Source: Frateuria soli (lineage in GTDB: Bacteria > Pseudomonadota > Gammaproteobacteria > Xanthomonadales > Rhodanobacteraceae). Taken from it: a stretch of DNA of 64,000 bases. A program made the position numbers and the translations under genes. The notes under the pieces are model-generated. The model was not told the DNA's origin and searched no databases. It saw only the letters and a list, made by a program, of their open reading frames with translations. The DNA lies in the NCBI RefSeq assembly GCF_021117385.1, contig NZ_CP088252.1, positions 310,001 to 374,000 of the forward strand, read 5' to 3'. The number at the start of each line of letters is the position of its first letter. The first letter of the stretch is position 1. Below, in pieces: positions 1-64,000 of the stretch.

Positions 1-37
1 CACGCTTTCCGGCCTTGCCGACACCACCCGTGCAGCG

Positions 38-532
38 ATGACAGACCTGATCACCCTCGGTTGGCGGGAACGACTGGCTCTTCCCCACTTGGGCATCGAC
101 ATGCTCAAGGCCAAGCTCGATACCGGTGCCCGTTCCAGCTCGCTGCACGTGGACGCGCTCGAAGCCTTCGAGCGCAACGGGGCGACCTGGTTGCGCTTCT
201 CGATGACCGTCGGCCGCCGCCTGCATCCGCGGAGCGTGCGGTGCGAGGCCCGGGCGCTGGATCGGCGCGTGGTCACCGACACCGGCGGCCGCGGCACGGA
301 GCGCTGGTTCGTGCGCACGGACGTGCGGCTGGCCGGCCTGTGCTACCCGATCGAGATCAGCCTGACCGACCGCCGGCACATGCTGTTCCCCATGCTGCTC
401 GGCCGCAGCGCGCTGCTCGGGCGCTTCGCGGTCGATCCATCGCTTTCCTACACCCAGCCGCGCCCGCACCCGGCCTACGCCGAGCCGGTGGCGCGGGTCG
501 CCAACGAACATCATTACGGCCCGCTTCCATGA
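38..532 (+). CDS. rimB: RimK-associated retropepsin-like protease (RimB-type)
   Basis: A 164-residue protein of the putative ATP-dependent zinc protease family that neighbours RimK in many bacteria. The motif [11 protein letters not shown] (residues 27-37) carries the DTGA signature of retropepsin-like folds. In Pseudomonas the equivalent protein trims the poly-glutamate tail that RimK adds to ribosomal protein S6. Here its stop codon overlaps the rimK start (ATGA at 529-532), so the two are co-translated, which fits that role. There is no signal peptide, so it should be cytoplasmic. The ATG at 38 is the first in-frame start visible and family homology begins close to it; the promoter lies outside the window. 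Family assignment is firm, the protease role is by analogy. Confidence 0.85.
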
Positions 533-1407
533 AGATCGCGATCCTCTCGCGCAACACGCGGCTCTACTCGACGCGCCGGCTGGTCGAGGCCGCGCGCGAG
601 CGCAACCACGTGGTGCGCGTGCTCGACCCGTTGCGCTGCTACGTGCGTATCGCGCCCGGCCAGGCATCGATACGCTACAAGGGCAAGGCGCTGCGCGACA
701 TCGATGCGGTGATCCCGCGCATCGGTACCGCCACCACCTTCTACGGCACCGCGGTATTGCGCCAGCTCGAAATGATGGGCGTGTACACGCCCAACTCCTC
801 CGACGCAGTGCTGCGCGCGCGCGACAAGCTGCGCTGCCTGCAGATCCTGGCCTCGCACGGGCTGGACATGCCGGTGACGGTGTTCGGTGACAATCCCGAC
901 GACACCAACGACGTGCTCGCGATGCTCGGCGAGCCGCCGCACGTCATCAAGCTCAACGAAGGCAGCCAGGGCACCGGGGTAGTGCTGGCCGAGAAGCGCA
1001 GCGCCTCGCAGAGCGTGATCGAGGCCTTCCGCGGGCTGTACGCCAACTTCCTGGTGCAGGAGTTCATCGCCGAGGCCAAGGGCAGCGACTTGCGCTGCTT
1101 CGTGGTCGGCAAGAAGGTGATCGCCGCGATGCAGCGCGAGGCGAGCCCGGGCGATTTCCGCGCCAACCTGCACCGCGGCGGCAGCGCGGTGAAGGTCACC
1201 CTGAGCGCAGAGGAGAAGCGCATCGCCATCCGGGCCGCCGGCGCGCTGGGTCTGGGCATCGCCGGCGTGGACCTGCTGCGTTCGGACCGCGGCCCGCTGC
1301 TGCTGGAGGTCAACGCCTCGCCCGGGCTGGAGGGAATCGAGACGGCCACCGGGGTGGACGTCTCCGGCCACATCATCCGGCACCTGGAAGAACAGGCGCG
1401 CGCCTGA
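529..1407 (+). CDS. rimK: Ribosomal protein S6--L-glutamate ligase RimK
   Basis: A 292-residue ATP-grasp ligase that adds glutamate residues to the C-terminus of ribosomal protein S6. The N-terminal pre-grasp domain begins MKIAILSRN. The ATP-binding loop [13 protein letters not shown] spans residues 143-155, and the Mg-binding [12 protein letters not shown] spans residues 260-271. Length is normal for the family (about 300). The ATG at 529 overlaps the rimB stop by four bases, so it needs no separate ribosome binding site. A modest arginine/alanine-rich tail follows the last conserved motif. A 310-bp intergenic region follows. Confidence 0.95.
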
Positions 1408-1455
1408 GCTTTTCTTCACGCGCGCCGCACTAGAACGTGCGCGCCGGGCACGTCC

Positions 1456-1511
1456 GTTAACGGCCATGTGAGGCCGGGTTAACCGCACCGTAACCGCCCG
1501 GGCCCTATAAA
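1456..1511 (+). promoter_or_regulatory. Promoter with GTTAAC direct repeats upstream of the OmpR-type regulator
   Basis: A TATAAA -10 element at 1506-1511 is preceded by direct repeats GTTAAC (1456-1461), GTTAAC (1478-1483) and GTAAC (1490-1494), spaced 22 and 12 bp, close to two and one helical turns. There is no good -35 hexamer. This is the layout expected of a promoter activated by an OmpR/PhoP-class regulator that binds tandem half-sites, possibly the regulator encoded at 1718. Autoregulation is an inference. Confidence 0.4.
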
Positions 1512-1517
1512 GGCACC

Positions 1518-1628
1518 ACTGCATGTGCTGGCGGCGACCGCTTCGGGTCGACACCGGCAGATTCGGTATCGGGGCAGTAAGCTTGGGCCCAGGTGCGGCG
1601 ACGACGAGTCGGGCATCTGGGCCTTTTT
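1518..1628 (+). ncRNA. Possible small RNA or attenuated leader
   Basis: Between the TATAAA box (1506-1511) and the regulator start (1718) lies about 110 nt of structured sequence ending in an intrinsic terminator. A first hairpin has the short stem CGACC/GGGTCG around 1535-1553. The terminator stem is described separately. A transcript from the promoter would end near 1628, 90 nt short of the gene, giving either a small RNA or a leader subject to read-through control. I do not recognise it as a known RNA family: it lacks the 4.5S, 6S and tmRNA signatures I can check by eye. Confidence 0.3.
1586..1628 (+). terminator. Rho-independent terminator inside the leader region
   Basis: The stem GGCCCAGGTGC (1586-1596) pairs with GCATCTGGGCC (1613-1623), 11 bp with one G-U pair, and TTTTT (1624-1628) follows directly. 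It stands after the TATAAA promoter and before the regulator gene. It is too far from rimK (180 nt after the stop) to be an ordinary rimK terminator, though that remains possible. Confidence 0.7.
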
Positions 1629-1717
1629 ATTGGCCATGGTCCGGGACAGCCGGCCATCCGTATGGCGAGCTTGTTAAGCTTGCTGCCTTGATCGACCAGT
1701 GGCCTTTGGAGTGGCGC

Positions 1718-2404
1718 ATGCGTGTCCTTGTGATCGAAGACAACAGCGATATCGCGACCAACATTGGCGACTACCTGGAAGACCGTGGCCACGTGGTCGA
1801 CTTTGCCGGGGATGGCGTGACCGGCCTGCACCTGGCCGTGGTGCACGACTTCGACGTGATCGTGCTGGACCTCACCTTGCCGGGCATGGACGGTCTGGAC
1901 GTGGCGCGCAAGCTGCGCCACGAGGCCCACAAGCAGACCCCGGTGCTGATGCTGACCGCACGCGACGCGCTGGAGCAGAAGCTCACCGGCTTCGAGTCCG
2001 GCGCCGACGATTACATGACCAAGCCCTTCGCGCTGCAGGAACTGGCTGCGCGGCTGGAAGTGCTGGCGCGCCGCGGCAAGGGTCCGCAGAGCCGGGTGCT
2101 CAAGGTCGCCGACCTCACCTACAACCTGGACACGCTCACCGTCAGCCGCGACGGCAAGTCGATCCAGTTGAACCCGATCGGGCTCAAGCTCCTGCAGGCA
2201 TTGATGGAAGCCAGCCCCTCGGTGGTCACCCGCCAGGACCTGGAACAGCGCGTGTGGGGCGAGGAGCTGCCCGACAGCGACTCGCTGCGCGTGCACATCC
2301 ACGGCCTGCGTGCGGCGATCGACAAGCCGTTCGACAAGCCGCTGATCCACACGCGCCACGGCATCGGTTACCGCATGGTCGAGCCGGATGCTGTCCAGGC
2401 GTAA
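1718..2404 (+). CDS. OmpR/PhoP-family response regulator
   Basis: A 228-residue transcription factor with a receiver domain (about 1-115) and a C-terminal winged helix (about 130-222). E8/D9, phospho-acceptor D51 in VLDLTLPGMDG and the conserved lysine in TKPFA are all present. The frame is open further upstream, but GGAG at 1708-1711 and the alignment of MRVLVIEDN with family N-termini place the start at 1718. The histidine kinase gene starts 17 bases before this stop, so the pair is translationally coupled. The stimulus is unknown. The organisation resembles QseB/PhoP-type pairs, but I cannot assign a specific name. Confidence 0.92.
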   Translation: MRVLVIEDNSDIATNIGDYLEDRGHVVDFAGDGVTGLHLAVVHDFDVIVLDLTLPGMDGLDVARKLRHEAHKQTPVLMLTARDALEQKLTGFESGADDYMTKPFALQELAARLEVLARRGKGPQSRVLKVADLTYNLDTLTVSRDGKSIQLNPIGLKLLQALMEASPSVVTRQDLEQRVWGEELPDSDSLRVHIHGLRAAIDKPFDKPLIHTRHGIGYRMVEPDAVQA

Positions 2405-3677
2405 GCTGCGTTTCCGCCTGATCGTCTCCTTCGCGCTGTTCGGCTTCGGCCTCAGCGCGTTGTTTGCGTTTTCGGCCTTGAACATCCGTGCGCGGGTCGA
2501 AGACCAGCTCGTTACCGCCACGCTGCTCGACGAGGTGGACAACCTCAACCGGCAGGTACACGAGCATCCGGATCGCCAGCCCAGATTCGGCATCGTCGAG
2601 GCGTGGACCTGGAGCGACCGCACGATCTACAAGGCGCCGCTGGAATGGCAGCATCTGCCGAACGGTGTGCACGACGTCAGCGACACCGGGGACGACGGCA
2701 AGATCCACCACTACAAGCTTGCGGTCGAGCACAAGAACGGCATCTACAGCTTCCTGCGCTACGACATTTCCCGGGATGAACTGGGCAAGCGGCAGCTGTT
2801 GTTCAGCGTGATCGGTGCGGTGTTCCTGTTTGGCCTGCTCTCGCTCGCGATCGGCCTGTGGCTCTCGCGCAAGGTATTGAAGCCGGTCAGCGAGCTGGCC
2901 GCGCGCCTGCGCGACTTCCGCAAGGCGGGCAAGGCCGATCCGCTGGCGCCGCATTTCGCCGACGACGAGGTGGGCGAGCTCGCCCTGGCGCTGGACGAGT
3001 ACGCCGCCCGCCTCACCGCGATGGTCGAGCGCGACCGCGAGTTCAATTCGGACGTCAGCCACGAACTGCGCACGCCGCTGGCGGTGATCGCCAGCACCAC
3101 CGAACTGCTGCAGGGTTCGCCCGACCTCACCGACAAGCTGCGCGAGCGGTTGAAGCGCATCGAGCGCGCCTCGCGCCAGGCTACCGAACTGATCGAGGCG
3201 CTGTTGCTGCTTTCGCGTGCCGAACGTCGCGGTCCCACCCGCGGCGAAACGACCGAGGTGGCCAGGGTCGCCGCCGACGTGATCGAGAGCCAGCGCCCGC
3301 AGATGCGCGACAAGCCGCTGGAGATCGAACTGGCCATCCGCGATCCTGTGAGCGTGAACGCTCCCGCGTCGGTGTTGTCGGTGGCGCTGACCAACCTGAT
3401 CGGCAACGCGATCAAGTACACGCTCGAAGGCATGGTGAAGGTCGAGGTGGGCAACGGCCGCATCGAGGTCATCGATACTGGCCCCGGCATCAAGCCGGAA
3501 GATGCCGAACGCCTGTTCCAGCGCGGCGTGCGCGGCGAGGGCGCCGGCGGCAGCGGCGCCGGCCTTGGCCTGGCCATCGTGCGCCGGCTGTGCGACCTCT
3601 ACGGCTGGCAGGTCTCGATGCGTCCGCGCAGCGACGCCAACGGCGCCATCGCCAGCCTCGTCTTCGAACCGGCCTGA
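2388..3677 (+). CDS. Sensor histidine kinase, partner of the regulator at 1718
   Basis: A 429-residue inner-membrane sensor. Transmembrane helix 1 is about residues 10-30, a periplasmic sensor of about 105 residues follows, helix 2 is about 137-160, then a HAMP-like linker. The H box FNSDVSHELRTP places the phosphorylated histidine at H225. The N box LTNLIGNAIKYT is at 334-345, the G1 box DTGPGI at 363-368 and the G2 box GAGLGLAI at 390-397, so the catalytic core is complete. The periplasmic region has no PAS, Cache or iron-binding ExxE motif that I can recognise, so the ligand is open. The gene overlaps the end of the regulator gene. Confidence 0.92.
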   Translation: MLSRRKLRFRLIVSFALFGFGLSALFAFSALNIRARVEDQLVTATLLDEVDNLNRQVHEHPDRQPRFGIVEAWTWSDRTIYKAPLEWQHLPNGVHDVSDTGDDGKIHHYKLAVEHKNGIYSFLRYDISRDELGKRQLLFSVIGAVFLFGLLSLAIGLWLSRKVLKPVSELAARLRDFRKAGKADPLAPHFADDEVGELALALDEYAARLTAMVERDREFNSDVSHELRTPLAVIASTTELLQGSPDLTDKLRERLKRIERASRQATELIEALLLLSRAERRGPTRGETTEVARVAADVIESQRPQMRDKPLEIELAIRDPVSVNAPASVLSVALTNLIGNAIKYTLEGMVKVEVGNGRIEVIDTGPGIKPEDAERLFQRGVRGEGAGGSGAGLGLAIVRRLCDLYGWQVSMRPRSDANGAIASLVFEPA

Positions 3678-3683
3678 AGCCTG

Positions 3684-3732
3684 CTCCCTCTCCCCTCCGG
3701 GAAGAGGGTTGGGGTGAGGGGGCGGGGCTCGC
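3684..3732. repeat. Dispersed CCCTCTCC/GGAGAGGG palindrome (family A)
   Basis: An imperfect palindrome built from CTCCCTCTCCCCTCCGGG followed by AGAGGGTTGGGGTGAGGGG, just after the kinase stop. Related copies recur near 9127, 12494, 23557, 26345, 37416 and 46403. It lies between convergent genes and could add to termination. Confidence 0.85.
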
Positions 3733-3752
3733 CGGAAGCTTGTGACCCAAAG

Positions 3753-3782
3753 ACGAAAGGCCGCCCTGTGGCGGCCTTTCGT
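3753..3782. terminator. Bidirectional terminator between the kinase gene and ilvE
   Basis: A near-perfect inverted repeat, ACGAAAGGCCGCC (3753-3765), loop CTGT, GGCGGCCTTTCGT (3770-3782), with A/T-rich outer ends on both sides. It lies between convergent genes and should stop transcription both ways. Confidence 0.8.
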
Positions 3783-3808
3783 CCGGTGGTCCTCGTGCTC
3801 CGTTCCGG

Positions 3809-4726
3809 TCAGACCGGCTCCAGCCAGCCCCACTGGTCGTTGGTGCGGCCGTCGAACAGGCCGAAGTACAGCTCCTGCAACCGCCGCGTCACGCGCCCGG
3901 CGGTACCGTTGCCGACCTGCTTGCCATCGATCGAGCGGATCGGCGTGACCTCGGCGGCGGTGCCGCACATCAGCACCTCGTCGGCCAGGTACAGGTACTC
4001 GCGCGGCAGGTCGCGCTCGACGACCTCGATGCCGTCCTCGTGCGCCAGCGTCTTGAGCGTGTCGCGGGTAATGCCGGTGAGGATCGAGGCGCTGGCCGGC
4101 GTCGTATGCAGCACGCCGTCGAACACCAGGAACAGGTTCTCGCCGGCGCCCTCGCTGAGCAGGCCGGTGTTGGCCAGCGCGATGCCTTCGCCGAAACCAA
4201 GGCGACGCGCCTCGCGCGCGATCAGCTGGCCGGAGAGGTAGTTGCCGCCGGCCTTGGCGCCAGCGGGGATGGTGTTCGGTGCGAAGCGCTGCCAGCTCGA
4301 CACGCAGGCGGTGATGCCCTGTTCCAGCGCCTCCGGTCCGAGGTACGGGCCCATCGGCCAGGCCGCCACCGCGACGTCGATCGGCGTTTCGGCGGAAAGG
4401 CCGAAGCCGCCCAGGCCACGGTAGGCGACCGGGCGCAAATAGGCGGCGGTCAGGCCGTTCTTCCTGATCACGTCGCGGCAGGCCGCGGCCAGCTCGTCCT
4501 GCGAGTAGGGCAGCACCATGTCGTAGATGCGCGCCGACTGGTACAGGCGCTTCAAGTGGTCGGTCAGGCGGAAGATCGCCGCGCCGTCGGGCGTGGCATA
4601 GCTGCGGATGCCCTCGAACACCGAAGAACCGTAATGCAGCGCATGCGACATCACGTGGGTGGTGGCCTCGCGCCACGGCTTGATCGTGCCGTTCTGCCAG
4701 ATCCATTCGGGGTATTGCTGCGCCAT
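3809..4726 (-). CDS. ilvE: Branched-chain amino-acid aminotransferase
   Basis: A 305-residue class-IV PLP-dependent aminotransferase that catalyses the last step of valine, leucine and isoleucine synthesis, using glutamate as amino donor. The PLP lysine is K158 in AGAKAGGNYLSG. N-terminal HYGSSVFEGIRSY (31-43) and NTGLLSEGAGENLF (186-199) are family landmarks. The start at 4726 is preceded by AAGGAAAAAA at normal spacing; an in-frame ATG ten codons upstream lacks one. It is 62 bp downstream of the DUF4124 gene on the same strand and ends just before the shared terminator. Confidence 0.96.
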   Translation of the reverse strand: MAQQYPEWIWQNGTIKPWREATTHVMSHALHYGSSVFEGIRSYATPDGAAIFRLTDHLKRLYQSARIYDMVLPYSQDELAAACRDVIRKNGLTAAYLRPVAYRGLGGFGLSAETPIDVAVAAWPMGPYLGPEALEQGITACVSSWQRFAPNTIPAGAKAGGNYLSGQLIAREARRLGFGEGIALANTGLLSEGAGENLFLVFDGVLHTTPASASILTGITRDTLKTLAHEDGIEVVERDLPREYLYLADEVLMCGTAAEVTPIRSIDGKQVGNGTAGRVTRRLQELYFGLFDGRTNDQWGWLEPV

Positions 4727-4788
4727 GGCGTTTTTTCCTTGCAGGGGACCGCCCATGATAACCGGTGGGTGCCGTTGCCCGCGCGTGC

Positions 4789-5292
4789 CTACTCCTGGCG
4801 CAGCCACAGGCAACCGGCGCGCGGCTCGATGGCGAAGCGCGTCTGGCCGCTCTCCTCGCCGCCGTCGTCGGGCACGGTGCTCACCACCAGTTCCGATCCG
4901 CTTCCGTCGGGCGGCAGGTCGATGCCCACCAGGGGGCGCCGCATCAGCGCGGCCAGCTCCCGGATGTCGGTCACCGCGGCATGCTCGCCGTAGCCGCCCC
5001 ACAGCATCAGTCCGGCCAGGCGGTTGGCATCGGCGTTGGCGAAGGCATCGATCACTGCGCCGCGCAACTGGTCCACGTCGGCGGCGCAGGTGACCGCGGG
5101 AGGGCGCAGCGAGGGCGGCGGGTCGGTTGCCGACGAAGCAGGGGCCGGCGTGGCCTGCAGACTGGCGCAGGGCCGGTCGGTGAAGACCGGGTGCCCGTCG
5201 GCGGCGATGCAGTGGTAGATCGGGCTCTGTGCGCGCGCGGGCAGGGCGGCCAGGGCCAGCAACAGCAGCAGGACAGGGCGCAGCGTGGGCAT
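4789..5292 (-). CDS. Secreted DUF4124-domain protein
   Basis: A 167-residue exported protein of unknown function. A signal peptide (about 1-22, with a run of leucines ending ARAQS) is followed by a DUF4124-like segment: IYHCIAADGHPVFTDRPC, the typical Tyr...Asp-Gly...Phe-Thr-Asp-Pro-Cys pattern. The rest is a proline/alanine linker and an uncharacterised C-terminal domain with few cysteines. The start at 5292 was chosen because it begins the signal peptide; an ATG 16 codons upstream would bury it. It lies between metF (31 bp) and ilvE (62 bp) on the same strand, so it may share their transcript, with no obvious functional link. Confidence 0.75.
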   Translation of the reverse strand: MPTLRPVLLLLLALAALPARAQSPIYHCIAADGHPVFTDRPCASLQATPAPASSATDPPPSLRPPAVTCAADVDQLRGAVIDAFANADANRLAGLMLWGGYGEHAAVTDIRELAALMRRPLVGIDLPPDGSGSELVVSTVPDDGGEESGQTRFAIEPRAGCLWLRQE

Positions 5293-5323
5293 CGGCCGAG
5301 CATAGTCGCCCGCCGGGGAAGCT

Positions 5324-6148
5324 TCAGTGCAGTTGCGCAAGAACCGCTTGCGTGGCCCGGGCCCGGTTCAGCGTGTAGAAGTGCAACCCCGGCGCGCCGC
5401 CCTCGAGCAGGCGCCGGCATAGTTGCGCGACCACTTCGGCGCCCAGTGCGCGAATCGCGTCGGCGTCGTCGCCGTGGGCCAGCATGCGCTTGGCGATCCA
5501 GCGCGGGATCTCCGCCCCGCAGGCATCGGAGAAGCGCTTGAGCTGGCTGAAGTTGGTGATCGGCATGATGCCCGGCACGATCGGCACGGTGACGCCCAGC
5601 CGCCGCACGTCGTCGACGAAGCGGAAGTACGCATCCGGATTGAAGAAGTACTGGGTGATCGCCCCGTTGGCGCCGGCATCGATCTTGGCCTTGAAGTGGG
5701 CGAGGTCGCGCAGCGCGTCCTCGGCCTGCGGGTGGGTCTCCGGGTACGCGGCCACGTCGATGCGGAAGTGCTCGCCCGAGTGCTCACGGACGAACGCGAC
5801 CAGCTCGGCCGCGTAACGGAAGTCGCCCGGCGAAGCCATGCCCGAGGGCAGGTCGCCGCGCAGCGCCACCAGGCGCCGGTAGCCGGCGGCGCGGTAGCCG
5901 TCGAGCAGCGCGGCGATCTCGGCGCGCGTACCGCCCATGCACGAGAGGTGCGGGGCCACGGGCAGACCGTGGTCCCGATGCAGCCGGGCCACCGTGTCGG
6001 CGGTATAGCTCAGCGTCGAGCCGCCAGCACCGAAAGTCACCGAGACGTAATCCGGTGCGTACGACTTCAGCATCCGCGCGGCGCGGTCGAGTTGCGCGCG
6101 CTGTTCGTCGGTCTTGGGCGGGAAGAATTCGAAGCTGATCGCGGACAT
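5324..6148 (-). CDS. metF: Methylenetetrahydrofolate reductase
   Basis: A 274-residue FAD enzyme that reduces 5,10-methylene-THF to 5-methyl-THF, the methyl donor for methionine synthesis. Family motifs are intact: SFEFFPP (5-11), VTFGAGGST (37-45), LRGD (96-99), GANGAITQYFF (159-169) and the terminal GLHFYTLN (254-261). Length is slightly short compared with E. coli MetF (296) but complete at both ends. GGAAGGA stands before the ATG. A 30-bp dyad at 6181-6210 overlaps its likely promoter. It belongs to the same pathway as ahcY (9242) and metK (35988) in this window. Confidence 0.95.
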   Translation of the reverse strand: MSAISFEFFPPKTDEQRAQLDRAARMLKSYAPDYVSVTFGAGGSTLSYTADTVARLHRDHGLPVAPHLSCMGGTRAEIAALLDGYRAAGYRRLVALRGDLPSGMASPGDFRYAAELVAFVREHSGEHFRIDVAAYPETHPQAEDALRDLAHFKAKIDAGANGAITQYFFNPDAYFRFVDDVRRLGVTVPIVPGIMPITNFSQLKRFSDACGAEIPRWIAKRMLAHGDDADAIRALGAEVVAQLCRRLLEGGAPGLHFYTLNRARATQAVLAQLH

Positions 6149-6178
6149 GGTCGGCAGGTCCTTCCAGGGCAGGCGGGC

Positions 6179-6210
6179 ATTCTATCCATTCATCGCGATA
6201 AAAGGATAGA
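6179..6210 (-). promoter_or_regulatory. metF promoter overlapped by a 30-bp operator-like dyad
   Basis: TCTATCC (6181-6187) and GGATAGA (6204-6210) are inverted around a central ATCGCGAT (6192-6199); 13 of 15 base pairs match across one centre. Read on the minus strand, a -10 hexamer TAGAAT (6179-6184) overlaps its edge, so a protein bound here would cover the promoter. It does not look like a MetJ box (AGACGTCT) or a MetR site. An ArsR-type SahR-like regulator is one possibility. Confidence 0.5.
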
Positions 6211-6352
6211 TCACCGCGAGCGGCGCTCGGTCACTCGCCGCCGGGCGGGCAAAGCCGTTCGCCACCGCTGCCGACCGCTCGTCATGTTTTCCGCCCGCGA
6301 GGGTTCGCGGGCGCGCAGGCTTTTCCCATCCCAACCCGACAGGAGACCTGCC

Positions 6353-7279
6353 ATGCACCGTCTTGCCCTGATCCGCCGCGGCCTCCGCCTGGCCGCCCTT
6401 GCCCTGGCTGTGGGCACCGCCGGTTTGGCCGCGCGCGATGCCCGTGCCGCCGCGCCCGAGCACGGCATCACCGTCACGGTGGTGGGCGAGGGCCGGCCCG
6501 TGCTGATGATCCCGGGCCTCAACAGCGGCGCCGATACCTGGAAGGAAACCTGCGCCGCGCTGCAGGCCGACCACGTGCAGTGCCTGATTGCCCAGTTGCC
6601 GGGTTTCGCCGGACAGCCGGCGATCGCCAGCGAGCACTACCTGGACGACATCAGCCAGGGCCTGCTTGATTACCTCGACCGGCACCGGCTCACGCATCCG
6701 GTGGTGGTCGGCCATAGCCTCGGCGGCGTGGTCGCGCTGAAGATGGCGATCGCGCGCCCCCGGGCGATCGCCAAGCTGGTGATCGTCGACGCGCTGCCAT
6801 TCCTGCCTGGCGCGCAGAACCCGGCCGCCACGGCGCAGGCCATGCAGCCGGTGGTCGCCGGCCTGAAGGCGCAGATGCTCAAGGCGGACGACGCTGCCTA
6901 CCGCGCGCAGGCCGAAGCGACGGCGCGCGGCATGGTGCATGACCCGGCGCGCGTGGCACAGATCGTCGGCTGGGGCATGGCCAGCGACCGCGCCACCACG
7001 GCCCAGGCCATGGGCGAGATGATGACCACCGACCTGCGCCCGGCGCTCGGCGCGATCGAGGCGCCCACGCTGGTGCTCGGCTCGTGGGCCGCCTATGCGC
7101 CCTATGGCGCGACCCGGGATTCGACCGCCCAGCTCTTTCGCAACCAGTACGCCAGGCTCGACGGCGTGCGGGTGGAGATGAGCCAGGCCGGCTACCATTT
7201 CCTGATGTGGGACGATCCGAAGTGGCTGCAGGCGCAGCTGCGCGGCTTCATCGACGGCAAGGCCACGGCCGCGCGCTGA
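6353..7279 (+). CDS. Periplasmic alpha/beta-fold hydrolase
   Basis: A 308-residue hydrolase with an N-terminal signal sequence (about 1-33, two arginines then a hydrophobic run ending ARAAA). The nucleophile elbow GHSLGG puts the serine at S122; the oxyanion segment is MIPGLNSGADTW (52-63); the likely catalytic histidine is H282 in GYHFLMWDDP. The substrate is unknown. AGGAG at 6341-6345 fixes the start. It is divergent from metF, with the metF dyad between them, and is followed 24 bp later by a LytS-type kinase gene, with which it may be co-transcribed. Confidence 0.88.
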   Translation: MHRLALIRRGLRLAALALAVGTAGLAARDARAAAPEHGITVTVVGEGRPVLMIPGLNSGADTWKETCAALQADHVQCLIAQLPGFAGQPAIASEHYLDDISQGLLDYLDRHRLTHPVVVGHSLGGVVALKMAIARPRAIAKLVIVDALPFLPGAQNPAATAQAMQPVVAGLKAQMLKADDAAYRAQAEATARGMVHDPARVAQIVGWGMASDRATTAQAMGEMMTTDLRPALGAIEAPTLVLGSWAAYAPYGATRDSTAQLFRNQYARLDGVRVEMSQAGYHFLMWDDPKWLQAQLRGFIDGKATAAR

Positions 7280-7303
7280 GCGGCCCTTGAGCGGGGAACG
7301 ACG

Positions 7304-8338
7304 GTGCGCGACGGACGGCGGTGGTTCTGGTGGATCAACCTGGTGCCATGGTCGGTCTACCTGGCGATCAGCCTGGCGTTTGGTGCGGGCTACGGAATGT
7401 GGCGCTCCGGCGCGCTGCTGCTGTTCGCGACCGTCGCGCTGGCGCTCTACCTGGTCTCCGGCGGCCTGCGCGCGCTCGCCCTGCGGCGCGGCTGGCTGCA
7501 ACGGGATGGCTGGGCGTTGAGTGGCCGCCTGCTCGCCGGCGTGCTGATCGGCGCGCTGCTGGTACAGGCGGGGGTGGCGCTGGTCATGGTGCCCGCGGTG
7601 GCGCTGCATTGGGTCGCGATGCCGGGTGACCGGCTGGATTACCGCCCCGCCGCAGTGCTGGTGTACTGGCTCAACGCCGCCATCGTGCTGGGCCTTTGGA
7701 CCGCCGGCTGGGCCAGCGCACGCGTGCTGGAACGCGCCCGCCACAGCGAGATCGCACGCCTGCGGGCCGAGGCCGAGCGCAATGCGCTGGAGCGCGACGC
7801 CCTGCGTGCCCGGCTCAACCCGCACTTCGTATTCAACGCGCTCAACAACCTGCGCGCGCTGATCAACGAGGACACCGAGCGTGCCCGCGAGATGGTCACG
7901 CGGTTGTCGAGCACCCTGCGCCATGCCCTGGAGCAGAACGACCGCGAACGCGTGCGGCTGGGCGAGGAACTGGCGGTGGTCGACGACTACCTGGCGATCG
8001 AGGCGGTGCACTACGAACACCGCCTGCGCGTGAGCCGCCAGATCGCGCCCGCCGCGCTGGATGCGAAGCTGCCGCCGATGGCGCTGCAGTTGCTGGTGGA
8101 AAATGCGATCCGCCACGGCATCGCGGTGACGCCCGGCGGCGGCGAACTGGAGCTGCGCGCACACTGCACGGACCGCGTGCTGCGGCTGGAAGTGGCCAAT
8201 CCCGGCCGCCTCGGCACGGGCAACGGCGGACACGGCGTGGGCCTGGCCTACCTGCGCACCCACCTGGGGCGCGACGGCCGCTTCGAACTGGGCGAGCATG
8301 AAGGCCGCGTCCTCGCCCGGCTGGAGATCGCCCAATGA
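7304..8338 (+). CDS. LytS/AlgZ-type sensor histidine kinase
   Basis: A 344-residue membrane kinase. About four transmembrane helices lie in residues 12-140, followed by a His_kinase domain with RLNPHFVFNALNNL (phospho-histidine H174) and an ATPase domain with the N box LLVENAIRHG (264-273). There is no periplasmic domain, so it probably senses within the membrane. The start is a GTG at 7304 with GCGGGGAA upstream. The stop overlaps the next ATG (ATGA), pairing it with the LytTR regulator. Confidence 0.9.
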   Translation: MRDGRRWFWWINLVPWSVYLAISLAFGAGYGMWRSGALLLFATVALALYLVSGGLRALALRRGWLQRDGWALSGRLLAGVLIGALLVQAGVALVMVPAVALHWVAMPGDRLDYRPAAVLVYWLNAAIVLGLWTAGWASARVLERARHSEIARLRAEAERNALERDALRARLNPHFVFNALNNLRALINEDTERAREMVTRLSSTLRHALEQNDRERVRLGEELAVVDDYLAIEAVHYEHRLRVSRQIAPAALDAKLPPMALQLLVENAIRHGIAVTPGGGELELRAHCTDRVLRLEVANPGRLGTGNGGHGVGLAYLRTHLGRDGRFELGEHEGRVLARLEIAQ

Positions 8339-9048
8339 GCCTGCGCATCCTGATCGTCGACGACGCGCGCCTCGCCCGGCAGGAATTGCGGACCATGCTG
8401 GCCGGCATTCCCGGCGCCGAGTGCGTGGGCGAGGCCGACGACGTGCCGTCCGCGCGCGAGGCGATCGCTGCGCTCGGGCCGGACCTGCTGCTGCTGGACA
8501 TCCAGCTGCCCTCGGGCAGCGGCTTCGACGTGATCGAGGGCGTGCAGCCGGTGCCCGCCGTGGTGTTCACCACCGCCTACGACCAGTACGCCGTGCGCGC
8601 CTTCGAGGCGAACGCGCTGGATTACCTGGTCAAACCGGTCGCGCCCGAGCGCCTGCGCGCGGCGCTGGCGCGCGCGGGCGAACAGGCGCCGGCACCGTCC
8701 GCGCGCGCGTTGCTCGGCGCCGAGGACAAGGTCTTCCTGCGTGAAGGCGAACGCTGCTGGTTCGTCACGCTGGGCGAGATCCAGCGCATCGTGGTCGACG
8801 GCAACTACGCCCGCGTGTGGTTCCGCGACCAGTGCGTACTGCTGGCGCGCAGCCTCAACGCGCTGGAGGCGCGGCTCGACCCGTCGCTGTTCTTCCGCGC
8901 CAACCGCAACACCCTGGTGAACCTGCGGATGGTGCGCTCGGTCGAGCCGTCCGTGGGGGAAGGCTACGTGCTGACGCTGAAGGACGGCAGCGAAGTGGAG
9001 CTGTCGCGCCGGCAGGCGCGACAGTTCCGCGAGCAGATGGCCTTCTAG
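8335..9048 (+). CDS. LytTR-family response regulator
   Basis: A 237-residue regulator. The receiver domain (about 1-115) has D9/D10 and phospho-acceptor D55 in LLLDIQLPSGSG, with the conserved lysine in YLVKPV. A C-terminal LytTR DNA-binding domain (about 130-235) includes LDPSLFFRANRNTLVNL. Such regulators bind imperfect direct repeats and often control envelope or exopolysaccharide genes (AlgR, LytR). It is coupled to the kinase by a four-base overlap. Target genes are not evident from the neighbourhood. Confidence 0.92.
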   Translation: MSLRILIVDDARLARQELRTMLAGIPGAECVGEADDVPSAREAIAALGPDLLLLDIQLPSGSGFDVIEGVQPVPAVVFTTAYDQYAVRAFEANALDYLVKPVAPERLRAALARAGEQAPAPSARALLGAEDKVFLREGERCWFVTLGEIQRIVVDGNYARVWFRDQCVLLARSLNALEARLDPSLFFRANRNTLVNLRMVRSVEPSVGEGYVLTLKDGSEVELSRRQARQFREQMAF

Positions 9049-9126
9049 CGTGCCCTTGTGCGGCCGTGTGGCGGCCCCATCAGGGGAGCTCGCACAAGGA
9101 CACAGCCACCACTGTCGCAAGCGTGG

Positions 9127-9174
9127 CCCCTCATCCCAACCCTCTCCCTGCGGGGAGAGGGTTGGGGTGAGGGG
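9127..9174. repeat. Dispersed family A palindrome
   Basis: A nearly perfect palindrome, CCCCTCATCCCAACCCTCTCC, TGCGG, GGAGAGGGTTGGGGTGAGGGG, between the convergent LytTR gene and ahcY. This is the most symmetrical copy in the window and could serve as the reference for the family. Confidence 0.9.
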
Positions 9175-9195
9175 CCGGGGCTCGCGGGAAACAAA

Positions 9196-9223
9196 AAAAG
9201 GGCCGCATCGCTGCGGCCCTTTT
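9196..9223. terminator. Bidirectional terminator between the LytTR gene and ahcY
   Basis: AAAAGGGCCGC (9196-9206), loop ATCGCT, GCGGCCCTTTT (9213-9223): a strong GC stem flanked by A and T tracts, placed between convergent genes. Confidence 0.85.
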
Positions 9224-9241
9224 CGCGGCTGAGCCGGGGGC

Positions 9242-10681
<1,440 letters not shown>

Positions 10682-10734
10682 GCTTGTCTCCGGTTCTTTG
10701 GGGAACCTTGGCCTGTGCGGGCGAAGGTCCGCAT

Positions 10735-10804
10735 GGGTGAGCGCCGTTGCTGCATATGTCCGCCGAGCCTGGCCGTCGCGCGACGGTCGCAGCGCCCCTC
10801 GGTG
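10735..10804 (-). promoter_or_regulatory. S-adenosylhomocysteine (SAH) riboswitch
   Basis: Read on the minus strand, the leader contains CCGAGGGGCGCTGCGACC, then CGGCCAGGCTCGG, then AACGGCGCTCACCC. These are the conserved blocks of the SAH riboswitch aptamer in order, including the CCGAG/CTCGG pairing and the GGCGCTG...CGGCGCTCA pseudoknot-type segments. It lies 54 bases upstream of ahcY, the usual target. A small hairpin GGTTC/GAACC directly before the GGAGA ribosome binding site is a candidate expression platform acting on translation. Confidence 0.93.
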
Positions 10805-10820
10805 GGCACGAAAGGCGCCC

Positions 10821-10826
10821 ATTATA
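10821..10826 (-). promoter_or_regulatory. ahcY -10 element
   Basis: A perfect TATAAT on the minus strand, 17 bases before the riboswitch core, predicts a transcript starting near 10814. No good -35 hexamer is visible; the expected position falls at the edge of the REP element. Confidence 0.6.
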
Positions 10827-10844
10827 CCGTCCGCGGAAAGCTTC

Positions 10845-10905
10845 TGTAGGAGCGCACCCGTGCGCGACCGCCATGCCCCCGGTCGCGCATGGCTGCGCTC
10901 CTACA
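10845..10905. repeat. REP element, GTAGGAGC family (family B)
   Basis: TGTAGGAGCGCACCCGTGCG and its imperfect inverse ending GCGCTCCTACAA bracket a CGCGACC/GGTCGCG stem. It sits between the divergent ahcY and ppc promoter regions. Similar elements occur at 44291 and 49853. No RAYT transposase gene is present in the window. Confidence 0.88.
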
Positions 10906-10958
10906 AGGGCTTGCCAGCCGATTCGCTAGTCTTGGGAGGCCCCCACCAGGAACCGCCC

Positions 10959-13877
10959 ATGGAAGCCAGCCGCGACAGCGATTACCTGCCCCACGACGGC
11001 CCACTGCGCGAGGACGTCGGCCGGCTTGGCCAGCTGGTCGGCCAGATGCTTGCCGAGCAGGGAGGCGAGCGCTTCTTCGAGCGGGTGGAGGCGGTGCGCC
11101 AGGCGGCCATCCACCGTCGCCGCGAGGGCGACCCGGTGGCCACGCTGGCGCACGCGCTCGACGGGCTGGACACCGACCAGGCCGAGGCCCTGGCGCGCGC
11201 CTTCGCCACCTATTTCCAGGCGGTGAACATCGCCGAGCGCGTGCACCGCATCCGCCGCCGCCGCGACTACCAGTGCGAGGGCGGACCGCCGCAACCGGAG
11301 TCGCTGCTGGACGTGCTGGGCGGGCTCAAGCGCGAGGGCGTCAGCGCGGACGAGTTGCTCGGCTGGCTCGCGCGGCTGTGGATCGAGCCGGTGTTCACCG
11401 CGCACCCCACCGAGGCGATGCGCCGCTCGCTGCTGGAAAAGGAACAGGCGATCGTGCGCGCGCTGGTCGACGGCTTCGACCCGGGCCGCACACCGCAGGA
11501 GCGCGCCGAGGACCAGGACCGCATCTACATGGCGCTGTCGACCGGCTGGCAGACCGCCGAGGCCTCGCCGGTGCGCCCCACGGTGCAGGACGAGCACGAT
11601 CACGTCGGTTTCTATCTGTCCAACCCGATCTACCGCATCGTGCCGGCGCTGTACGAGTCGCTGGCCGGCGCCCTGCAGGCGGTCTATGGCGTGGCCCCGC
11701 CGCTGCCGCGGCTGCTCGGTTTCGCCAGCTGGGTCGGCGGTGACATGGATGGCAATCCCAACGTCGGCGCCGACACCATCGCGGCCGCGCTGGCGACCCA
11801 GCGCGCACACGTGCTGGAGCGCTACATCGACGACGTCGCCGCGCTCGCACGACTGCTCAGCCAGACCGCCGGGCGGGTCACGGTCGACCCGGCGCTGACC
11901 GAACGTCTGGCCGACTACCGCACGCGCTTCCCGAAGGCTGCGGCGCGCATCCGCCCGCGTCATGCCGACATGCCCTACCGCTGCCTGCTCACGTTGATCG
12001 GCGCGCGTCTGGAAGCGACCGGCGACAATGGCGCGGAGGGCTACGCCTCGGCGACCGAACTGCTGGACGACCTGCAGCGGATCGACCACAGCCTGCTCGG
12101 CCACCGCGGCCTGCACGCGGGCGCCTATCCCGTGCGACGGCTGATCTGGCGCGTGCGCACCTTCGGCTTCCATCTCGCGCGGCTGGACGTGCGGCAGGAC
12201 TCGCGCGTGCACGACGATGCGCTGGCCGCGCTGCTGGACGACGCGGACTGGGCCAGCCGGCCCGCCACGGACCGGGCGGACCGGCTGCGCGGCTACGCGG
12301 CGGGGGGCGAGCGCTTCGCCATCAGCCATGCCGATGCCGTGACCGCGCTGTACGACGTCTTCGCCACGCTGGGGGATGCCCGCCGGCGCTACGGCAGCGA
12401 GGCGATCGGGCTGTACATCATCAGCATGGCGCGCTCGGCGGCCGACGTGCTGGCGGTACTGGCGCTGGCGCGCTACGGGGGGCTTGTGCACCCGGCTCCC
12501 GTCCGGGGAGAGGGCTGGAATGAGGGCCAGCCGTTGCGAGAAGCCAGCAACGAAGCGCCAGGCTCTGCTCCCTCTCCCCTCCGGGGAGAGGGCCGGGGTG
12601 AGGGGGCGCTCTTGCGGGGAAGTGGCGGCGAAGCGCAGGCTTCAACAAAGTCCCCCGCGAGTCCCGGCCCCTCACCTCAATCCTCTCCCCGGAGGGGAGA
12701 GGAAGCTGGGTGCGCGGTGCCTTTGGACATCGCCCCGCTCTTCGAGACCATCGACGACCTCAAGCACGCTCCGGCCACCCTGCGAGCCCTGCTCGACGAC
12801 CCCGTCTACCGAGCCCATCTGCGTTCCCGCGGCGATCGTCAATGGGTCATGCTCGGCTACTCCGACAGCGGCAAGGACGGTGGCACGCTTGCCTCGCGCT
12901 GGGCCCTGCAACGGGCACAGGTGGAACTGCTCGAAGTGGCGAGGGAGGCCGGCATCCACCTGGCCTTCTTCCACGGCCGCGGCGGTTCGGCCAGCCGCGG
13001 CGGCTCGCGCATCGCGCCGGCGCTGATGTCCTCGCCGCGCGGCTCGGTCGCCGGCGTGCTGCGGGTCACCGAGCAGGGCGAGGTCATCCACCGCAAGTAC
13101 GGCATCCGAGCGCTCGCCCTGCGCAACCTTGAGCAGACCGTCGGCGCCGTGCTGCGCGCCTCGCTGCGCCCGCGCGCGCAGGAGTCGCGCGAAGCACGCT
13201 GGCGCGAGCAGATGGAAGCGCTCGCCGCGCACAGCCGCCGCCACTACCGCGCACTGGTCGAGCGCGACGGCTTCGTCGACTACTTCCGCACCGCCACCCC
13301 GATCGACGTGGTCGAGCGCATGACCCTGGGCTCACGCCCCGCCAGCCGCCGCAGCATGCGCGGCGTCGAGGACCTGCGCGCGATCCCCTGGGTGTTTGCC
13401 TGGACCCAGTGCCGATCGATCATCACCGGCTGGTACGGCCTCGGTTCCGCGCTGGAGCAGGGCGCCGCCACCTTCGGCGAACAGGCGCTGGCCGCCATGG
13501 CGCGCGACTGGCCATTCTTTGCCAACGCGCTGGACGACGTGGCGATGGTGCTGGCCAAGTGCGACCTGGACATCGCCGAGGCCTTCTCGCGCCTCGCCGG
13601 CGACCTGCACGCGCCCTTCTTCGCGATGATCCGGGAAGAATTCGAACGCACCCGACGCTGGCTGCTGAAGCTCAAGGGCGGCGACGCGCTGCTCGCCGAC
13701 AACCCGCGGCTGGCCGTCTCGATCCGCCTGCGCAACCCCTACGTCGATCCCATGAGCCTGCTCACCGTCGACCTGCTCGCGCGCTGGCGCGATGGCGGCA
13801 GCGAGGACGACGCCCTGCTGCGCGCGCTGGTCGCCTGCGTCAACGGCGTGTCGCAGGGCCTGCAGAACACCGGCTGA
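10959..13877 (+). CDS. ppc: Phosphoenolpyruvate carboxylase with repeat-derived internal insertion
   Basis: A 972-residue enzyme that carboxylates PEP to oxaloacetate, replenishing the TCA cycle. The catalytic histidine is H149 in [58 protein letters not shown] and the terminal QNTG are intact. It is about 80-90 residues longer than usual (E. coli 883). The excess is residues 511-587, low-complexity Arg/Gly/Ser/Pro sequence translated from three family A repeats, placed just before [14 protein letters not shown]. The frame is kept. The start at 10959 follows CCAGGAAC. It is followed by 130 bp and then the export operon. Confidence 0.95.
12488..12717. repeat. Cluster of three family A repeats inside ppc
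   Basis: Copies at about 12494-12528 and 12563-12609 (direct) and 12669-12703 (inverted), all recognisable by CTCCCCTCCGGGGAGAGGG-like cores. The block is read through in frame as residues 511-587 of PEP carboxylase, where homologues have only a short loop. The mixed orientation would let the mRNA fold into a long hairpin. Confidence 0.9.
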
Positions 13878-13892
13878 TCGTCAGCCATAGCC

Positions 13893-13927
13893 GTCCGCCT
13901 GCGGATGGCGATCATCCGAAAGCGGAC
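13893..13927. promoter_or_regulatory. 35-bp nested dyad, candidate enhancer site for sigma-54 activator
   Basis: GTCCGC (13893-13898) and GCGGAC (13922-13927) enclose CGGATG (13902-13907) and CATCCG (13913-13918); both pairs share the same centre at 13910. It lies about 97 bp upstream of the start predicted from the sigma-54 promoter, a normal position for an NtrC-type activator site. It is 16 bp after the ppc stop, so a ppc mRNA hairpin is an alternative, but no T-tract follows. Confidence 0.5.
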
Positions 13928-13979
13928 GCCTTGGCTGCGCGTTGCCTCGCGCAGGCGCGGTGTGGCGCGGCGCCGGCGG

Positions 13980-13996
13980 TTGGCACGCCTGTTGCC
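13980..13996 (+). promoter_or_regulatory. Sigma-54 promoter of the export operon
   Basis: TTGGCACGCCTGTTGCC matches the -24/-12 consensus TTGGCACG-N4-TTGC, with the GG (13982-13983) and GC (13994-13995) dinucleotides exactly ten bases apart. The predicted transcript start, about 12 bases past the GC, falls at or next to the ATG at 14008, so the mRNA would be nearly leaderless. That agrees with the lack of a ribosome binding site there. Confidence 0.7.
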
Positions 13997-14007
13997 AACA
14001 CTCCCCC

Positions 14008-15261
14008 ATGGATATCGCCAACAGCTCCCTCAAGCTGCGCAAGCGCCGGCAACTGCGTTGGGGCGTCGCCATCGGCGCGCTCGCGGCCGTGGCGCTGGCG
14101 GCCGTCCTCCTGCGCCTTGGTCCCGCGCTGCCTGTGGCCGAGCGGTCCAGCCTGTGGATCGATGTCGTGCAGCAGGGCGACATGCTGCAGGAGGTGCGCG
14201 CCACCGGCACGCTGGTGCCGCGTTCCAGCCGCTGGTTGGCGGCAGCCACCGCGGCGCAGGTGCAGGAGATCCTGGTCTGGCCGGGCGCCACCGTGGCGCC
14301 GGACACCGTGCTGATGCGCCTGGCCAATCCCGAGGTGGAGGACGCCCTGCGCAACGCGCAGGCCCAGGTTGAGGCGGCCGAGGCGGAGGTGGCGGCCAAG
14401 CGCGCGGAACTGCATTCGCAGTTGCTGGACGAACGCGCCGCGCTGGCCCAGGCGCAGTCCGACTACGCGCAGGCGCAGGTCAAGGCGCAGGCCGATGCCA
14501 AGGCGGTACAGAAGGACCTCATTCCCCGCGTGCAGTACCAGCAGGGTCTGATCGCGCTGAAGCAGCTCAAGGCCCGCATGCAGATCGAGCAGGAACGCGT
14601 GGACAGCTTCGCCGGCAGCATGAAGGCACAGATGGACGCGGCCCAGGCGCATGCGTTGCAACAGCGCAGCAACCTCGTGCTGCGCCAGCGCCAGGCCGAC
14701 GCGCTCAACGTTACCGCCGGAATACCCGGTGTGCTGCAGGAAGTGGCGGTGCAGGAAGGCGCACGCGTGGGCGAGGGCGCTAACCTGGCTCGCGTGGCCC
14801 GGCCGGACGTGCTGATCGCGCGCCTGCAGGTGCCCGAGGTGCAGGCCAAGGACGTGGCGATGGGCATGCCGGTCAGCGTGGACACGCACAACGGGCTGGT
14901 GCCCGGCCGGGTGGAACGGATCGATCCGGCGGTGCGCAACGGCAGCGTCCAGGTCGACGTGGCGCTGTCCGGCAAACTGCCGGCCGGTGCGCGGCCGGAC
15001 CTGTCCGTCGACGGTCGCATCCGCATCGCCCAACTGGCTCACGTGCTCTCGGTGGGCCGCCCGGCGCTGGCCAAGGCCGACAGCGACCTGAGCCTGTTCC
15101 GCTTCGATCCGGCCGGCGACACTGCCACGCGGGTGCCGGTGCGCGTGGGCGCCGCCTCGGTCGACCGCGTGCAGGTGCTGCGTGGCCTCAAGGCGGGCGA
15201 CCGGGTGATCCTGTCCGACACCAGCCAGTGGGACGGTTATGACCGCATCCGCGTGGAGTAA
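14008..15261 (+). CDS. Periplasmic adaptor (membrane-fusion) protein, HlyD/MacA type
   Basis: A 417-residue adaptor anchored by one transmembrane helix (about 20-37). It has a barrel/lipoyl segment near residues 60-110, a long Ala/Gln-rich coiled-coil hairpin (about 112-235), and a C-terminal barrel with LKAGDRVILSD near the end. In MacAB-like systems this protein links the inner-membrane ABC transporter to an outer-membrane channel. It is the first gene of the operon; the ATPase follows after 102 bp. No Shine-Dalgarno precedes the ATG at 14008, consistent with a leaderless transcript from the sigma-54 promoter. Confidence 0.9.
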   Translation: MDIANSSLKLRKRRQLRWGVAIGALAAVALAAVLLRLGPALPVAERSSLWIDVVQQGDMLQEVRATGTLVPRSSRWLAAATAAQVQEILVWPGATVAPDTVLMRLANPEVEDALRNAQAQVEAAEAEVAAKRAELHSQLLDERAALAQAQSDYAQAQVKAQADAKAVQKDLIPRVQYQQGLIALKQLKARMQIEQERVDSFAGSMKAQMDAAQAHALQQRSNLVLRQRQADALNVTAGIPGVLQEVAVQEGARVGEGANLARVARPDVLIARLQVPEVQAKDVAMGMPVSVDTHNGLVPGRVERIDPAVRNGSVQVDVALSGKLPAGARPDLSVDGRIRIAQLAHVLSVGRPALAKADSDLSLFRFDPAGDTATRVPVRVGAASVDRVQVLRGLKAGDRVILSDTSQWDGYDRIRVE

Positions 15262-15296
15262 AGCGCGCGCGGAGCGTGATGTGCTCCGCCCGAACC

Positions 15297-15339
15297 CTTA
15301 TCCGGCCCTCCGGGCCACCTTCTCCCGGAAAGAGAAGGA
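15297..15339. repeat. Intergenic palindromic element (CCGGCCCTCCGGGCC type)
   Basis: Two short hairpins, GGCCC/GGGCC and TCTC/GAGA, in a sequence reminiscent of the CCTTCTCCCG elements of Xanthomonad intergenic regions. It differs from family A. It lies between the adaptor and ATPase genes of one operon. Confidence 0.55.
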
Positions 15340-15363
15340 ACATCGACAGCAAAGGTGCACGAA

Positions 15364-16125
15364 ATGAATCCGACCGACGTCATCACCCTCGAGGGCATCC
15401 GCAAGATCTTCCAGACCGACGAGGTGGAGACCCATGCGCTGTCCGACGTGCACCTGACCGTCGCCCGCGGCGAGTACGTCTCGATCTCCGGTCCCTCCGG
15501 CTGCGGCAAGACCACGCTGCTGTCGATCCTGGGCCTGCTCGACACCGCCACCGACGGGCGCTTCGTGCTCAACGGCCACGACGTGGCCGCGCTGGACGCG
15601 GCCGAGCGCGCGCGCATCCGCAACGCCGAGATCGGCTTCATCTTCCAGGCGTTCAACCTGATCGGCGACCTGTCGGTGTTCGAGAACGTCGAACTCCCGC
15701 TCACCTACCGTGGCGGCATCGGCGCCAACGAGCGCCGCGCGCGCGTGCAGGAAGCGCTGGAACGCGTGGGCATGGCCCACCGCATGCGCCACTACCCGGC
15801 GCAACTTTCCGGCGGCCAGCAGCAGCGCGTGGCGGTGGCGCGCGCGCTGGTCGGGCGGCCGGCGATCCTGCTTGCCGACGAACCGACCGGCAACCTCGAC
15901 TCGCGCAACGGCGAGGCGGTGATGGCGCTGCTGGACGAGCTGCACAAGGGCGGCGCCACCATCTGCATGGTCACCCACGACGCGCGCTACGCGGAGTTGG
16001 CGCAACGCAAGATCCGCCTGTTCGATGGCCGTGTGGTCGACGAGGAGACCTTCCACCGCCTGCGCCGCGAGGACGAGCAGCGCCTGGATGCGCTGATCGG
16101 CCAGCGCATCGAGCTCGGCGCGTGA
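15364..16125 (+). CDS. ABC transporter ATP-binding protein, MacB/LolD class
   Basis: A 253-residue nucleotide-binding subunit. Walker A GPSGCGKT (43-50), Q-loop region FQAFNL (94-99), signature LSGGQQQR (148-155), Walker B ILLADEPT (168-175) and the H-loop THD are intact. It should power the permeases encoded immediately downstream. An in-frame GTG three codons earlier is possible, but AAAGG is well spaced only for the ATG at 15364. The stop overlaps the next start (GTGA). One ATPase serves three permease genes. Confidence 0.93.
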
Positions 16126-18605
16126 ACGTCTGGCTCGCCGAGATCTGGCGTACCTGGCGCGCGAGTTTGCGGCGCCCCGGTTTCCTGCTGCTGGCCGTCG
16201 CGGTGCTGGCGCTGGGCGTGGGTGCGAGCACGTCGGTGTTCGTACTGGTCGACAACGTACTGCTGCGACCCTTGCCTTATCCCGATGCCGGCCGCCTGAT
16301 GGTGCTTGGCCCGGAACAGCACGGGGAGCTCCAGGCCATCCTGTCGCCGCAGCAATACCAGCACGTGCAGTCGATTCCGGGCATCGCCGGCATCGGGCTG
16401 ATCAAGGGCGACCTGCAGGCGGTCAACGTGGCCGGCGACGGCGAGCCCGAACAGGTCGACGCATTCCTGGCCGACCGGAGTGTGCTGCCCGTGCTCGGCG
16501 TGCGGATGCGGCTGGGCCGGGGGTTTTCCGCGGAGGAAGATCGTCCGGGCGGGCCCAAGGCGGTGATCCTGGCCGAAGGATTCTGGCGGCGCCGTTACGG
16601 CGGTCAGCCCGTGCTCGGCCGCACGTTGCGCGTCGAAGGCGTCGCACGCACCATCGTGGGCGTGTTGCCGGCGAGCTTCGACCAGTTCGGCGCGGGCGAC
16701 ATCATGCTGCCGCTGGCCTTGCCGCCGCACACCTACGACGACGGCGCCGACTTCTTCGCGATCGCCCGGCTGGCCCCCGGCAGCTCCGTCGCGGCGGTGA
16801 ACGCGCGGGTAGATGCCGCCATCCGCGCCATGTACGCCGATCTTCCCGGCGCGCAACGGGATTACTTGGAAACGGTTCACGTCGGCAGCGTGCCGCTGGC
16901 GGCCGCGCTGCACCAGCAGCAGCGGCCGGCGATGCGGCTCTTCCTGGCCTGCGCCGTGTGCGTGCTGCTGATCGCGCTGGTCAATCTGGGCAACCTCATG
17001 CTGCTGCGCACGCTGTCGCGCCGTCACGATGCGATCGTGCGACACGCACTGGGCGCGCCGGGCTGGCGCCTGGCGTTGCCGGCCTGCGCCGAGGGCCTGC
17101 TGGTGGGCGCCAGCGGCGCCATCGCGGGCCTGGGCCTGGCCGCGATCGGCCTTTCCCTGTTCGGTCGATATGTTCCCGTCGAATGGACGCACGGGCGGTC
17201 GCTGCACGTTCACGGCGAAGCGGCCCTGCTGGCGCTGGCGATCGCCGTGCCGGGCGCGCTCGCCGCCGCACTGTTCGGTGCCTGGCGTGGACTCGCCGCA
17301 AGCTCGGTACGCGAGGCGCTCCATGAAGGCGGCCGCAGCCTGGGGAGCCACAGCGGGCGCGTGGGCAAGGCGCTGGTGATCGCGCAGATGGCCCTGGCGA
17401 CGTGTCTGATGTGCGGCGCCGGCCTGTTCCTGCATGCGCTTTACGACGCGGCGCGCGCCCCGCTGGGGTTCGCCGGCGACCACGTCCTCACCTTCGACTT
17501 GGCGCCGGTGCGGGGCGAGCACCCCGATGCCGCCTCCACGCGGGAGTTCGTGCAGGAGTTGCTGCGCAGCCTCCGCGCCTTGCCGGGCGTCGAGGGTGTC
17601 GCCGCCACCAATGGGCTGCCCGCGGGCGGGTTCGAACAGCAGTTCAACATGGGCGGCATCCACCTTCCGGGCAGCGACTACCTCCGGCCCAGTCCACAGA
17701 TTCGGGCGGTCAGCAGCGACTACTTCTCCGTGTTCCGCATTCCCGTGCACGAAGGGCGCGCCTTCGACGCCTCCGACGTGTCCGGCGGCGATCCCGTGGC
17801 CATCGTGAACCAGACGCTGGCCGAGCAGGAGTACGGCGACCATGCGGTGGGCAAGCAGATCGTCGTCAACGACTACAGCGGCTACGCGGCGGGGAAGGCA
17901 ACGGCCGACCGGCCGGACATGCGCCCGGTGACCGCGCGCATCGTCGGCGTGGTCGGCGACACGCGGCAGTTTGGCCCGCTGGACGGCCGCAAGCGCGGCT
18001 TCCTCTATCTGCCCGTGGGGCAGGTGCCCGAACACATCCTGCGGGTGTTCCGCTCCTACCACCCGTTGCGTTTCGCCTTGCGCGTGCAGGGCGACCCCAA
18101 CGACTACCGCCGGGCCGTCCATGCCGCCGTCGCCGCCGTCGCGCCGGACCAGCCGATCGCCAGCGTGTCGACGATGGACGACGTCGTGCGCGCCACCACC
18201 GGCGACACGCGTCGTGACCTGTTCCTGATCGGCCTGTTCGCACTGCTGGCGCTGGGGCTCGCGGCGGCGGGCATGTACGCGGTGATGACCGTCGCGGTGA
18301 CCGCGCGCCAGCGCGAATTCGGCGTGCGCATGGCGCTGGGCGCTCCGCCGGCGAGGATGGCGCGCCTAGTGCTGCGTGGAGGCGCCGGGCAGATCGCGAT
18401 CGGCATGCTGCTGGGCGTGGCCATCACGCTCGCCCTGTCGCGGGTGCTCGGTGCAGTGCTGGAGGACATCGGCCGCACCGTGATGGACCCGCTCGCGCTG
18501 GCCGGCGTATGCGTCGTGCTGGCCATGGCCGGGCTGCTGGCCTGCCTGCTGCCCGCGTTGCGCGCCGCGCGCGTCCCTCCGATGCACGCGTTGCGCGGGG
18601 AGTAG
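16122..18605 (+). CDS. ADOP/MacB-type ABC permease 1
   Basis: An 827-residue duplicated permease. An N-terminal helix with ALGVGASTSVFVLVDNVLLR is followed by a MacB-like periplasmic domain, an FtsX-type three-helix block (about 265-410), a second periplasmic domain and a final FtsX block ending CLLPALRAARVPPMHALRGE. This architecture and length match the ADOP (acidobacterial duplicated orphan permease) family; such mechanotransmission permeases usually drive export or envelope processes rather than import. The GTG start at 16122 overlaps the ATPase stop. It is closely related to the next gene over its whole length. Confidence 0.9.
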   Translation: MNVWLAEIWRTWRASLRRPGFLLLAVAVLALGVGASTSVFVLVDNVLLRPLPYPDAGRLMVLGPEQHGELQAILSPQQYQHVQSIPGIAGIGLIKGDLQAVNVAGDGEPEQVDAFLADRSVLPVLGVRMRLGRGFSAEEDRPGGPKAVILAEGFWRRRYGGQPVLGRTLRVEGVARTIVGVLPASFDQFGAGDIMLPLALPPHTYDDGADFFAIARLAPGSSVAAVNARVDAAIRAMYADLPGAQRDYLETVHVGSVPLAAALHQQQRPAMRLFLACAVCVLLIALVNLGNLMLLRTLSRRHDAIVRHALGAPGWRLALPACAEGLLVGASGAIAGLGLAAIGLSLFGRYVPVEWTHGRSLHVHGEAALLALAIAVPGALAAALFGAWRGLAASSVREALHEGGRSLGSHSGRVGKALVIAQMALATCLMCGAGLFLHALYDAARAPLGFAGDHVLTFDLAPVRGEHPDAASTREFVQELLRSLRALPGVEGVAATNGLPAGGFEQQFNMGGIHLPGSDYLRPSPQIRAVSSDYFSVFRIPVHEGRAFDASDVSGGDPVAIVNQTLAEQEYGDHAVGKQIVVNDYSGYAAGKATADRPDMRPVTARIVGVVGDTRQFGPLDGRKRGFLYLPVGQVPEHILRVFRSYHPLRFALRVQGDPNDYRRAVHAAVAAVAPDQPIASVSTMDDVVRATTGDTRRDLFLIGLFALLALGLAAAGMYAVMTVAVTARQREFGVRMALGAPPARMARLVLRGGAGQIAIGMLLGVAITLALSRVLGAVLEDIGRTVMDPLALAGVCVVLAMAGLLACLLPALRAARVPPMHALRGE

Positions 18606-18666
18606 GGGGCGCCATGGCCTGTCTTTCGATCCACGCCGCGCTCATCCCCTGCGAAGGAAATCCCTC

Positions 18667-21108
18667 ATGAACGTGTGGTTGGCCGAAATCGCCCGCGCCT
18701 GGCGCGCCAGCGTGCGCCGGCCCGGCTTCCTGCTGCTGGCCAGCGGCGTGCTGGCGCTGGGCATCGGCGCCAGCATGGCGGTACTGACCCTGATCCAGAA
18801 CACGGTGCTGAGGCCGTTGCCGGTGCCGCACGCAGAACGGGTGGTGGTACTGGGGCCGCGGTGGGACAACGGTCACGTGGGCGGCATTTCGCCCCACGAA
18901 TACCAGTACCTCGGCCCGCCCGAAGGCCTGCGTTCGCTGGGGCTGGCGCACTTCGGCGCGGCGGTCAACATCGCCGGCGCCGGTGATCCCGCGCAGGTGC
19001 CGGTAATCCGGATCGATCGCCACTTGCTGCCCACGCTGGCCCTGCGGCCGGTGCTGGGACGCAACTTCAGCGCGCAGGAGGACGGTCCGGGCGGACCGAG
19101 AGCGGTGCTGCTCGGCTACCACCTGTGGCAACGCGTGTACGGTGGGGATGCCGGTGTCGTCGGTCGTCGGCTCGACATCGAAGGACGGCCGCACACGATC
19201 ATCGGCGTGCTGCCGGCGGCCTTCAACAAGCTGCTGGGTCCGGGCGACGTGATACTGCCCATCGCGTTGCCGGTCGCCAGTCGCGACTACAACCACAATG
19301 GCGCCATCGCAATCGGGCGGCTGGCCGATGACGTGGAGGTGGCAACCGTGGCCGCGCAGGCCGACGCGCACGAGCGCGCGATGTTCCGCGACATGGGCAT
19401 GGGCGGGAACTGGGCGCGTCCACGCTTCGGCGCCGAACCCCTGGCCGATGCTTTCCAGCAGCAGACGCAACCGATGCTGATGGTGTTTCTGGCCAGCGCC
19501 CTGATCGTGCTGCTGATCGCGCTGGTCAACCTGGCCAACCTGATGCTGCTGCGCGCGCTCTCGCGCAATCACGACCAGGCCGTGCGCGGTGCCCTGGGCG
19601 CTCCCTTGCTGAGGTTGATGCTGCCGGCGCTGGGCGAGGGCCTGCTGGTCGGCGCATGCGGCACGCTGCTCGGCATGGCGCTGGCCGCCGCCGCCCTCGC
19701 CATACTGCAGGGTTTCATCCCCGCCTACTGGCTTTGGGGCGGAAGCATCCACATCGGCGCAGGCGCCTGGCTGCTCGCCGGCGGTATCGGATTGCTCGGC
19801 GCCCTGCTGGCGGCCTTGCTGGGTTTGTGGCGCAGCCGTGGCGCATCGACGCTCGAGGAACTGCGCCAGGGTGGGCGCAACGGCATCGGTTCGCACAGCG
19901 GTCGCCTGAGTCGTGCGCTGGTCGTCGCGCAGGTGGCGCTGGCGGCGGTCCTGCTGGGCACGGCCGGGGTTTTCATGCATGCGCTGTACGACGCCTCGCG
20001 GGTGCAACTGGGTTATGACCAGCACAACGTGCTTACCTTCGAGCTGGCCCCGGTGCGGGGCGATTACCCGGACATGGCCTCCGTGCTGGATCTTTCCCAC
20101 CGGCTGGAACAGCGGCTGCGCGCGGTGCCCGGGGTGACCGGGGCGGCCGTGACCACCAATCTGCCGACCAGCGACGACAACTACGGCTCGTTCAACAACG
20201 GCATGCGCACGCCGGCGGGCGATGAATTCCAGGCCCAGCTCCACGGCATCGGGCAGGGCTTCCTGAAGCTGTTCGCCGTTCCGTTGCGTGAGGGCCGCGA
20301 CTTCGCGAATGGCGACGTGCGCGGCGGCGAACCGGTGGCGATCGTCAGCCAGGACCTGGCCGAGCGGTACTACCGCGGACATGCGCTGGGGCAGGTGATC
20401 GACGTGGAGATCCCGAACGGCACGCCAGTGCGTGCGCGCATCGTCGGCGTGGTCGGTGCCACCTACCAGCGCGGGCCGCTGCAGCCGCACCAGCCGGTGG
20501 TGTACCTGCCGCTGGCGCAGATGCCGGCAGCGACGATGGCGGTCTTTCGTCAGTTCGAGTCGCTGCGGTTCGCGCTGCGCGGCCGTGGCAACCCGGCAGA
20601 CTGGAGCGCGGGCGTGCGTGCCGCGGTGGCCGAAGTGGCCCCGAGGCAGCCCATCGCAAGGCTGCGCACGATGCACAGCATCGTCCTTGCGACCACCGCC
20701 GAGGCGCGGCTCAACCTGATGCTGATCGGTGTGTTCGCCTCGCTGGCACTGCTGCTGGCGGTGGCGGGCCTGTATGCGGTCATGGCGGTAGCCGTGGCCG
20801 CGCGCGAGCGCGAGCTCGGTGTGCGCCTGGCGCTGGGCGCGCCGCCCGCGCGGCTGGCGCGGCTGGTCCTGCGCGGCGGCTTGCTGCAGATCGGCCTGGG
20901 TCTGGCGATCGGTATCGCCGCGACCCTCGGCCTGTCGCACGCCTTCATGGCGCTGCCGCTCATGATGCTCAACGGAACGCGCGGCTTCGATGCGAGCGTG
21001 GTCGGCGGCGTTTGCGTCGCGTTGGCCCTGGCCGGGCTGCTCGCCTGCCTGCTGCCTGCGTTGCGTGCTGCGCGCGTGCCGCCGATGCGTGCCTTGCGAG
21101 GGGAATGA
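18667..21108 (+). CDS. ADOP/MacB-type ABC permease 2 (paralogue of permease 1)
   Basis: 813 residues with the same two-FtsX-block layout as permease 1. The N-termini ([21 protein letters not shown]) and C-termini (CLLPALRAARVPP M.ALRGE) are almost identical while the periplasmic parts differ, which points to tandem duplication followed by divergence of the substrate-facing domains. GAAGGAAA precedes the ATG at 18667. It follows permease 1 by 61 bp and precedes permease 3 by 2 bp. Confidence 0.9.
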   Translation: MNVWLAEIARAWRASVRRPGFLLLASGVLALGIGASMAVLTLIQNTVLRPLPVPHAERVVVLGPRWDNGHVGGISPHEYQYLGPPEGLRSLGLAHFGAAVNIAGAGDPAQVPVIRIDRHLLPTLALRPVLGRNFSAQEDGPGGPRAVLLGYHLWQRVYGGDAGVVGRRLDIEGRPHTIIGVLPAAFNKLLGPGDVILPIALPVASRDYNHNGAIAIGRLADDVEVATVAAQADAHERAMFRDMGMGGNWARPRFGAEPLADAFQQQTQPMLMVFLASALIVLLIALVNLANLMLLRALSRNHDQAVRGALGAPLLRLMLPALGEGLLVGACGTLLGMALAAAALAILQGFIPAYWLWGGSIHIGAGAWLLAGGIGLLGALLAALLGLWRSRGASTLEELRQGGRNGIGSHSGRLSRALVVAQVALAAVLLGTAGVFMHALYDASRVQLGYDQHNVLTFELAPVRGDYPDMASVLDLSHRLEQRLRAVPGVTGAAVTTNLPTSDDNYGSFNNGMRTPAGDEFQAQLHGIGQGFLKLFAVPLREGRDFANGDVRGGEPVAIVSQDLAERYYRGHALGQVIDVEIPNGTPVRARIVGVVGATYQRGPLQPHQPVVYLPLAQMPAATMAVFRQFESLRFALRGRGNPADWSAGVRAAVAEVAPRQPIARLRTMHSIVLATTAEARLNLMLIGVFASLALLLAVAGLYAVMAVAVAARERELGVRLALGAPPARLARLVLRGGLLQIGLGLAIGIAATLGLSHAFMALPLMMLNGTRGFDASVVGGVCVALALAGLLACLLPALRAARVPPMRALRGE

Positions 21109-21110
21109 GG

Positions 21111-23552
21111 ATGATGCTGCCGAGGGAACTGCACACCGCCTGGCGCCGGCTGGCCCGGCGACCGGGTTATGCCGCGCTGTCGATCGGCGTGCTCGGCGTC
21201 GGGTTGGGCGTGGTGATCTTCCTGTTCAGTCTGATCAACACGCTGATCCTGACGCCGCTGCCGTTGCCGCACGCCGATCGGCTGATGGCGGTCGGCGAAC
21301 TCAATCGTGGCAACGGCAGCGCCGGCGACACCGGCATCGGCATCGGCGACGTCGATACCGACCAGTATCTGCGTCTGGCCGCCTCGCTGCGCGGCGTGGA
21401 CGCTACCGGTGGCTACCTTGGCGTGGGCGTGTCGCTCGACACCGGTGCCGGAGCCGCCCGCATGGACGGCGTGCGACTGACCGCCTCGATGCTCGACTTG
21501 CTGGGTGCACGGCCGCTGCTCGGCCGCGGCCTGCAAGCCATGGACGATCGGCCGGGCGCGCCGCCGGTGGTGCTGCTGGGCGAGGACCTGTGGCGGCACG
21601 CCTTCGGCGCGGATCCGCACATCGTCGGCCGTGCCGTGCGGATCAATGGCGACTGGGCCACCGTCATCGGTGTGATGCCAGCGAGTGTGGGCTTCCTCGG
21701 CGGCAGTCCCCAACTGTGGATGCCGTTGCGCCTGGACCCGGCGCACGGCACGGACCTGTACATGGTCGCCCGCCTGAGGGCGGGCACCACGCTTGCGGCG
21801 GCGCGCCAGGAGCTGTCAGCGCTGGATGCGCGCCTGCGCCGCGAGCTGCCGCAGTGGCGCGAGCAGCAAGCACTGGTGATCAAGCCGTTCACCACCAGCT
21901 TCGTGCAGGAAGACACCCGCCGCTGGGTCTGGCTGATGTTCGGCGCGGGGGTCCTGGTGCTGCTGCTGGCCTGCGTGAACGTGGCCAACCTGCAACTGGT
22001 GCAGACGCTCAACCGGCGACGCGAGATGGCCGTGCGCAGCGCACTGGGCTGCGGGCGTGCGCGGTTGATGGCCGGCGCGCTGGCCGAAAGCCTGCTGCTG
22101 TGCGCCGCGGCGCTGGCCATTGCGCTGCCGATCGTTCACTACGGCAATCGCTGGCTGCTGGCCACGTTCGCCGAGAGCGACAAGGCGCCCGCTTCGTTCC
22201 TGCGGTTCGGCATCGATGGCGGCGTGTTGGCCTTCACCGTGATCGCGGCGCTGGCGAGCACCGCACTGGCCGGCCTCGTTCCCGCGTGGCGCGCGGGTCG
22301 CACCGACCTCAAGGATGCGCTGCACGACGGCGGCAAGGGTTCCGCGGGAGGTTTCGCGCGGGTGGCCCGCGGGCTGGTGGTGGCGGAGATCGCGTTGACC
22401 GTGGTGCTGCTGGTCGGCGCCGGCATGTTCGTGCGCGCGCTCGACCATCTGCTTTCCCAGCCGCTCGCCGGCGCGCGGCACGCCGACCAGGTGCTCACCG
22501 CGCACGTCGCGCTGCCACGTTCGGCCTATCCCGACGCCGCCGCCCGAATCGGCTTCCTCGAGCGGGCCGGCGAACGCCTGCGCGTCGAGGCGGGCGTGCT
22601 GGCGGCGACGGCTACCAACACCGTGCCCGGGGCGGAGCTGGGCAGCCACGAAACGATCGCCGCCGAGGGCGAGTCGCGCCCGGCCGGAGGTTGGCCCGAA
22701 GCGCAGATGGGCATCGTCGATCCGCAGTTCCTCGACGTGTTCGGAGTACGGCTGCTCGAAGGCCGATTCTTCGATGTCCGCGACGCGGCCGGCGGTCTGC
22801 CGGTGGCGGTGGTGGACCGCAAGACCGCCGAGGCGCTTTGGCCCGGGCGCGACGCGCTCGGGCGACACCTGCTGCTCTATCCCGATCGCGACTACAGCCG
22901 CATGGTCACCGTGGTCGGCGTGACCGAGCCGCTGCAACTGGACAGCGCCCTGGAACAGCCGTTGCCCGGCCTGCTTGTGCCGCTCGCGCAGTCGGCAGAC
23001 ATGACGCCGCTGCAGGCCGTGGGCCTGGCTGTGCGGCTGCGCGGCGCCGCGGCCAGCTTCGCGCCGCGACTGGAAGCGGTGGTGCACGGGGTGGACCCAC
23101 AGGCTGCAGCCTACGCGCTGCGCAGTCAGGCCCGTGGCGCGGCCATGGACCGCGTCTACCTGGTCGTGTTGACCGAAGTGTTCGGTGCCCTGGGCCTGGT
23201 GGCGCTGCTGCTCGCCGCGGCGGGCCTGTATGGCGTGCTCGCCTTCTCCGTCGCGCAGCGCACGCGCGAGATCGGCATCCGTCGCGCGATCGGGGCCGGG
23301 CATGGCGCCGTGGTCCGCACGGTGGGTCGCCAGTTGTCCTGGCAGCTCGGGCTGGGGTTGGCGATCGGACTGATGCTGGCCTGGCCGTGGTCGAACCTGC
23401 TGGCCGATCCGGGCCTGCACACGCGAGGGCATGATCTGGCGGTCCTGCTGCCGGTCGTGGTGCTGGTGGCGGGCATCGCGTTGCTGGCGTCGTTGCTGCC
23501 GCTGCTGCGTGCGTTGCGCGTCGATCCGGCGGTGGCACTGAGGTACGAGTAG
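21111..23552 (+). CDS. ADOP/MacB-type ABC permease 3
   Basis: 813 residues, a more distant member of the same permease family: LHTAWRRLARRPGYAALS start, two FtsX blocks, and the typical ending LRALRVDPAVALRYE. GLYGVLAFSVAQRTREIGIRRA near the last block is the classic FtsX/MacB signature. ATG at 21111 (MMLPREL) follows GAGGGGA; the frame is open further upstream inside permease 2 but has no supporting signal. Two-base spacing to permease 2 implies coupled translation. A short family A repeat follows the stop. Confidence 0.9.
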   Translation: MMLPRELHTAWRRLARRPGYAALSIGVLGVGLGVVIFLFSLINTLILTPLPLPHADRLMAVGELNRGNGSAGDTGIGIGDVDTDQYLRLAASLRGVDATGGYLGVGVSLDTGAGAARMDGVRLTASMLDLLGARPLLGRGLQAMDDRPGAPPVVLLGEDLWRHAFGADPHIVGRAVRINGDWATVIGVMPASVGFLGGSPQLWMPLRLDPAHGTDLYMVARLRAGTTLAAARQELSALDARLRRELPQWREQQALVIKPFTTSFVQEDTRRWVWLMFGAGVLVLLLACVNVANLQLVQTLNRRREMAVRSALGCGRARLMAGALAESLLLCAAALAIALPIVHYGNRWLLATFAESDKAPASFLRFGIDGGVLAFTVIAALASTALAGLVPAWRAGRTDLKDALHDGGKGSAGGFARVARGLVVAEIALTVVLLVGAGMFVRALDHLLSQPLAGARHADQVLTAHVALPRSAYPDAAARIGFLERAGERLRVEAGVLAATATNTVPGAELGSHETIAAEGESRPAGGWPEAQMGIVDPQFLDVFGVRLLEGRFFDVRDAAGGLPVAVVDRKTAEALWPGRDALGRHLLLYPDRDYSRMVTVVGVTEPLQLDSALEQPLPGLLVPLAQSADMTPLQAVGLAVRLRGAAASFAPRLEAVVHGVDPQAAAYALRSQARGAAMDRVYLVVLTEVFGALGLVALLLAAAGLYGVLAFSVAQRTREIGIRRAIGAGHGAVVRTVGRQLSWQLGLGLAIGLMLAWPWSNLLADPGLHTRGHDLAVLLPVVVLVAGIALLASLLPLLRALRVDPAVALRYE

Positions 23553-23556
23553 AACC

Positions 23557-23579
23557 TGCTCCCTCTCCCCGGAGGGGAG
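23557..23579. repeat. Short family A repeat
   Basis: CTGCTCCCTCTCCCCGGAGG is half of a family A element directly after the permease 3 stop and ahead of the regulator gene. Confidence 0.75.
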
Positions 23580-23624
23580 TTGAAGAGCGGCGCTATGCTG
23601 CATGACTGGAAACCAGGCAACCGC

Positions 23625-25007
23625 ATGACCCGATCCGAACCCACCGTGTTGCTGGCCGACGACCAGGCCGACGTGCGCGAGGCGCTGCGCCTGCTGCTCA
23701 AATCCGACGGCCTCGCCAGCGTCACCGCCGAGGGACCGGCCGCGGCGCTGGAGGCGCTGCGCCGGCGCGAGTTCACCTGCGCACTGATCGACCTCAACTA
23801 CACCCGCGATACCACCTCGGGCGAGGAGGGGCTCGAGCTGCTGGCGAGCCTGCGCGAGCAGGCGCCGGAGCTTCCGGTGGTGGTGATGACCGCCTGGGGC
23901 AACGTGCCGCTGGCGGTGGAGGCGATGCGCCGCGGTGCTGCCGATTTCATCGAAAAGCCCTGGGACAACGCGCGCCTGCTGCGCGTGCTGCGCGCGCAGA
24001 TCGCGCTGGGCGAGGGCACGCGCCGGCAGCGGCGGCTGGAGGCCGAGAACGCGCTGCTGCGTGGTTCGACCGAGGCCATCGCCGAGTCCGCGCCGATGCG
24101 CCGCGTGCTGGAGATGGTCGCGCGCATCGCCCCCAGCGACGCCAACGTACTGGTGCTCGGCGAGAACGGCACCGGCAAGGGCGTGATCGCGCAGTTGCTG
24201 CACGAGCACTCCGCGCGCGCCTCGCGCTCGCTGGTGAAGGTCAACATGGGCGGCATTCCCGAGAGCGTGTTCGAGTCGGAGATGTTCGGTCACGTGCGTG
24301 GCGCCTACACCGACGCCAAGGGCGAGCGCATCGGCCGTTTCGAGCTCGCCGACGGCGGCACGCTGTTCCTGGACGAGGTCGGCAACGTGCCGGCCGCGCA
24401 ACAGCCCAAGCTGCTGCGCGTGCTGGAGGACGGCGAGTTCGAGCGACTGGGCTCCTCGCGCACGCAGCGTGTCGATGTTCGGCTGGTGTCGGCGACCAAT
24501 GCCGACCTGGATGCCGACGTCGCGGCGGGCCGCTTCCGCAAGGACCTGCTCTACCGGCTCAACACACTGGAAGTCCGACTGCCGCCGCTGCGCGAGCGCA
24601 GCGAGGACATCCTGCCGCTGGCACGCTCGTTCCTCGCGCGCAGCGCGCAGCGTTACGGCCGCGGCGGCCTGCGCCTGGCGCCGTCGGCCGAGCGCGCGCT
24701 GCTCGGCTGGCGTTGGCCGGGCAACGTGCGCGAGTTGCAGCACCTGATGGAGCGCGCCGCGTTGCTGGCCGAGCGCGACCAGGTCGACGCCGCGACGCTC
24801 AGTTTCGGCGCGCCGGCGCAGGCTCCGCAGGATCTCGACGGCATGACCCTGGAGCAGGCCGAAGCCTGGCTGGTCGCACGCGCGGTCGAGCGCCACGAAG
24901 GCAACCTGCAGCGCGCCGCCGACGCATTGGGCATTACGCGCCAGTCGCTGTACCGGCGGCTGGAGAAGCATGATCTGCGACCGGCGGGTACCGATGCCGG
25001 GGACTGA
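23625..25007 (+). CDS. NtrC-family response regulator with altered GAFTGA loop
   Basis: A 460-residue three-domain activator. The receiver has D12/D13, phospho-acceptor D56 in ALIDLNYT, and K111 in IEKPWD. The AAA+ domain has Walker A GENGTGKG (179-186) and Walker [11 protein letters not shown] (244-253). A Fis-type helix-turn-helix lies at about 424-447. The sigma-54 contact loop, normally GAFTGA, reads GAYTDA (226-231). It is probably the activator of this operon, binding the dyad at 13893. The start at 23625 ([14 protein letters not shown]) is favoured by family alignment; ATG at 23595 is an alternative. It is followed by its kinase with a 14-base overlap. Confidence 0.9.
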
Positions 25008-26343
25008 CCCGCTCGCGCGCGCCGGGCGCATGCCGCGCTTCGAGCGGCGCGTCCTCGTCGGCAGCCTGCTGGTAGCCGCGCCGGCGCTGCTGGCGCTGTT
25101 GCTGCTCGTCCTGCGCCCGTCGGTGGGGCCGGAGTTGCGCTGGGTGCTGCTTGCGGCAGCCCTGGCATTGACCGTGGCGCTGGCGCGATGGCAGTACCGC
25201 CGCACGGTGTTCCCGCTGTACACGCTGGCCGGCCTGCTCGAAGCGCTGCGCGAGGGCGACTACAGCCTGCGCGGCGTGCAGGGGGGCGTGCTCGGCGACG
25301 TGGTCTACGACATCAACGCGCTGGCCGAACGGCTGCAGAAGGAGCGGCTGGTGTTCGAGGAGTCCACGCATCTGCTCGGCAAGACGCTGGCCGCGCTGGA
25401 CAGCGCGGTGTTCGTGTTCGACGAGGCCCTCACGCTGCGCCTGATGAATCCGGCCGGGCAGCGCCTGCTCGACGCCGAACGCCAGCGGCTGTTCGGCCTG
25501 GGCGCCGCCGAACTCGGCCTGGCGGGCTTGCTCGACGGCCCACCGGACCAGCTCGCCCTGCATGCGTTTCCCGGCCGCAGCGGCCGCTTCCAGGTCCGTC
25601 ACGCGTCACTGCGCAGCGGCGGTCGCGGCGGGCGGTTGCTGGTGGTCAACGATGTCGGCCGCGTGCTGCGCGAGGAGGAGCGCGCCGCCTGGCAGCGCCT
25701 GCTGCGCGTGCTCGGCCACGAGGTAAACAACTCGCTGGCGCCGATCCAGTCGATGGCCGGCACGCTGGCCACGCTGGCCGCGCGCGATCCGCTGCCGGAA
25801 GACTGGCGCGAGGATTTCCGCGGCGGCCTGGAGGTGATCGGCAACCGCGCCGCGGCGCTGGCGCGCTTCCTCACCGGCTACGGCAAGCTCGCCCGCCTGC
25901 CGGCCCCGCAACGCGTGCCGCTGGACCTGCGCGAGGTGGTGGGCAAGGTCGCGCGGTTGCCGCTGGCGCACGCGGGCGACCGACAGGTGCTGCTGGACGA
26001 AGGCGATCCGCTGCCGGTGGACGGCGATGCCGACCAGCTCGAGCAGGCGCTGATCAACCTGGTACGCAACGCTGTCGAGGCCGCCGCAAACGAAGTGCGC
26101 GTGCGCTGGCGCCGGCAGGGTGAGCGGGCGCTGGTCGAGGTTGTGGACGACGGCCCCGGACCGCCACCGAGCGAGAACCTCTTCGTGCCGTTCTTCACCA
26201 CCAAGCCCGGCGGTTCCGGCATCGGCCTGGCGCTGGCGCGGCAGATCGCCGAGGCGCACGACGGTGGTGTGGCATTGACCGCACGCGAGGACGGCAAGCC
26301 GGGGGCGCTGGCGTGCCTCTGGTTGCCCGCCCGCCAGTCTTGA
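24994..26343 (+). CDS. NtrY-like sensor histidine kinase
   Basis: A 449-residue kinase. Two transmembrane helices near residues 20-40 and 49-66 are followed by a HAMP-like region, a PAS-like domain (about 125-215) and the kinase core with GHEVNNSLAPI (H242), N box LINLVRNAVEAA and G2 box GSGIGLALARQI. The NNSLAPI form of the H box is typical of NtrY-type kinases. The membrane helices are nearly adjacent, so it has almost no periplasmic domain. The start is uncertain: ATG at 24970 (GGAG just upstream), 24994 or 25030. All overlap or abut the regulator gene, so coupling is clear. Confidence 0.87.
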   Translation: MPGTDPLARAGRMPRFERRVLVGSLLVAAPALLALLLLVLRPSVGPELRWVLLAAALALTVALARWQYRRTVFPLYTLAGLLEALREGDYSLRGVQGGVLGDVVYDINALAERLQKERLVFEESTHLLGKTLAALDSAVFVFDEALTLRLMNPAGQRLLDAERQRLFGLGAAELGLAGLLDGPPDQLALHAFPGRSGRFQVRHASLRSGGRGGRLLVVNDVGRVLREEERAAWQRLLRVLGHEVNNSLAPIQSMAGTLATLAARDPLPEDWREDFRGGLEVIGNRAAALARFLTGYGKLARLPAPQRVPLDLREVVGKVARLPLAHAGDRQVLLDEGDPLPVDGDADQLEQALINLVRNAVEAAANEVRVRWRRQGERALVEVVDDGPGPPPSENLFVPFFTTKPGGSGIGLALARQIAEAHDGGVALTAREDGKPGALACLWLPARQS

Positions 26344-26344
26344 G

Positions 26345-26368
26345 CCCTCTCCCCTCCGGGGAGAGGGA
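26345..26368. repeat. Short family A hairpin between convergent genes
   Basis: CCCTCTCCCC, TCC, GGGGAGAGGG: a perfect stem lying between the kinase stop and the uup stop. It may act as a weak bidirectional terminator, but no T-tract follows. Confidence 0.8.
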
Positions 26369-26377
26369 GCTAGAGGC

Positions 26378-28261
26378 TCAGCCTTCCAGCTCGCTCCAGC
26401 GCGCGTAGGCGGCGTCGAGCTCGGCCTGCAGCTTCGCGAGGGCCTCGTTGGCCTGCACGATGGTGGCGCTGTCCTGCTGGAAGAAGGCCGGCTCGTTCAT
26501 GGCCGCGGAGCGCTGCGCGACTTCGTTTTCGAGCTGCTCGATGCGCGCGGGCAGCAGCTCCAGCTCACGCTGGTCCTTGAAGCTCAGCTTGCGCCGGGCG
26601 GGAACCGGCGCGGGGGGAGCGATCGGACTGGCCGCGGGTGCCGGTGCGCTCCTCGCAGGGGCCGGGGCCGGCACCGGCGCCGGTGCCGCCGGCCGCTGCC
26701 GAAGCCAGTCGCTGTAGCCACCCACATACTCGCCGACCCGACCCTTGCCCTCGAGTACCAGCGTGCTCGACACCACGTTGTCCAGGAACGCGCGGTCGTG
26801 CGAGACCAGCAGCAGCGTGCCCTGGTATTCGGTCAGCAGTTCCTCGAGCAGTTCCAGCGTCTCGACGTCCAGGTCATTGGTCGGCTCGTCCATCACCAGC
26901 AGGTTGGACGGCTGGGCGAACAACTTGGCCAGCAGCAGACGGTTGCGCTCGCCTCCGGAAAGGCGGGTGATCGGCGCGCGTGCGCGCTCGGGCGAGAACA
27001 GGAAGTCCTGCAGGTAGCCGATGACGTGCTTGCGCTGGCCGCCGAGCTCGATGTACTCGCGGCCCTGCGCCACGTTGTCCAGCGCGTTGAGATTCTCGTC
27101 CAGCTGCACGCGGTGCTGGTCGAAATAGGCGATCTGCACGCCGGTGCCGAGCTCCACCGTGCCACGCTCGGGCGTCAGCTCGCCGAGCATGATCTTCAGC
27201 AGCGTGCTCTTGCCCGCGCCGTTGGGGCCGATGATGCCGATGCGGTCGCCGCGCATCACCGTGGTCGACAGGTCCTCGATCAGCACGCGCCCGCCGTAGC
27301 TCTGGTGCACGTGGTCGAGCTCGATGACCTTCTTGCCCGAGGCCTGCGCGTTGGCCAGCGTCATCTTCGCGTTGCCGGCCAGTTCGCGCCGCTCGGCGCG
27401 TTCGCGGCGCATCGCCTTGAGCGCGCGCACGCGGCCTTCGTTGCGGGTGCGCCGGGCCTTGATGCCCTGGCGGATCCACACTTCCTCCTGCGCCAGCTTG
27501 CGGTCGAAATGCGCGTTGGCCTGGGTCTGGGCGTGCAGGCGTTCCTCGCGGCGGCGCAGGTAGTTGTCGTAGTCGCCGGGCCAGTCGGTGAGCTGGCCGC
27601 GGTCGATCTCCACGATGCGCGTGGCCAGCGCGCGCAGGAGGCTGCGGTCGTGGGTGACGAACACGATCGAACCGTCGAAGGACTTGAGGAAACCCTCGAG
27701 CCAGTCGATCGCCTCGATGTCCAGGTGGTTGGTCGGCTCGTCCAGCAGCAATACGTCGGGCTTCTGCACCAGCGCCTGCGCCAGCAGGACGCGGCGCTTC
27801 ATGCCGCCGGAGAGCGCGGCGAAGTCGGTCTCGCCCGGCAGCTCCAGGCGTGCGATCACCTCGTTTACCCGGCGGTCAAGATCCCAACCCTGGCGCGCTT
27901 CGATCTCATGCTGCACCTCACCGAGCGCAGCCAGGTCGCCGGCGGCCAGCAAATGGTGGTAGCGCGCCAGCAAGTGGCCAAGGTCGCCCAGTCCCTCGGC
28001 CACCACGTCGAACACCGAGCCGGCGGTGGACTGCGGAACTTCCTGCGCCATCCGCGCCACCATGGTGCCGTTCTGCACCCTCACTTCACCGTCGTCCGGG
28101 TGCAATTCCCCGGCGATCAACTTCATCAGTGTGGATTTCCCCTCGCCATTGCGGCCGACCACGCAGACGCGTTCGCCGCGCTCGATCGACAGGTCGACAT
28201 CGGCAAGCAGGAGGGGGCCGCCGATGCTGAAATCGACGCGCTGCAATTGGATCAGGGACAT
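26378..28261 (-). CDS. uup: ABC-F ATPase Uup
   Basis: A 627-residue soluble protein with two ATP-binding cassettes. The first Walker A is GRNGEGKS (36-43), the second GPNGAGKS, with LSGGMKRRV and LSGGERNRL signatures and DEPTNHLD/DEPTNDLD Walker B motifs. A Pro/Ala-rich linker precedes the C-terminal coiled-coil domain typical of Uup, which is linked to ribosome function and to lower transposon excision in E. coli. The start is placed at 28261 (MSLIQLQRVDFSI), where family similarity begins; upstream in-frame ATGs add non-conserved residues. It is convergent with the kinase gene and divergent from the glycosyltransferase gene. Confidence 0.94.
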   Translation of the reverse strand: MSLIQLQRVDFSIGGPLLLADVDLSIERGERVCVVGRNGEGKSTLMKLIAGELHPDDGEVRVQNGTMVARMAQEVPQSTAGSVFDVVAEGLGDLGHLLARYHHLLAAGDLAALGEVQHEIEARQGWDLDRRVNEVIARLELPGETDFAALSGGMKRRVLLAQALVQKPDVLLLDEPTNHLDIEAIDWLEGFLKSFDGSIVFVTHDRSLLRALATRIVEIDRGQLTDWPGDYDNYLRRREERLHAQTQANAHFDRKLAQEEVWIRQGIKARRTRNEGRVRALKAMRRERAERRELAGNAKMTLANAQASGKKVIELDHVHQSYGGRVLIEDLSTTVMRGDRIGIIGPNGAGKSTLLKIMLGELTPERGTVELGTGVQIAYFDQHRVQLDENLNALDNVAQGREYIELGGQRKHVIGYLQDFLFSPERARAPITRLSGGERNRLLLAKLFAQPSNLLVMDEPTNDLDVETLELLEELLTEYQGTLLLVSHDRAFLDNVVSSTLVLEGKGRVGEYVGGYSDWLRQRPAAPAPVPAPAPARSAPAPAASPIAPPAPVPARRKLSFKDQRELELLPARIEQLENEVAQRSAAMNEPAFFQQDSATIVQANEALAKLQAELDAAYARWSELEG

Positions 28262-28358
28262 CCGCCGATTGTAATTGATGTGCATCCTGCGGATGCGGCG
28301 TGCCCAAGGTTCATGAACGTGCTCATGGTCGGGAAGGGCCTTGGCGCCGAGGATCCCC

Positions 28359-29435
28359 ATGCGCATCGCCCAGATCACTCCGCTCTGCGAATCGGTCCCG
28401 CCACGGCTCTACGGCGGCACTGAACGCATCGTGGCCTGGCTCACCGACACCCTGGTCGAGCTGGGTCACGAGGTCACCCTGTTCGCCAGCGCCGATGCGT
28501 GCACGCGTGCCGAGCTGGTGGCGGTGCGCGACCAGGCGATCCGTCTCGATCCGACGCCGGACAAGTCCGAACTGGCGGCGCACCTGTCGATGCTGCAGGA
28601 AGTGCGGCGGCGAGCGGACGAGTTCGATGTGCTGCACTTCCACGTCGACATGCTGCACTTTCCGATGTTCGAGGATTGCGCGGGCCGCACGCTGACCACG
28701 CTGCATGGGCGGCTCGACCTGAAGGACCTGGCCGAGGTGTACCGGCGCTGGCCGCACTATCCGCTGGTCTCGATCTCGCAGCACCAGCGCCAGCCGCTGC
28801 ACTTCGCCAACTGGGCCGGCACCGTGCACCACGGCCTGCCCGACGACCTGCATCGCCCGCATCCGCGCCCCGGCGGCGGTTATCTGGCCTTCCTCGGCCG
28901 CATCTCGCCGGAGAAGCGCCCGGACCGCGCCATCGCGATCGCGCGCGCTTCCGGCATGCCGCTGAAGATCGCCGCCAAGGTCGACCAGGCGGACCGGGCC
29001 TACTTCCATGAGGAGATCCAGCCGCTGCTGGAGGATCCGCTGGTGGAGTTCATCGGCGAGATCGGCGATGCGGACAAGGAGGACTTCCTCGGCAACGCCG
29101 TCGCGCTGCTGTTTCCGATCGACTGGCCCGAGCCCTTCGGCCTGGTGATGATCGAGGCGATGGCCTGCAGCACGCCGGTGATCGCCTGGAACTGCGGCTC
29201 GGTGCCCGAGGTGATCGACGAGGGCGTCAACGGCTTCATCGTCGAGAGCGAGGCCGAGGCGGTAGAGGCGGTACGGCGCCTCCCGCAGATCGACCGGCGG
29301 CAGGTGCGCGCCTGCTTCGAACGGCGTTTCTCGGCCGAGATCATGGCAAGCAACTACGTGGACCTTTACGAACGACGCTGCCGCGTCGCGCCGGCGCTGC
29401 CGGCGTGGCCGGTGGCCTGGGAGGCGGCACGATGA
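28359..29435 (+). CDS. Glycosyltransferase family 4
   Basis: A 358-residue GT-B glycosyltransferase. The N-terminal domain has the donor-independent loop PRLYGGTERIV (15-25); the C-terminal nucleotide-sugar domain has FLGRISPEKRPD and the EX7E motif in EPFGLVMIEAMA. There is no signal peptide, so it works in the cytoplasm. Its stop overlaps the start of a debranching-enzyme gene (ATGA), so the two probably act on the same glucan or disaccharide, but the product is not identifiable. GAGG precedes the ATG at 28359. Confidence 0.88.
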   Translation: MRIAQITPLCESVPPRLYGGTERIVAWLTDTLVELGHEVTLFASADACTRAELVAVRDQAIRLDPTPDKSELAAHLSMLQEVRRRADEFDVLHFHVDMLHFPMFEDCAGRTLTTLHGRLDLKDLAEVYRRWPHYPLVSISQHQRQPLHFANWAGTVHHGLPDDLHRPHPRPGGGYLAFLGRISPEKRPDRAIAIARASGMPLKIAAKVDQADRAYFHEEIQPLLEDPLVEFIGEIGDADKEDFLGNAVALLFPIDWPEPFGLVMIEAMACSTPVIAWNCGSVPEVIDEGVNGFIVESEAEAVEAVRRLPQIDRRQVRACFERRFSAEIMASNYVDLYERRCRVAPALPAWPVAWEAAR

Positions 29436-31564
29436 GTGAAGCGACGCAAGACGACGAAACCCCTTCGGCTGGCACCTCGCGCGGACAGTACTCGCTCAAG
29501 TCCGGGGACACTTTCGTCGTATGCGATGCCTTCGGCGACATCCGCGGCCATTCAAGCGGCCTGTTCCATAACGACACCCGGCTGCTGTCCACCTTCACCC
29601 TGGACCTGGGTGGCAAGCCGCCCTCGCTGCTCAGCGCGGCGATCGCCCACGACAACGTGCTGTTCACCGCCAACCTGTCGAACAAGCCGCTGCCGCCGAT
29701 GGGCGAGCGCGCCACCCCGCAGGGGGTGATCCACCTGCAGCGCACGCGCTTCCTGTGGGATGCGCGGATGTACGAGCGCATCGCCTGCGTCAACTACGGC
29801 GACAGCGACGTGCAGGTGACGCTCACGCTGCATTTCGCGGCCGACTTCCGCGACATCTTCGAGGTGCGCGGTACGCCGCGACGCAAGCGGGGTACGCTGC
29901 ATCCGCCCAGGGTCGACGAACGGTCGGTCGCCCTGCGCTACGACGGCCTGGACGGCGTGACGCGCTGTTCGGTGATCTGCCTGTCGATCCCGCCCGACCG
30001 GCTCGACGGCGATACGGCCGAACTTGCGCTGACGCTGCCCCGGCTGAGCAACACCGAGCTCTACGTGGAGGTCGGCCCCGAATGCGTCGAGCCCGGTCGC
30101 CAGCGCTTCCGCGCCGCTGCCGCCAAGGCGCGCCGCGCGATGCGCCGTCGTCGCGGCCACGGCGCCCGCCCGCGCAGCAACGCGCGGCTGTTCAATGCGT
30201 GGCTGGAGCGCTCGCGCGCGGACATCGCGCTGCTGGTCAGCGAGTTCCCGACCGGGCCCTACCCGTGTGCGGGCATCCCGTGGTTCGCCACGCCGTTCGG
30301 GCGCGACGGCATCATCACCGCGCTGCAGCTCCTGTGGCTCGATACCGGCCTGGCCCGTGGCGTGCTGGGCTACCTGGCCGAGCACCAGGCGCACGAGACC
30401 TCGACGTTCCGCGACTCCGCGCCGGGCAAGATCATGCACGAGACGCGCAAGAGCGAGATGGCGGATCTGGGCGAGGTGCCGTTCGCGCGCTATTACGGTG
30501 GCGTCGATACAACGCCGCTGTACGTGATGCTCGCCGGCGCGTATGCCGAGCGCACCGGCGACGACGTGTTCATCGACAAACTGTGGCCCGCGCTCACCGC
30601 CGCGATGGGCTGGATCGAGCGCACCTGCGACCGCGACCCGCACGGCTTCCTGACCTACGCCCAGGGTGAGAAGGGCGGCCTGCTCAACCAGGGCTGGAAG
30701 GACAGCGAGGACTCGGTGTTCCATGCCGACGGACGCATTCCTCCCGCGCCGATCGCATTGGTGGAAGTGCAGGGCTACGTGTACGCCGCACTTGTCGCCA
30801 TGGCCCGGCTGGCCGAGCGGCGCGGCGACGACGATTCGGCGGCCGGCTGGCGCCACCGGGCGCTTGCCCTGCGCAAGGCGGTCGAGGCGCTGTTCTGGGA
30901 CGAGGAGATGTGCAACTACGGCATCGCCCGCGACGGCAACGACACCTTGTGCCGCGTACGCGCGTCCAATGTCGGACACCTGCTTTACGTCGGCCTGCCC
31001 AAGCTGTGGCGGGCGAAGAAGGTGATCCGCCAGCTCCGCTCGGCGCCGTTCGACAGCGGCTGGGGCGTGCGCACCCTGGCCATGCAGCAGGCGCGCTACA
31101 ACCCGATGTCCTATCACGACGGCTCGGTATGGCCGCACGACGTCGCGATCTGTGCCGCCGGCATGGCGCACTACGGCGAACGCGAGGATGCGGTCCGCCT
31201 GCTCGGCGAGACGTTCGAGGCGGCGGTGCACTTCGGCATGCGCCTGCCCGAGCTGTTCTGCGGCTTCCCGCGCGCCACCGGCGAGCCGCCGATCGCCTAC
31301 CCGGTCGCCTGCCTGCCGCAGGCCTGGGCCGCCGGTTCGGTGTTCATGATGCTGCAGGCGTGCCTGGGCGTGACGGTCGACGGCCGCCGCGGCGAGGTGC
31401 GCATCGAGCGCCCGCACCTGCCCCAGGGCGTCGATCGGTTGACCCTGGAAAAGCTGCAGGTCGCCGGCGAAACGATCGACCTGGGTTTCGAGCGGATCGG
31501 CTCGCGCACGGTGGCGTTCCGTGCGGGAGGTTCGGCCGACGTGCGGATCCTGGCCAAGGTCTGA
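29432..31564 (+). CDS. Amylo-alpha-1,6-glucosidase (glycogen-debranching type)
   Basis: A 710-residue protein with an N-terminal GDE-type beta domain (about 25-230; LFHNDTRLLSTFTLDLGG) and a C-terminal (alpha/alpha)6 domain (about 250-690). CAGIPWFATPFGRDGIIT, GWKDSEDSVFHADG and YNPMSYHDGSVWPHD are family landmarks; the acidic residues in GRDG and WKDSEDS are likely catalytic. The family releases alpha-1,6-linked glucose, but many two-domain bacterial members are of unproven substrate. A basic stretch (KARRAMRRRRGHGARPR, near 233-249) joins the domains. Coupled to the glycosyltransferase. Confidence 0.88.
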   Translation: MSEATQDDETPSAGTSRGQYSLKSGDTFVVCDAFGDIRGHSSGLFHNDTRLLSTFTLDLGGKPPSLLSAAIAHDNVLFTANLSNKPLPPMGERATPQGVIHLQRTRFLWDARMYERIACVNYGDSDVQVTLTLHFAADFRDIFEVRGTPRRKRGTLHPPRVDERSVALRYDGLDGVTRCSVICLSIPPDRLDGDTAELALTLPRLSNTELYVEVGPECVEPGRQRFRAAAAKARRAMRRRRGHGARPRSNARLFNAWLERSRADIALLVSEFPTGPYPCAGIPWFATPFGRDGIITALQLLWLDTGLARGVLGYLAEHQAHETSTFRDSAPGKIMHETRKSEMADLGEVPFARYYGGVDTTPLYVMLAGAYAERTGDDVFIDKLWPALTAAMGWIERTCDRDPHGFLTYAQGEKGGLLNQGWKDSEDSVFHADGRIPPAPIALVEVQGYVYAALVAMARLAERRGDDDSAAGWRHRALALRKAVEALFWDEEMCNYGIARDGNDTLCRVRASNVGHLLYVGLPKLWRAKKVIRQLRSAPFDSGWGVRTLAMQQARYNPMSYHDGSVWPHDVAICAAGMAHYGEREDAVRLLGETFEAAVHFGMRLPELFCGFPRATGEPPIAYPVACLPQAWAAGSVFMMLQACLGVTVDGRRGEVRIERPHLPQGVDRLTLEKLQVAGETIDLGFERIGSRTVAFRAGGSADVRILAKV

Positions 31565-31667
31565 GCAGCCGATGCGGTCCCCGATACGGGCAGCCAGCGG
31601 CTGAGCGCGCCGCCGGCCGCATCGCAACTGTGCCGGACGGGCCGGCGCCCCGGATGCCGTGGCATGT

Positions 31668-31695
31668 GATTTCCGCGTGAAATCGGAGCCATAAT
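31668..31695 (+). promoter_or_regulatory. Candidate promoter/operator of the Ser/Thr kinase gene
   Basis: A dyad GATTTC-cgcgt-GAAATC (31668-31684) is followed by CATAAT (31690-31695) as a possible -10. The dyad occupies the -35 region, so regulation by a bound protein is plausible. No strong -35 hexamer. Confidence 0.35.
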
Positions 31696-31717
31696 CCCGC
31701 CGGGACTGGGGGATCGC

Positions 31718-34576
31718 ATGGCAGGGCAGCTGACCGATCGCTACGTGGAGGCCAAGCGCATCGCCATGGCGGCGATGGACGTGGATGTGTCCGCGCGCGC
31801 CGCCCTGATCGAAGAACACGTGGGCGGCGACGCCGAGCTCGAGCGGGAGGTGCGCTGGATGCTCGAGGCGATCGAGCGCACGCACACCGCCACCCTACCG
31901 TTCTCGCCGTCCCATGTGCTGCCCGATCTCAGCGGCCAGCAGGCGCAGGCCACCGCACCGCGCAACTACCGCATCCTGCGCCTGCTCGGCGAGGGCGGCA
32001 TGGGCATGGTGTACCTGGCCGAGCGCTGCAACGAGGGCTTCTCCCAGCAGGTCGCGCTGAAGTTCCTGAGCGCGTCCGCGCAGGGTTCGCCGATCCTGCA
32101 CGAGCGCTTCAGCCAGGAGCGCCGGCTGCTGGCGCGGCTGGAACATCCCGGCATCGCGCGGCTGCTCGACGGCGGTGTGATGGACGACGGCCAGCCGTTC
32201 CTGGCGATGGAGTATGTCGAAGGGCGGCGCATCGACGAGTGGTGCGAGGCGCATGCGCTCTCGCTCAACGAACGCATCGTGCTGTTCCTGAAGGTCTGTG
32301 ATGCGGTGGAGTTCGCCCATCGCAACCTGGTGATCCACCGCGACATCAAGCCGGCCAATATCCTGGTCACCGCGGACGGCATGCCCAAGCTGCTGGACTT
32401 CGGCATCGCCCGCCTCATCGAGGAGGGCGGGCAGGTACTGGCCACCGCGACCGCGGCGCACGCGCTGACACTGGCCTATGCCAGCCCCGAGCAGATCGAG
32501 CAGCAGCCGCTGACCACCGGCGCGGACGTCTATTCGCTGGGCGTGGTGCTCTATCAGTTGATCGCCGGACGCCGTCCCTACCAGCACCTGATCACACCGC
32601 ATCTGTTGTCCAACGCCATCGTCGGTGGCCAGGTCGAGGCGCCCAGCCGCAGCCTGCGCGCGGCGCCGGCCGGGCTGCGCCGGTCGCGGCGGTCGATTCC
32701 GGCCGACGTCGACGCGATCGTGCTGAAGGCGCTGCGTCGGCAGGTCAGCCAGCGCTACGCCAGCGTGGCGGAGTTCGCGCAGGACCTGCGCCACTACCTG
32801 GCCCAGCGTCCGGTAAAGGCGCGTCGCGGCCGCCAGTGGTACCGGTTCCGGCGCTACGTCCAGCGCAACCGCTGGCCCCTGGCCGCGGCCACCATGGTGC
32901 TGGCGGCAGTGTTCGCCGGCCTCGCCGCCTCGCTGCTGGCGCTGGCGCAGACGCGCGCCGCGCAGCGACTGGCCGAGCAGCGCCAGCACGACCTCGAGCG
33001 CATGGTCGACTTCCAGCAGTCGACGCTGCAGAGCGTGGACATCGACGCGATGGGCCATGCGCTGACCGACGACGAGCGCACGCTGGTGCTCGCACGCTTC
33101 GACGCGCTCGGTGGAAAGCCGGCCGAGCGGCGGCAACTGGAGCAGGCGTTCGCCGGCATTGCCGCCTCGGGGCCGGCACGCGATGCGCTGGACACCTACG
33201 TGGTGAGCCACGCGCTGGCGCGGCTTGACAGGGACTTCGCCGATGCGCCGCTGCTTGCCGCGGACATTCGCCAGTCGCTGGCTCGCGTGCTGCTGACCAT
33301 CGGCAGCTATGCGCATGCCGCCGTGGAACTTCGCAACGTGGTCGCGGTTCGCGCGCAGCACCTGCGCAACGATGACCGCATGCTGGTGTCGGCGCGTGTG
33401 GACCTGGGTGAGGCCCTGTACCGCGGCGGTCGTCTCGACCAGGCGGCAGAAGCGTACGAAAGCGCCTTGCCGGCCGCGGCGGCGTTGCCTCCGGCCGATC
33501 CGCTGCAGGTGGCCGCGCTCTCCGGGCGGGCCCGCGTGCTTGCCGCGCAAGGCCATCTCAGCCAGGCGCTGAACCGGCAGGAGGCGCTCTACGCCGGCTT
33601 GGCGCCGCGCCTGCCGGCCACCGACGAAGGCCTGTTGCGGTTGCGCCGGGACCGCGTCGAAACCCTGACCCAGCTGGGCGAGCGCGACCGTGCGCGCGTG
33701 GAACTGGAATACCTGGTGCCGCTGTACCGCCAGGTGTTCGGCGTCGAGCATCCGGAAACCCTGGCCACCACGCTCACCCTGGCCCGGCTGCTCTATTCGC
33801 AGGACAACGAGTACGAGCGCTCGCTCGCGCTGGCGCAGAGCGTGGCGGCGATCCGCGAGCGCCGCCTGGGTGCCGACCATCCGCTGACCCTGCAGGCGCG
33901 TGCGCTGGCGGCATCGAACGAGGTACGCCTGGCGCTCGATCCGGCGACCATGGAACAGGTGCATGCGCGCCTGGAGACGATCATCCAGGGCTACCGCCGT
34001 GTGCTGGGCCCGGGCAACCCGCAGACGCTGGAGGCCATGACCGACATGGTGCGGCTGCTGTCCAAGCAGGACCGTTATCCCGAGGCCATCGCGATGGAAC
34101 GCCAGATCCTCGCCGGCCGCAACCGCACGCTGGGCCCGGACCACGTCAGCACCCTGTACGCGCGCGGCAGCCTGGCCAGCCTGCTGTGCGAGAACGGGCA
34201 GTACGCCGAGGCCGGCAGGCAAGGCCAGCAAGTCCTGGACGCGCTTCGCCGCCAGCTCGGCGACGATCACCCGATGACGCTGGCGACCTACGACCTGGTC
34301 GGGCGCATCGAGGCCGGCGCCGGGGACTGGGCGCTGGCGCGCGATGCCCACGGCAGGGCGCTGGAGGGGCGCGCACGCACGCTCGGCAACACCGACGCGC
34401 ACACCATCGAGAGCGCGTCGCGGCTGTACGTGGTCCTGCGCAAGCTGCACGACGTCGCGGCCGCGCAGCGCGTGGCCATGACCTACCTGCAGCCGGTCAT
34501 CGCGATGAACCCCGATGACCTCAACGCCGGCATGCGCAGCGTGCGCGACGAGGCGCTGGAGGCGATCAGCAGGTAA
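31718..34576 (+). CDS. Membrane Ser/Thr protein kinase with C-terminal TPR domain
   Basis: A 952-residue Hanks-type kinase. Residues 84-365 form the kinase domain: glycine loop GEGGMG (91-96), ATP lysine K115, HRDIKPANIL (207-216), DFG (227-229) and ASPEQ. A single transmembrane helix lies at about 386-408. The remaining 540 residues are helical repeats with TPR character (paired ...LARLLYSQDNEYERSLALAQ and similar units). The first 80 residues resemble the helical leader seen in kinases encoded next to ECF sigma factors, but no sigma-factor gene is adjacent. GGGGGA precedes the ATG. Substrates are unknown. Confidence 0.9.
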   Translation: MAGQLTDRYVEAKRIAMAAMDVDVSARAALIEEHVGGDAELEREVRWMLEAIERTHTATLPFSPSHVLPDLSGQQAQATAPRNYRILRLLGEGGMGMVYLAERCNEGFSQQVALKFLSASAQGSPILHERFSQERRLLARLEHPGIARLLDGGVMDDGQPFLAMEYVEGRRIDEWCEAHALSLNERIVLFLKVCDAVEFAHRNLVIHRDIKPANILVTADGMPKLLDFGIARLIEEGGQVLATATAAHALTLAYASPEQIEQQPLTTGADVYSLGVVLYQLIAGRRPYQHLITPHLLSNAIVGGQVEAPSRSLRAAPAGLRRSRRSIPADVDAIVLKALRRQVSQRYASVAEFAQDLRHYLAQRPVKARRGRQWYRFRRYVQRNRWPLAAATMVLAAVFAGLAASLLALAQTRAAQRLAEQRQHDLERMVDFQQSTLQSVDIDAMGHALTDDERTLVLARFDALGGKPAERRQLEQAFAGIAASGPARDALDTYVVSHALARLDRDFADAPLLAADIRQSLARVLLTIGSYAHAAVELRNVVAVRAQHLRNDDRMLVSARVDLGEALYRGGRLDQAAEAYESALPAAAALPPADPLQVAALSGRARVLAAQGHLSQALNRQEALYAGLAPRLPATDEGLLRLRRDRVETLTQLGERDRARVELEYLVPLYRQVFGVEHPETLATTLTLARLLYSQDNEYERSLALAQSVAAIRERRLGADHPLTLQARALAASNEVRLALDPATMEQVHARLETIIQGYRRVLGPGNPQTLEAMTDMVRLLSKQDRYPEAIAMERQILAGRNRTLGPDHVSTLYARGSLASLLCENGQYAEAGRQGQQVLDALRRQLGDDHPMTLATYDLVGRIEAGAGDWALARDAHGRALEGRARTLGNTDAHTIESASRLYVVLRKLHDVAAAQRVAMTYLQPVIAMNPDDLNAGMRSVRDEALEAISR

Positions 34577-34837
34577 GGCGTCACGCCGGAGCGGCTTCCG
34601 CGCCGGCGGAGCGCCGGACGGTTTCGCCTGTCGCCAGCCGGCGTGAACCCGGCCACTCCGCTTCGCGGAGGGCTCGCCGCCGGCAAGCGGACTCGACCGG
34701 ACGGGCTCGACATCCCTGTTACAAAACTTCGGCACGACAGCCATTTGCGGGCCAAAGTTCTGGCTATTCGGAGGCGCCCTGCATTAAGGTTGGCTCAACG
34801 TTACATGACGTCGTCGGCGGCGGCGGGGAACAAAGGT

Positions 34838-35893
34838 GTGAACTCAGAATCGCTTTCGCTCAGCAGGCTCGGCGCTTTGTGGATCGTCGCCCTGTTGTGG
34901 CTGGTCGCCAGCACGGCGCATGCCGGCCAGGCAGCCATCGTGGTCGACGCCACCACCGGACGCGTGCTGGGGCAGGTCAACGCCGACGAGCAGAACTACC
35001 CCGCCTCGTTGACCAAGATGATGACCCTCTACCTCACCTTCCGTGAGCTCGATGCCGGCCGCCTGACGCTTGGGGACAACCTGCCGGTGTCGCGCTGGGC
35101 AGCCAACCGGGAGCCGAGCAAGCTGGGCCTGCGTCCGGGAAAGACCATCTCGGTGCAGGACTGCATCCTGGCGATGGTGACCAAGTCGGCCAACGACGCG
35201 GCGAGCGTGGCGGCGGAAAGCATCGGCGGCTCCGAGGCGGGCTTCGCCGACATGATGAACGCACAGGCGGCACTGCTGGGCATGGCCAACACGCACTTCG
35301 ACAATGCCTCGGGCCTGCCCGACCCGGACAACGTCTCGACCGCGCGCGACCTTCTGACGCTGGCGATGGCGCTGTACCGGGATTTCCCGCAGTACGCGCA
35401 CTACTTCTCGACCACGCAGTTCACCTTCGAAGGGCGCGTGGTCCACGGGCACAACCACCTGATGGACCGCTATGACGGCATGGACGGCCTGAAGACCGGC
35501 TACACCGCGGCGTCGGGCTTCAACCTGGCCTCCACCGCCGTGCGCGACGGTCACCGCCTGTTCGCCGTCGTGCTGGGCGGGCGCACCGCGACCAAGCGCG
35601 ACCGGCTGATGGCGAGCCTGCTCGACGCCGGCTTCGAACAGACCGAAGCGGCCGCCGCCCTGGCCGCCGCCGGCCAACCGGGTACCGGCGTGGCCCGCCG
35701 CGTGCTGGCGGCGCTTTCGCCCATCGCCAACGCGGAGGCCGATCCGGCGCCGGCATCGTCGCCGCGGCGTGCGAAGCACCACGGCAAAGCCAAGACGGCC
35801 CACCGCTCCGGCCATCGTGCAAGCCAGCACTCGGTCAAGCTGGCCAACCGCAAGACCCGGCATGCGGCAGCCGCCAAGAGCGGCGACGACTGA
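34838..35893 (+). CDS. D-alanyl-D-alanine carboxypeptidase (DacA/DacF type)
   Basis: A 351-residue low-molecular-weight penicillin-binding protein that trims the terminal D-alanine of peptidoglycan pentapeptides in the periplasm. Signal peptide about 1-29 (ending AHAGQA); active-site SLTK (S57), SAN (117-119) and KTG (219-221) are in order. The C-terminal 60 residues are rich in Lys/Arg/His/Ser and could bind the wall or membrane; there is no clear amphipathic PBP5-type anchor. The GTG at 34838 has GGGGAA seven bases upstream and gives a standard signal peptide; ATG at 34805 would add 11 residues and lacks a good binding site. Confidence 0.9.
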   Translation: MNSESLSLSRLGALWIVALLWLVASTAHAGQAAIVVDATTGRVLGQVNADEQNYPASLTKMMTLYLTFRELDAGRLTLGDNLPVSRWAANREPSKLGLRPGKTISVQDCILAMVTKSANDAASVAAESIGGSEAGFADMMNAQAALLGMANTHFDNASGLPDPDNVSTARDLLTLAMALYRDFPQYAHYFSTTQFTFEGRVVHGHNHLMDRYDGMDGLKTGYTAASGFNLASTAVRDGHRLFAVVLGGRTATKRDRLMASLLDAGFEQTEAAAALAAAGQPGTGVARRVLAALSPIANAEADPAPASSPRRAKHHGKAKTAHRSGHRASQHSVKLANRKTRHAAAAKSGDD

Positions 35894-35937
35894 GGCTGAA
35901 CTTCCGGGATAGGTGGAAACCTTTTCGCCAGCGCCAT

Positions 35938-35970
35938 AAAAAAAACCCGCGGCAGGCCGCGGGTTTTTTT
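35938..35970. terminator. Bidirectional terminator between the carboxypeptidase gene and metK
   Basis: CCCGCGGC (35946-35953), loop AG, GCCGCGGG (35956-35963), flanked by eight A and seven T residues. A textbook two-way terminator between convergent genes. Confidence 0.93.
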
Positions 35971-35987
35971 GTCGCCCGAAGACGCGC

Positions 35988-37199
35988 TTACTTGCGCTTG
36001 CCGTTCAACCCGGCGTCGGCGCGCAGGGCCTCGGCCCGGTCGGTCTTCTCCCACGAGAACGCGGTGAAGGCGGAGCCGTCGGCGGCCTTCACCTCGTAGG
36101 GCTGGCGGCCGAAGTGGCCGTAGCTGGCGGTCTGCTGGTACATCGGGTGGATCAGGTCGAGCATCTTGATGATGCCGTACGGGCGCAGGTCGAAGTGCCT
36201 GCGGATCAGCTTCTCGATCTTCTCGTCGGCGATCTTGCCGGTACCGAAGGTGGTGATCGAGATCGAGGTCGGCTCGGCTACGCCGATCGCGTAGGAGACC
36301 TGCACCTCGCAGCGGTCGGCGAGGCCCGCCGCGACCACGTTCTTGGCCACGTAACGCGCCGCGTAGGCAGCCGAACGGTCGACCTTCGACGGATCCTTGC
36401 CCGAGAACGCGCCGCCGCCGTGGCGGGCCCAGCCGCCGTAGGTGTCGACGATGATCTTGCGCCCGGTCAGGCCGCAGTCGCCCACCGGGCCGCCGATCAC
36501 GAACTTGCCGGTCGGGTTGATGTGGAACTTGGTGCCCTTGTGCAGCAGCTTGGCGGGCAGCACCGGCTTGAGGATCTCCTCGCGCACCGCCTCGACCAGG
36601 TCCTTCTGCTTGATGCCCGGGTCGTGCTGGGTCGAGAGCACGACGGCGTCGATGGCGACGGCCACGTCGTTCTCGTAGCGCAGGGTGACCTGGCTCTTGG
36701 CATCCGGGCGCAGCCACGGCAGCGGCGAGTTCTTCTTCTTGCGGATCTTCGCCTGCTGCTCGACCAGGCGGTGCGAATAGTAGATCGCCGCCGGCATGAA
36801 CTCCTTCGTTTCATTGGTCGCGTAGCCGAACATCAGGCCCTGGTCGCCGGCACCCTGTTCCTCGGGCTTCTTGCGGTCCACGCCCTGGTTGATGTCCGGC
36901 GACTGCTTGCCGATCAGGTTGAGCACGCCGCAGGTGGCGCCGTCGAAGCCGACCTCGGAGGAGTCGTAACCGATGTCCAGGATTACCTTGCGGGTCAGGC
37001 CCTCCAGGTCGATCCAGGCGGAGGTGGTGATTTCGCCGGCGACGATCGCCACGCCGGTCTTCACCATCGTCTCGCACGCCACGCGCGCGCGCGGATCCTG
37101 CGCAAGGATCGCGTCGAGGACGGCGTCGGAGATCTGGTCGGCGACCTTGTCCGGATGGCCTTCGGAGACCGACTCGGAGGTGAAGAGGTAGTTGCTCAT
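35988..37199 (-). CDS. metK: S-adenosylmethionine synthetase
   Basis: A 403-residue enzyme that makes S-adenosylmethionine from methionine and ATP. Landmarks: [24 protein letters not shown] from residue 5, [12 protein letters not shown], and [22 protein letters not shown]. All substrate and metal-binding segments are present. The start at 37199 is set by the conserved N-terminus [10 protein letters not shown]. Its leader carries an inverted repeat similar to half-sites at the metF promoter. With metF and ahcY it completes three enzymes of the methionine cycle in this window. metE/metH are not present. Confidence 0.97.
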
Positions 37200-37208
37200 C
37201 GCGGGATA

Positions 37209-37226
37209 TATCCTTCCTTTCGGATA
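37209..37226 (-). promoter_or_regulatory. Inverted repeat in the metK leader
   Basis: TATCC (37209-37213) and GGATA (37222-37226) are inverted around eight bases, 10 bases before the metK ATG. The same TATCC/GGATA half-sites flank the metF dyad with wider spacing, and TATCCTT followed by TCGnGAT can be aligned in both. A possible shared regulator site, or a leader hairpin near the ribosome binding site. Confidence 0.35.
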
Positions 37227-37246
37227 CAAAGATAAAGAAGTCGCGC

Positions 37247-37252
37247 ATGATA
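37247..37252 (-). promoter_or_regulatory. Candidate metK -10 element
   Basis: TATCAT on the minus strand with CTGCAA 17 bases upstream as a weak -35. It would start transcription near 37240 and place the TATCC/GGATA repeat in the 5' leader. Confidence 0.4.
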
Positions 37253-37391
37253 CACGCGGCTGCGGCGGATTGCAGGCCAGCGTACTACCCGGGGGAGCAG
37301 GTTTCATACCTGTTCAGGTGGCGGACGGCTGGACGGCCAAATGTCCGGTTGGCTTTTTTTTCCGGAGAGGCACCGCACCCGGCGAGACGGT

Positions 37392-37752
37392 GATGTGCGC
37401 GCCGCCGCGCCCTGCGCCCCCTCCCCTCCGGGGAGAGGGCCGTGGTGAGGGCGCCCTCGCGACCATGACAGCGGGTGCGAGCCTTGAAGCAGGCAAGGCC
37501 TGTATGGAAGTTCCCCGCGAGCCCCGGCCCCTCAACCCAACCCTCTCCCAGGGGGGGAGAGGGCCTGCGTCTGGCGACGGGGATGCGCGCGCCGCCGCGC
37601 CCTGCGCCCTCTCCCCTTCCGGGAGGGGGCCGGGTGAGGGGCACCCTCGCGACCATGGCAGCGGGTGCGAGCCTTGAAGCAGGCAAGGCCTGTATGGAAG
37701 TTCCCCGCGAGCCCCGGCCCCTCACCCAACCCTCTCCCCGGAGGGGAGAGGG
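37392..37752. repeat. Tandemly duplicated 190-bp block of family A repeats
   Basis: Two copies, 37392-37564 and 37582-37752, offset by 190 bp and nearly identical outside the hairpins. Each has GCGCGCCGCCGCGCCCTGCG, a family A palindrome, CGACCATG(A/G)CAGCGGGTGC, TGAAGCAGGCAAGGCCTG, CCCCGCGAGCCCCGGCCCC, and a second, oppositely oriented family A palindrome. The 570-bp space from metK to dusB holds only this block, the metK promoter, and about 130 bp (37255-37390) in which I see nothing. Confidence 0.9.
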
Positions 37753-37769
37753 CTCGTATCGGCAGCGTG

Positions 37770-38756
37770 TCAGGCCGCGGCGCGCTGGAGTTCGCCCAGC
37801 CCGGCGAAGTATTCGGTGGTCAGACGCAGCTGCTCGGCGGCCGTTTCGGCCCGGTTGACCACGTGCCGGAACGCCGCATTCTCCGGCCGGTCCCTGGCAT
37901 ACCAGCCCAGGTGCTTGCGCGCGATGCGCACGCCCGCGTGCTCGCCATAGAAGGCGTACAGATGTTCCAGGTGGCCGAGCAGGATCGCGCCGATCTCGGC
38001 CGGCGTGGGCTCGGGCAGCTTCGCGCCGGTGGCGAGGTAGTGCGCGATCTCGCGGAAGATCCACGGCCGCCCCTGCGCGCCGCGGCCGACCATCACCGCA
38101 TCCGCCCCGGTCACCTCGAGCACGTGGCTGGCACGCTCGGGGCAGGCGATGTCGCCGTTGGCGAGCACCGGGATGCGCACGGTGGCCTTCACCGCGGCAA
38201 TGGTCTCGTACTCGGCCTCGCCCTCGTACCTGTCTGCGCGTGTGCGCCCGTGCACCGAAAGCGCGGCGATGCCGCTGTCCTCGGCGATGCGCGCAATGCT
38301 GAGCGCATTGCGGTGCTCGCGATCCCAGCCGGTGCGGATCTTCAGCGTCACCGGCACCTCGACCGCGCTGGCCACCGCCTGGCAGATGCGCGCCACCAGC
38401 GGCTCGTCCTGCAGCAGCGCCGAGCCCGACCAGACGTTGCACACCTTCTTGGCCGGGCAACCCATGTTGATGTCGATGATCTGCGCGCCGTTGGCCACGT
38501 TGAAGCGCGCCGCCTCGGCCAGCATGGCCGGGTCGTAGCCGGCGATCTGCACGCTGACCGGTTCGGGCTCGCCGGCATGGTCCATGCGGTGCAGCGACTT
38601 GCGGGTGTGCCACAGCTTGGGATCGGCGGTGGTCATTTCCGACACGGCCAGCCCCGCGCCCAGCCGTTTGCACAGCAGGCGGAAGGGTTTGTCGGTGACC
38701 CCGGCCATGGGTGCGAGCACCACGCGCGGGTCGATGCGGTAAGGGCCGATCTGCAT
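37770..38756 (-). CDS. dusB: tRNA-dihydrouridine synthase DusB
   Basis: A 328-residue FMN enzyme that reduces uridine to dihydrouridine in the tRNA D-loop. Landmarks are LAPMAGVTDKPFR (14-26), the catalytic cysteine C100 in INMGCPAKKV, TLKIRTGWD, VHGRTR and GRGAQGRPW. The start at 38756 (MQIGPYRI) matches family N-termini; the frame is open upstream but not conserved. The gene often precedes fis; here it is followed by the repeat block. It lies 89 bp downstream of the PepSY gene on the same strand. Confidence 0.94.
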   Translation of the reverse strand: MQIGPYRIDPRVVLAPMAGVTDKPFRLLCKRLGAGLAVSEMTTADPKLWHTRKSLHRMDHAGEPEPVSVQIAGYDPAMLAEAARFNVANGAQIIDINMGCPAKKVCNVWSGSALLQDEPLVARICQAVASAVEVPVTLKIRTGWDREHRNALSIARIAEDSGIAALSVHGRTRADRYEGEAEYETIAAVKATVRIPVLANGDIACPERASHVLEVTGADAVMVGRGAQGRPWIFREIAHYLATGAKLPEPTPAEIGAILLGHLEHLYAFYGEHAGVRIARKHLGWYARDRPENAAFRHVVNRAETAAEQLRLTTEYFAGLGELQRAAA

Positions 38757-38845
38757 CCGGCCATTGTACCGGTGGCGTGCCAGGGACCGGTCGACTCTCG
38801 TGCGGAGGAGCGAACCACCCGCGATGTACCGCCGGGTCGTCGTCC

Positions 38846-39964
38846 TCAACCTCGCCTTTTCCTGCGCGCACGCCAGAACAGGTAGCCGGTGACCAGGAAG
38901 AACGGCGGCAGCAGCCCGGACACGATCACCAGCGCGTGCCAGAGTGGGCCGGTGGTGCCGGCGTGCAGCGGGTAGATCGCGTTGTTTACCCGCACGCCGG
39001 TGTCGGCGCGGGTGGCGTCCGTCACGCCCAGCACCCGGGCCTCGTACGGGTCGAGCCAGATCAGGCTGCGGCCGGTCGGATTCCATTCGCCCGGCACGCG
39101 GGCGCGCAGCGTGACCCGGCCGTCGCGCTCGCCCGGGAAGGAGAGCCGTCCCAACGCGGCGCCCGGCAGCGCGTGTCGCGCGGCGGCCAGCACGGCGGAC
39201 CAGTTGATCGCTTCCTGGCGCAGCGCGATGGCCACCGGCTGGGACGGCTCGGTCCTGTCGCCGAACAGGGCCTGCAGCGCCTTGCGGGTGCCGCCGTGGT
39301 AGCACATCAACGTGCCGGTCAGGGTCACCAGCAGCAGCACGGGCAGGCTCAGCGCGCCGAAGCTGCGGTGCCAGCTCAGCCAGCGCCGCACCGGCGGCTG
39401 CGCGTGCGGTGTCAGGTGCGCCAGGAGGCGGCTGCGCCCGGGCCACCACAGCACCACGCCCGAGATCAGCATGAAGAGGCTCGACCAGCCGAACACGCCG
39501 AGCCAGGGTTCACCCGCGTGGCCGGCGAGCAGATGCGTATGCCAGTCGCGCAGGGCGAGCAAGGGGTCGTTGCCAGGCGTGCGGGTGAGCAGTAATTCGC
39601 CGTTGGCCGGATCGAGGTAACGGCGCACGCCGCCGTTGAAATAGAGCTGCCATACCGGCAATCCGGCGTCGGGCAGGTCGGCGCTGCGCAGGCCCCGTGG
39701 CGACCATTCGCGCGCGATGCGGTCAAGCACCGCGGCTTCCTGTGCCGGCGTCGGCAGCGCATGCGCTGCCAGTTCCGGATGCGACGCGCGCAGCAGCGGA
39801 CCCTGCAGCGCCAGCAGGCTGCCGCTCAGGGCGACGAGCGCGTAGACCGTGCCCACACTCAGGCCCAGCCACAGGTGCAGCCTGCGCAACCAGTGGCGCC
39901 ACCCGAAGGTGGCGCGGGTCGACGTGCCCCGGGTCGCGCTATCGCGCCTGACGGTATCGCGCAT
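38846..39964 (-). CDS. PepSY-associated membrane protein, probable iron-uptake partner
   Basis: A 372-residue inner-membrane protein with about four transmembrane helices (around 27-50, 158-182, 208-232 and 335-360). The WHTHLLAGHAGEPWLGVFGW segment and the helix pair are typical of PepSY-TM proteins. Members next to TonB receptors are thought to reduce or release iron from imported siderophores (FsrB/PiuB-like). The start at 39964 is two bases after the receptor's stop, so the pair is co-translated and probably Fur-controlled. Confidence 0.85.
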   Translation of the reverse strand: MRDTVRRDSATRGTSTRATFGWRHWLRRLHLWLGLSVGTVYALVALSGSLLALQGPLLRASHPELAAHALPTPAQEAAVLDRIAREWSPRGLRSADLPDAGLPVWQLYFNGGVRRYLDPANGELLLTRTPGNDPLLALRDWHTHLLAGHAGEPWLGVFGWSSLFMLISGVVLWWPGRSRLLAHLTPHAQPPVRRWLSWHRSFGALSLPVLLLVTLTGTLMCYHGGTRKALQALFGDRTEPSQPVAIALRQEAINWSAVLAAARHALPGAALGRLSFPGERDGRVTLRARVPGEWNPTGRSLIWLDPYEARVLGVTDATRADTGVRVNNAIYPLHAGTTGPLWHALVIVSGLLPPFFLVTGYLFWRARRKRRG

Positions 39965-39966
39965 GC

Positions 39967-42087
39967 TCAGAAAATCTGTTGCCAGGCGAGCGAGAGCGTG
40001 CGGCCGCGGCCGGCGAAGTACGAATCGTCGTCGCCCACGGTCTGTGACACATAGTTGATGTGCTGCCTGTTGGCGAGGTTCTGCACGCCCAGCGTCCAGT
40101 CGCCGGCGGCGCCGGTGTGCCATTTCACGTACGCGTCGGCGGTGACGTAGCCGTCGAAATGCGCGGTGCGCCGACCCAGCGTGGCGAAGTCACGCCCTGC
40201 CAGCCGCGAGAGCTGCAGGTAACTCGACAGCGCGCCGTTCCAGCGCTGGGTCCATGAGAGATTCAAGCGGTTCGGCGCGATGTTGGCGCCGTCCAGATCC
40301 GAGTCCACCCGGCCGTCGCCGTTGCGGTCGGAGCGGCCGTGGTTGATCGCGTAGGATGCGTCGATCCGCGTGCCTTCGCGCGGCGTCCAGCCGGCGCGTG
40401 CTTCCCAGCCGCTGATCTCGGTGCGCTGACGGGCCACGTTGTAGACCTGGTTGGGTGCGTCGAACACCAGCAGGGCGCCGAGCCTGGAGGTCGAGGTCCA
40501 GTAGCTGACGCGCGCGTTGAAGGCGGCCCCGGCGTACTCGGCGCCCACTTCGCGGTTGTCCGAAACCACCGGCTTGAGGTCGAGAAAGTCGCCCACGCGC
40601 CGGCCCGGCACGCTGATCGCGCGCAGCACGCGGCCGACGTCGGGCAGGGTGTAGCCCTCGGCGTAGCTGGCGAACAGGTTGACCGCGTCGCTCAGGTACC
40701 AGACCGCGCCGATGTTCGGCAGCGTCTTGCTGAAGCTGCGCGAGCCGCCTTCGACGACCACGCCGCCGTAGGAAGCCAGCGTGCGGAAGGTCGGCACCTC
40801 CAGCCGGCCGTGTTCCTGGCGCAGGCCGGCGTTGATCGACAGCGCCTGCAGCGGCCAGTACTCGGCCTGCGCGAACGGCGCCCAGCCGGTGTAGGTGCTC
40901 TCGGGCACCCAGTCCCGCCCGGTCTGCGCCAGCGACTGGTGGGTGCGGTCGCGGTAGCCGTCCGCACCGGCCAACACGGTCAGTGTGTCGTCGAGCAGGC
41001 CGCGGCGCGACCACGACAGCCGCGCGCCATCCTTGACCGACTCGTTCTGCGACTGGTCGAACACCAGCGGGCCGTAGGCGGGATCCTGGAAGGTGCCGAA
41101 GGTGCCGCCGCCGAACAGCTCGCGGTTGCGCTGGTGGTAGAGCTGCACGCGCAGCTCGCCTTCGGCCAGTTGCGGGTCGCGGTAGTCCAGGCTGGTGGTG
41201 AGCACGCGGTTGCGCGGGGCCAGGCCCGGCTGCTTCCCGCGCACGGAGGTGGTCGGGATGCCTGCCTCCATGTCGCCGGAGACCGCGGTGTAGTCGCCGT
41301 CACCCTCCAGGTCGAAACGGTTGGCGGTGAGCTGCAGCCGGCGCTCGCCGGCGAAGGTATAGCCGAGCTTGGCGAAGACGTCCCGGCTCCTCGAATCCAT
41401 CAGGTCGCCCTGGGTGCCGTCCACGCCGATCAGACGCCCGCGCGCATCCGAGTACATGCCGCGCTTGCGCCAGGAGGCGCCGGCGACCATGTCGAACGCG
41501 CCGGAGCGTGCGCCGATCAGCCATGTGCCGCCGTATCCCAGGCCGTCGGCGCCCTGGGTCGGCGCGCTGGCATCGAGCGTGACTTCCTGGCGGACGCCAT
41601 CCTGCGCTGGCGCATGCCTGGTGATGATGTTGATGATGCCGCCGGCGGCCCCCAGACCCTGCAGCGAGTTGGAGCCCTCGACGATCTCGATCCGCTCGAT
41701 CATTGCCGGATCGATGGTGTAGCCGTCGCGCGAGCCGTTGCGCAGCGGACTGGACTGCGGCACGCCGTCGATCATGTACAGCGGGTTGCGCCCGCGCAGG
41801 GTCTGGCCACGCACCGAAAGCTTCTGGGTGGAGGGCGCGAAGGAGGGCACCAGCGCGCCGATGGCGTCGCCCAGATCCGGCGTGATCGCCAGCTGGTTGG
41901 CAAGATCCTGGTGGTCGATCACGGTGATCGTCATCGGCAGCGCGCCCTGGCTGCGCGGCAGGCGCAGGGTGCTTTCGGAGACCTGGACCCGCTCGAGGGT
42001 GGTTGCCTGCGGCACGTCAGCCGCATGCAGCGGGGCGGCCAGGGCCAGAATCAGGGCGAGCGCGAGCGGACGTGCGGACGACGGCAT
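39967..42087 (-). CDS. TonB-dependent outer-membrane receptor, ferric-siderophore type
   Basis: A 706-residue receptor. Signal peptide 1-22 (ending LHAAD), a TonB-box-like stretch LERVQVSE (31-38), a plug domain (about 48-160 with SVRGQTLRGRNPLYMIDGVP) and a 22-strand barrel ending in the C-terminal Trp-Gln-Gln-Ile-Phe typical of outer-membrane proteins. GGAGG precedes the ATG. A Fur box lies 30-48 bp upstream, supporting iron regulation. The exact siderophore cannot be told from sequence alone. Confidence 0.92.
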   Translation of the reverse strand: MPSSARPLALALILALAAPLHAADVPQATTLERVQVSESTLRLPRSQGALPMTITVIDHQDLANQLAITPDLGDAIGALVPSFAPSTQKLSVRGQTLRGRNPLYMIDGVPQSSPLRNGSRDGYTIDPAMIERIEIVEGSNSLQGLGAAGGIINIITRHAPAQDGVRQEVTLDASAPTQGADGLGYGGTWLIGARSGAFDMVAGASWRKRGMYSDARGRLIGVDGTQGDLMDSRSRDVFAKLGYTFAGERRLQLTANRFDLEGDGDYTAVSGDMEAGIPTTSVRGKQPGLAPRNRVLTTSLDYRDPQLAEGELRVQLYHQRNRELFGGGTFGTFQDPAYGPLVFDQSQNESVKDGARLSWSRRGLLDDTLTVLAGADGYRDRTHQSLAQTGRDWVPESTYTGWAPFAQAEYWPLQALSINAGLRQEHGRLEVPTFRTLASYGGVVVEGGSRSFSKTLPNIGAVWYLSDAVNLFASYAEGYTLPDVGRVLRAISVPGRRVGDFLDLKPVVSDNREVGAEYAGAAFNARVSYWTSTSRLGALLVFDAPNQVYNVARQRTEISGWEARAGWTPREGTRIDASYAINHGRSDRNGDGRVDSDLDGANIAPNRLNLSWTQRWNGALSSYLQLSRLAGRDFATLGRRTAHFDGYVTADAYVKWHTGAAGDWTLGVQNLANRQHINYVSQTVGDDDSYFAGRGRTLSLAWQQIF

Positions 42088-42116
42088 GACAGCCTCCGGT
42101 GGGCAAGGCTGCGCAT

Positions 42117-42135
42117 GCTAATGAAAATGATTCTC
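42117..42135 (-). promoter_or_regulatory. Fur box of the TonB receptor/PepSY operon
   Basis: GAGAATCATTTTCATTAGC on the minus strand matches the 19-bp Fur consensus GATAATGATAATCATTATC at 14 positions by my count. It stands 30 bp before the receptor ATG in the 80-bp space after the MFS gene, so repression by iron-loaded Fur is expected. Confidence 0.8.
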
Positions 42136-42167
42136 AACAACAAGCAGGAACTTGCGAGGGGTTGCGC

Positions 42168-43436
42168 TCAGATTCCTGTCTGATGCCCCAGATTTGCCCG
42201 CGCCGCGTTCTCCGGGATGTGCTTGTGGCGGAACAGGATCACGAACAGCACCGCCACCACCAGCGCGTAGCCGGCGAAGCTCAGCCAGATGCCGTGCCAC
42301 TGCAGCGCGCCGTCCGGCGCGGTGAAGAAGCGCTCGATCACCAGGCCGCTGATGGAGCTGCCCAGCACCGCGCCCACGCCGTTGGTCATCAGCATGAACA
42401 GGCCCTGCGCGCTGGCGCGGATCTTCGGATCGGCCTGGCCCTCGACGAACAGCGAGCCGGAGATGTTGAAGAAGTCGAACGCCATGCCGTAGACGATGTT
42501 CGACAGGATGATCATCCACAAGAGCTCCGCCGGGTTGCCGTAGGCGAACAGGCCGAAGCGCAGCACCCACGCGATCATGCTGATCAGCATCACCTTCTTG
42601 ATGCCGAAGCGCTTGAGGAAAAACGGAATGGCGAGGATGAACAGCGTTTCGGACATCTGCGAGATCGACAGCACGATGTTCGGATAACGCACCGTCAGCA
42701 GGCCCTTGTATGCGTCGACCTTGCCGAAGTCGTGCAGGAAGGTGTCGCCGTAGGCATTGGTCAGCTGCAGCGCGGCACCCAGCGCCATCGCGAACAGGAA
42801 GAACACCGCCATCTTGTAGTTCTTGAACAGCGCGAACGAGCGCAGGCCCAGCACGTCGACCATCGAGCTGTGGCGGGTGTCGCGCGGCGGACAGCGCGGC
42901 AGCGAGAACGAGTACAGACCCAGCAGCACGGCGGCGATGCCGGCAATGTGGAACTGCTCGGGCGAGGTCTCGATGTGCAGCAGGCTGATCGCCCACATCG
43001 CCACGATGAACCCGACCGTGCCCCACACGCGGATCGGCGGATACACCTTGACGATGTCCACGCCCTCGGTCTTGAGCGCGTTGTAGGCCACCGTGATGGA
43101 GAGCGCGATGGTCGGCATGTAGAAGCACATGTTGACCAGCATCACCCAGAACAGCGTGGCCGGATTGTCAATCGTGGGCACGATGAACAGCATCACCGCG
43201 CCGCCGAGGTGCAGCACGCCGTACAGGCGCTCGGCGTTGATCCACTTGTCCGCGATGATGCCGGTGATCGCCGGCATGAACAGCGAGGCGATGCCCATGG
43301 TGGAGAAGATCGCGCCGAACTCGGCGCCGCCCCAGTGGCGGGTCTGGAACCAGTAGGCGCCGATGGTGGTGAGCCACGAACCCCACACGAAGAACTGCAG
43401 GAAGTTCATCACGATCAGACGCAGCTTGATGTTCAT
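42168..43436 (-). CDS. MFS permease, nucleoside:H+ symporter (NupG-like)
   Basis: A 422-residue transporter with 12 predicted helices. The N-terminus IVMNFLQFFVWGSWLTTIGAY, GWGGAEFGAIFSTMG-type loop after helix 1 and IADKWINAERL between helices 2 and 3 are characteristic of the NupG/XapB nucleoside permease family. Start at 43436 (MNIKLRLIV) is set by the first helix; the open frame upstream adds 33 polar residues not seen in the family. It is upstream of the TonB receptor but separated by the Fur-controlled promoter, so it probably forms its own unit. Confidence 0.85.
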   Translation of the reverse strand: MNIKLRLIVMNFLQFFVWGSWLTTIGAYWFQTRHWGGAEFGAIFSTMGIASLFMPAITGIIADKWINAERLYGVLHLGGAVMLFIVPTIDNPATLFWVMLVNMCFYMPTIALSITVAYNALKTEGVDIVKVYPPIRVWGTVGFIVAMWAISLLHIETSPEQFHIAGIAAVLLGLYSFSLPRCPPRDTRHSSMVDVLGLRSFALFKNYKMAVFFLFAMALGAALQLTNAYGDTFLHDFGKVDAYKGLLTVRYPNIVLSISQMSETLFILAIPFFLKRFGIKKVMLISMIAWVLRFGLFAYGNPAELLWMIILSNIVYGMAFDFFNISGSLFVEGQADPKIRASAQGLFMLMTNGVGAVLGSSISGLVIERFFTAPDGALQWHGIWLSFAGYALVVAVLFVILFRHKHIPENAARANLGHQTGI

Positions 43437-43651
43437 GGTGCAAAGTTCCGCATGTGCCTTTCCCCTGCAAAAGCCGCGGACGAGCGCCCTGGCTGCAAAG
43501 TCCGGCAGGTTAGAGAAAGGGATGCGGGCGGGCAAGGCTGGGCGCGGAGCGCCGGAGGTCGTGGCGATCGCCAGGGACGCGCTGTGGCCGGTGCCTGCAG
43601 GGGCGGGGGCCGGCGGCCTACACTTCCACGCCCGCCCTGCGGATCCGGATC

Positions 43652-44275
43652 GTGCATCTGTTCCTCACCATCGCCGTCGTCCATCTGGTCGCGCTGCTCA
43701 GCCCCGGCCCGGATTTCTTCTTCGTGTCGCAGACGGCCGTCAGCCGCTCCCGCAAGCAGGCGCTGTTCGGCGTGCTGGGCATCACCCTCGGGATCACGCT
43801 GTGGTCGGCGCTGGCGTTGCTCGGCATGCAGCTGGTGCTGCACCGGCTGGCGTGGCTGCAGCAGGTGGTCGCCATCGCCGGTGGCCTGTACCTGACGTGG
43901 ATGGGGCTGCGCATGTTGCGTGGCGTGCTCGTGCACGCACCGGCGGAGCATGGCGGGGCGACGGCCACGCCCGGTGGCGAGCTGGCCACCCTGCGCGCGG
44001 GGCTGCTGACCAACCTGGCCAATCCCAAGGTAGTGGTCTACTTCGGCAGCGTGTTCTCGGCGTTCCTCGGCGACCGCGTGGATGCAGCCACGCGTTGGGG
44101 CCTGTGGGGGCTGATCGTGGCCGAGACGTTCATCTGGTTCGCGCTGGTGGCCGCGTTCTTCGCGTTGCCGGCGATGCGTCGGGCCTACCTGCGGCTGGCG
44201 CGGTGGATCGATGGCCTCGCCGGCGCGGTGTTCATCGCCTTCGGTCTGCACCTGGTCTTCGCCCGTCGCGGTTGA
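43652..44275 (+). CDS. LysE/RhtB-family amino-acid exporter
   Basis: A 207-residue inner-membrane exporter with about six helices. LLSPGPDFFFVSQTAVSRSRKQALFGVLGI from residue 15 includes the family's PGPD motif (split here only for description), and LLTNLANPKVVVYFGSVF is the second conserved block. It probably exports an amino acid such as homoserine, threonine or a related compound. GTG start at 43652 chosen because helix 1 begins immediately. It is convergent with the uracil-DNA glycosylase gene, with a REP between. Confidence 0.88.
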   Translation: MHLFLTIAVVHLVALLSPGPDFFFVSQTAVSRSRKQALFGVLGITLGITLWSALALLGMQLVLHRLAWLQQVVAIAGGLYLTWMGLRMLRGVLVHAPAEHGGATATPGGELATLRAGLLTNLANPKVVVYFGSVFSAFLGDRVDAATRWGLWGLIVAETFIWFALVAAFFALPAMRRAYLRLARWIDGLAGAVFIAFGLHLVFARRG

Positions 44276-44290
44276 CCCGGCATGACCCTC

Positions 44291-44362
44291 TGCAGGAGCC
44301 CGCTTGCGGGCGATGTTCGTGGCCCGGACAGATGAAAGCATCGCCCGCAAGCGGGCTCCTAC
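44291..44362. repeat. REP element (family B) between convergent genes
   Basis: TGCAGGAGCCCGCTTGCGGG and its inverse CCCGCAAGCGGGCTCCTAC form a long hairpin. On the minus strand the GTAGGAGC edge supplies the TAG stop of the glycosylase gene (44359-44361). Confidence 0.9.
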
Positions 44363-44958
44363 CGGGGGCGACCGAGGGCGAGGTCGACGTGTTCGCGCAA
44401 CACCGGCAGCAGTTCTTCCGCAAACCACGCGTTGCGCCGGGTCCAGACCTGGTTGCGCGGGCTCGGGTGCGGCAGCGGCAGCACGCCGCCGGCCAGGTGT
44501 GTGCGCCAGTCGCGCACGGTGTCGGTGAGGTTCGCGCCCGCCCGCGTGCCGAGCAGGCCGACCTGCGCGTAGCGGCCGATCGCCAGGGTCAGTTCCACCT
44601 GTTCCAGCAGCGGCAACAGCCGCGGATGCCAGGTTGGCGCGCATTCGCGCCGCGGTGGCAGGTCGGCGCCGTGCGCGCTGCCTGGAAAACAGAAACCCAT
44701 CGGCACGATCGCCACCCGTGCCGCGTCGTAGAACGCGGGCTTGTCCAGGCCGAGCCAGTCGCGCAGGCGGTCGCCGCTCACGTCATCGAAGGGCACGCCG
44801 CTCGCATGTACCTTGCGCCCGGGTGCCTGGCTGACGATCAGCAGGCGCGCGGTGGCCGAGGCTTGCAGGACCGGACGCACGCCGTGGGGCAGGTGTGCGG
44901 CGCAGAGCTGGCAGGCGCGGATTTCGGCAAGCAGGCGTTCTAACGGCGGGCGGGGCAT
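44359..44958 (-). CDS. Uracil-DNA glycosylase family protein with 4-Cys (Fe-S type) pattern
   Basis: A 199-residue protein of the uracil-DNA glycosylase superfamily. SQAPGRKVHASGVPFDD (43-59) corresponds to motif A and LPHPSPRN to the HPS motif. Cysteines C16, C19, C90 and C106 have the CX2C-X70-CX15-C spacing of 4Fe-4S family-4/5 enzymes. Motif A has SQ where family 4 has GE, so this is a divergent branch and substrate range is uncertain. No ribosome binding site is obvious at the ATG 44958. The stop codon lies inside a REP edge. Confidence 0.82.
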   Translation of the reverse strand: MPRPPLERLLAEIRACQLCAAHLPHGVRPVLQASATARLLIVSQAPGRKVHASGVPFDDVSGDRLRDWLGLDKPAFYDAARVAIVPMGFCFPGSAHGADLPPRRECAPTWHPRLLPLLEQVELTLAIGRYAQVGLLGTRAGANLTDTVRDWRTHLAGGVLPLPHPSPRNQVWTRRNAWFAEELLPVLREHVDLALGRPR

Positions 44959-45017
44959 GGCACAGGCTGGAATGAAACCCGCACATGGTAACGCCGGCTC
45001 GCCGCCGCCGGCCTGCA

Positions 45018-46385
45018 TCAGGGCAACAGCTTGCCCGGATTGAGGATGCCGGCCGGATCGAAGGCGCGCTTCACCTCGCGCATCAGTTGCAAGGTGGATG
45101 GCGGCAGCGCCAGTGGCATGAACTCGCGCTTGGCCAGGCCGATGCCGTGTTCGCCCGACAAGGTGCCTTCCAGTTCGATCACCAGCGCGAAGATCTCGGC
45201 CAGGCAGGCGCGCGCGCGCTCGCGCTCGGCGGCGTCGCGCGGCAACAGGTTGACGTGAAGGTTGCCGTTGCCGGCATGGCCGAAACTGACCACGAGCACG
45301 TCGTGCTTCGCCGCGAGCCGTCCGATCCCCTGCACCAGCTCGGGCAGGCGGCTGACCGGGACCACCACGTCCTCGTTGATCTTGTCCGGCGCGATCGTGC
45401 GCTGCGCTGGCGAGAGCGCCTTGCGCGCGGCCCACAGTCGCTCGGCCTCCTCGACGGTAGCGGCCGTGTGCAGGGTCTCCATGCCGTCGCCGCGCGCGGC
45501 GGCCGAGACGGCGGCGACGGCGGCATCCAGCGTTTCCGGTTCCCCATCGACCTCGATCATCAGCAGCGCGCCGGCCAGCGGCACCTCGTTGCCGGCGTGC
45601 GCGTGGGCGAGCTTCAGTGCCGTCTCGTCGACGAACTCCAGCGCGCAGGGCGTCACCGGCTGGCCCATGATGCGTGCCACCGCCTGCGCGGCTGCGCCGA
45701 CGTCGCGATAGGTCGCGCGCAACGTGCGGATGGCCGAAGGGCGGGGCGTGAGCCTGAGCGTGGCTTCGGTGACCAGCGCCAGCGTGCCTTCCGAGCCGAT
45801 CAGCAGCCGGGTCAGGTCGTAGCCGGTGGCGCCCTTGCTGGTGTAGGTGCCACAGCGGAAGCCTTCGCCCGTACCGGCGACGGCGCGCAGGCCCAGCGTG
45901 TTCTCGCGCGGCGTGCCGTACTTGACCGCGCGCGGGCCGGCGGCATTGCAGGCGAGGTTGCCGCCGATGCTGCACCAGGGCGAGGAGCTCGGGTCCGGCG
46001 GCCAGAACAGGCCGTGCGGCGCCAGCGCGCGCTGCAGGTCGCCGTTGAGCACGCCCGGCTCGACCACTGCCAGCCGGTTGGCCGGGTCGATGCGCAGGAT
46101 GCGGTTCATGCGCTCGAAGCTCGCCACCACGCCGCCTTCGACCGGCACCGTGGCGCCAGTGGTGTTGCTGCCGCGTCCGCGCGCGGTGAGCGGCACGCGA
46201 TGCTCGCGGCAGGCGCGCACCAGCGCTTCGACCTGGGCGTGTTCCGTCGGGAACACCACGGCGTCCGGCTGCGCGTTGAGGCGCGAGTTGTCGTAGGCGT
46301 ACGCCAGCCGCTCGGCCGAGCCGGTGTGGACGGCGTCGGCGAAGATCGAGCGAAGCGCGGTCAGGAAAGATGGGGGTAGGGGCAT
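45018..46385 (-). CDS. FAD-linked D-2-hydroxyacid (D-lactate/glycolate-type) dehydrogenase
   Basis: A 455-residue flavoprotein. The FAD-binding type-4 domain has ARGRGSNTTGATVP (68-81), PPDPSSSPWCSIGGNLACNA and LIGSEGTLALVTEATLRL; the C-terminal cap has FGHAGNGNLHVNLLP and SGEHGIGLAKREFM. It belongs to the GlcD/Dld2 group that oxidises D-lactate or related acids and passes electrons to the respiratory chain or a cytochrome. The subgroup cannot be fixed by eye. Start at 46385 matches the family N-terminus. It lies alone, followed by 58 bp and the glycosylase gene. Confidence 0.9.
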   Translation of the reverse strand: MPLPPSFLTALRSIFADAVHTGSAERLAYAYDNSRLNAQPDAVVFPTEHAQVEALVRACREHRVPLTARGRGSNTTGATVPVEGGVVASFERMNRILRIDPANRLAVVEPGVLNGDLQRALAPHGLFWPPDPSSSPWCSIGGNLACNAAGPRAVKYGTPRENTLGLRAVAGTGEGFRCGTYTSKGATGYDLTRLLIGSEGTLALVTEATLRLTPRPSAIRTLRATYRDVGAAAQAVARIMGQPVTPCALEFVDETALKLAHAHAGNEVPLAGALLMIEVDGEPETLDAAVAAVSAAARGDGMETLHTAATVEEAERLWAARKALSPAQRTIAPDKINEDVVVPVSRLPELVQGIGRLAAKHDVLVVSFGHAGNGNLHVNLLPRDAAERERARACLAEIFALVIELEGTLSGEHGIGLAKREFMPLALPPSTLQLMREVKRAFDPAGILNPGKLLP

Positions 46386-46402
46386 GGCTCTTGGCTCTTG
46401 GC

Positions 46403-46450
46403 TCCCTCTCTCCCGGCTATGCCGGGGGAGAGGGTTGGGGAGAGGGGGAG
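46403..46450. repeat. Family A repeat, left arm of an inverted pair
   Basis: CTCCCTCTCTCCCGGCTATG with CCGGGGGAGAGGGTTGGGGA. Its reverse complement matches the copy at 46578-46624, including the GGCTATGCCG loop. Confidence 0.85.
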
Positions 46451-46493
46451 GCCTTTGGTTGAAGCAGCGAAATTAGCGCAATCCCGCGCCTTG

Positions 46494-46526
46494 CCTCTCT
46501 CCCCTCCAGGAAGGGGGGCGGGTTGG
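46494..46526. repeat. Degenerate family A repeat
   Basis: CCTCTCTCCCCTCCAGGAAG followed by GGGGGGCGGGTTGGG, between the two arms of the inverted pair. Confidence 0.65.
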
Positions 46527-46577
46527 GAGCGGTGCAAGCAGTGAATCGGGTTGGTGTGGCCCGAATAAGCAAGGGCC

Positions 46578-46624
46578 TCCCCCTCTCCCCAGCCCTCTCC
46601 CCCGGCATAGCCGGGGGAGAGGGA
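46578..46624. repeat. Family A repeat, right arm of an inverted pair
   Basis: CTCCCCCTCTCCCCAGCCCT with CTCCCCCGGCATAGCCGGGG; inverse of 46403-46450. It ends four bases before the yraN stop codon. Confidence 0.85.
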
Positions 46625-46628
46625 TCGG

Positions 46629-46985
46629 TCACTCGGCCTCGAACGCGCCCTTCAACCAGTGCATCCTCGCCTCGTTCGCCGGGCCGTCGTAGCTCACCAC
46701 ATCGAAGCGGCAGGGGCGGCTGGCATGCTGGGCGTGCGCCGCCAGCCACAACTGCGCGGTGCGGATCAGTTTTTCCTGCTTGGACCGCGTGACCGACGCC
46801 GCCGCATCGCCATGGCCGGCGCGCACGCGATAGCGCACTTCGACGAACACCACCGTGTCGCCGTCGCGCATCACCAGGTCCAGCTCGCCGTGGCGCGTGT
46901 TGTAGTTGCGCGCCAGTGGCTTCAGGCCGGCGCGCTCCAGCTCGCGGCAGGCGCGCTGTTCGAAGGCCTCGCCCGCCGCGCGCAT
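46629..46985 (-). CDS. yraN: YraN-family nuclease-like protein
   Basis: A 118-residue UPF0102 protein with a restriction-endonuclease-like fold. The core GELDLVMRDGDTVVFVEVRY (33-52) has the E...D...ExK-type arrangement, with arginine where the lysine usually stands. Its function is unproven; members sit next to lpoA and rsmI in many gammaproteobacteria, as here. The ATG at 46985 overlaps the lpoA stop by one base. Confidence 0.9.
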   Translation of the reverse strand: MRAAGEAFEQRACRELERAGLKPLARNYNTRHGELDLVMRDGDTVVFVEVRYRVRAGHGDAAASVTRSKQEKLIRTAQLWLAAHAQHASRPCRFDVVSYDGPANEARMHWLKGAFEAE

Positions 46986-48943
46986 CAGTGGCCGGCGGGC
47001 GGAAGGGTGGTCGAGGCGGCGGGCGGCACGCCGGTGGACGTCGCGGGGATCGGCGTGCGGGTCCCTTCGTCCACCGGCGGGGCGGACGAGGGCACGTCGT
47101 CCATCTGCAGGCTGCCGGTCAGCGGCCGGGCAAGACCATCCTGGAAGCGCGCCCATACAAGCACGCGGCGGATGCGGCCGAACTGGTCGGCGGCAAGCTG
47201 GCCGCTGGCGCCGGGCAGGTAGCTGCCGGGGTGGTCGCGCAGCCAGTCGAGGTAGGGCACCAGGTTCCATGCGTCCATGCCGAAGGCGAACAGCCGCGCC
47301 GAGGTGCCGCGCGCGGCGGGCAACCGGGAGGCGATCGCGTCATGGCTGGGCAGGCCGGGCTGGGCGTCGAACAGCCAGGGCGCGTCGGAGAACTCCACGC
47401 CGTCGAGGTCGCGGTTGGCGGCCGCGTCATCCACGCCCGCATAGATATGCGAGGTGGCGAACACCGGCAGTCCCACGTGCGCGACGTGCAATTGCGGCAG
47501 CAGCAGGCGGGCCTGCTCCGGACGCATGCTTATGAAGATGCCGGTGTCGCCGGTCGGCACCGGCGCGGGCGGGGCTTCCACGCTGCCGGCGGCGGCGGGC
47601 ACCGAGGCGGCTTGCGCCGGTTCGGTCCCGGCCAGCGGCGTGGCCGTCGTGGGCATGTTCAGGCCGGCGATCGCGCTGGCGTAGTTCACCTTGCCCGGCG
47701 GCAGCATGGCCATCCCGGCGACGTGGCCGCCCCGTGCCTCGAACTCGGCCTTGAAGGCGCCCGCGGCGCGCTGGGCGAAGTCGTCGTCGGACACCATCAC
47801 ATAGGCGCCGTGGATGCCGCGTTCGACCATGTGGTCGGCCGCTTGCGCGCCCTCGGTCTCCGGCAGCAGGCCGAACTCGGTGGCGCCGGAGGCGGGCAGG
47901 CTCTTGTCGTCCGGGTGGTTGAGCGCGAGCAACGGCACCGGCAGCTGCGCCTGGCCGAACACCGCGGCGACCTCGGTGCGGGTCAGCGGACCGACGATCA
48001 GCTGCGCGCCATCACGGGCGGCCTGCTGGTACGCCTTGATCGCGCTGTCGGCGCTGCCTCCACTGTCGTATACGCGCACGTTGGCGCGCGGCGCGTGGGT
48101 GCGGGCGGCATCGGCGTAGCCGGCGAAGAAACCCTGGCGGACGGCGCCGCTGGCGCTGGCGAAGTTGCCACCCAGCGGCAGCAGCAGCGCCACGTTCGCG
48201 GGCATGCGGTAGCCCTCGCGCACGTTCGCATCCGCGCCCGGCAACATGGTGCCGACCGGCTGTTCGAGATCCGGCTGCGGCTGCGCCACCGGCACGCCGA
48301 GCCGGGTCAGCGCCTCGTTGACCCACGGCAGCATGCGGTCGCCGGCCTGCATGGCGGTGCCGCGGCGCTTGAGCGGTTCGACGCCCAGGCGGCCGAGCAG
48401 GTCGAGGATCTGCTTGCGGTTCTGCGTATGGTCCAGGCCTTCAAGCTGGGGGTCCATCTGCACGCGCGTGCGTGCGGCGCCCCACAGGTCGCCGCTGGCT
48501 TCCATGGCGCGCGCGCGCAGTTCGAGCAGGCGCAGTTCGAGCGTCGGCGGCACCGGCGTCGGCTGGGTGGTCAGTTGCAGCGCGGTATGCGCGTCACGCC
48601 GTGCGAGCGCCAGTTCCGCGCGGAGGAGATCGTAGCGGGCAGCATCCTCGCCCCGCAGACGGGGGCGGCGCACCTGGTCGAGCAGCGGAGCGGCCTGTTC
48701 GAGCGCGCCTTCCTCGCGGTACACCTCGGCCGCCAGGATGTTGTAGTGGTCGCTGTCGCCGGTCTGCCGGCCCAGGTCGAGATAGGCCTGGATCGCCTGG
48801 TCGAACTGTCCCTGGCTGGCGAGCTGTCCGGCGTGCTGCGCGGCGGCCAGTTCCTGCGGTGAGCGGGTCACCTTGGTCGGCACGCAGGCGGCCAGGCCTA
48901 TGGCGATCAGCAGGCCGAGGCCGGCGGCGCGGAGCAGTCGCAT
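46985..48943 (-). CDS. lpoA: Penicillin-binding protein activator LpoA (outer-membrane lipoprotein)
   Basis: A 652-residue lipoprotein that in E. coli activates PBP1A from the outer membrane. The signal peptide ends with lipobox LAAC, lipidated cysteine C20. The N-terminal half (about 25-250) is TPR-like (AHAGQLASQGQFDQAIQAYL); the C-terminal half (about 260-630) has the periplasmic-binding-protein fold of the LppC family (VALLLPLGGNFASASGAVRQ). A Pro/Ala-rich insertion lies around residues 425-465. The start at 48943 follows AAGGGA; an ATG nine codons upstream would disturb the signal peptide. Divergent from rsmI, as in E. coli. Confidence 0.93.
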   Translation of the reverse strand: MRLLRAAGLGLLIAIGLAACVPTKVTRSPQELAAAQHAGQLASQGQFDQAIQAYLDLGRQTGDSDHYNILAAEVYREEGALEQAAPLLDQVRRPRLRGEDAARYDLLRAELALARRDAHTALQLTTQPTPVPPTLELRLLELRARAMEASGDLWGAARTRVQMDPQLEGLDHTQNRKQILDLLGRLGVEPLKRRGTAMQAGDRMLPWVNEALTRLGVPVAQPQPDLEQPVGTMLPGADANVREGYRMPANVALLLPLGGNFASASGAVRQGFFAGYADAARTHAPRANVRVYDSGGSADSAIKAYQQAARDGAQLIVGPLTRTEVAAVFGQAQLPVPLLALNHPDDKSLPASGATEFGLLPETEGAQAADHMVERGIHGAYVMVSDDDFAQRAAGAFKAEFEARGGHVAGMAMLPPGKVNYASAIAGLNMPTTATPLAGTEPAQAASVPAAAGSVEAPPAPVPTGDTGIFISMRPEQARLLLPQLHVAHVGLPVFATSHIYAGVDDAAANRDLDGVEFSDAPWLFDAQPGLPSHDAIASRLPAARGTSARLFAFGMDAWNLVPYLDWLRDHPGSYLPGASGQLAADQFGRIRRVLVWARFQDGLARPLTGSLQMDDVPSSAPPVDEGTRTPIPATSTGVPPAASTTLPPAGH

Positions 48944-49028
48944 GGAGTGTCCCTTGGTCGTGGTCGACATGGTGAGCGATCATAGCCGATCGTGTCGCGA
49001 GCCCTTTGCGCACCGCCCCGGAGTTTCC

Positions 49029-49856
49029 ATGCCTACTGTCCAGCCCGGCAGCCTGTCGGTGGTCGCCACGCCGATCGGCCATCGCGACGACATCTCCGCG
49101 CGTGCGATTGCCACGCTGCGTGGCGCCGACGTGATCGCGGCGGAGGACACGCGCCACAGTCGTCCGCTGTTGCTCCACTACAACGTCGACGTGCCGCTGG
49201 TGGCGCTGCACGAGCACAACGAGCGCGACGTGGTGGATGGGCTGGTGCGACGGATGCTGGACGGGCAGTCGGTGGCGCTGATCTCCGACGCGGGTACGCC
49301 GCTGGTAAGCGACCCCGGTTTCCGGCTGGTGCGCGCGGCGCGCGCGGCGGGCATCCGTTGCGTGCCGATTCCCGGCGCCTGCGCGGCGATCGCGGCGCTG
49401 TCGGTGGCGGGGCTGCCGAGCGACCGCTTCGTTTTCGAGGGCTTCCTGCCACCCAAGGCGGCCGCACGGCGCAGCCGGCTGCGGGAACTGGCCGGCGAGC
49501 CGCGCACGCTCATTTTCTACGAGTCCTCCCATCGCGTGGCCGAGAGCCTGGCCGACATGCGCGAAGTGTTCGGCGGTGCGCGCGAGGCGGTGCTGGCGCG
49601 TGAGCTGACCAAGCTGTTCGAGACGGTGATCGGCGAGCCGTTGGAGGAGCTTGCTGCGCGCGTGGCGGGCGATCCGGACCAGCAGCGCGGCGAGTGCGTG
49701 ATCCTGGTGGCCGGTCGCGGCGAGGAGGCGGACACGCGGCTGGCCGAAGGGCAGCGCGTGTTTGCCTTGTTGCGCGAAGAGATGGCGCCCGCCAAGGCAG
49801 CCAAGCTTGCCGCAGCGATCACCGGTGCGCCGAGAAAGGCCCTCTATCAGATGTAG
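49029..49856 (+). CDS. rsmI: 16S rRNA 2'-O-ribose (C1402) methyltransferase RsmI
   Basis: A 275-residue SAM-dependent methyltransferase that modifies C1402 in the 16S rRNA P-site. LSVVATPIGHRDDIS (8-22), AAEDTRHS, SDAGTPLVSDPG, PGACAAIAALSVAGLP and FYESSHRV are signature blocks. The ATG at 49029 is set by the conserved start. The stop TAG (49854-49856) lies within the GTAGGAGC edge of a REP element. Confidence 0.95.
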   Translation: MPTVQPGSLSVVATPIGHRDDISARAIATLRGADVIAAEDTRHSRPLLLHYNVDVPLVALHEHNERDVVDGLVRRMLDGQSVALISDAGTPLVSDPGFRLVRAARAAGIRCVPIPGACAAIAALSVAGLPSDRFVFEGFLPPKAAARRSRLRELAGEPRTLIFYESSHRVAESLADMREVFGGAREAVLARELTKLFETVIGEPLEELAARVAGDPDQQRGECVILVAGRGEEADTRLAEGQRVFALLREEMAPAKAAKLAAAITGAPRKALYQM

Positions 49857-49922
49857 GAGCGCACCTGTGCGCGACCGTCATGTCCGATGGGGGTCGCGGT
49901 CGCGCACAGGTGCGCTCCTACA
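49853..49922. repeat. REP element (family B) providing the rsmI stop codon
   Basis: GTAGGAGCGCACCTGTGCGC and its exact inverse GCGCACAGGTGCGCTCCTAC form a 20-bp stem. It begins with the rsmI stop TAG and ends 43 bases before the rnpB -10 box. Confidence 0.92.
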
Positions 49923-49964
49923 GTGGGGTAGCTTTTCCAATCCCCGATCCCGTCTCCCGGGCGG

Positions 49965-49970
49965 TACAAT
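49965..49970 (+). promoter_or_regulatory. rnpB -10 element
   Basis: TACAAT seven bases before the predicted RNase P RNA 5' end. No clear -35 hexamer. Confidence 0.6.
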
Positions 49971-49976
49971 GGTCGC

Positions 49977-50342
<366 letters not shown>

Positions 50343-50375
50343 CTTGCGGCGGCGCGCTCCGGCGCGCTGCCAGGG

Positions 50376-50419
50376 AAGGGCCGGGGTGGCGCGGAGGATT
50401 CGCCACCCCGGCCCTTTTT
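50376..50419 (+). terminator. rnpB intrinsic terminator
   Basis: AAGGGCCGGGGTGGCG (50376-50391) pairs with CGCCACCCCGGCCCTT (50401-50416), followed by TTT to 50419. The 278 bp from here to the mraZ promoter show no gene. Confidence 0.9.
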
Positions 50420-50697
50420 CGTGTGGCCCTGGCTTGGCGGGGCCTTGGGCGCGACCGTGGGTCGTGGTGGCGGCAGGCGCATGGATGACGATCGCGCCCG
50501 GCGACGCTCCTGCAGGGGCTGGGGCCTGAACGGCAAGTTCATGTCCGGTCTGCCTGGGCCGGAAAGCGGCCGTGACCTGCCTCACAAGCGGTTTGGAAAA
50601 CTCCCCTGCTTTCAAGCACCTTGCGGACCTTCCTCCCAAATGGCTGGAAATACGTCCACACTTCCGCCTTTCTCTTTGATTCGCAAGCAAAATTCCC

Positions 50698-50726
50698 TTG
50701 ACGTCTCAAAAGGCGAGACGTATCGT
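50698..50726 (+). promoter_or_regulatory. dcw cluster promoter (Pmra)
   Basis: TTGACG (50698-50703), 17-bp spacer, TATCGT (50721-50726). The spacer holds a dyad CGTCTC-aaaaggc-GAGACG (50702-50720). A transcript would start near 50733, inside the MraZ repeats. Confidence 0.65.
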
Positions 50727-50760
50727 GGGACCCTGTGTGAAATCGTGGGAATCAGTGGAG
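50725..50760 (+). promoter_or_regulatory. MraZ operator: four direct repeats
   Basis: GTGGGA (50725), GTGTGA (50735), GTGGGA (50745) and GTGGAG (50755) recur every 10 bp. GTGGG-type direct repeats with 10-bp period are the known binding sites of MraZ, which represses its own cluster. The fourth also serves as the mraZ ribosome binding site (GGAG). Confidence 0.8.
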
Positions 50761-50769
50761 TCCACGCAG

Positions 50770-51216
50770 GTGTTCCAGGGCGAGACCGCCATCACCGTTG
50801 ACGACAAGGGCCGACTGGCCATTCCGACCTCGTATCGGGAACTGGTCGCGGGCGAGTGCGCCAATCGTCTGGTGGTCACCTACAGCCCGTTCGAAATGGG
50901 TTGCCTGTGGATCTACCCCTACGCCGAGTGGGAAACGGTGCGCGACCAGGTCAATGCGCTGCCGATGGTCAAGGCGTCCCACCGCAACCTGCAGATGAAG
51001 CTGGTGGGTGCGGCGACCGTGGTCGAGCCGGACGGCGCTTCGCGCATCCTGCTGCCGGCCAGCCAGCGCGGCGCCGCCGGCATCGAGAAGAAGGCGGTAC
51101 TGCTGGGCATGGGCAACAAGTTCGAGTTGTGGAGCGAGCAGGCCCATCTGGCCAAGATCCGCCAGACCCTCGGCGAAGACGACATCACTGACGACATGGC
51201 GGACCTGCGCCTCTGA
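50770..51216 (+). CDS. mraZ: Transcriptional regulator MraZ
   Basis: A 148-residue protein with two AbrB-like halves that forms a ring and represses the dcw cluster. The N-terminal half has [22 protein letters not shown] (residues 2-23) and the second half [15 protein letters not shown]; both carry the DxKGR/DxxxR core. The GTG at 50770 is chosen because MFQGE is the normal N-terminus and GGAG stands nine bases upstream. The four direct repeats just upstream are its likely operator. Confidence 0.95.
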
Positions 51217-51261
51217 GGCGCGGGATCCGGTGCGGGAATTTCGACGGGCGGGAGGTGCGGC

Positions 51262-52182
51262 GTGGCCGAGTTGCGGCACATCCCGGTGATGCTGGGCGAA
51301 GCGGTGGAGGGCCTTGCCGTGCAGGCAGGCGGGCGGTATCTGGATGGCACCTTCGGGCGCGGCGGTCACGCACGCGCGGTGTTGTCGCGCCTGGGGCCCG
51401 ACGGGCGGCTGCTGCTCATGGATCGCGATCCGGCCGCCATCGCCGCCGCGCGCGAGGCCTTCGCGGGCGATGCGCGCGTGTCGATCCGGCATGGCAATTT
51501 TGCCGAGCTGGCCGAATGGGACGAAACCGCCGCCGGTCTCGACGGCGTGCTGCTCGACCTTGGCGTCTCGTCACCGCAACTGGACGAGGCCGCGCGCGGC
51601 TTCAGCTTCATGGCCGATGCGCCGCTGGACATGCGCATGGACACCACGCAGGGCGAGAGCGCCGCGCAGTTCCTCGCCCGCGCCGACGAGCACGAGATCG
51701 CCGACGTGCTGTGGACCTTCGGCGAGGAGCGCTTCAGTCGGAAGATCGCCCGTGCCATCGTGGCGCGCCGCGCCGAGGCGCCGATCGCGCGCACCGGCGA
51801 GTTGGCCGCGCTGATCGAGCGCACCATCGGCCGCCGCGAGCCGGGCAAGCACCCGGCCACGCGCAGCTTCCAGGCCCTGCGCATCCGCGTGAACGGCGAG
51901 CTCGAGTCCGTGCAGCGTGGCCTCGAGGCGGCGCTCGAACGGCTCAAGGTCGGCGGGCGGCTTTCGGTGATCAGCTTCCACTCCCTGGAGGATCGGGCGG
52001 TCAAGCAGTTCATCCGCGACCATTCCGGCCGCGTCCAGGGTAGCCGTCGCGGTCCGCCGGTGGCCGCGAAGCCGGCGCGGCTGGCCGCGGTGGGCAAGCC
52101 GCGCTTCCCCTCCGACGAGGAGCTGGCGGTCAATCCGCGCGCCCGCTCGGCGGTGCTGCGCGTGGCGGAGAAACTCGCATGA
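51262..52182 (+). CDS. rsmH: 16S rRNA (cytosine-1402-N4)-methyltransferase
   Basis: A 306-residue SAM-dependent methyltransferase acting on the same nucleotide as Rsm[14 protein letters not shown] (6-18), [14 protein letters not shown] (SAM site), [18 protein letters not shown] and the C-terminal [12 protein letters not shown] are diagnostic. GTG start with GGAGG five bases upstream. Its stop overlaps ftsL (ATGA). Confidence 0.96.
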
Positions 52183-52451
52183 AGGCGCTCGGCGGTGCGG
52201 CGCTCGTGATCCTGCTGCTGGCCGTGCTGGTCAGCGCGATCGGCGTGGTATGGACGCGCCACGAGAGCCGCGTGCTGTTCGTCGAACTGACCCGCCTGCA
52301 GAACCAGCGCGACGAACTCAACGTCGAATATGGCCGGCTCGAACTGGAACAGGCCACCTGGGCCGAGCCGCGACGCATCGACCAGGAGGCCCGCAGCAAA
52401 CTGGGCATGGTCACGCCCAGGCCGCAAGACATCCAGCTGGTGCGTCGATGA
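52179..52451 (+). CDS. ftsL: Cell division protein FtsL
   Basis: A 90-residue bitopic membrane protein: helix at about 6-25, then a periplasmic leucine-zipper coiled coil ([20 protein letters not shown], 35-54). It joins FtsB and FtsQ to activate FtsWI at the septum. Size and place between rsmH and ftsI are canonical. Overlaps both neighbours by four bases. Confidence 0.93.
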
Positions 52452-54259
52452 GCCCGCGCCGACCCATTCCCCAGCCTGCCGCCGGCCGTCGCCGTGGCGC
52501 CGGCCCGAGCCCGCGCCGACGGATGTTGCTGGTGGTCGGCGTGCTGTCGCTCGCCTCACTGGGCCTGGTCGCGCGCGCGTTCGACCTGCAGGTGCTGCGC
52601 AAACAGTTCTACCAGGAGCAGGGCGACGCGCGCTTCCTGCGCGAGGTGAAGATCCCGGTGTCGCGCGGCACCATCTTCGACCGCAACGGCGAGCCCCTTG
52701 CGGTGTCCACGCCCGTGATGTCGGTATGGGCCAATCCGCCGCAGGTGCTGGAGAGCGCCGACCGCATCCCGGACCTGGCCGCCGCACTCGGTGTCGATGC
52801 GGGCGAGTTGAAGGAGCGCCTGGCCCAGCGCGCCGACCGCGAATTCGTCTACCTGCGCCGGCAGATGCCGCCGGAAGCCGCCCAGGCCGTGCTCGACCTG
52901 GACATCCCGGGCGTCAACGCACAGCGCGAATACCGCCGCTACTACCCGTCGGGCGAAGTGACCGCGCACGTGCTCGGCTTCACCAATATCGACGATCACG
53001 GCCAGGAAGGGCTCGAGCTTGCGTTCGACGACTGGTTGTCCGGCCAGCCCGGCGCCAAGCGGGTGATCCGCGACCGCATGGGGCGCGTGGTGGAAGACGT
53101 CGAACAGGTGCGCGAGCCCAAGCCGGGCAAGAACCTCACGCTCAGCATCGACCGGCGCATCCAGTTCCTCGCCTACAACGAACTGAAGAACGCGTTGACC
53201 GAGTTCAATGCGGCCTCCGGCTCGATGGTGATCCTGGACGTACCGACCGGCGAAGTGCTGGCGATGGTCAACCTGCCCACCTACAACCCCAATTCGCTGG
53301 CCGGCAGCAAGTTCTCCGACCGGCGCAATCGTGCCGTCACCGACCTGGTCGAGCCGGGCTCGACGATCAAGCCGATCCTGATGGCCGCAGCGCTGTCCAG
53401 CGGCAAGTACACGCCGACCAGTCCGCTGATCGACACCACCGGCGGCCACTGGTATTTCCAGGGCCACGACATCCACGACACGCACAACTACGGCCTGCTC
53501 ACGCCCACCGGCGTGATCACCAAGTCCAGCAACGTCGGCGCCGCGCATATCGCCATGACGCTCGACACGGCGCTCATGTACAACACCTACCGCGCGTTCG
53601 GCTTCGGCAACAGCACCAACAGCGGTTTTCCGGGCGAGTCCTCCGGGCTGCTGCGGATCGGCCGTGACTGGCGCCCGCTGGAACAGGCGATCATGGGCTA
53701 CGGCTACGGCCTCAACGTGACGCCGCTGCAGCTTGCCAATGCCTACGCCACGCTGGGCGACCACGGCGTCATGCATTCGCCGAGCTTCATCAAGGGGGCC
53801 GACAACGAGCCCAAGGCGATCGTCTCCCGGCAAGTCGCCGACGAGATCGTGCGGATGATGGAGACGGTGACCGCCCCGGGTGGTACCGCCACCACCGCGC
53901 GCATTGCCAACTACATCGTGGCGGGCAAGACCGGCACGGCGCACAAGGCCAATGCCGGCGGCTATTCGCGGACCAACTACACGGCCGCGTTCGCCGGCAT
54001 GGTGCCGGCGAGCAACCCGAGGCTGGTCGGCGTGGTCATCATCGACGATCCGCAGAAGCGCAGCTACTACGGCGGCATGGTGTCCGCGCCGGTATTCGCG
54101 CGCGTCATGGAGGGCGCGCTGCGCCTGCTCGACGTGCCGCCGGACAACATCGGCCGCTGGTATGCGGGCGGGCCCCTGATGAGCCCGACCGGACTGGCCG
54201 GCAGCAAGCCGCCCACCGATCCGCCGATCGACGACGCGCCCGTCGAGGAGGAGCCGTGA
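52448..54259 (+). CDS. ftsI: Septal peptidoglycan transpeptidase FtsI (PBP3)
   Basis: A 603-residue class-B penicillin-binding protein that cross-links septal wall. A short basic cytoplasmic segment and one helix (about 25-45) are followed by the pedestal domain with SRGTIFDRNGEPLAVS (about 72-87) and the transpeptidase with STIK (active S305), SSN (360-362) and KTGT (494-497). The C-terminal tail is Pro/Glu-rich. The start at 52448 overlaps ftsL (ATGA). Confidence 0.97.
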   Translation: MSPRRPIPQPAAGRRRGAGPSPRRRMLLVVGVLSLASLGLVARAFDLQVLRKQFYQEQGDARFLREVKIPVSRGTIFDRNGEPLAVSTPVMSVWANPPQVLESADRIPDLAAALGVDAGELKERLAQRADREFVYLRRQMPPEAAQAVLDLDIPGVNAQREYRRYYPSGEVTAHVLGFTNIDDHGQEGLELAFDDWLSGQPGAKRVIRDRMGRVVEDVEQVREPKPGKNLTLSIDRRIQFLAYNELKNALTEFNAASGSMVILDVPTGEVLAMVNLPTYNPNSLAGSKFSDRRNRAVTDLVEPGSTIKPILMAAALSSGKYTPTSPLIDTTGGHWYFQGHDIHDTHNYGLLTPTGVITKSSNVGAAHIAMTLDTALMYNTYRAFGFGNSTNSGFPGESSGLLRIGRDWRPLEQAIMGYGYGLNVTPLQLANAYATLGDHGVMHSPSFIKGADNEPKAIVSRQVADEIVRMMETVTAPGGTATTARIANYIVAGKTGTAHKANAGGYSRTNYTAAFAGMVPASNPRLVGVVIIDDPQKRSYYGGMVSAPVFARVMEGALRLLDVPPDNIGRWYAGGPLMSPTGLAGSKPPTDPPIDDAPVEEEP

Positions 54260-55734
54260 ACACGCGCCTCCTCGCCCCCTTGCTGGATGGCTTCGCCGAC
54301 GCGGGTGCGCTCGGCGATCTTCGTATTTGCGGCCTCGGTCTGGACTCGCGCCAGGTGCGCTCCGGCGAAGCCTTCGTCGCGCTGCGCGGCACGCGCACGC
54401 ACGGCATCGCCTTTGCCGCCGAAGCGGTGGCGCGCGGCGCCGCGCTGGTGCTCGCCGAGGCGCCGGCGGTGGCGGGTTTCACGCCCGGCGTGCCGGTGCT
54501 GTGGATCGACGACCTGCATGCGCGCCTGGGCGAGATCGCCGCACGCTACTACGACCATCCCTCGCGCGCGCTGCGTGTGGTCGGCGTCACCGGCACCAAC
54601 GGCAAGACCTCGACCGTGCAACTGATCACCCAGGCGCTGTCGCGGCTGGGTCACGCGGCGGCGAGCATCGGCACGCTCGGCGCGGGTCTGTACGGAGCGC
54701 TGGACGAGGGCGAGCGCACCACGCCGGATGCGATCAGCGTGCAGCGCCTGCTGGCGCGCTTCCGCGACCAGGGTGCGACGCACGTGGCGATGGAAGTGTC
54801 CTCGCACGCGCTCGAGCAGGGTCGCGTGGGCGCGGTGGCTTTCGAGGTGGCAGCCTTCACCAACCTTACCCGCGACCACCTCGACTACCACGGCACGATG
54901 GAAGCCTACGGTGCGGCCAAGGCCCGGCTGTTCGCCTGGCCGGGACTGAAAGCGGCGGCAATCAATGTGGACGATCCGTTCGGCCGCAGCCTGGCCGACC
55001 GCCTGCCGGCCGGTGTGCGCGCGCTGCGCACCAGCATGGCGGGCACCGCCGACGTCAGTGCCAAGGCCATCGTGACCTCCGCCGAGGGCCTGGCCTTCGA
55101 GCTCGATACGCCGTGGGGTGCGCACGCGGTCCGCAGCGGGCTGCTCGGACGCTTCAACGTGGCCAATCTGCTCGCCGTGGTGGCCTGCCTGGGCGCGCTC
55201 GGCGAACCGTTCGCGCGCATCGTCGAGGCGGTGGAATCGCTCACGCCCGTCAACGGCCGCATGAGCCGCCTCGGCGGCGATGGCCGCCACCCGCTGGTGG
55301 TGGTCGATTACGCGCACACGCCCGACGCGCTGGAGCAGGCGCTCACCGCGCTGCGCGCGCACTGCGCCGGTCGGCTGGTCTGCGTGTTCGGCTGCGGCGG
55401 CGAGCGCGATGCGGGAAAGCGCCCGCAGATGGGCGCGATCGCCGAGCGCCTGGCCGACGTGGCGATCATCACCGACGACAACCCGCGGGGCGAAGACGGC
55501 GATGCCATCGTGGCGCAGATCCGCGCCGGAATGCAGCGCGCGGCCACGGTCGAGCGCGACCGCGCTGCCGCCATCGGCATGGCCATCGCCGGTGCCGGCG
55601 CGGACGACGTCGTGCTGATCGCCGGCAAGGGCCACGAAACCTACCAGGAAGGCGCGGCAGGCAAGCGCCCGTTCGACGACCTCGCAACGGCCCGTGCTGC
55701 TCTTGGGCAACCGGCCAGGGAGACCCACGCATGA
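54256..55734 (+). CDS. murE: UDP-MurNAc-tripeptide synthetase MurE
   Basis: A 492-residue Mur ligase that adds the third stem-peptide residue. ATP loop GTNGKT (113-118), HAFTNLTRDHLDYHGTME-like block near 195, and DNPR (408-411), the motif of enzymes that use meso-diaminopimelate rather than lysine. The GTG start at 54256 overlaps the ftsI stop (GTGA). Confidence 0.96.
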   Translation: MNTRLLAPLLDGFADAGALGDLRICGLGLDSRQVRSGEAFVALRGTRTHGIAFAAEAVARGAALVLAEAPAVAGFTPGVPVLWIDDLHARLGEIAARYYDHPSRALRVVGVTGTNGKTSTVQLITQALSRLGHAAASIGTLGAGLYGALDEGERTTPDAISVQRLLARFRDQGATHVAMEVSSHALEQGRVGAVAFEVAAFTNLTRDHLDYHGTMEAYGAAKARLFAWPGLKAAAINVDDPFGRSLADRLPAGVRALRTSMAGTADVSAKAIVTSAEGLAFELDTPWGAHAVRSGLLGRFNVANLLAVVACLGALGEPFARIVEAVESLTPVNGRMSRLGGDGRHPLVVVDYAHTPDALEQALTALRAHCAGRLVCVFGCGGERDAGKRPQMGAIAERLADVAIITDDNPRGEDGDAIVAQIRAGMQRAATVERDRAAAIGMAIAGAGADDVVLIAGKGHETYQEGAAGKRPFDDLATARAALGQPARETHA

Positions 55735-57101
55735 TGCGCCTCTCCGAAATCGCGGTATGGACCCATGGCCGCCTGCTGGGCCCCGACCTGCAGGTGGAAG
55801 GGGTGGCGATCGACACCCGCCGGCTGCGCCCGGGCGAACTGTTCGTGGCGATCAGGGGCGAGCGCGTCGACGGACACGACTTCGTGCGGGACGCGGCCCT
55901 GCGTGGCGCCTCGGCGGCGCTGGTCACGCGCCGCGTCGACGTCGACCTGCCGCAGGTGCTGGTCAACGACACCCAGGCCGCGCTCGGCGACCTGGCCAGC
56001 GCCGTGCGCGCGCAGCGCAACGTGCGCGTGGTCGGCATCACCGGCTCCAACGGCAAGACCACGGTCAAGACGCTGACGGCGTCGATCCTGTCGCGCCATG
56101 GCCGCACCCACGTCAACGCAGGCAACTACAACAACGAGCTGGGCCTGCCGCTGACCCTGCTGGCGATGCCGGCCGACAGCGAATACGCGGTGCTCGAGAT
56201 GGGCGCGGGCAAGCCGGGCGACATTGCCTATCTCGCCGCCATCGCCCGGCCCGATATCGGCCTCGTCAACACCATCGCGCCGGCGCACCTTGAGCGGATG
56301 GGCAGCCTGGAGGGCGTGGCCGAGACCAAGGGCGCGCTGTACCAGGCGCTGCCAGCCGACGGCGTGGCGATCATCAACGCCGACGATGCCTTTGCCGGCT
56401 TCTTCGAAGGACTGGCCGGTTCGCGGGCGACGCTGCACTTCGGTCTCGGAGGCAACGTCGACGTGGGCGCGACGATCCTGGAGCAGCGCGTGGACGGCTC
56501 GCGCTTCGTGCTTCGCACGCCCGCAGGCGAGGCCGAGGTGGCGTTGCCGCTGGCCGGCCGCCACAACATCGCCAATGCGCTGGCCGCGGCCGCGATCGCG
56601 CTGGCGCTGGACGTGCCGCTGGCGACCATCGTCGCCGGCCTGTTGCACGTGCCGGGCGTGGCCGGCCGGTTGCGCAGCGAGGCGATGCCCGGCGGCTGGA
56701 CGCTGATCGACGACAGCTACAACGCCAATCCCGGCTCGGTCGGCGCGGCGATCGACACGCTGGCGCTGGCTACCGGCGAGCGCTGGCTGGTGCTCGGCGA
56801 CATGGCCGAGCTCGGCGCCGACGCGCGCGCGCTGCACGAAGGTATCGGCGCGCGCGCGAAAGCGGCCGGCATCGACCGGCTGTTCGCGGTCGGGCCGCTG
56901 AGCGCCGGCGCGGCCAAGGCGTTCGGCACGGGCAGCGAGCACCACCCCGACAAGGCTGCGCTGGCCGCGTCGCTGGCGAACCAGCTGCATGCGGGCGTCA
57001 CCTGCCTGGTCAAGGGCTCGCGCTCGGCCGGCATGGAGCAGATCGTGTCCTCACTCAAAGAACAATTCCACGCCCCCGGAGGCCCCGTCGATGCTGCTTG
57101 A
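55731..57101 (+). CDS. murF: UDP-MurNAc-pentapeptide synthetase MurF
   Basis: A 456-residue Mur ligase that adds D-Ala-D-Ala to the UDP-MurNAc-tripeptide. ATP loop GSNGKTT (105-111), [13 protein letters not shown], and [11 protein letters not shown] in the C-terminal domain are typical. Two ATGs in a row (55731 and 55734); the first overlaps the murE stop. AGGGAG upstream. Its end overlaps mraY by 11 bases. Confidence 0.96.
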
Positions 57102-58173
57102 GCTGGCCGACTGGATGGCGCGGCATTTCACTGCCCTGCACCTGTTCCAGTACATCACCTTCCGCACGATCATGGCCGCGCTCACCGCGCTGGCGATGTC
57201 GCTGCTGTTCGGGCCGGGCCTGATCATGCGGCTGGCGGCGCTCAAGGCCGGGCAGGTGGTGCGCAGCGACGGTCCGCAGACGCATCTGGTCAAGGCCGGT
57301 ACGCCGACGATGGGCGGGGTAATGATCCTGCTGGCGATCGCCATCGCCACGCTGCTCTGGGCCGACCTGCACAACCGCTACGTGTGGATCGTGCTGGCGG
57401 TGCTGATCGCCTTCGGCGTGATCGGCTTCTACGACGACTACAAGAAGCTGGTGCTCAAGGACAGCCGCGGCCTGGCCTCGCGCTGGAAGTATTTCTGGCA
57501 GTCGGTGTTCGGGCTGGCGGCGGCGCTGTTCCTCTACAAGACCGCGCAGCTGCCGGCCGAGACCGCGCTGTACGTGCCGCTGTTCAAGCAGGTGGCGTTG
57601 CCGCTGGGCGTGCTGTTCGTAGTGGTCGCCTATTTCATGGTGGTCGGCTTCTCCAACGCGGTGAACCTCACCGATGGGCTGGACGGACTGGCGATCATGC
57701 CCTCGGTGCTGGTTTCCGGCGCGCTGGGCGTGTTCGCCTACCTGGCCGGCAACAAGGTGTTTTCCGAATACCTGGGCATTCCCTCGATCCCCGGCGCGGG
57801 CGAGCTGTCGATTTTCTGCGGCGCACTGGCCGGCGCGGGCCTGGGCTTCCTGTGGTTCAACACTTATCCCGCGCAGGTGTTCATGGGCGACGTCGGCGCG
57901 CTCGCGATCGGCGCGGCGCTGGCCTGCGTGGCGGTGATCGTGCGCCAGGAGATCGTGCTGATCGTGATGGGCGGCGTGTTCGTGCTGGAGACGGTCTCGG
58001 TGATGCTGCAGGTGGCCAGCTTCAAGCTGACCGGCAAGCGCATCTTCCGCATGGCGCCGATCCACCACCACTTCGAACTCAAGGGCTGGCCCGAGCCGCG
58101 GGTGATCGTGCGCTTCTGGATCATCAGCGTCGTGCTGGTGCTGATCGGCCTCGCCACGTTGAAGGTGCGCTGA
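57091..58173 (+). CDS. mraY: Phospho-N-acetylmuramoyl-pentapeptide transferase MraY
   Basis: A 360-residue, ten-helix enzyme that attaches phospho-MurNAc-pentapeptide to undecaprenyl phosphate, making lipid [21 protein letters not shown] with the catalytic aspartates, [13 protein letters not shown], and [13 protein letters not shown] are all present. GGAGG before the ATG at 57091. In most gammaproteobacteria murD comes next; here ftsW follows after one base. Confidence 0.97.
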
Positions 58174-58174
58174 C

Positions 58175-59419
58175 ATGTTCGGCTTCGGTTCCAGCCAGGC
58201 GATCAAGCGGCACGGGCCGCGGGGCAGCTTCGACCTGCCCCTGCTGGTCGCGCTCGTCGGGCTGGCCAGCATGGGCGTGGTGATGGTCACCTCCAGCTCC
58301 ATCGCCGTGGCCGACAGCCAGCACATCGGGGCGTTCTATTACCTGAAGAAGCACCTGTTCTACCTGGCATTGGGGCTGGGCCTGGCCGCCGTGGCCATGC
58401 GCACCGAACTGAAGCAGGTGGAGAAGTACGCCTTGCCGCTGCTGCTGGTGGGCGGGGCCCTGCTGCTGGCGGTGTTCGTTCCGCACCTGGGCATGCGCAT
58501 CAACGGTGCGCGCCGCTGGCTCAACTTCATCGTGATCAGCTTCCAGCCGGTCGAGGCGGTGAAACTGATCCTGGTCGTCTACGTGGCGAGCTTCCTGGTA
58601 CGCCACCGCGAGAGCGTGGAAACGAAGTTCTGGGGCCTGCTGCGACCGGTGCTGGTGGCCGGCATCATTGTGCTGCTGCTGCTGGCGCAGCCGGACTTCG
58701 GCTCGGCCACGCTGATCATCGCGGTCACCATCGGCATGGTCTGGCTCGGCGGCGCGCGGCCGCTGTACCTGATCGCCATGGGCCTGCCGCTGATGCCGCT
58801 GCTGGCGATCGCGGCGACCAGCGAGAGCTACCGCATGAAGCGGCTGACCTCGTTCATGGACCCGTGGAAGGACCCGTTCAACGACGGCTTCCAGTTGACC
58901 CAGTCGCTGATGGCGATCGGCCGCGGCGAATGGGCCGGCGTGGGCCTCGGCTCGAGCGTGCTCAAGCTTTCCTACCTGCCCGAGGCGCACACCGACTTCA
59001 TCCTGGCGGTGATCGGCGAGGAGCTGGGTCTGGCGGGCATCGTGCTCGTGGTGGCGCTGTTCGCCACCGTGGTCGGACGTGGGCTGCACCTCGGCCTGAA
59101 GGGCGTGGAGGTGGGCCAGCGATTCGCCGGCTACGTGGCGTTCGGGATCTCGCTGATGCTGGGTCTGCAGGCGATGGTGTCGATCGGCGTGAACCTCGGT
59201 GCGCTGCCGACCAAGGGCCTGACGCTGCCGCTGATCAGCTCGGGTGGCTCTTCGGTGCTGATGACCTGCGCCATGGCCGGCGTCCTGCTGCGTGCCACCT
59301 TCGAGATCAACCGCGCACTGGATGCGCGCCAGATGGCCACGCGGATGCCCGCGATGGCCGTGGCGGACGCGAACGCGGCAGTAGCCGCGCCGCGCGAGCG
59401 CGAGGCGGTGGCGGCATGA
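58175..59419 (+). CDS. ftsW: Septal peptidoglycan glycosyltransferase FtsW
   Basis: A 414-residue SEDS-family membrane polymerase, partner of FtsI, with ten predicted helices. INGARRWLNF and KLSYLPEAHTDFILAVIGEE carry the conserved loop-4 residues including the essential aspartate; GLTLPLISSGGSS is the C-terminal signature. The start at 58175 is one base after the mraY stop. The alanine-rich tail overlaps murG. Confidence 0.96.
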   Translation: MFGFGSSQAIKRHGPRGSFDLPLLVALVGLASMGVVMVTSSSIAVADSQHIGAFYYLKKHLFYLALGLGLAAVAMRTELKQVEKYALPLLLVGGALLLAVFVPHLGMRINGARRWLNFIVISFQPVEAVKLILVVYVASFLVRHRESVETKFWGLLRPVLVAGIIVLLLLAQPDFGSATLIIAVTIGMVWLGGARPLYLIAMGLPLMPLLAIAATSESYRMKRLTSFMDPWKDPFNDGFQLTQSLMAIGRGEWAGVGLGSSVLKLSYLPEAHTDFILAVIGEELGLAGIVLVVALFATVVGRGLHLGLKGVEVGQRFAGYVAFGISLMLGLQAMVSIGVNLGALPTKGLTLPLISSGGSSVLMTCAMAGVLLRATFEINRALDARQMATRMPAMAVADANAAVAAPREREAVAA

Positions 59420-60600
59420 AGACCGGGAATCGGGAATCGGGAATCGGGAATCGGCAGAGCGCATCGCGCTCTGCCGGATCGGCCTCTGCAGTTAACGATT
59501 GCCGATTGCCGATTTCCCATTCCCGGCCCGTGCTGATCATGGCCGGCGGTACTGGCGGCCACATCTTCCCCGGCCTGGCCGTGGCCGACGTGCTGCGCGC
59601 GCAGGGCGTGCCGGTGGCGTGGCTGGGCGCGGCCGGGGGCATGGAAACCCGCGTCGTGCCCGCACACGGCATCGAGCTGCACACCGTCGCGGTCGGTGGC
59701 CTGCGCGGCAAGGGTGTGAAGACACGCCTGCTGGCGCCGTTGATGCTGGCGCGCGCGCTTGTCGCTTCGCTGCGCGTGCTGCGCCGCGTGCGGCCGCGCA
59801 GCGTGCTGTCGATGGGCGGCTACGTGGCCGGTCCCGGCGGCGTGGCGGCGCGGTTGACCGGCACGCCGTTGCTGGTACACGAGCAGAATCGCGTGGCTGG
59901 CTACACCAACCGCAAGCTCGCGGGCTTCGCGAAGCGGGTGCTGAGCGGTTTCGCCGACGCGCTCGCGAACGGCGAATGGGTCGGCAATCCCGTGCGCGCC
60001 AGCATCGCGGCGCTGCCGCCGCCGTCCGCGCGTTTCGCCGCCCGTACCGGTCGGGGACAGTTGCTGGTCCTGGGCGGCAGCCTGGGCGCGCGCGCGCTCA
60101 ATCTTGCCCTGCCGCAGGCACTGGCACTGATCCCGGCAGACCGGCGTCCGTCCGTGCGCCACCAGTGCGGCAGCCGAGGGCTCGACGAGGCGCGCGCGGC
60201 TTACGCGCAGGCCGGCGTCGAGGCCGATGTGGTGCCCTTCATCGAGGACATGGCCGCCGCCTACGGCTGGGCCGACCTCGCCGTTTGCCGGGCCGGCGCG
60301 CTGACCATCGCCGAGCTCACCGCCGCGGGCCTGGGCGCCGTGCTGGTGCCTTTCCCCCACGCAGTCGACGACCACCAGACCGGCAACGCGCAGGCGCTGG
60401 TCGAGGCGGGCGCCGCCGAACTGATCCAGGAACGCGATTTGGACGTACAGACACTGGCCCAGCGCCTGGCCGCGTTGCTCGCCGACCGCGCGCGGCTGAC
60501 CGCGATGGCCGTGGCCGCACGCATGCAGGCCAAGCCGGACGCGGCCGCCGCCATCGCTGCTGCATGCCTTGAGGCAGCTTCCCCGGAGGTGGCCGCATGA
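59416..60600 (+). CDS. murG: UDP-GlcNAc transferase MurG with repeat-encoded N-terminal insertion
   Basis: A 394-residue GT-B enzyme that adds GlcNAc to lipid I to give lipid II. GGTGGH (44-49), [21 protein letters not shown] and the acceptor-binding HQTGNA are intact. In E. coli GGTGGH is at 14-19; here about 30 extra residues precede it. They are encoded by a 102-bp repeat (59424-59525); removing it leaves [12 protein letters not shown], a normal MurG start. The ATG at 59416 overlaps the ftsW stop (ATGA). A GTG at 59530 could give a short form but lacks a binding site. Confidence 0.95.
59424..59525. repeat. 102-bp palindromic GGGAATC element inside murG
   Basis: Four CGGGAAT units (59424-59451) form one arm; GATTGCCGATTGCCGATT and ATTCCCG (59519-59525) form the other. 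An inner perfect hairpin GGCAGAGCGC-atc-GCGCTCTGCC lies at 59453-59475. 102 bp equals 34 codons, so the murG frame is kept. It resembles GGGAATCGGGAATC elements that are intergenic in Xanthomonads. Confidence 0.9.
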
Positions 60601-62036
60601 CGCCGCGCCGGCTGCTCGCCCACGAAGACCTGATGGCCACCTTCCGCCGCGTGCATTTCATCGGCATCGGCGGCGTGGGCATGAGCGGCATCGCCGAGGT
60701 GTTGCACAACCTGGGCTACGCGGTGTCCGGCTCGGACAAGGCCAATTCGCCGACCGCGCAGCGGCTGGCCGCGCTCGGGATCGTCGTGCAGGTCGGCCAC
60801 GAGGCCGCGCACGTGGCCGATGCCGACGTGGTGGTGACTTCCAGCGCGATCCGCCAGGACAACCCGGAGCTCGTCGCCGCGCGCGCCGCGCGCATCCCGG
60901 TGATCCCGCGGGCGGAAATGCTCGGCGAGCTGATGCGCTTCCGCCGCGGCATTGCCATCGCCGGCACCCATGGCAAGACCACTACGACCAGCCTGGTCGC
61001 CAGCGTCCTGGCCGAGGCCAACTACGATCCGACCTTCGTGATCGGTGGCCAGCTCAACGCCGCCGGGGCCAATGCGCGGCTCGGCACCGGCCAGTACCTG
61101 GTCGCCGAGGCGGACGAGTCGGACGGTTCGTTCCTCCTTCTGTCGCCGGTGATCGCGGCGGTCACCAACATCGACGCGGATCACCTGGAGAACTACGGCG
61201 GCGACTTCGCGCAGGTGAAGAAGGCCTTCGCCGACTTCCTGCACCGCCTGCCGTTCTATGGTCTGGCCGTGCTGTGCGTGGACGACGAGGAAGTGGCCAA
61301 GCTGGCCAAGGACACCGCGCGCCGCGTGATGACCTACGGGATCAGCGCCGCCGACGCCGACGTGCGCGCCGCGAACGTGCGCCAGAACGGCTTCCAGATG
61401 CTGTTCGACCTGCAACTGCCCGGCCGCGCCGAACCGCTGCCGGTCACCCTCAACCTGCCGGGGCGCCACAACGTGCTCAACGCGCTGGCCGCCGCCACGA
61501 TCGGCTGGCAACTCGGCGTCGAGGCCGGGGCGATCGCCCGCGCGCTGGAGAACTTCCAGGGCGTCGGCCGGCGCTTCCACCGGCGTGGCGAGCTGAAGCT
61601 GGAGCAGGGGAGCGTGCTGCTGGTCGACGACTACGGCCACCATCCGCGCGAACTGGCCGCCGTGTTCGCCGCCGCCCGCGGCGGCTGGCCGGACCGGCGC
61701 CTGGTGGTGGGTTTCCAGCCGCACCGCTACAGCCGTACGCGCGACCTGCTGGACGACTTCGCCAACGTGCTGGCCGAGGCCGACGTGCTGGTGCTGACCG
61801 AGGTCTATCCGGCCGGCGAGGCGCCGATCGCCGGCGCCGATGGCCGCGCGCTGGCCCGCGCCGTGCGTGCGCGCGGCAAGGTCGACCCGGTGCTCATCGA
61901 GCACCCGCGCGACTTCAAGGACACCCTGCCGACGCTGCTGCGCGACGGCGACCTGCTGCTGCTCCTGGGCGCCGGCGACATCGGCGCCGCGGCGGTGGAG
62001 CTCGCGCAGGCCGGCCACCTGAGGACTGCAAAGTGA
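60597..62036 (+). CDS. murC: UDP-N-acetylmuramate--L-alanine ligase MurC
   Basis: A 479-residue ligase that adds the first stem-peptide alanine. The N-terminal Rossmann motif [17 protein letters not shown] (20-36), ATP loop GTHGKTT (123-129) and the C-terminal [10 protein letters not shown] are signatures. Start at 60597 overlaps the murG stop (ATGA); a second ATG 12 codons later (MATFRRVHF) is also plausible. The stop overlaps ddlB (GTGA). murB is not in the cluster. Confidence 0.95.
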
Positions 62037-62989
62037 ACGCTCCGACCAGAATCAACGATCCCACCCAGTTCGGTCGCGTGGCCGTGGTGATGGGCGGCAG
62101 TTCCGCCGAGCGCGAGGTGTCGCTCGATTCCGGCCGCAACGTGCTGGCCGCGCTGAAGAGCCGCGGCGTCGACGCGCATGCGATCGACGGCATTCCCGCG
62201 CTGCTCGATGCGCTGCGCGCCGGGCACTTTGCGCGGGTGTTCAACATCCTGCACGGCCAGCATGGCGGCGGCGAGGACGGCGTGCTGCAGGGTGCGCTGG
62301 AGTCGCTCCATGTGCCCTATACCGGCTCCGGCGTGCTCGGCTCGGCGCTGTCGATGGACAAGGTGCGCTCCAAGCGCGTGTGGCAGTCGCTCGGGCTGCC
62401 GACGCCGGCCTTCGTCGCACTGCCGCGCGGCGCCGGTGCGGATGCCGTGCACGCGGCGGCGAAGCGGGTTGGTTTCCCGCTGATCGTCAAGCCGGCCTGC
62501 GAAGGTTCCAGCGTGGGGGTGACGCGCGTGTTCGAGGAAAACCAGCTCGACAGCGCGGTCGAACTGGCCGCCAGCTACCCGGGCGACCTGCTGATGGAGA
62601 CCCTGATCGAGGGCGACGAGATGACCGTCGGCATCCTTGGTCGCCAGGTGCTGCCCTCGATCCACATCGTTCCGAAGGGGGCGTTCTACGACTACAACGC
62701 CAAGTACGTCGCCGAGGACACCCAGTACATCTGCCCGGGCCTCGAAGGGGCGGCCGAGGACGAGCTGCGCGCGCTCGCGCTCGAGGCCTTCGACGCGCTC
62801 GGTTGCCACGGCTGGGGTCGCGTGGACGTGATGCGCGACCGCGCCGGCCGCAACTTCCTGCTCGAAGTGAACACCGCCCCGGGCATGACCTCGCATTCGC
62901 TGGTGCCCAAGGCGGCCAAGGTGGCCGGCATCGATTACGAGGACGTGTGCTGGCGCGTGCTGGAAACCAGTTTCCGGGAGGGCCTGTGA
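62033..62989 (+). CDS. ddlB: D-alanine--D-alanine ligase DdlB
   Basis: A 318-residue ATP-grasp ligase that makes the D-Ala-D-Ala used by Mur[17 protein letters not shown] (19-34), the [10 protein letters not shown] loop, [15 protein letters not shown] and [18 protein letters not shown] with the Mg ligands are present. GTG start overlaps the murC stop; GAGGACT lies upstream. Ends overlapping ftsQ (GTGA). Confidence 0.96.
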
Positions 62990-63717
62990 GGGGAGCGATC
63001 CGCCTCGTTGCCTGGTGTCTGGCCATCGCGCTGGTCGCGTTGCCGGTCGTCGGCGTGCTGCGCGGCTGGTTCGCCGCCGACCGCTGGCCGGTGACGCAAC
63101 TGACCGTGCAGGCCGAGTTCAAGCATGTCAGCGCCGAGCAGATCCGCGCCGCCGTGCGGCCACGTCTGGGCCACGGTTTCTTCGCGCTGGACCTGGACTC
63201 GGTACAGCAGGCGGTCGCGGCATTGCCCTGGGTCGAATCGGTCGAGGCGCGCAAGCGTTGGCCGGACACGCTGATCCTGCGCATCTACGAGCGCCAGCCA
63301 TTCGCGCGCTGGAACGAGACCCGGCTGATCAGCCGCCAGGGCGTGCTCTTCGATGGCGGCAAGGTCGCGCCTTCCACGCCGCTGCCCGACCTGCGCGGGC
63401 CGGACGCTCAGATGCCCGAGGTGGTGGCGTTCTACGCCGATGCGCTCAAGGCGGTGGCCCGCACGCCGCTCAAGGTGTCCGGCGTGGCGCTGTCCGAACG
63501 CGGCAGCTGGAGCCTGGCTACCGACACGGGGGCCAGGATCGTGCTGGGCGACCGCGCCCAGGCCGGCAGGCGTCTGCGCCGTTTCCTCGACGTCTACCCG
63601 CAGGTGATGGCGGGCCACAGCGCCGCCTTCGCCTACGCCGACCTTCGCTACACCAACGGATTCGCCGTGCGCTGGCCCGACGCCGCCGCACCTGCCGCGG
63701 GGACACCCCGCACATGA
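62986..63717 (+). CDS. ftsQ: Cell division protein FtsQ
   Basis: A 243-residue bitopic protein with one helix (about 5-25), a POTRA domain (about 33-105; [38 protein letters not shown]) and a beta domain to the C-terminus. It scaffolds FtsB-FtsL in the divisome. GTG start with GGGAGG upstream, overlapping ddlB by four bases. The stop forms ATGA with a five-codon open frame leading to ftsA. Confidence 0.93.
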
Positions 63718-63727
63718 GCCTGACCCT

Positions 63728-64000
63728 ATGAAGACGCGCAACGACAAGCAGCTGGTGGTCGGCCTGGACATCGGCACCCACAAGGTGACCGCGATCGTGG
63801 GCGAGTACGAGCCGGGCGAACCGATCGAGGTGATCGGCATCGGCTCGCACGTCTCGCGCGGGATGAAGCGCGGATCGGTGGTCGATATCGAATCGACCGT
63901 GCACTCGATCCAGCGTGCGGTGGAAGAGGCCGAACTGATGGCCGGCTGCGACATCCGCTCCGTGTTCGCCTCGATCTCCGGCAGCCACCTGGAGACAAAG
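63728..64000 (+). CDS. ftsA: Cell division protein FtsA, N-terminal part (truncated by window end)
   Basis: The first 91 codons of the actin-like protein that ties FtsZ to the membrane. LVVGLDIGTHKVTAIVGEYE (9-28) is the phosphate-1 motif of the fold; GMKRGSVVDIESTVHSIQRAVEEAE and the start of SISGSHL follow. The missing C-terminus lies beyond 64000, where ftsZ would be expected. The ATG overlaps the stop of the preceding five-codon frame. Confidence 0.95.
   Translation, partial: MKTRNDKQLVVGLDIGTHKVTAIVGEYEPGEPIEVIGIGSHVSRGMKRGSVVDIESTVHSIQRAVEEAELMAGCDIRSVFASISGSHLETK

Follow-up and report, generated by a model that had tools for sequence, protein, structure and literature searches.

The window, by which we mean the whole 64,000-nucleotide stretch of DNA that was analysed, contains a cluster of seven genes for a predicted exporter and its regulators, preceded by a short control region. 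The features are as follows.

13893-13906, no strand: putative activator site (UAS site 1), GTCCG-CCTG-CGGAT, its centre 108 nt before the adaptor ATG, scoring 9/12
13914-13927, no strand: putative UAS site 2, ATCCG-AAAG-CGGAC, its centre 21 bp from that of site 1
13980-13996, forward strand: sigma-54 promoter TTGGCACGCCTGTTGCC, with a -24 element (TGGCACG) and a -12 element (TTGC), assigned from sequence and conservation
14007-14010, forward strand: conserved C followed by ATG, with a transcription start predicted from the promoter distance at the A or within ~1-2 nt of it
14008-15261, forward strand: periplasmic adaptor of the HlyD/RND_mfp family (MDIANSS...), from domain and model searches
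15355-16125, forward strand: ABC ATPase (MacB/LolD/DarD-like), alternative start ATG at 15364
16122-18605, forward strand: ADOP permease 1 (MacB_PCD and FtsX, duplicated), 630.9 bits, above the cut-off of 622.3
18667-21108, forward strand: ADOP-like permease 2, 610.4 bits, narrowly below the TIGR03434 cut-off of 622.3
21108-23552, forward strand: ADOP permease 3, 657 bits, above the cut-off, with a likely start at the ATG (about 21111) that follows the AGG codon at 21108
23625-25007, forward strand: NtrC-type response regulator and enhancer-binding protein (REC, Sigma54_activat, HTH_8) with a GAYTDA loop
24994-26343, forward strand: histidine kinase with two N-terminal transmembrane segments, a very short loop and the motif HEVNNSLAPI; it overlaps the end of the activator gene

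The earlier note on this DNA had read the cluster as an ADOP-type export operon, and the model searches agree, with permeases 1 and 3 passing the cut-off of the ADOP family (TIGR03434) and permease 2 falling just below it. The ADOP name refers to orphan permeases of Acidobacteria; the permeases here are not orphans, as they stand beside an adaptor and an ATPase. A search of the literature for the ADOP phrase returned no paper on function, judged by titles. Adaptor and ATPase genes are adjacent in 20 of 20 relatives, and the activator lies in the same stretch in 11 of these and the kinase in 10; of the nine relatives with no visible activator, two are short contigs, and in others permease genes run to the end of the stretch. 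The activator is found upstream of the adaptor in five loci (L050, L125, L133, L138 and L150), and in L050 both activator and kinase are divergent. The number of permeases in the 20 relatives ranges from one (L050) to at least six, and in several a second ATPase precedes the activator. In six loci (L040, L041, L042, L046, L047 and L051) a single adaptor and ATPase are followed by ADOP-like permeases numbering four to six or more. We also looked for substrate genes in the operon gaps and found nothing convincing among the matches listed.

The near-perfect -24/-12 promoter that the earlier note had placed directly before the adaptor gene is indeed present, as TTGGCACGCCTGTTGCC upstream of the ATG at 14008-14010. 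Its GG (13982-13983) and GC (13994-13995) are ten bases apart, giving the GG-N10-GC pattern in the context of TGGCAC and TTGC. Judged from the window alone, the case against a chance match is moderate: patterns with at most one mismatch occur six times in the 64 kb, with 6.7 expected, and TTGGCACGCCTGTTGCC is the sole exact match. The genome of the window contains one sigma-54 gene (rpoN) and seven clear activator genes, and TGGCAYNNNNNTTGCW occurs in it 10 times compared to once for the reversed control, although the window's own site ends in C and so is not among these 10.

What is decisive is conservation in relatives, which had been proposed beforehand as a test and in which both the promoter and the activator motif recur upstream of orthologous adaptors; this settles the predicted promoter as more than a chance match. 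A site was called when GG and GC were in register and the score was at least 9 of 12, and the start was taken as the ATG before Asp closest to the tblastn start. Removal of identical promoter-plus-start sequences reduced 152 rows to 134, of which 17 of Acidobacteriota/Verrucomicrobia type were counted apart; the 117 orthologous regions used here come from Lysobacterales and some unplaced Gammaproteobacteria. Twelve distant Gammaproteobacteria (L215-L226) and L214 (Lysobacterales, site at 14) stand outside the 152, the partial match G474 was left out, and L119 was counted from an ATG four bases on with its sequence left unchanged. A sigma-54 site was found in 101 of the 117 unique regions, always in the same place, whereas shuffled controls had one anywhere in 250 nt in 148 of 2340 regions. 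The rows share kinship, so these counts are not independent events.

The separate sets that make up this collection give a similar picture. The -24/-12 element is present in 21 of 21 cases when the window is taken together with 20 genomes that have an orthologous adaptor. Among 80 named loci (the best 80 of 577 relatives, partly repeating loci of the 21-genome set), 61 have a site 12-14 nt before the ATG. The other 19 comprise 17 titled Acidobacteriota, Verrucomicrobia or groups of these, together with L119, which has a frame break and whose site is 13 nt from the ATG four bases on, and L121, which has no site. In a sample of the order, the adaptor was detected at an E value of 1e-60 or better in 65 of 200 genomes. 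Among 51 loci from this sample, which partly repeat earlier loci and are spread over six family codes, 36 have a site, all at 12-14 nt, and 15 have none; when only loci at least 40% identical are counted, the site is present in 35 of 41. The 16 of 117 regions with no recognisable site include those 15 order-sample loci, which are mostly diverged (nine below 40% identity, six at 44-49%).

The distance between this promoter and the start codon is nearly constant. From the C of the -12 element to the A of the ATG there are 12 nt in 14 regions, 13 nt in 79 and 14 nt in eight, so that all 101 fall within 12-14 nt, and this spacing extends to relatives whose adaptors are about 40% identical. RNA polymerase containing sigma-54 starts roughly a dozen bases past the -12 element, and the usual bacterial start is a pyrimidine followed by A; the first base of the transcript should therefore be the A of the AUG or lie one to two bases before it. 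A start at this A would give a leaderless mRNA, one with no ribosome-binding leader. The base before the ATG is C in 94 of 101 regions. In the 79 promoters at distance 13, no other position between the -12 element and the ATG exceeds 60% for one base, while this last position is C in 94%; the three positions before it have a mild preference for G (49-57%). A loose spacer with a near-invariant C before the A is as expected of a pyrimidine-purine start at this A. In Campylobacter jejuni, the sigma-54 motif is located 8-13 nt upstream of the start (PMC3847290; this and the other published sources are drawn on in excerpt).

The sequence around the start codon is consistent with this reading. Shine-Dalgarno cores occur in only 3 of the 101 related promoters, and 13 of the 101 have an in-frame stop codon after the -12 element and before the ATG, ruling out a start further upstream in those 13. 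All 21 aligned adaptors share the same first two residues, Met1 and Asp2. We also considered a better start codon upstream of the adaptor ATG and rejected it. From the promoter distance we predict a leaderless adaptor mRNA with its 5' end at the AUG or within a few nucleotides of it. The start that the earlier note had predicted at 14007 fits the promoter distance, but its leaderless consequence, and the conservation of this in relatives, had been overlooked. As far as the aligned promoters can indicate, this conserved leaderless spacing is the unusual part of the locus.

The sigma-54 promoter could be real and yet feed mainly the downstream genes, with the adaptor translated from a leadered mRNA that arises at an upstream promoter or by read-through from ppc. 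The arrangement of the genes gives some reason to consider this, as ppc ends 130 nt upstream of the adaptor ATG in the same direction, and among 99 related stretches it precedes the adaptor in 27, at a distance of 133-1912 nt; however, it was not found upstream in the other 72, and no sigma-70-like site was found at 13700-14100. Because Shine-Dalgarno cores are so rare, a longer mRNA would mostly be without a ribosome site too, and the constancy of the promoter distance would be left unexplained. We consider this explanation unlikely, and favour a transcript that begins at the adaptor AUG.

A natural comparison is provided by a paralogous exporter in the same genome, whose adaptor (MIRDTSAQD..., G000:C1:2511558-2512826; L183, L059) is 27% identical to that of the window and is detected at an E value of 1e-70 or better in 53 of 61 genomes. 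Like the window adaptor, it lies behind a sigma-54 promoter, which is as strong as in the leaderless class; in contrast, this site is 35-55 nt upstream of the ATG in all 30 of the best-matching loci, so that the paralogue would be leadered where the window adaptor would be leaderless. An AGG-rich stretch often precedes the paralogue ATG. Nine of these 30 loci are in genomes that also have a predicted leaderless adaptor. An activator gene (GAYTGA, L067, at 2495916) lies about 15 kb from the adaptor of the paralogous exporter. By eye, a TGTCC...GGGACA palindrome overlaps the presumed Shine-Dalgarno sequence in the paralogue leader of several relatives.

More distant versions of the adaptor itself also differ in spacing. 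In the 12 loci from distant Gammaproteobacteria (26-39% identical), the site lies at 30-52 nt in six and is missing in six. The 17 Acidobacteriota/Verrucomicrobia-type loci have it at 15-18 nt (five loci), 24-27 nt (four) or 229 nt (one), and seven have no site. In four Acidobacteriota loci (L130, L133, L138 and L148) the site is 24-27 nt before the ATG and, by eye, an SD-like stretch lies between the two; these may be natural leadered versions of the same promoter. Leaderless spacing is thus a trait of one large adaptor clade, with leadered forms outside it, and is not universal in the adaptor family.

We also asked how often this spacing occurs at other genes. One (L057) of ten other sigma-54-like sites in the genome of the window is at leaderless distance, and in three relatives the matching gene starts 109-185 nt past the site, which suggests that this gene starts much further downstream. 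A search for the leaderless-distance pattern returned matches in 57 of 61 genomes, exceeding the reversed control in most, and eight candidates among the matches listed were checked. The idea that these genomes have many leaderless sigma-54 genes was rejected. Two of the eight (L287 and L288) have longer frames at leaderless distance, with a more usual-looking Met 14-19 codons on. L283 and L289 contain short frames only. The remaining four (L281, L282, L284 and L285), from four genomes of the same family, have a sigma-54-like site before a conserved small gene (MTIEDNVADESG...RMRIETTVLM...), which in three of them starts 109-185 nt after the site. Given the frames at L287 and L288, the export operon cannot be claimed as the sole candidate for a leaderless sigma-54 gene.

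Upstream of the promoter, the 35-bp nested dyad described earlier is present as GTCCGC-CTG-CGGATG-GCGAT-CATCCG-AAA-GCGGAC at 13893-13927, with its centre at 13910, 97 bp before 14007. Comparison with relatives suggests a different unit. The palindrome TGTCCG-N4-CGGACA, first spotted by eye in the same sequence set that was later scored, matches at 10/12 or better in 56 of 75 related upstream regions compared to 1.25% of dinucleotide shuffles; the 75 regions leave out nine known duplicates and the 17 Acidobacteriota/Verrucomicrobia-type loci. The centres of these matches cluster around 107-109 nt upstream of the start codon. A second site scoring at least 8/12 lies 20-22 bp from the best one in 43 of 66 regions, while control offsets, twice as many in number, give 7 of 66. 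A palindromic element is thus conserved, but the single nested dyad was rejected as its unit, since two tandem palindromes about two helical turns apart explain the relatives better. The window's own copies score 9/12, a level reached by 10.5% of shuffles. The exact pair is unique in the genome, and at up to three mismatches there are four matches per strand compared to 15 for the reversed control. We considered and rejected a wider regulon governed by this pair: the sole other place at two mismatches, 696789, is intragenic, and the control pattern is commoner.

The position of the dyad, which starts 15 nt past the ppc stop codon, and the strong predicted fold of its RNA (-36.3 kcal/mol, z -4.84) suggest that it might instead be a 3' hairpin or terminator of ppc, although both roles could coexist. 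The dyad has neither a T-run nor a terminator call, and the recurring unit in relatives is a set of separate 16-bp palindromes 20-22 bp apart. Furthermore, relatives in which no upstream ppc was found, such as L041, L105, L106 and L109, have the motif at a similar distance from the ATG, and since ppc is upstream in only 27 of 99 stretches, a ppc 3' hairpin, strong as it is here, cannot be the general explanation. We regard this role as quite unlikely to account for the element, and treat the palindromes as putative activator sites.

The last two genes of the cluster had been assigned to an activator and a kinase, in agreement with our domain searches. The response regulator has the REC domain, AAA+ sigma-54 interaction domain (Sigma54_activat) and Fis-type helix-turn-helix (HTH_8) of an enhancer-binding protein, and is NtrC-type by domain make-up only. 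In place of the canonical GAFTGA loop it carries GAYTDA. All 41 linked activators in rows at least 51% identical have GAFTDA or GAYTDA; these rows include the window's own, and some loci were fetched twice. The other six activators of the genome have GAFTGA, GSFTGA or GAYTGA.

Such a change raises the question of whether the protein resembles others with a damaged loop and is a regulator of the sigma-70 type. Damaged GAFTGA loops have been taken as a sign of lost sigma-54 dependence (PMC3162934), and VfmH of Dickeya, which has GAFTDA, pulled down no sigma-54, though the study does not decide whether the Gly-to-Asp change is to blame (PMC10714721). Against this, the NorR G266D mutant, with the same Gly-to-Asp change, bypasses its regulatory domain and activates transcription constitutively, still forming open complexes (PMC2941729), and two activators of Desulfovibrio vulgaris, one with GAFTDA and the other with GAYTDA, have predicted sigma-54 regulons (PMC4641369). 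The linked operon here is itself preceded by a conserved sigma-54 promoter and UAS. A sigma-70-type role is thus very unlikely in our view, and the GAYTDA protein is best read as a sigma-54 activator. Promoters of the leaderless class have a less strict -12 element than those of the paralogue: the first T of TTGC is present in 58% of 101 promoters compared to 30 of 30, and A or T follows GC in 69% compared to 29 of 30. This looser element might accompany the GA[F/Y]TDA loop of the linked activators.

For the kinase, the label 'NtrY-type' is not supported. None of the 25 models listed, out of 57, reached its cut-off, and no NtrY model is among those 25; the best model is AtoS, at 96 bits compared to a cut-off of 646, and NR(II) scores 69.3 compared to 240. 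The supported part of the circuit first proposed is a sigma-54 promoter and UAS before an ADOP-type operon with an NtrC-type activator and a kinase of its own. Hydropathy predicts two or more transmembrane segments in 18 of 24 kinase rows, including the window's, where they are about seven residues apart, so that a periplasmic sensor domain is absent here. The H-box motif HE(V/L)NNSLAPI is present in all 22 rows that reach it. The kinase may sense within the membrane or through the transporter.

The exporter resembles several known systems. With MacAB-type tripartite ABC exporters it shares the HlyD-type adaptor, a MacB/LolD-like ATPase and permeases with FtsX and MacB_PCD domains, and MacB heads the sequence matches of permease 1 to PDB entries. 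It differs in having a separate ATPase, three ADOP-type permeases and no outer-membrane channel gene among its seven genes, and also in its own NtrC-type two-component pair and predicted leaderless promoter. Models of the darobactin exporter DarBCD are the best for the ATPase (252.9 bits) and the second-best for the adaptor (62 bits), but both are far below the equivalog cut-offs of 375 and 450. The BceRS-BceAB detoxification module combines an FtsX-type exporter with its own two-component pair, including a two-TM short-loop kinase. The window operon is alike in all three respects, the short extracytoplasmic loop of its kinase being judged by hydropathy only; unlike BceRS-BceAB, it has an NtrC-type activator predicted to act on sigma-54, as well as an adaptor and periplasmic domains.

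Sigma-54 control of FtsX-type exporters is not new in principle, having already been predicted: a 2025 survey found FtsX-like ABC permeases enriched behind predicted sigma-54 promoters in Gammaproteobacteria, Opitutia and Bacteroidia (PMC12316311). The predicted sigma-54 ABC antimicrobial peptide transporters in the excerpts of that survey came with no leaderless start, linked GAFTDA activator or xanthomonad. Mapping in Sinorhizobium meliloti gave 171 leaderless starts, and sigma-54 promoters were predicted there (PMC3616915). We did not find a conserved leaderless sigma-54 start among the matches listed in the open PMC literature, nor in the excerpts of PMC3616915, PMC3847290, PMC5243855 and PMC9723704; supplementary tables may hold single cases.

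Taken together, we think it probable that 13893-14010 controls an export operon that regulates itself, with a sigma-54 promoter and a leaderless adaptor start. The aligned sequences show the promoter, the UAS motif, the linked activator with an altered loop and, within one large clade, a fixed spacing from promoter to AUG; from these we infer the actual 5' end, dependence on sigma-54, a common transcript, phosphorylation and autoinduction. A membrane-borne cue, perhaps the working state of the transporter itself, would activate the short-loop kinase, which would phosphorylate the operon's own NtrC-type activator. A hexamer of this activator could then nucleate on the two tandem UAS sites at 13893-13927, and its GAYTDA loop would remodel or open the sigma-54 RNA polymerase held at 13980-13996. 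The first transcribed base would be the A of the adaptor AUG or lie one or two bases ahead of it, and the adaptor would be translated from a leaderless 5' AUG, with adaptor, ATPase, three ADOP-type permeases, activator and kinase on one transcript. With the activator and kinase genes at the end of the operon, induction would feed forward, raising their own level. Envelope defence, which the earlier note had suggested, is only one possible role.

Leaderless mRNAs can be translated by intact 70S ribosomes, and their translation withstands some of the inhibitors that block ordinary initiation. One tentative and rather doubtful idea is that these promoters form a sigma-54 class in which the start site is the start codon, kept across a bacterial order, and that the leaderless route lets an envelope exporter be made while initiation is blocked, for example by an antibiotic that the exporter removes. 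If so, the operon would be all-or-none in transcription, through sigma-54 and a constitutive-type GA[F/Y]TDA activator, and buffered in translation.

If the predicted 5' end is true, the locus has a sigma-54 promoter at exactly the leaderless distance, and some of the genomes that contain it offer a natural control in the leadered paralogue. Activator-driven transcription and leaderless translation are seldom considered together; the locus would connect the two fields and would provide a defined system for asking why the first gene of an operon should go without a leader. The family would also supply natural activators bearing a change of the NorR G266D type in the loop that contacts sigma-54.
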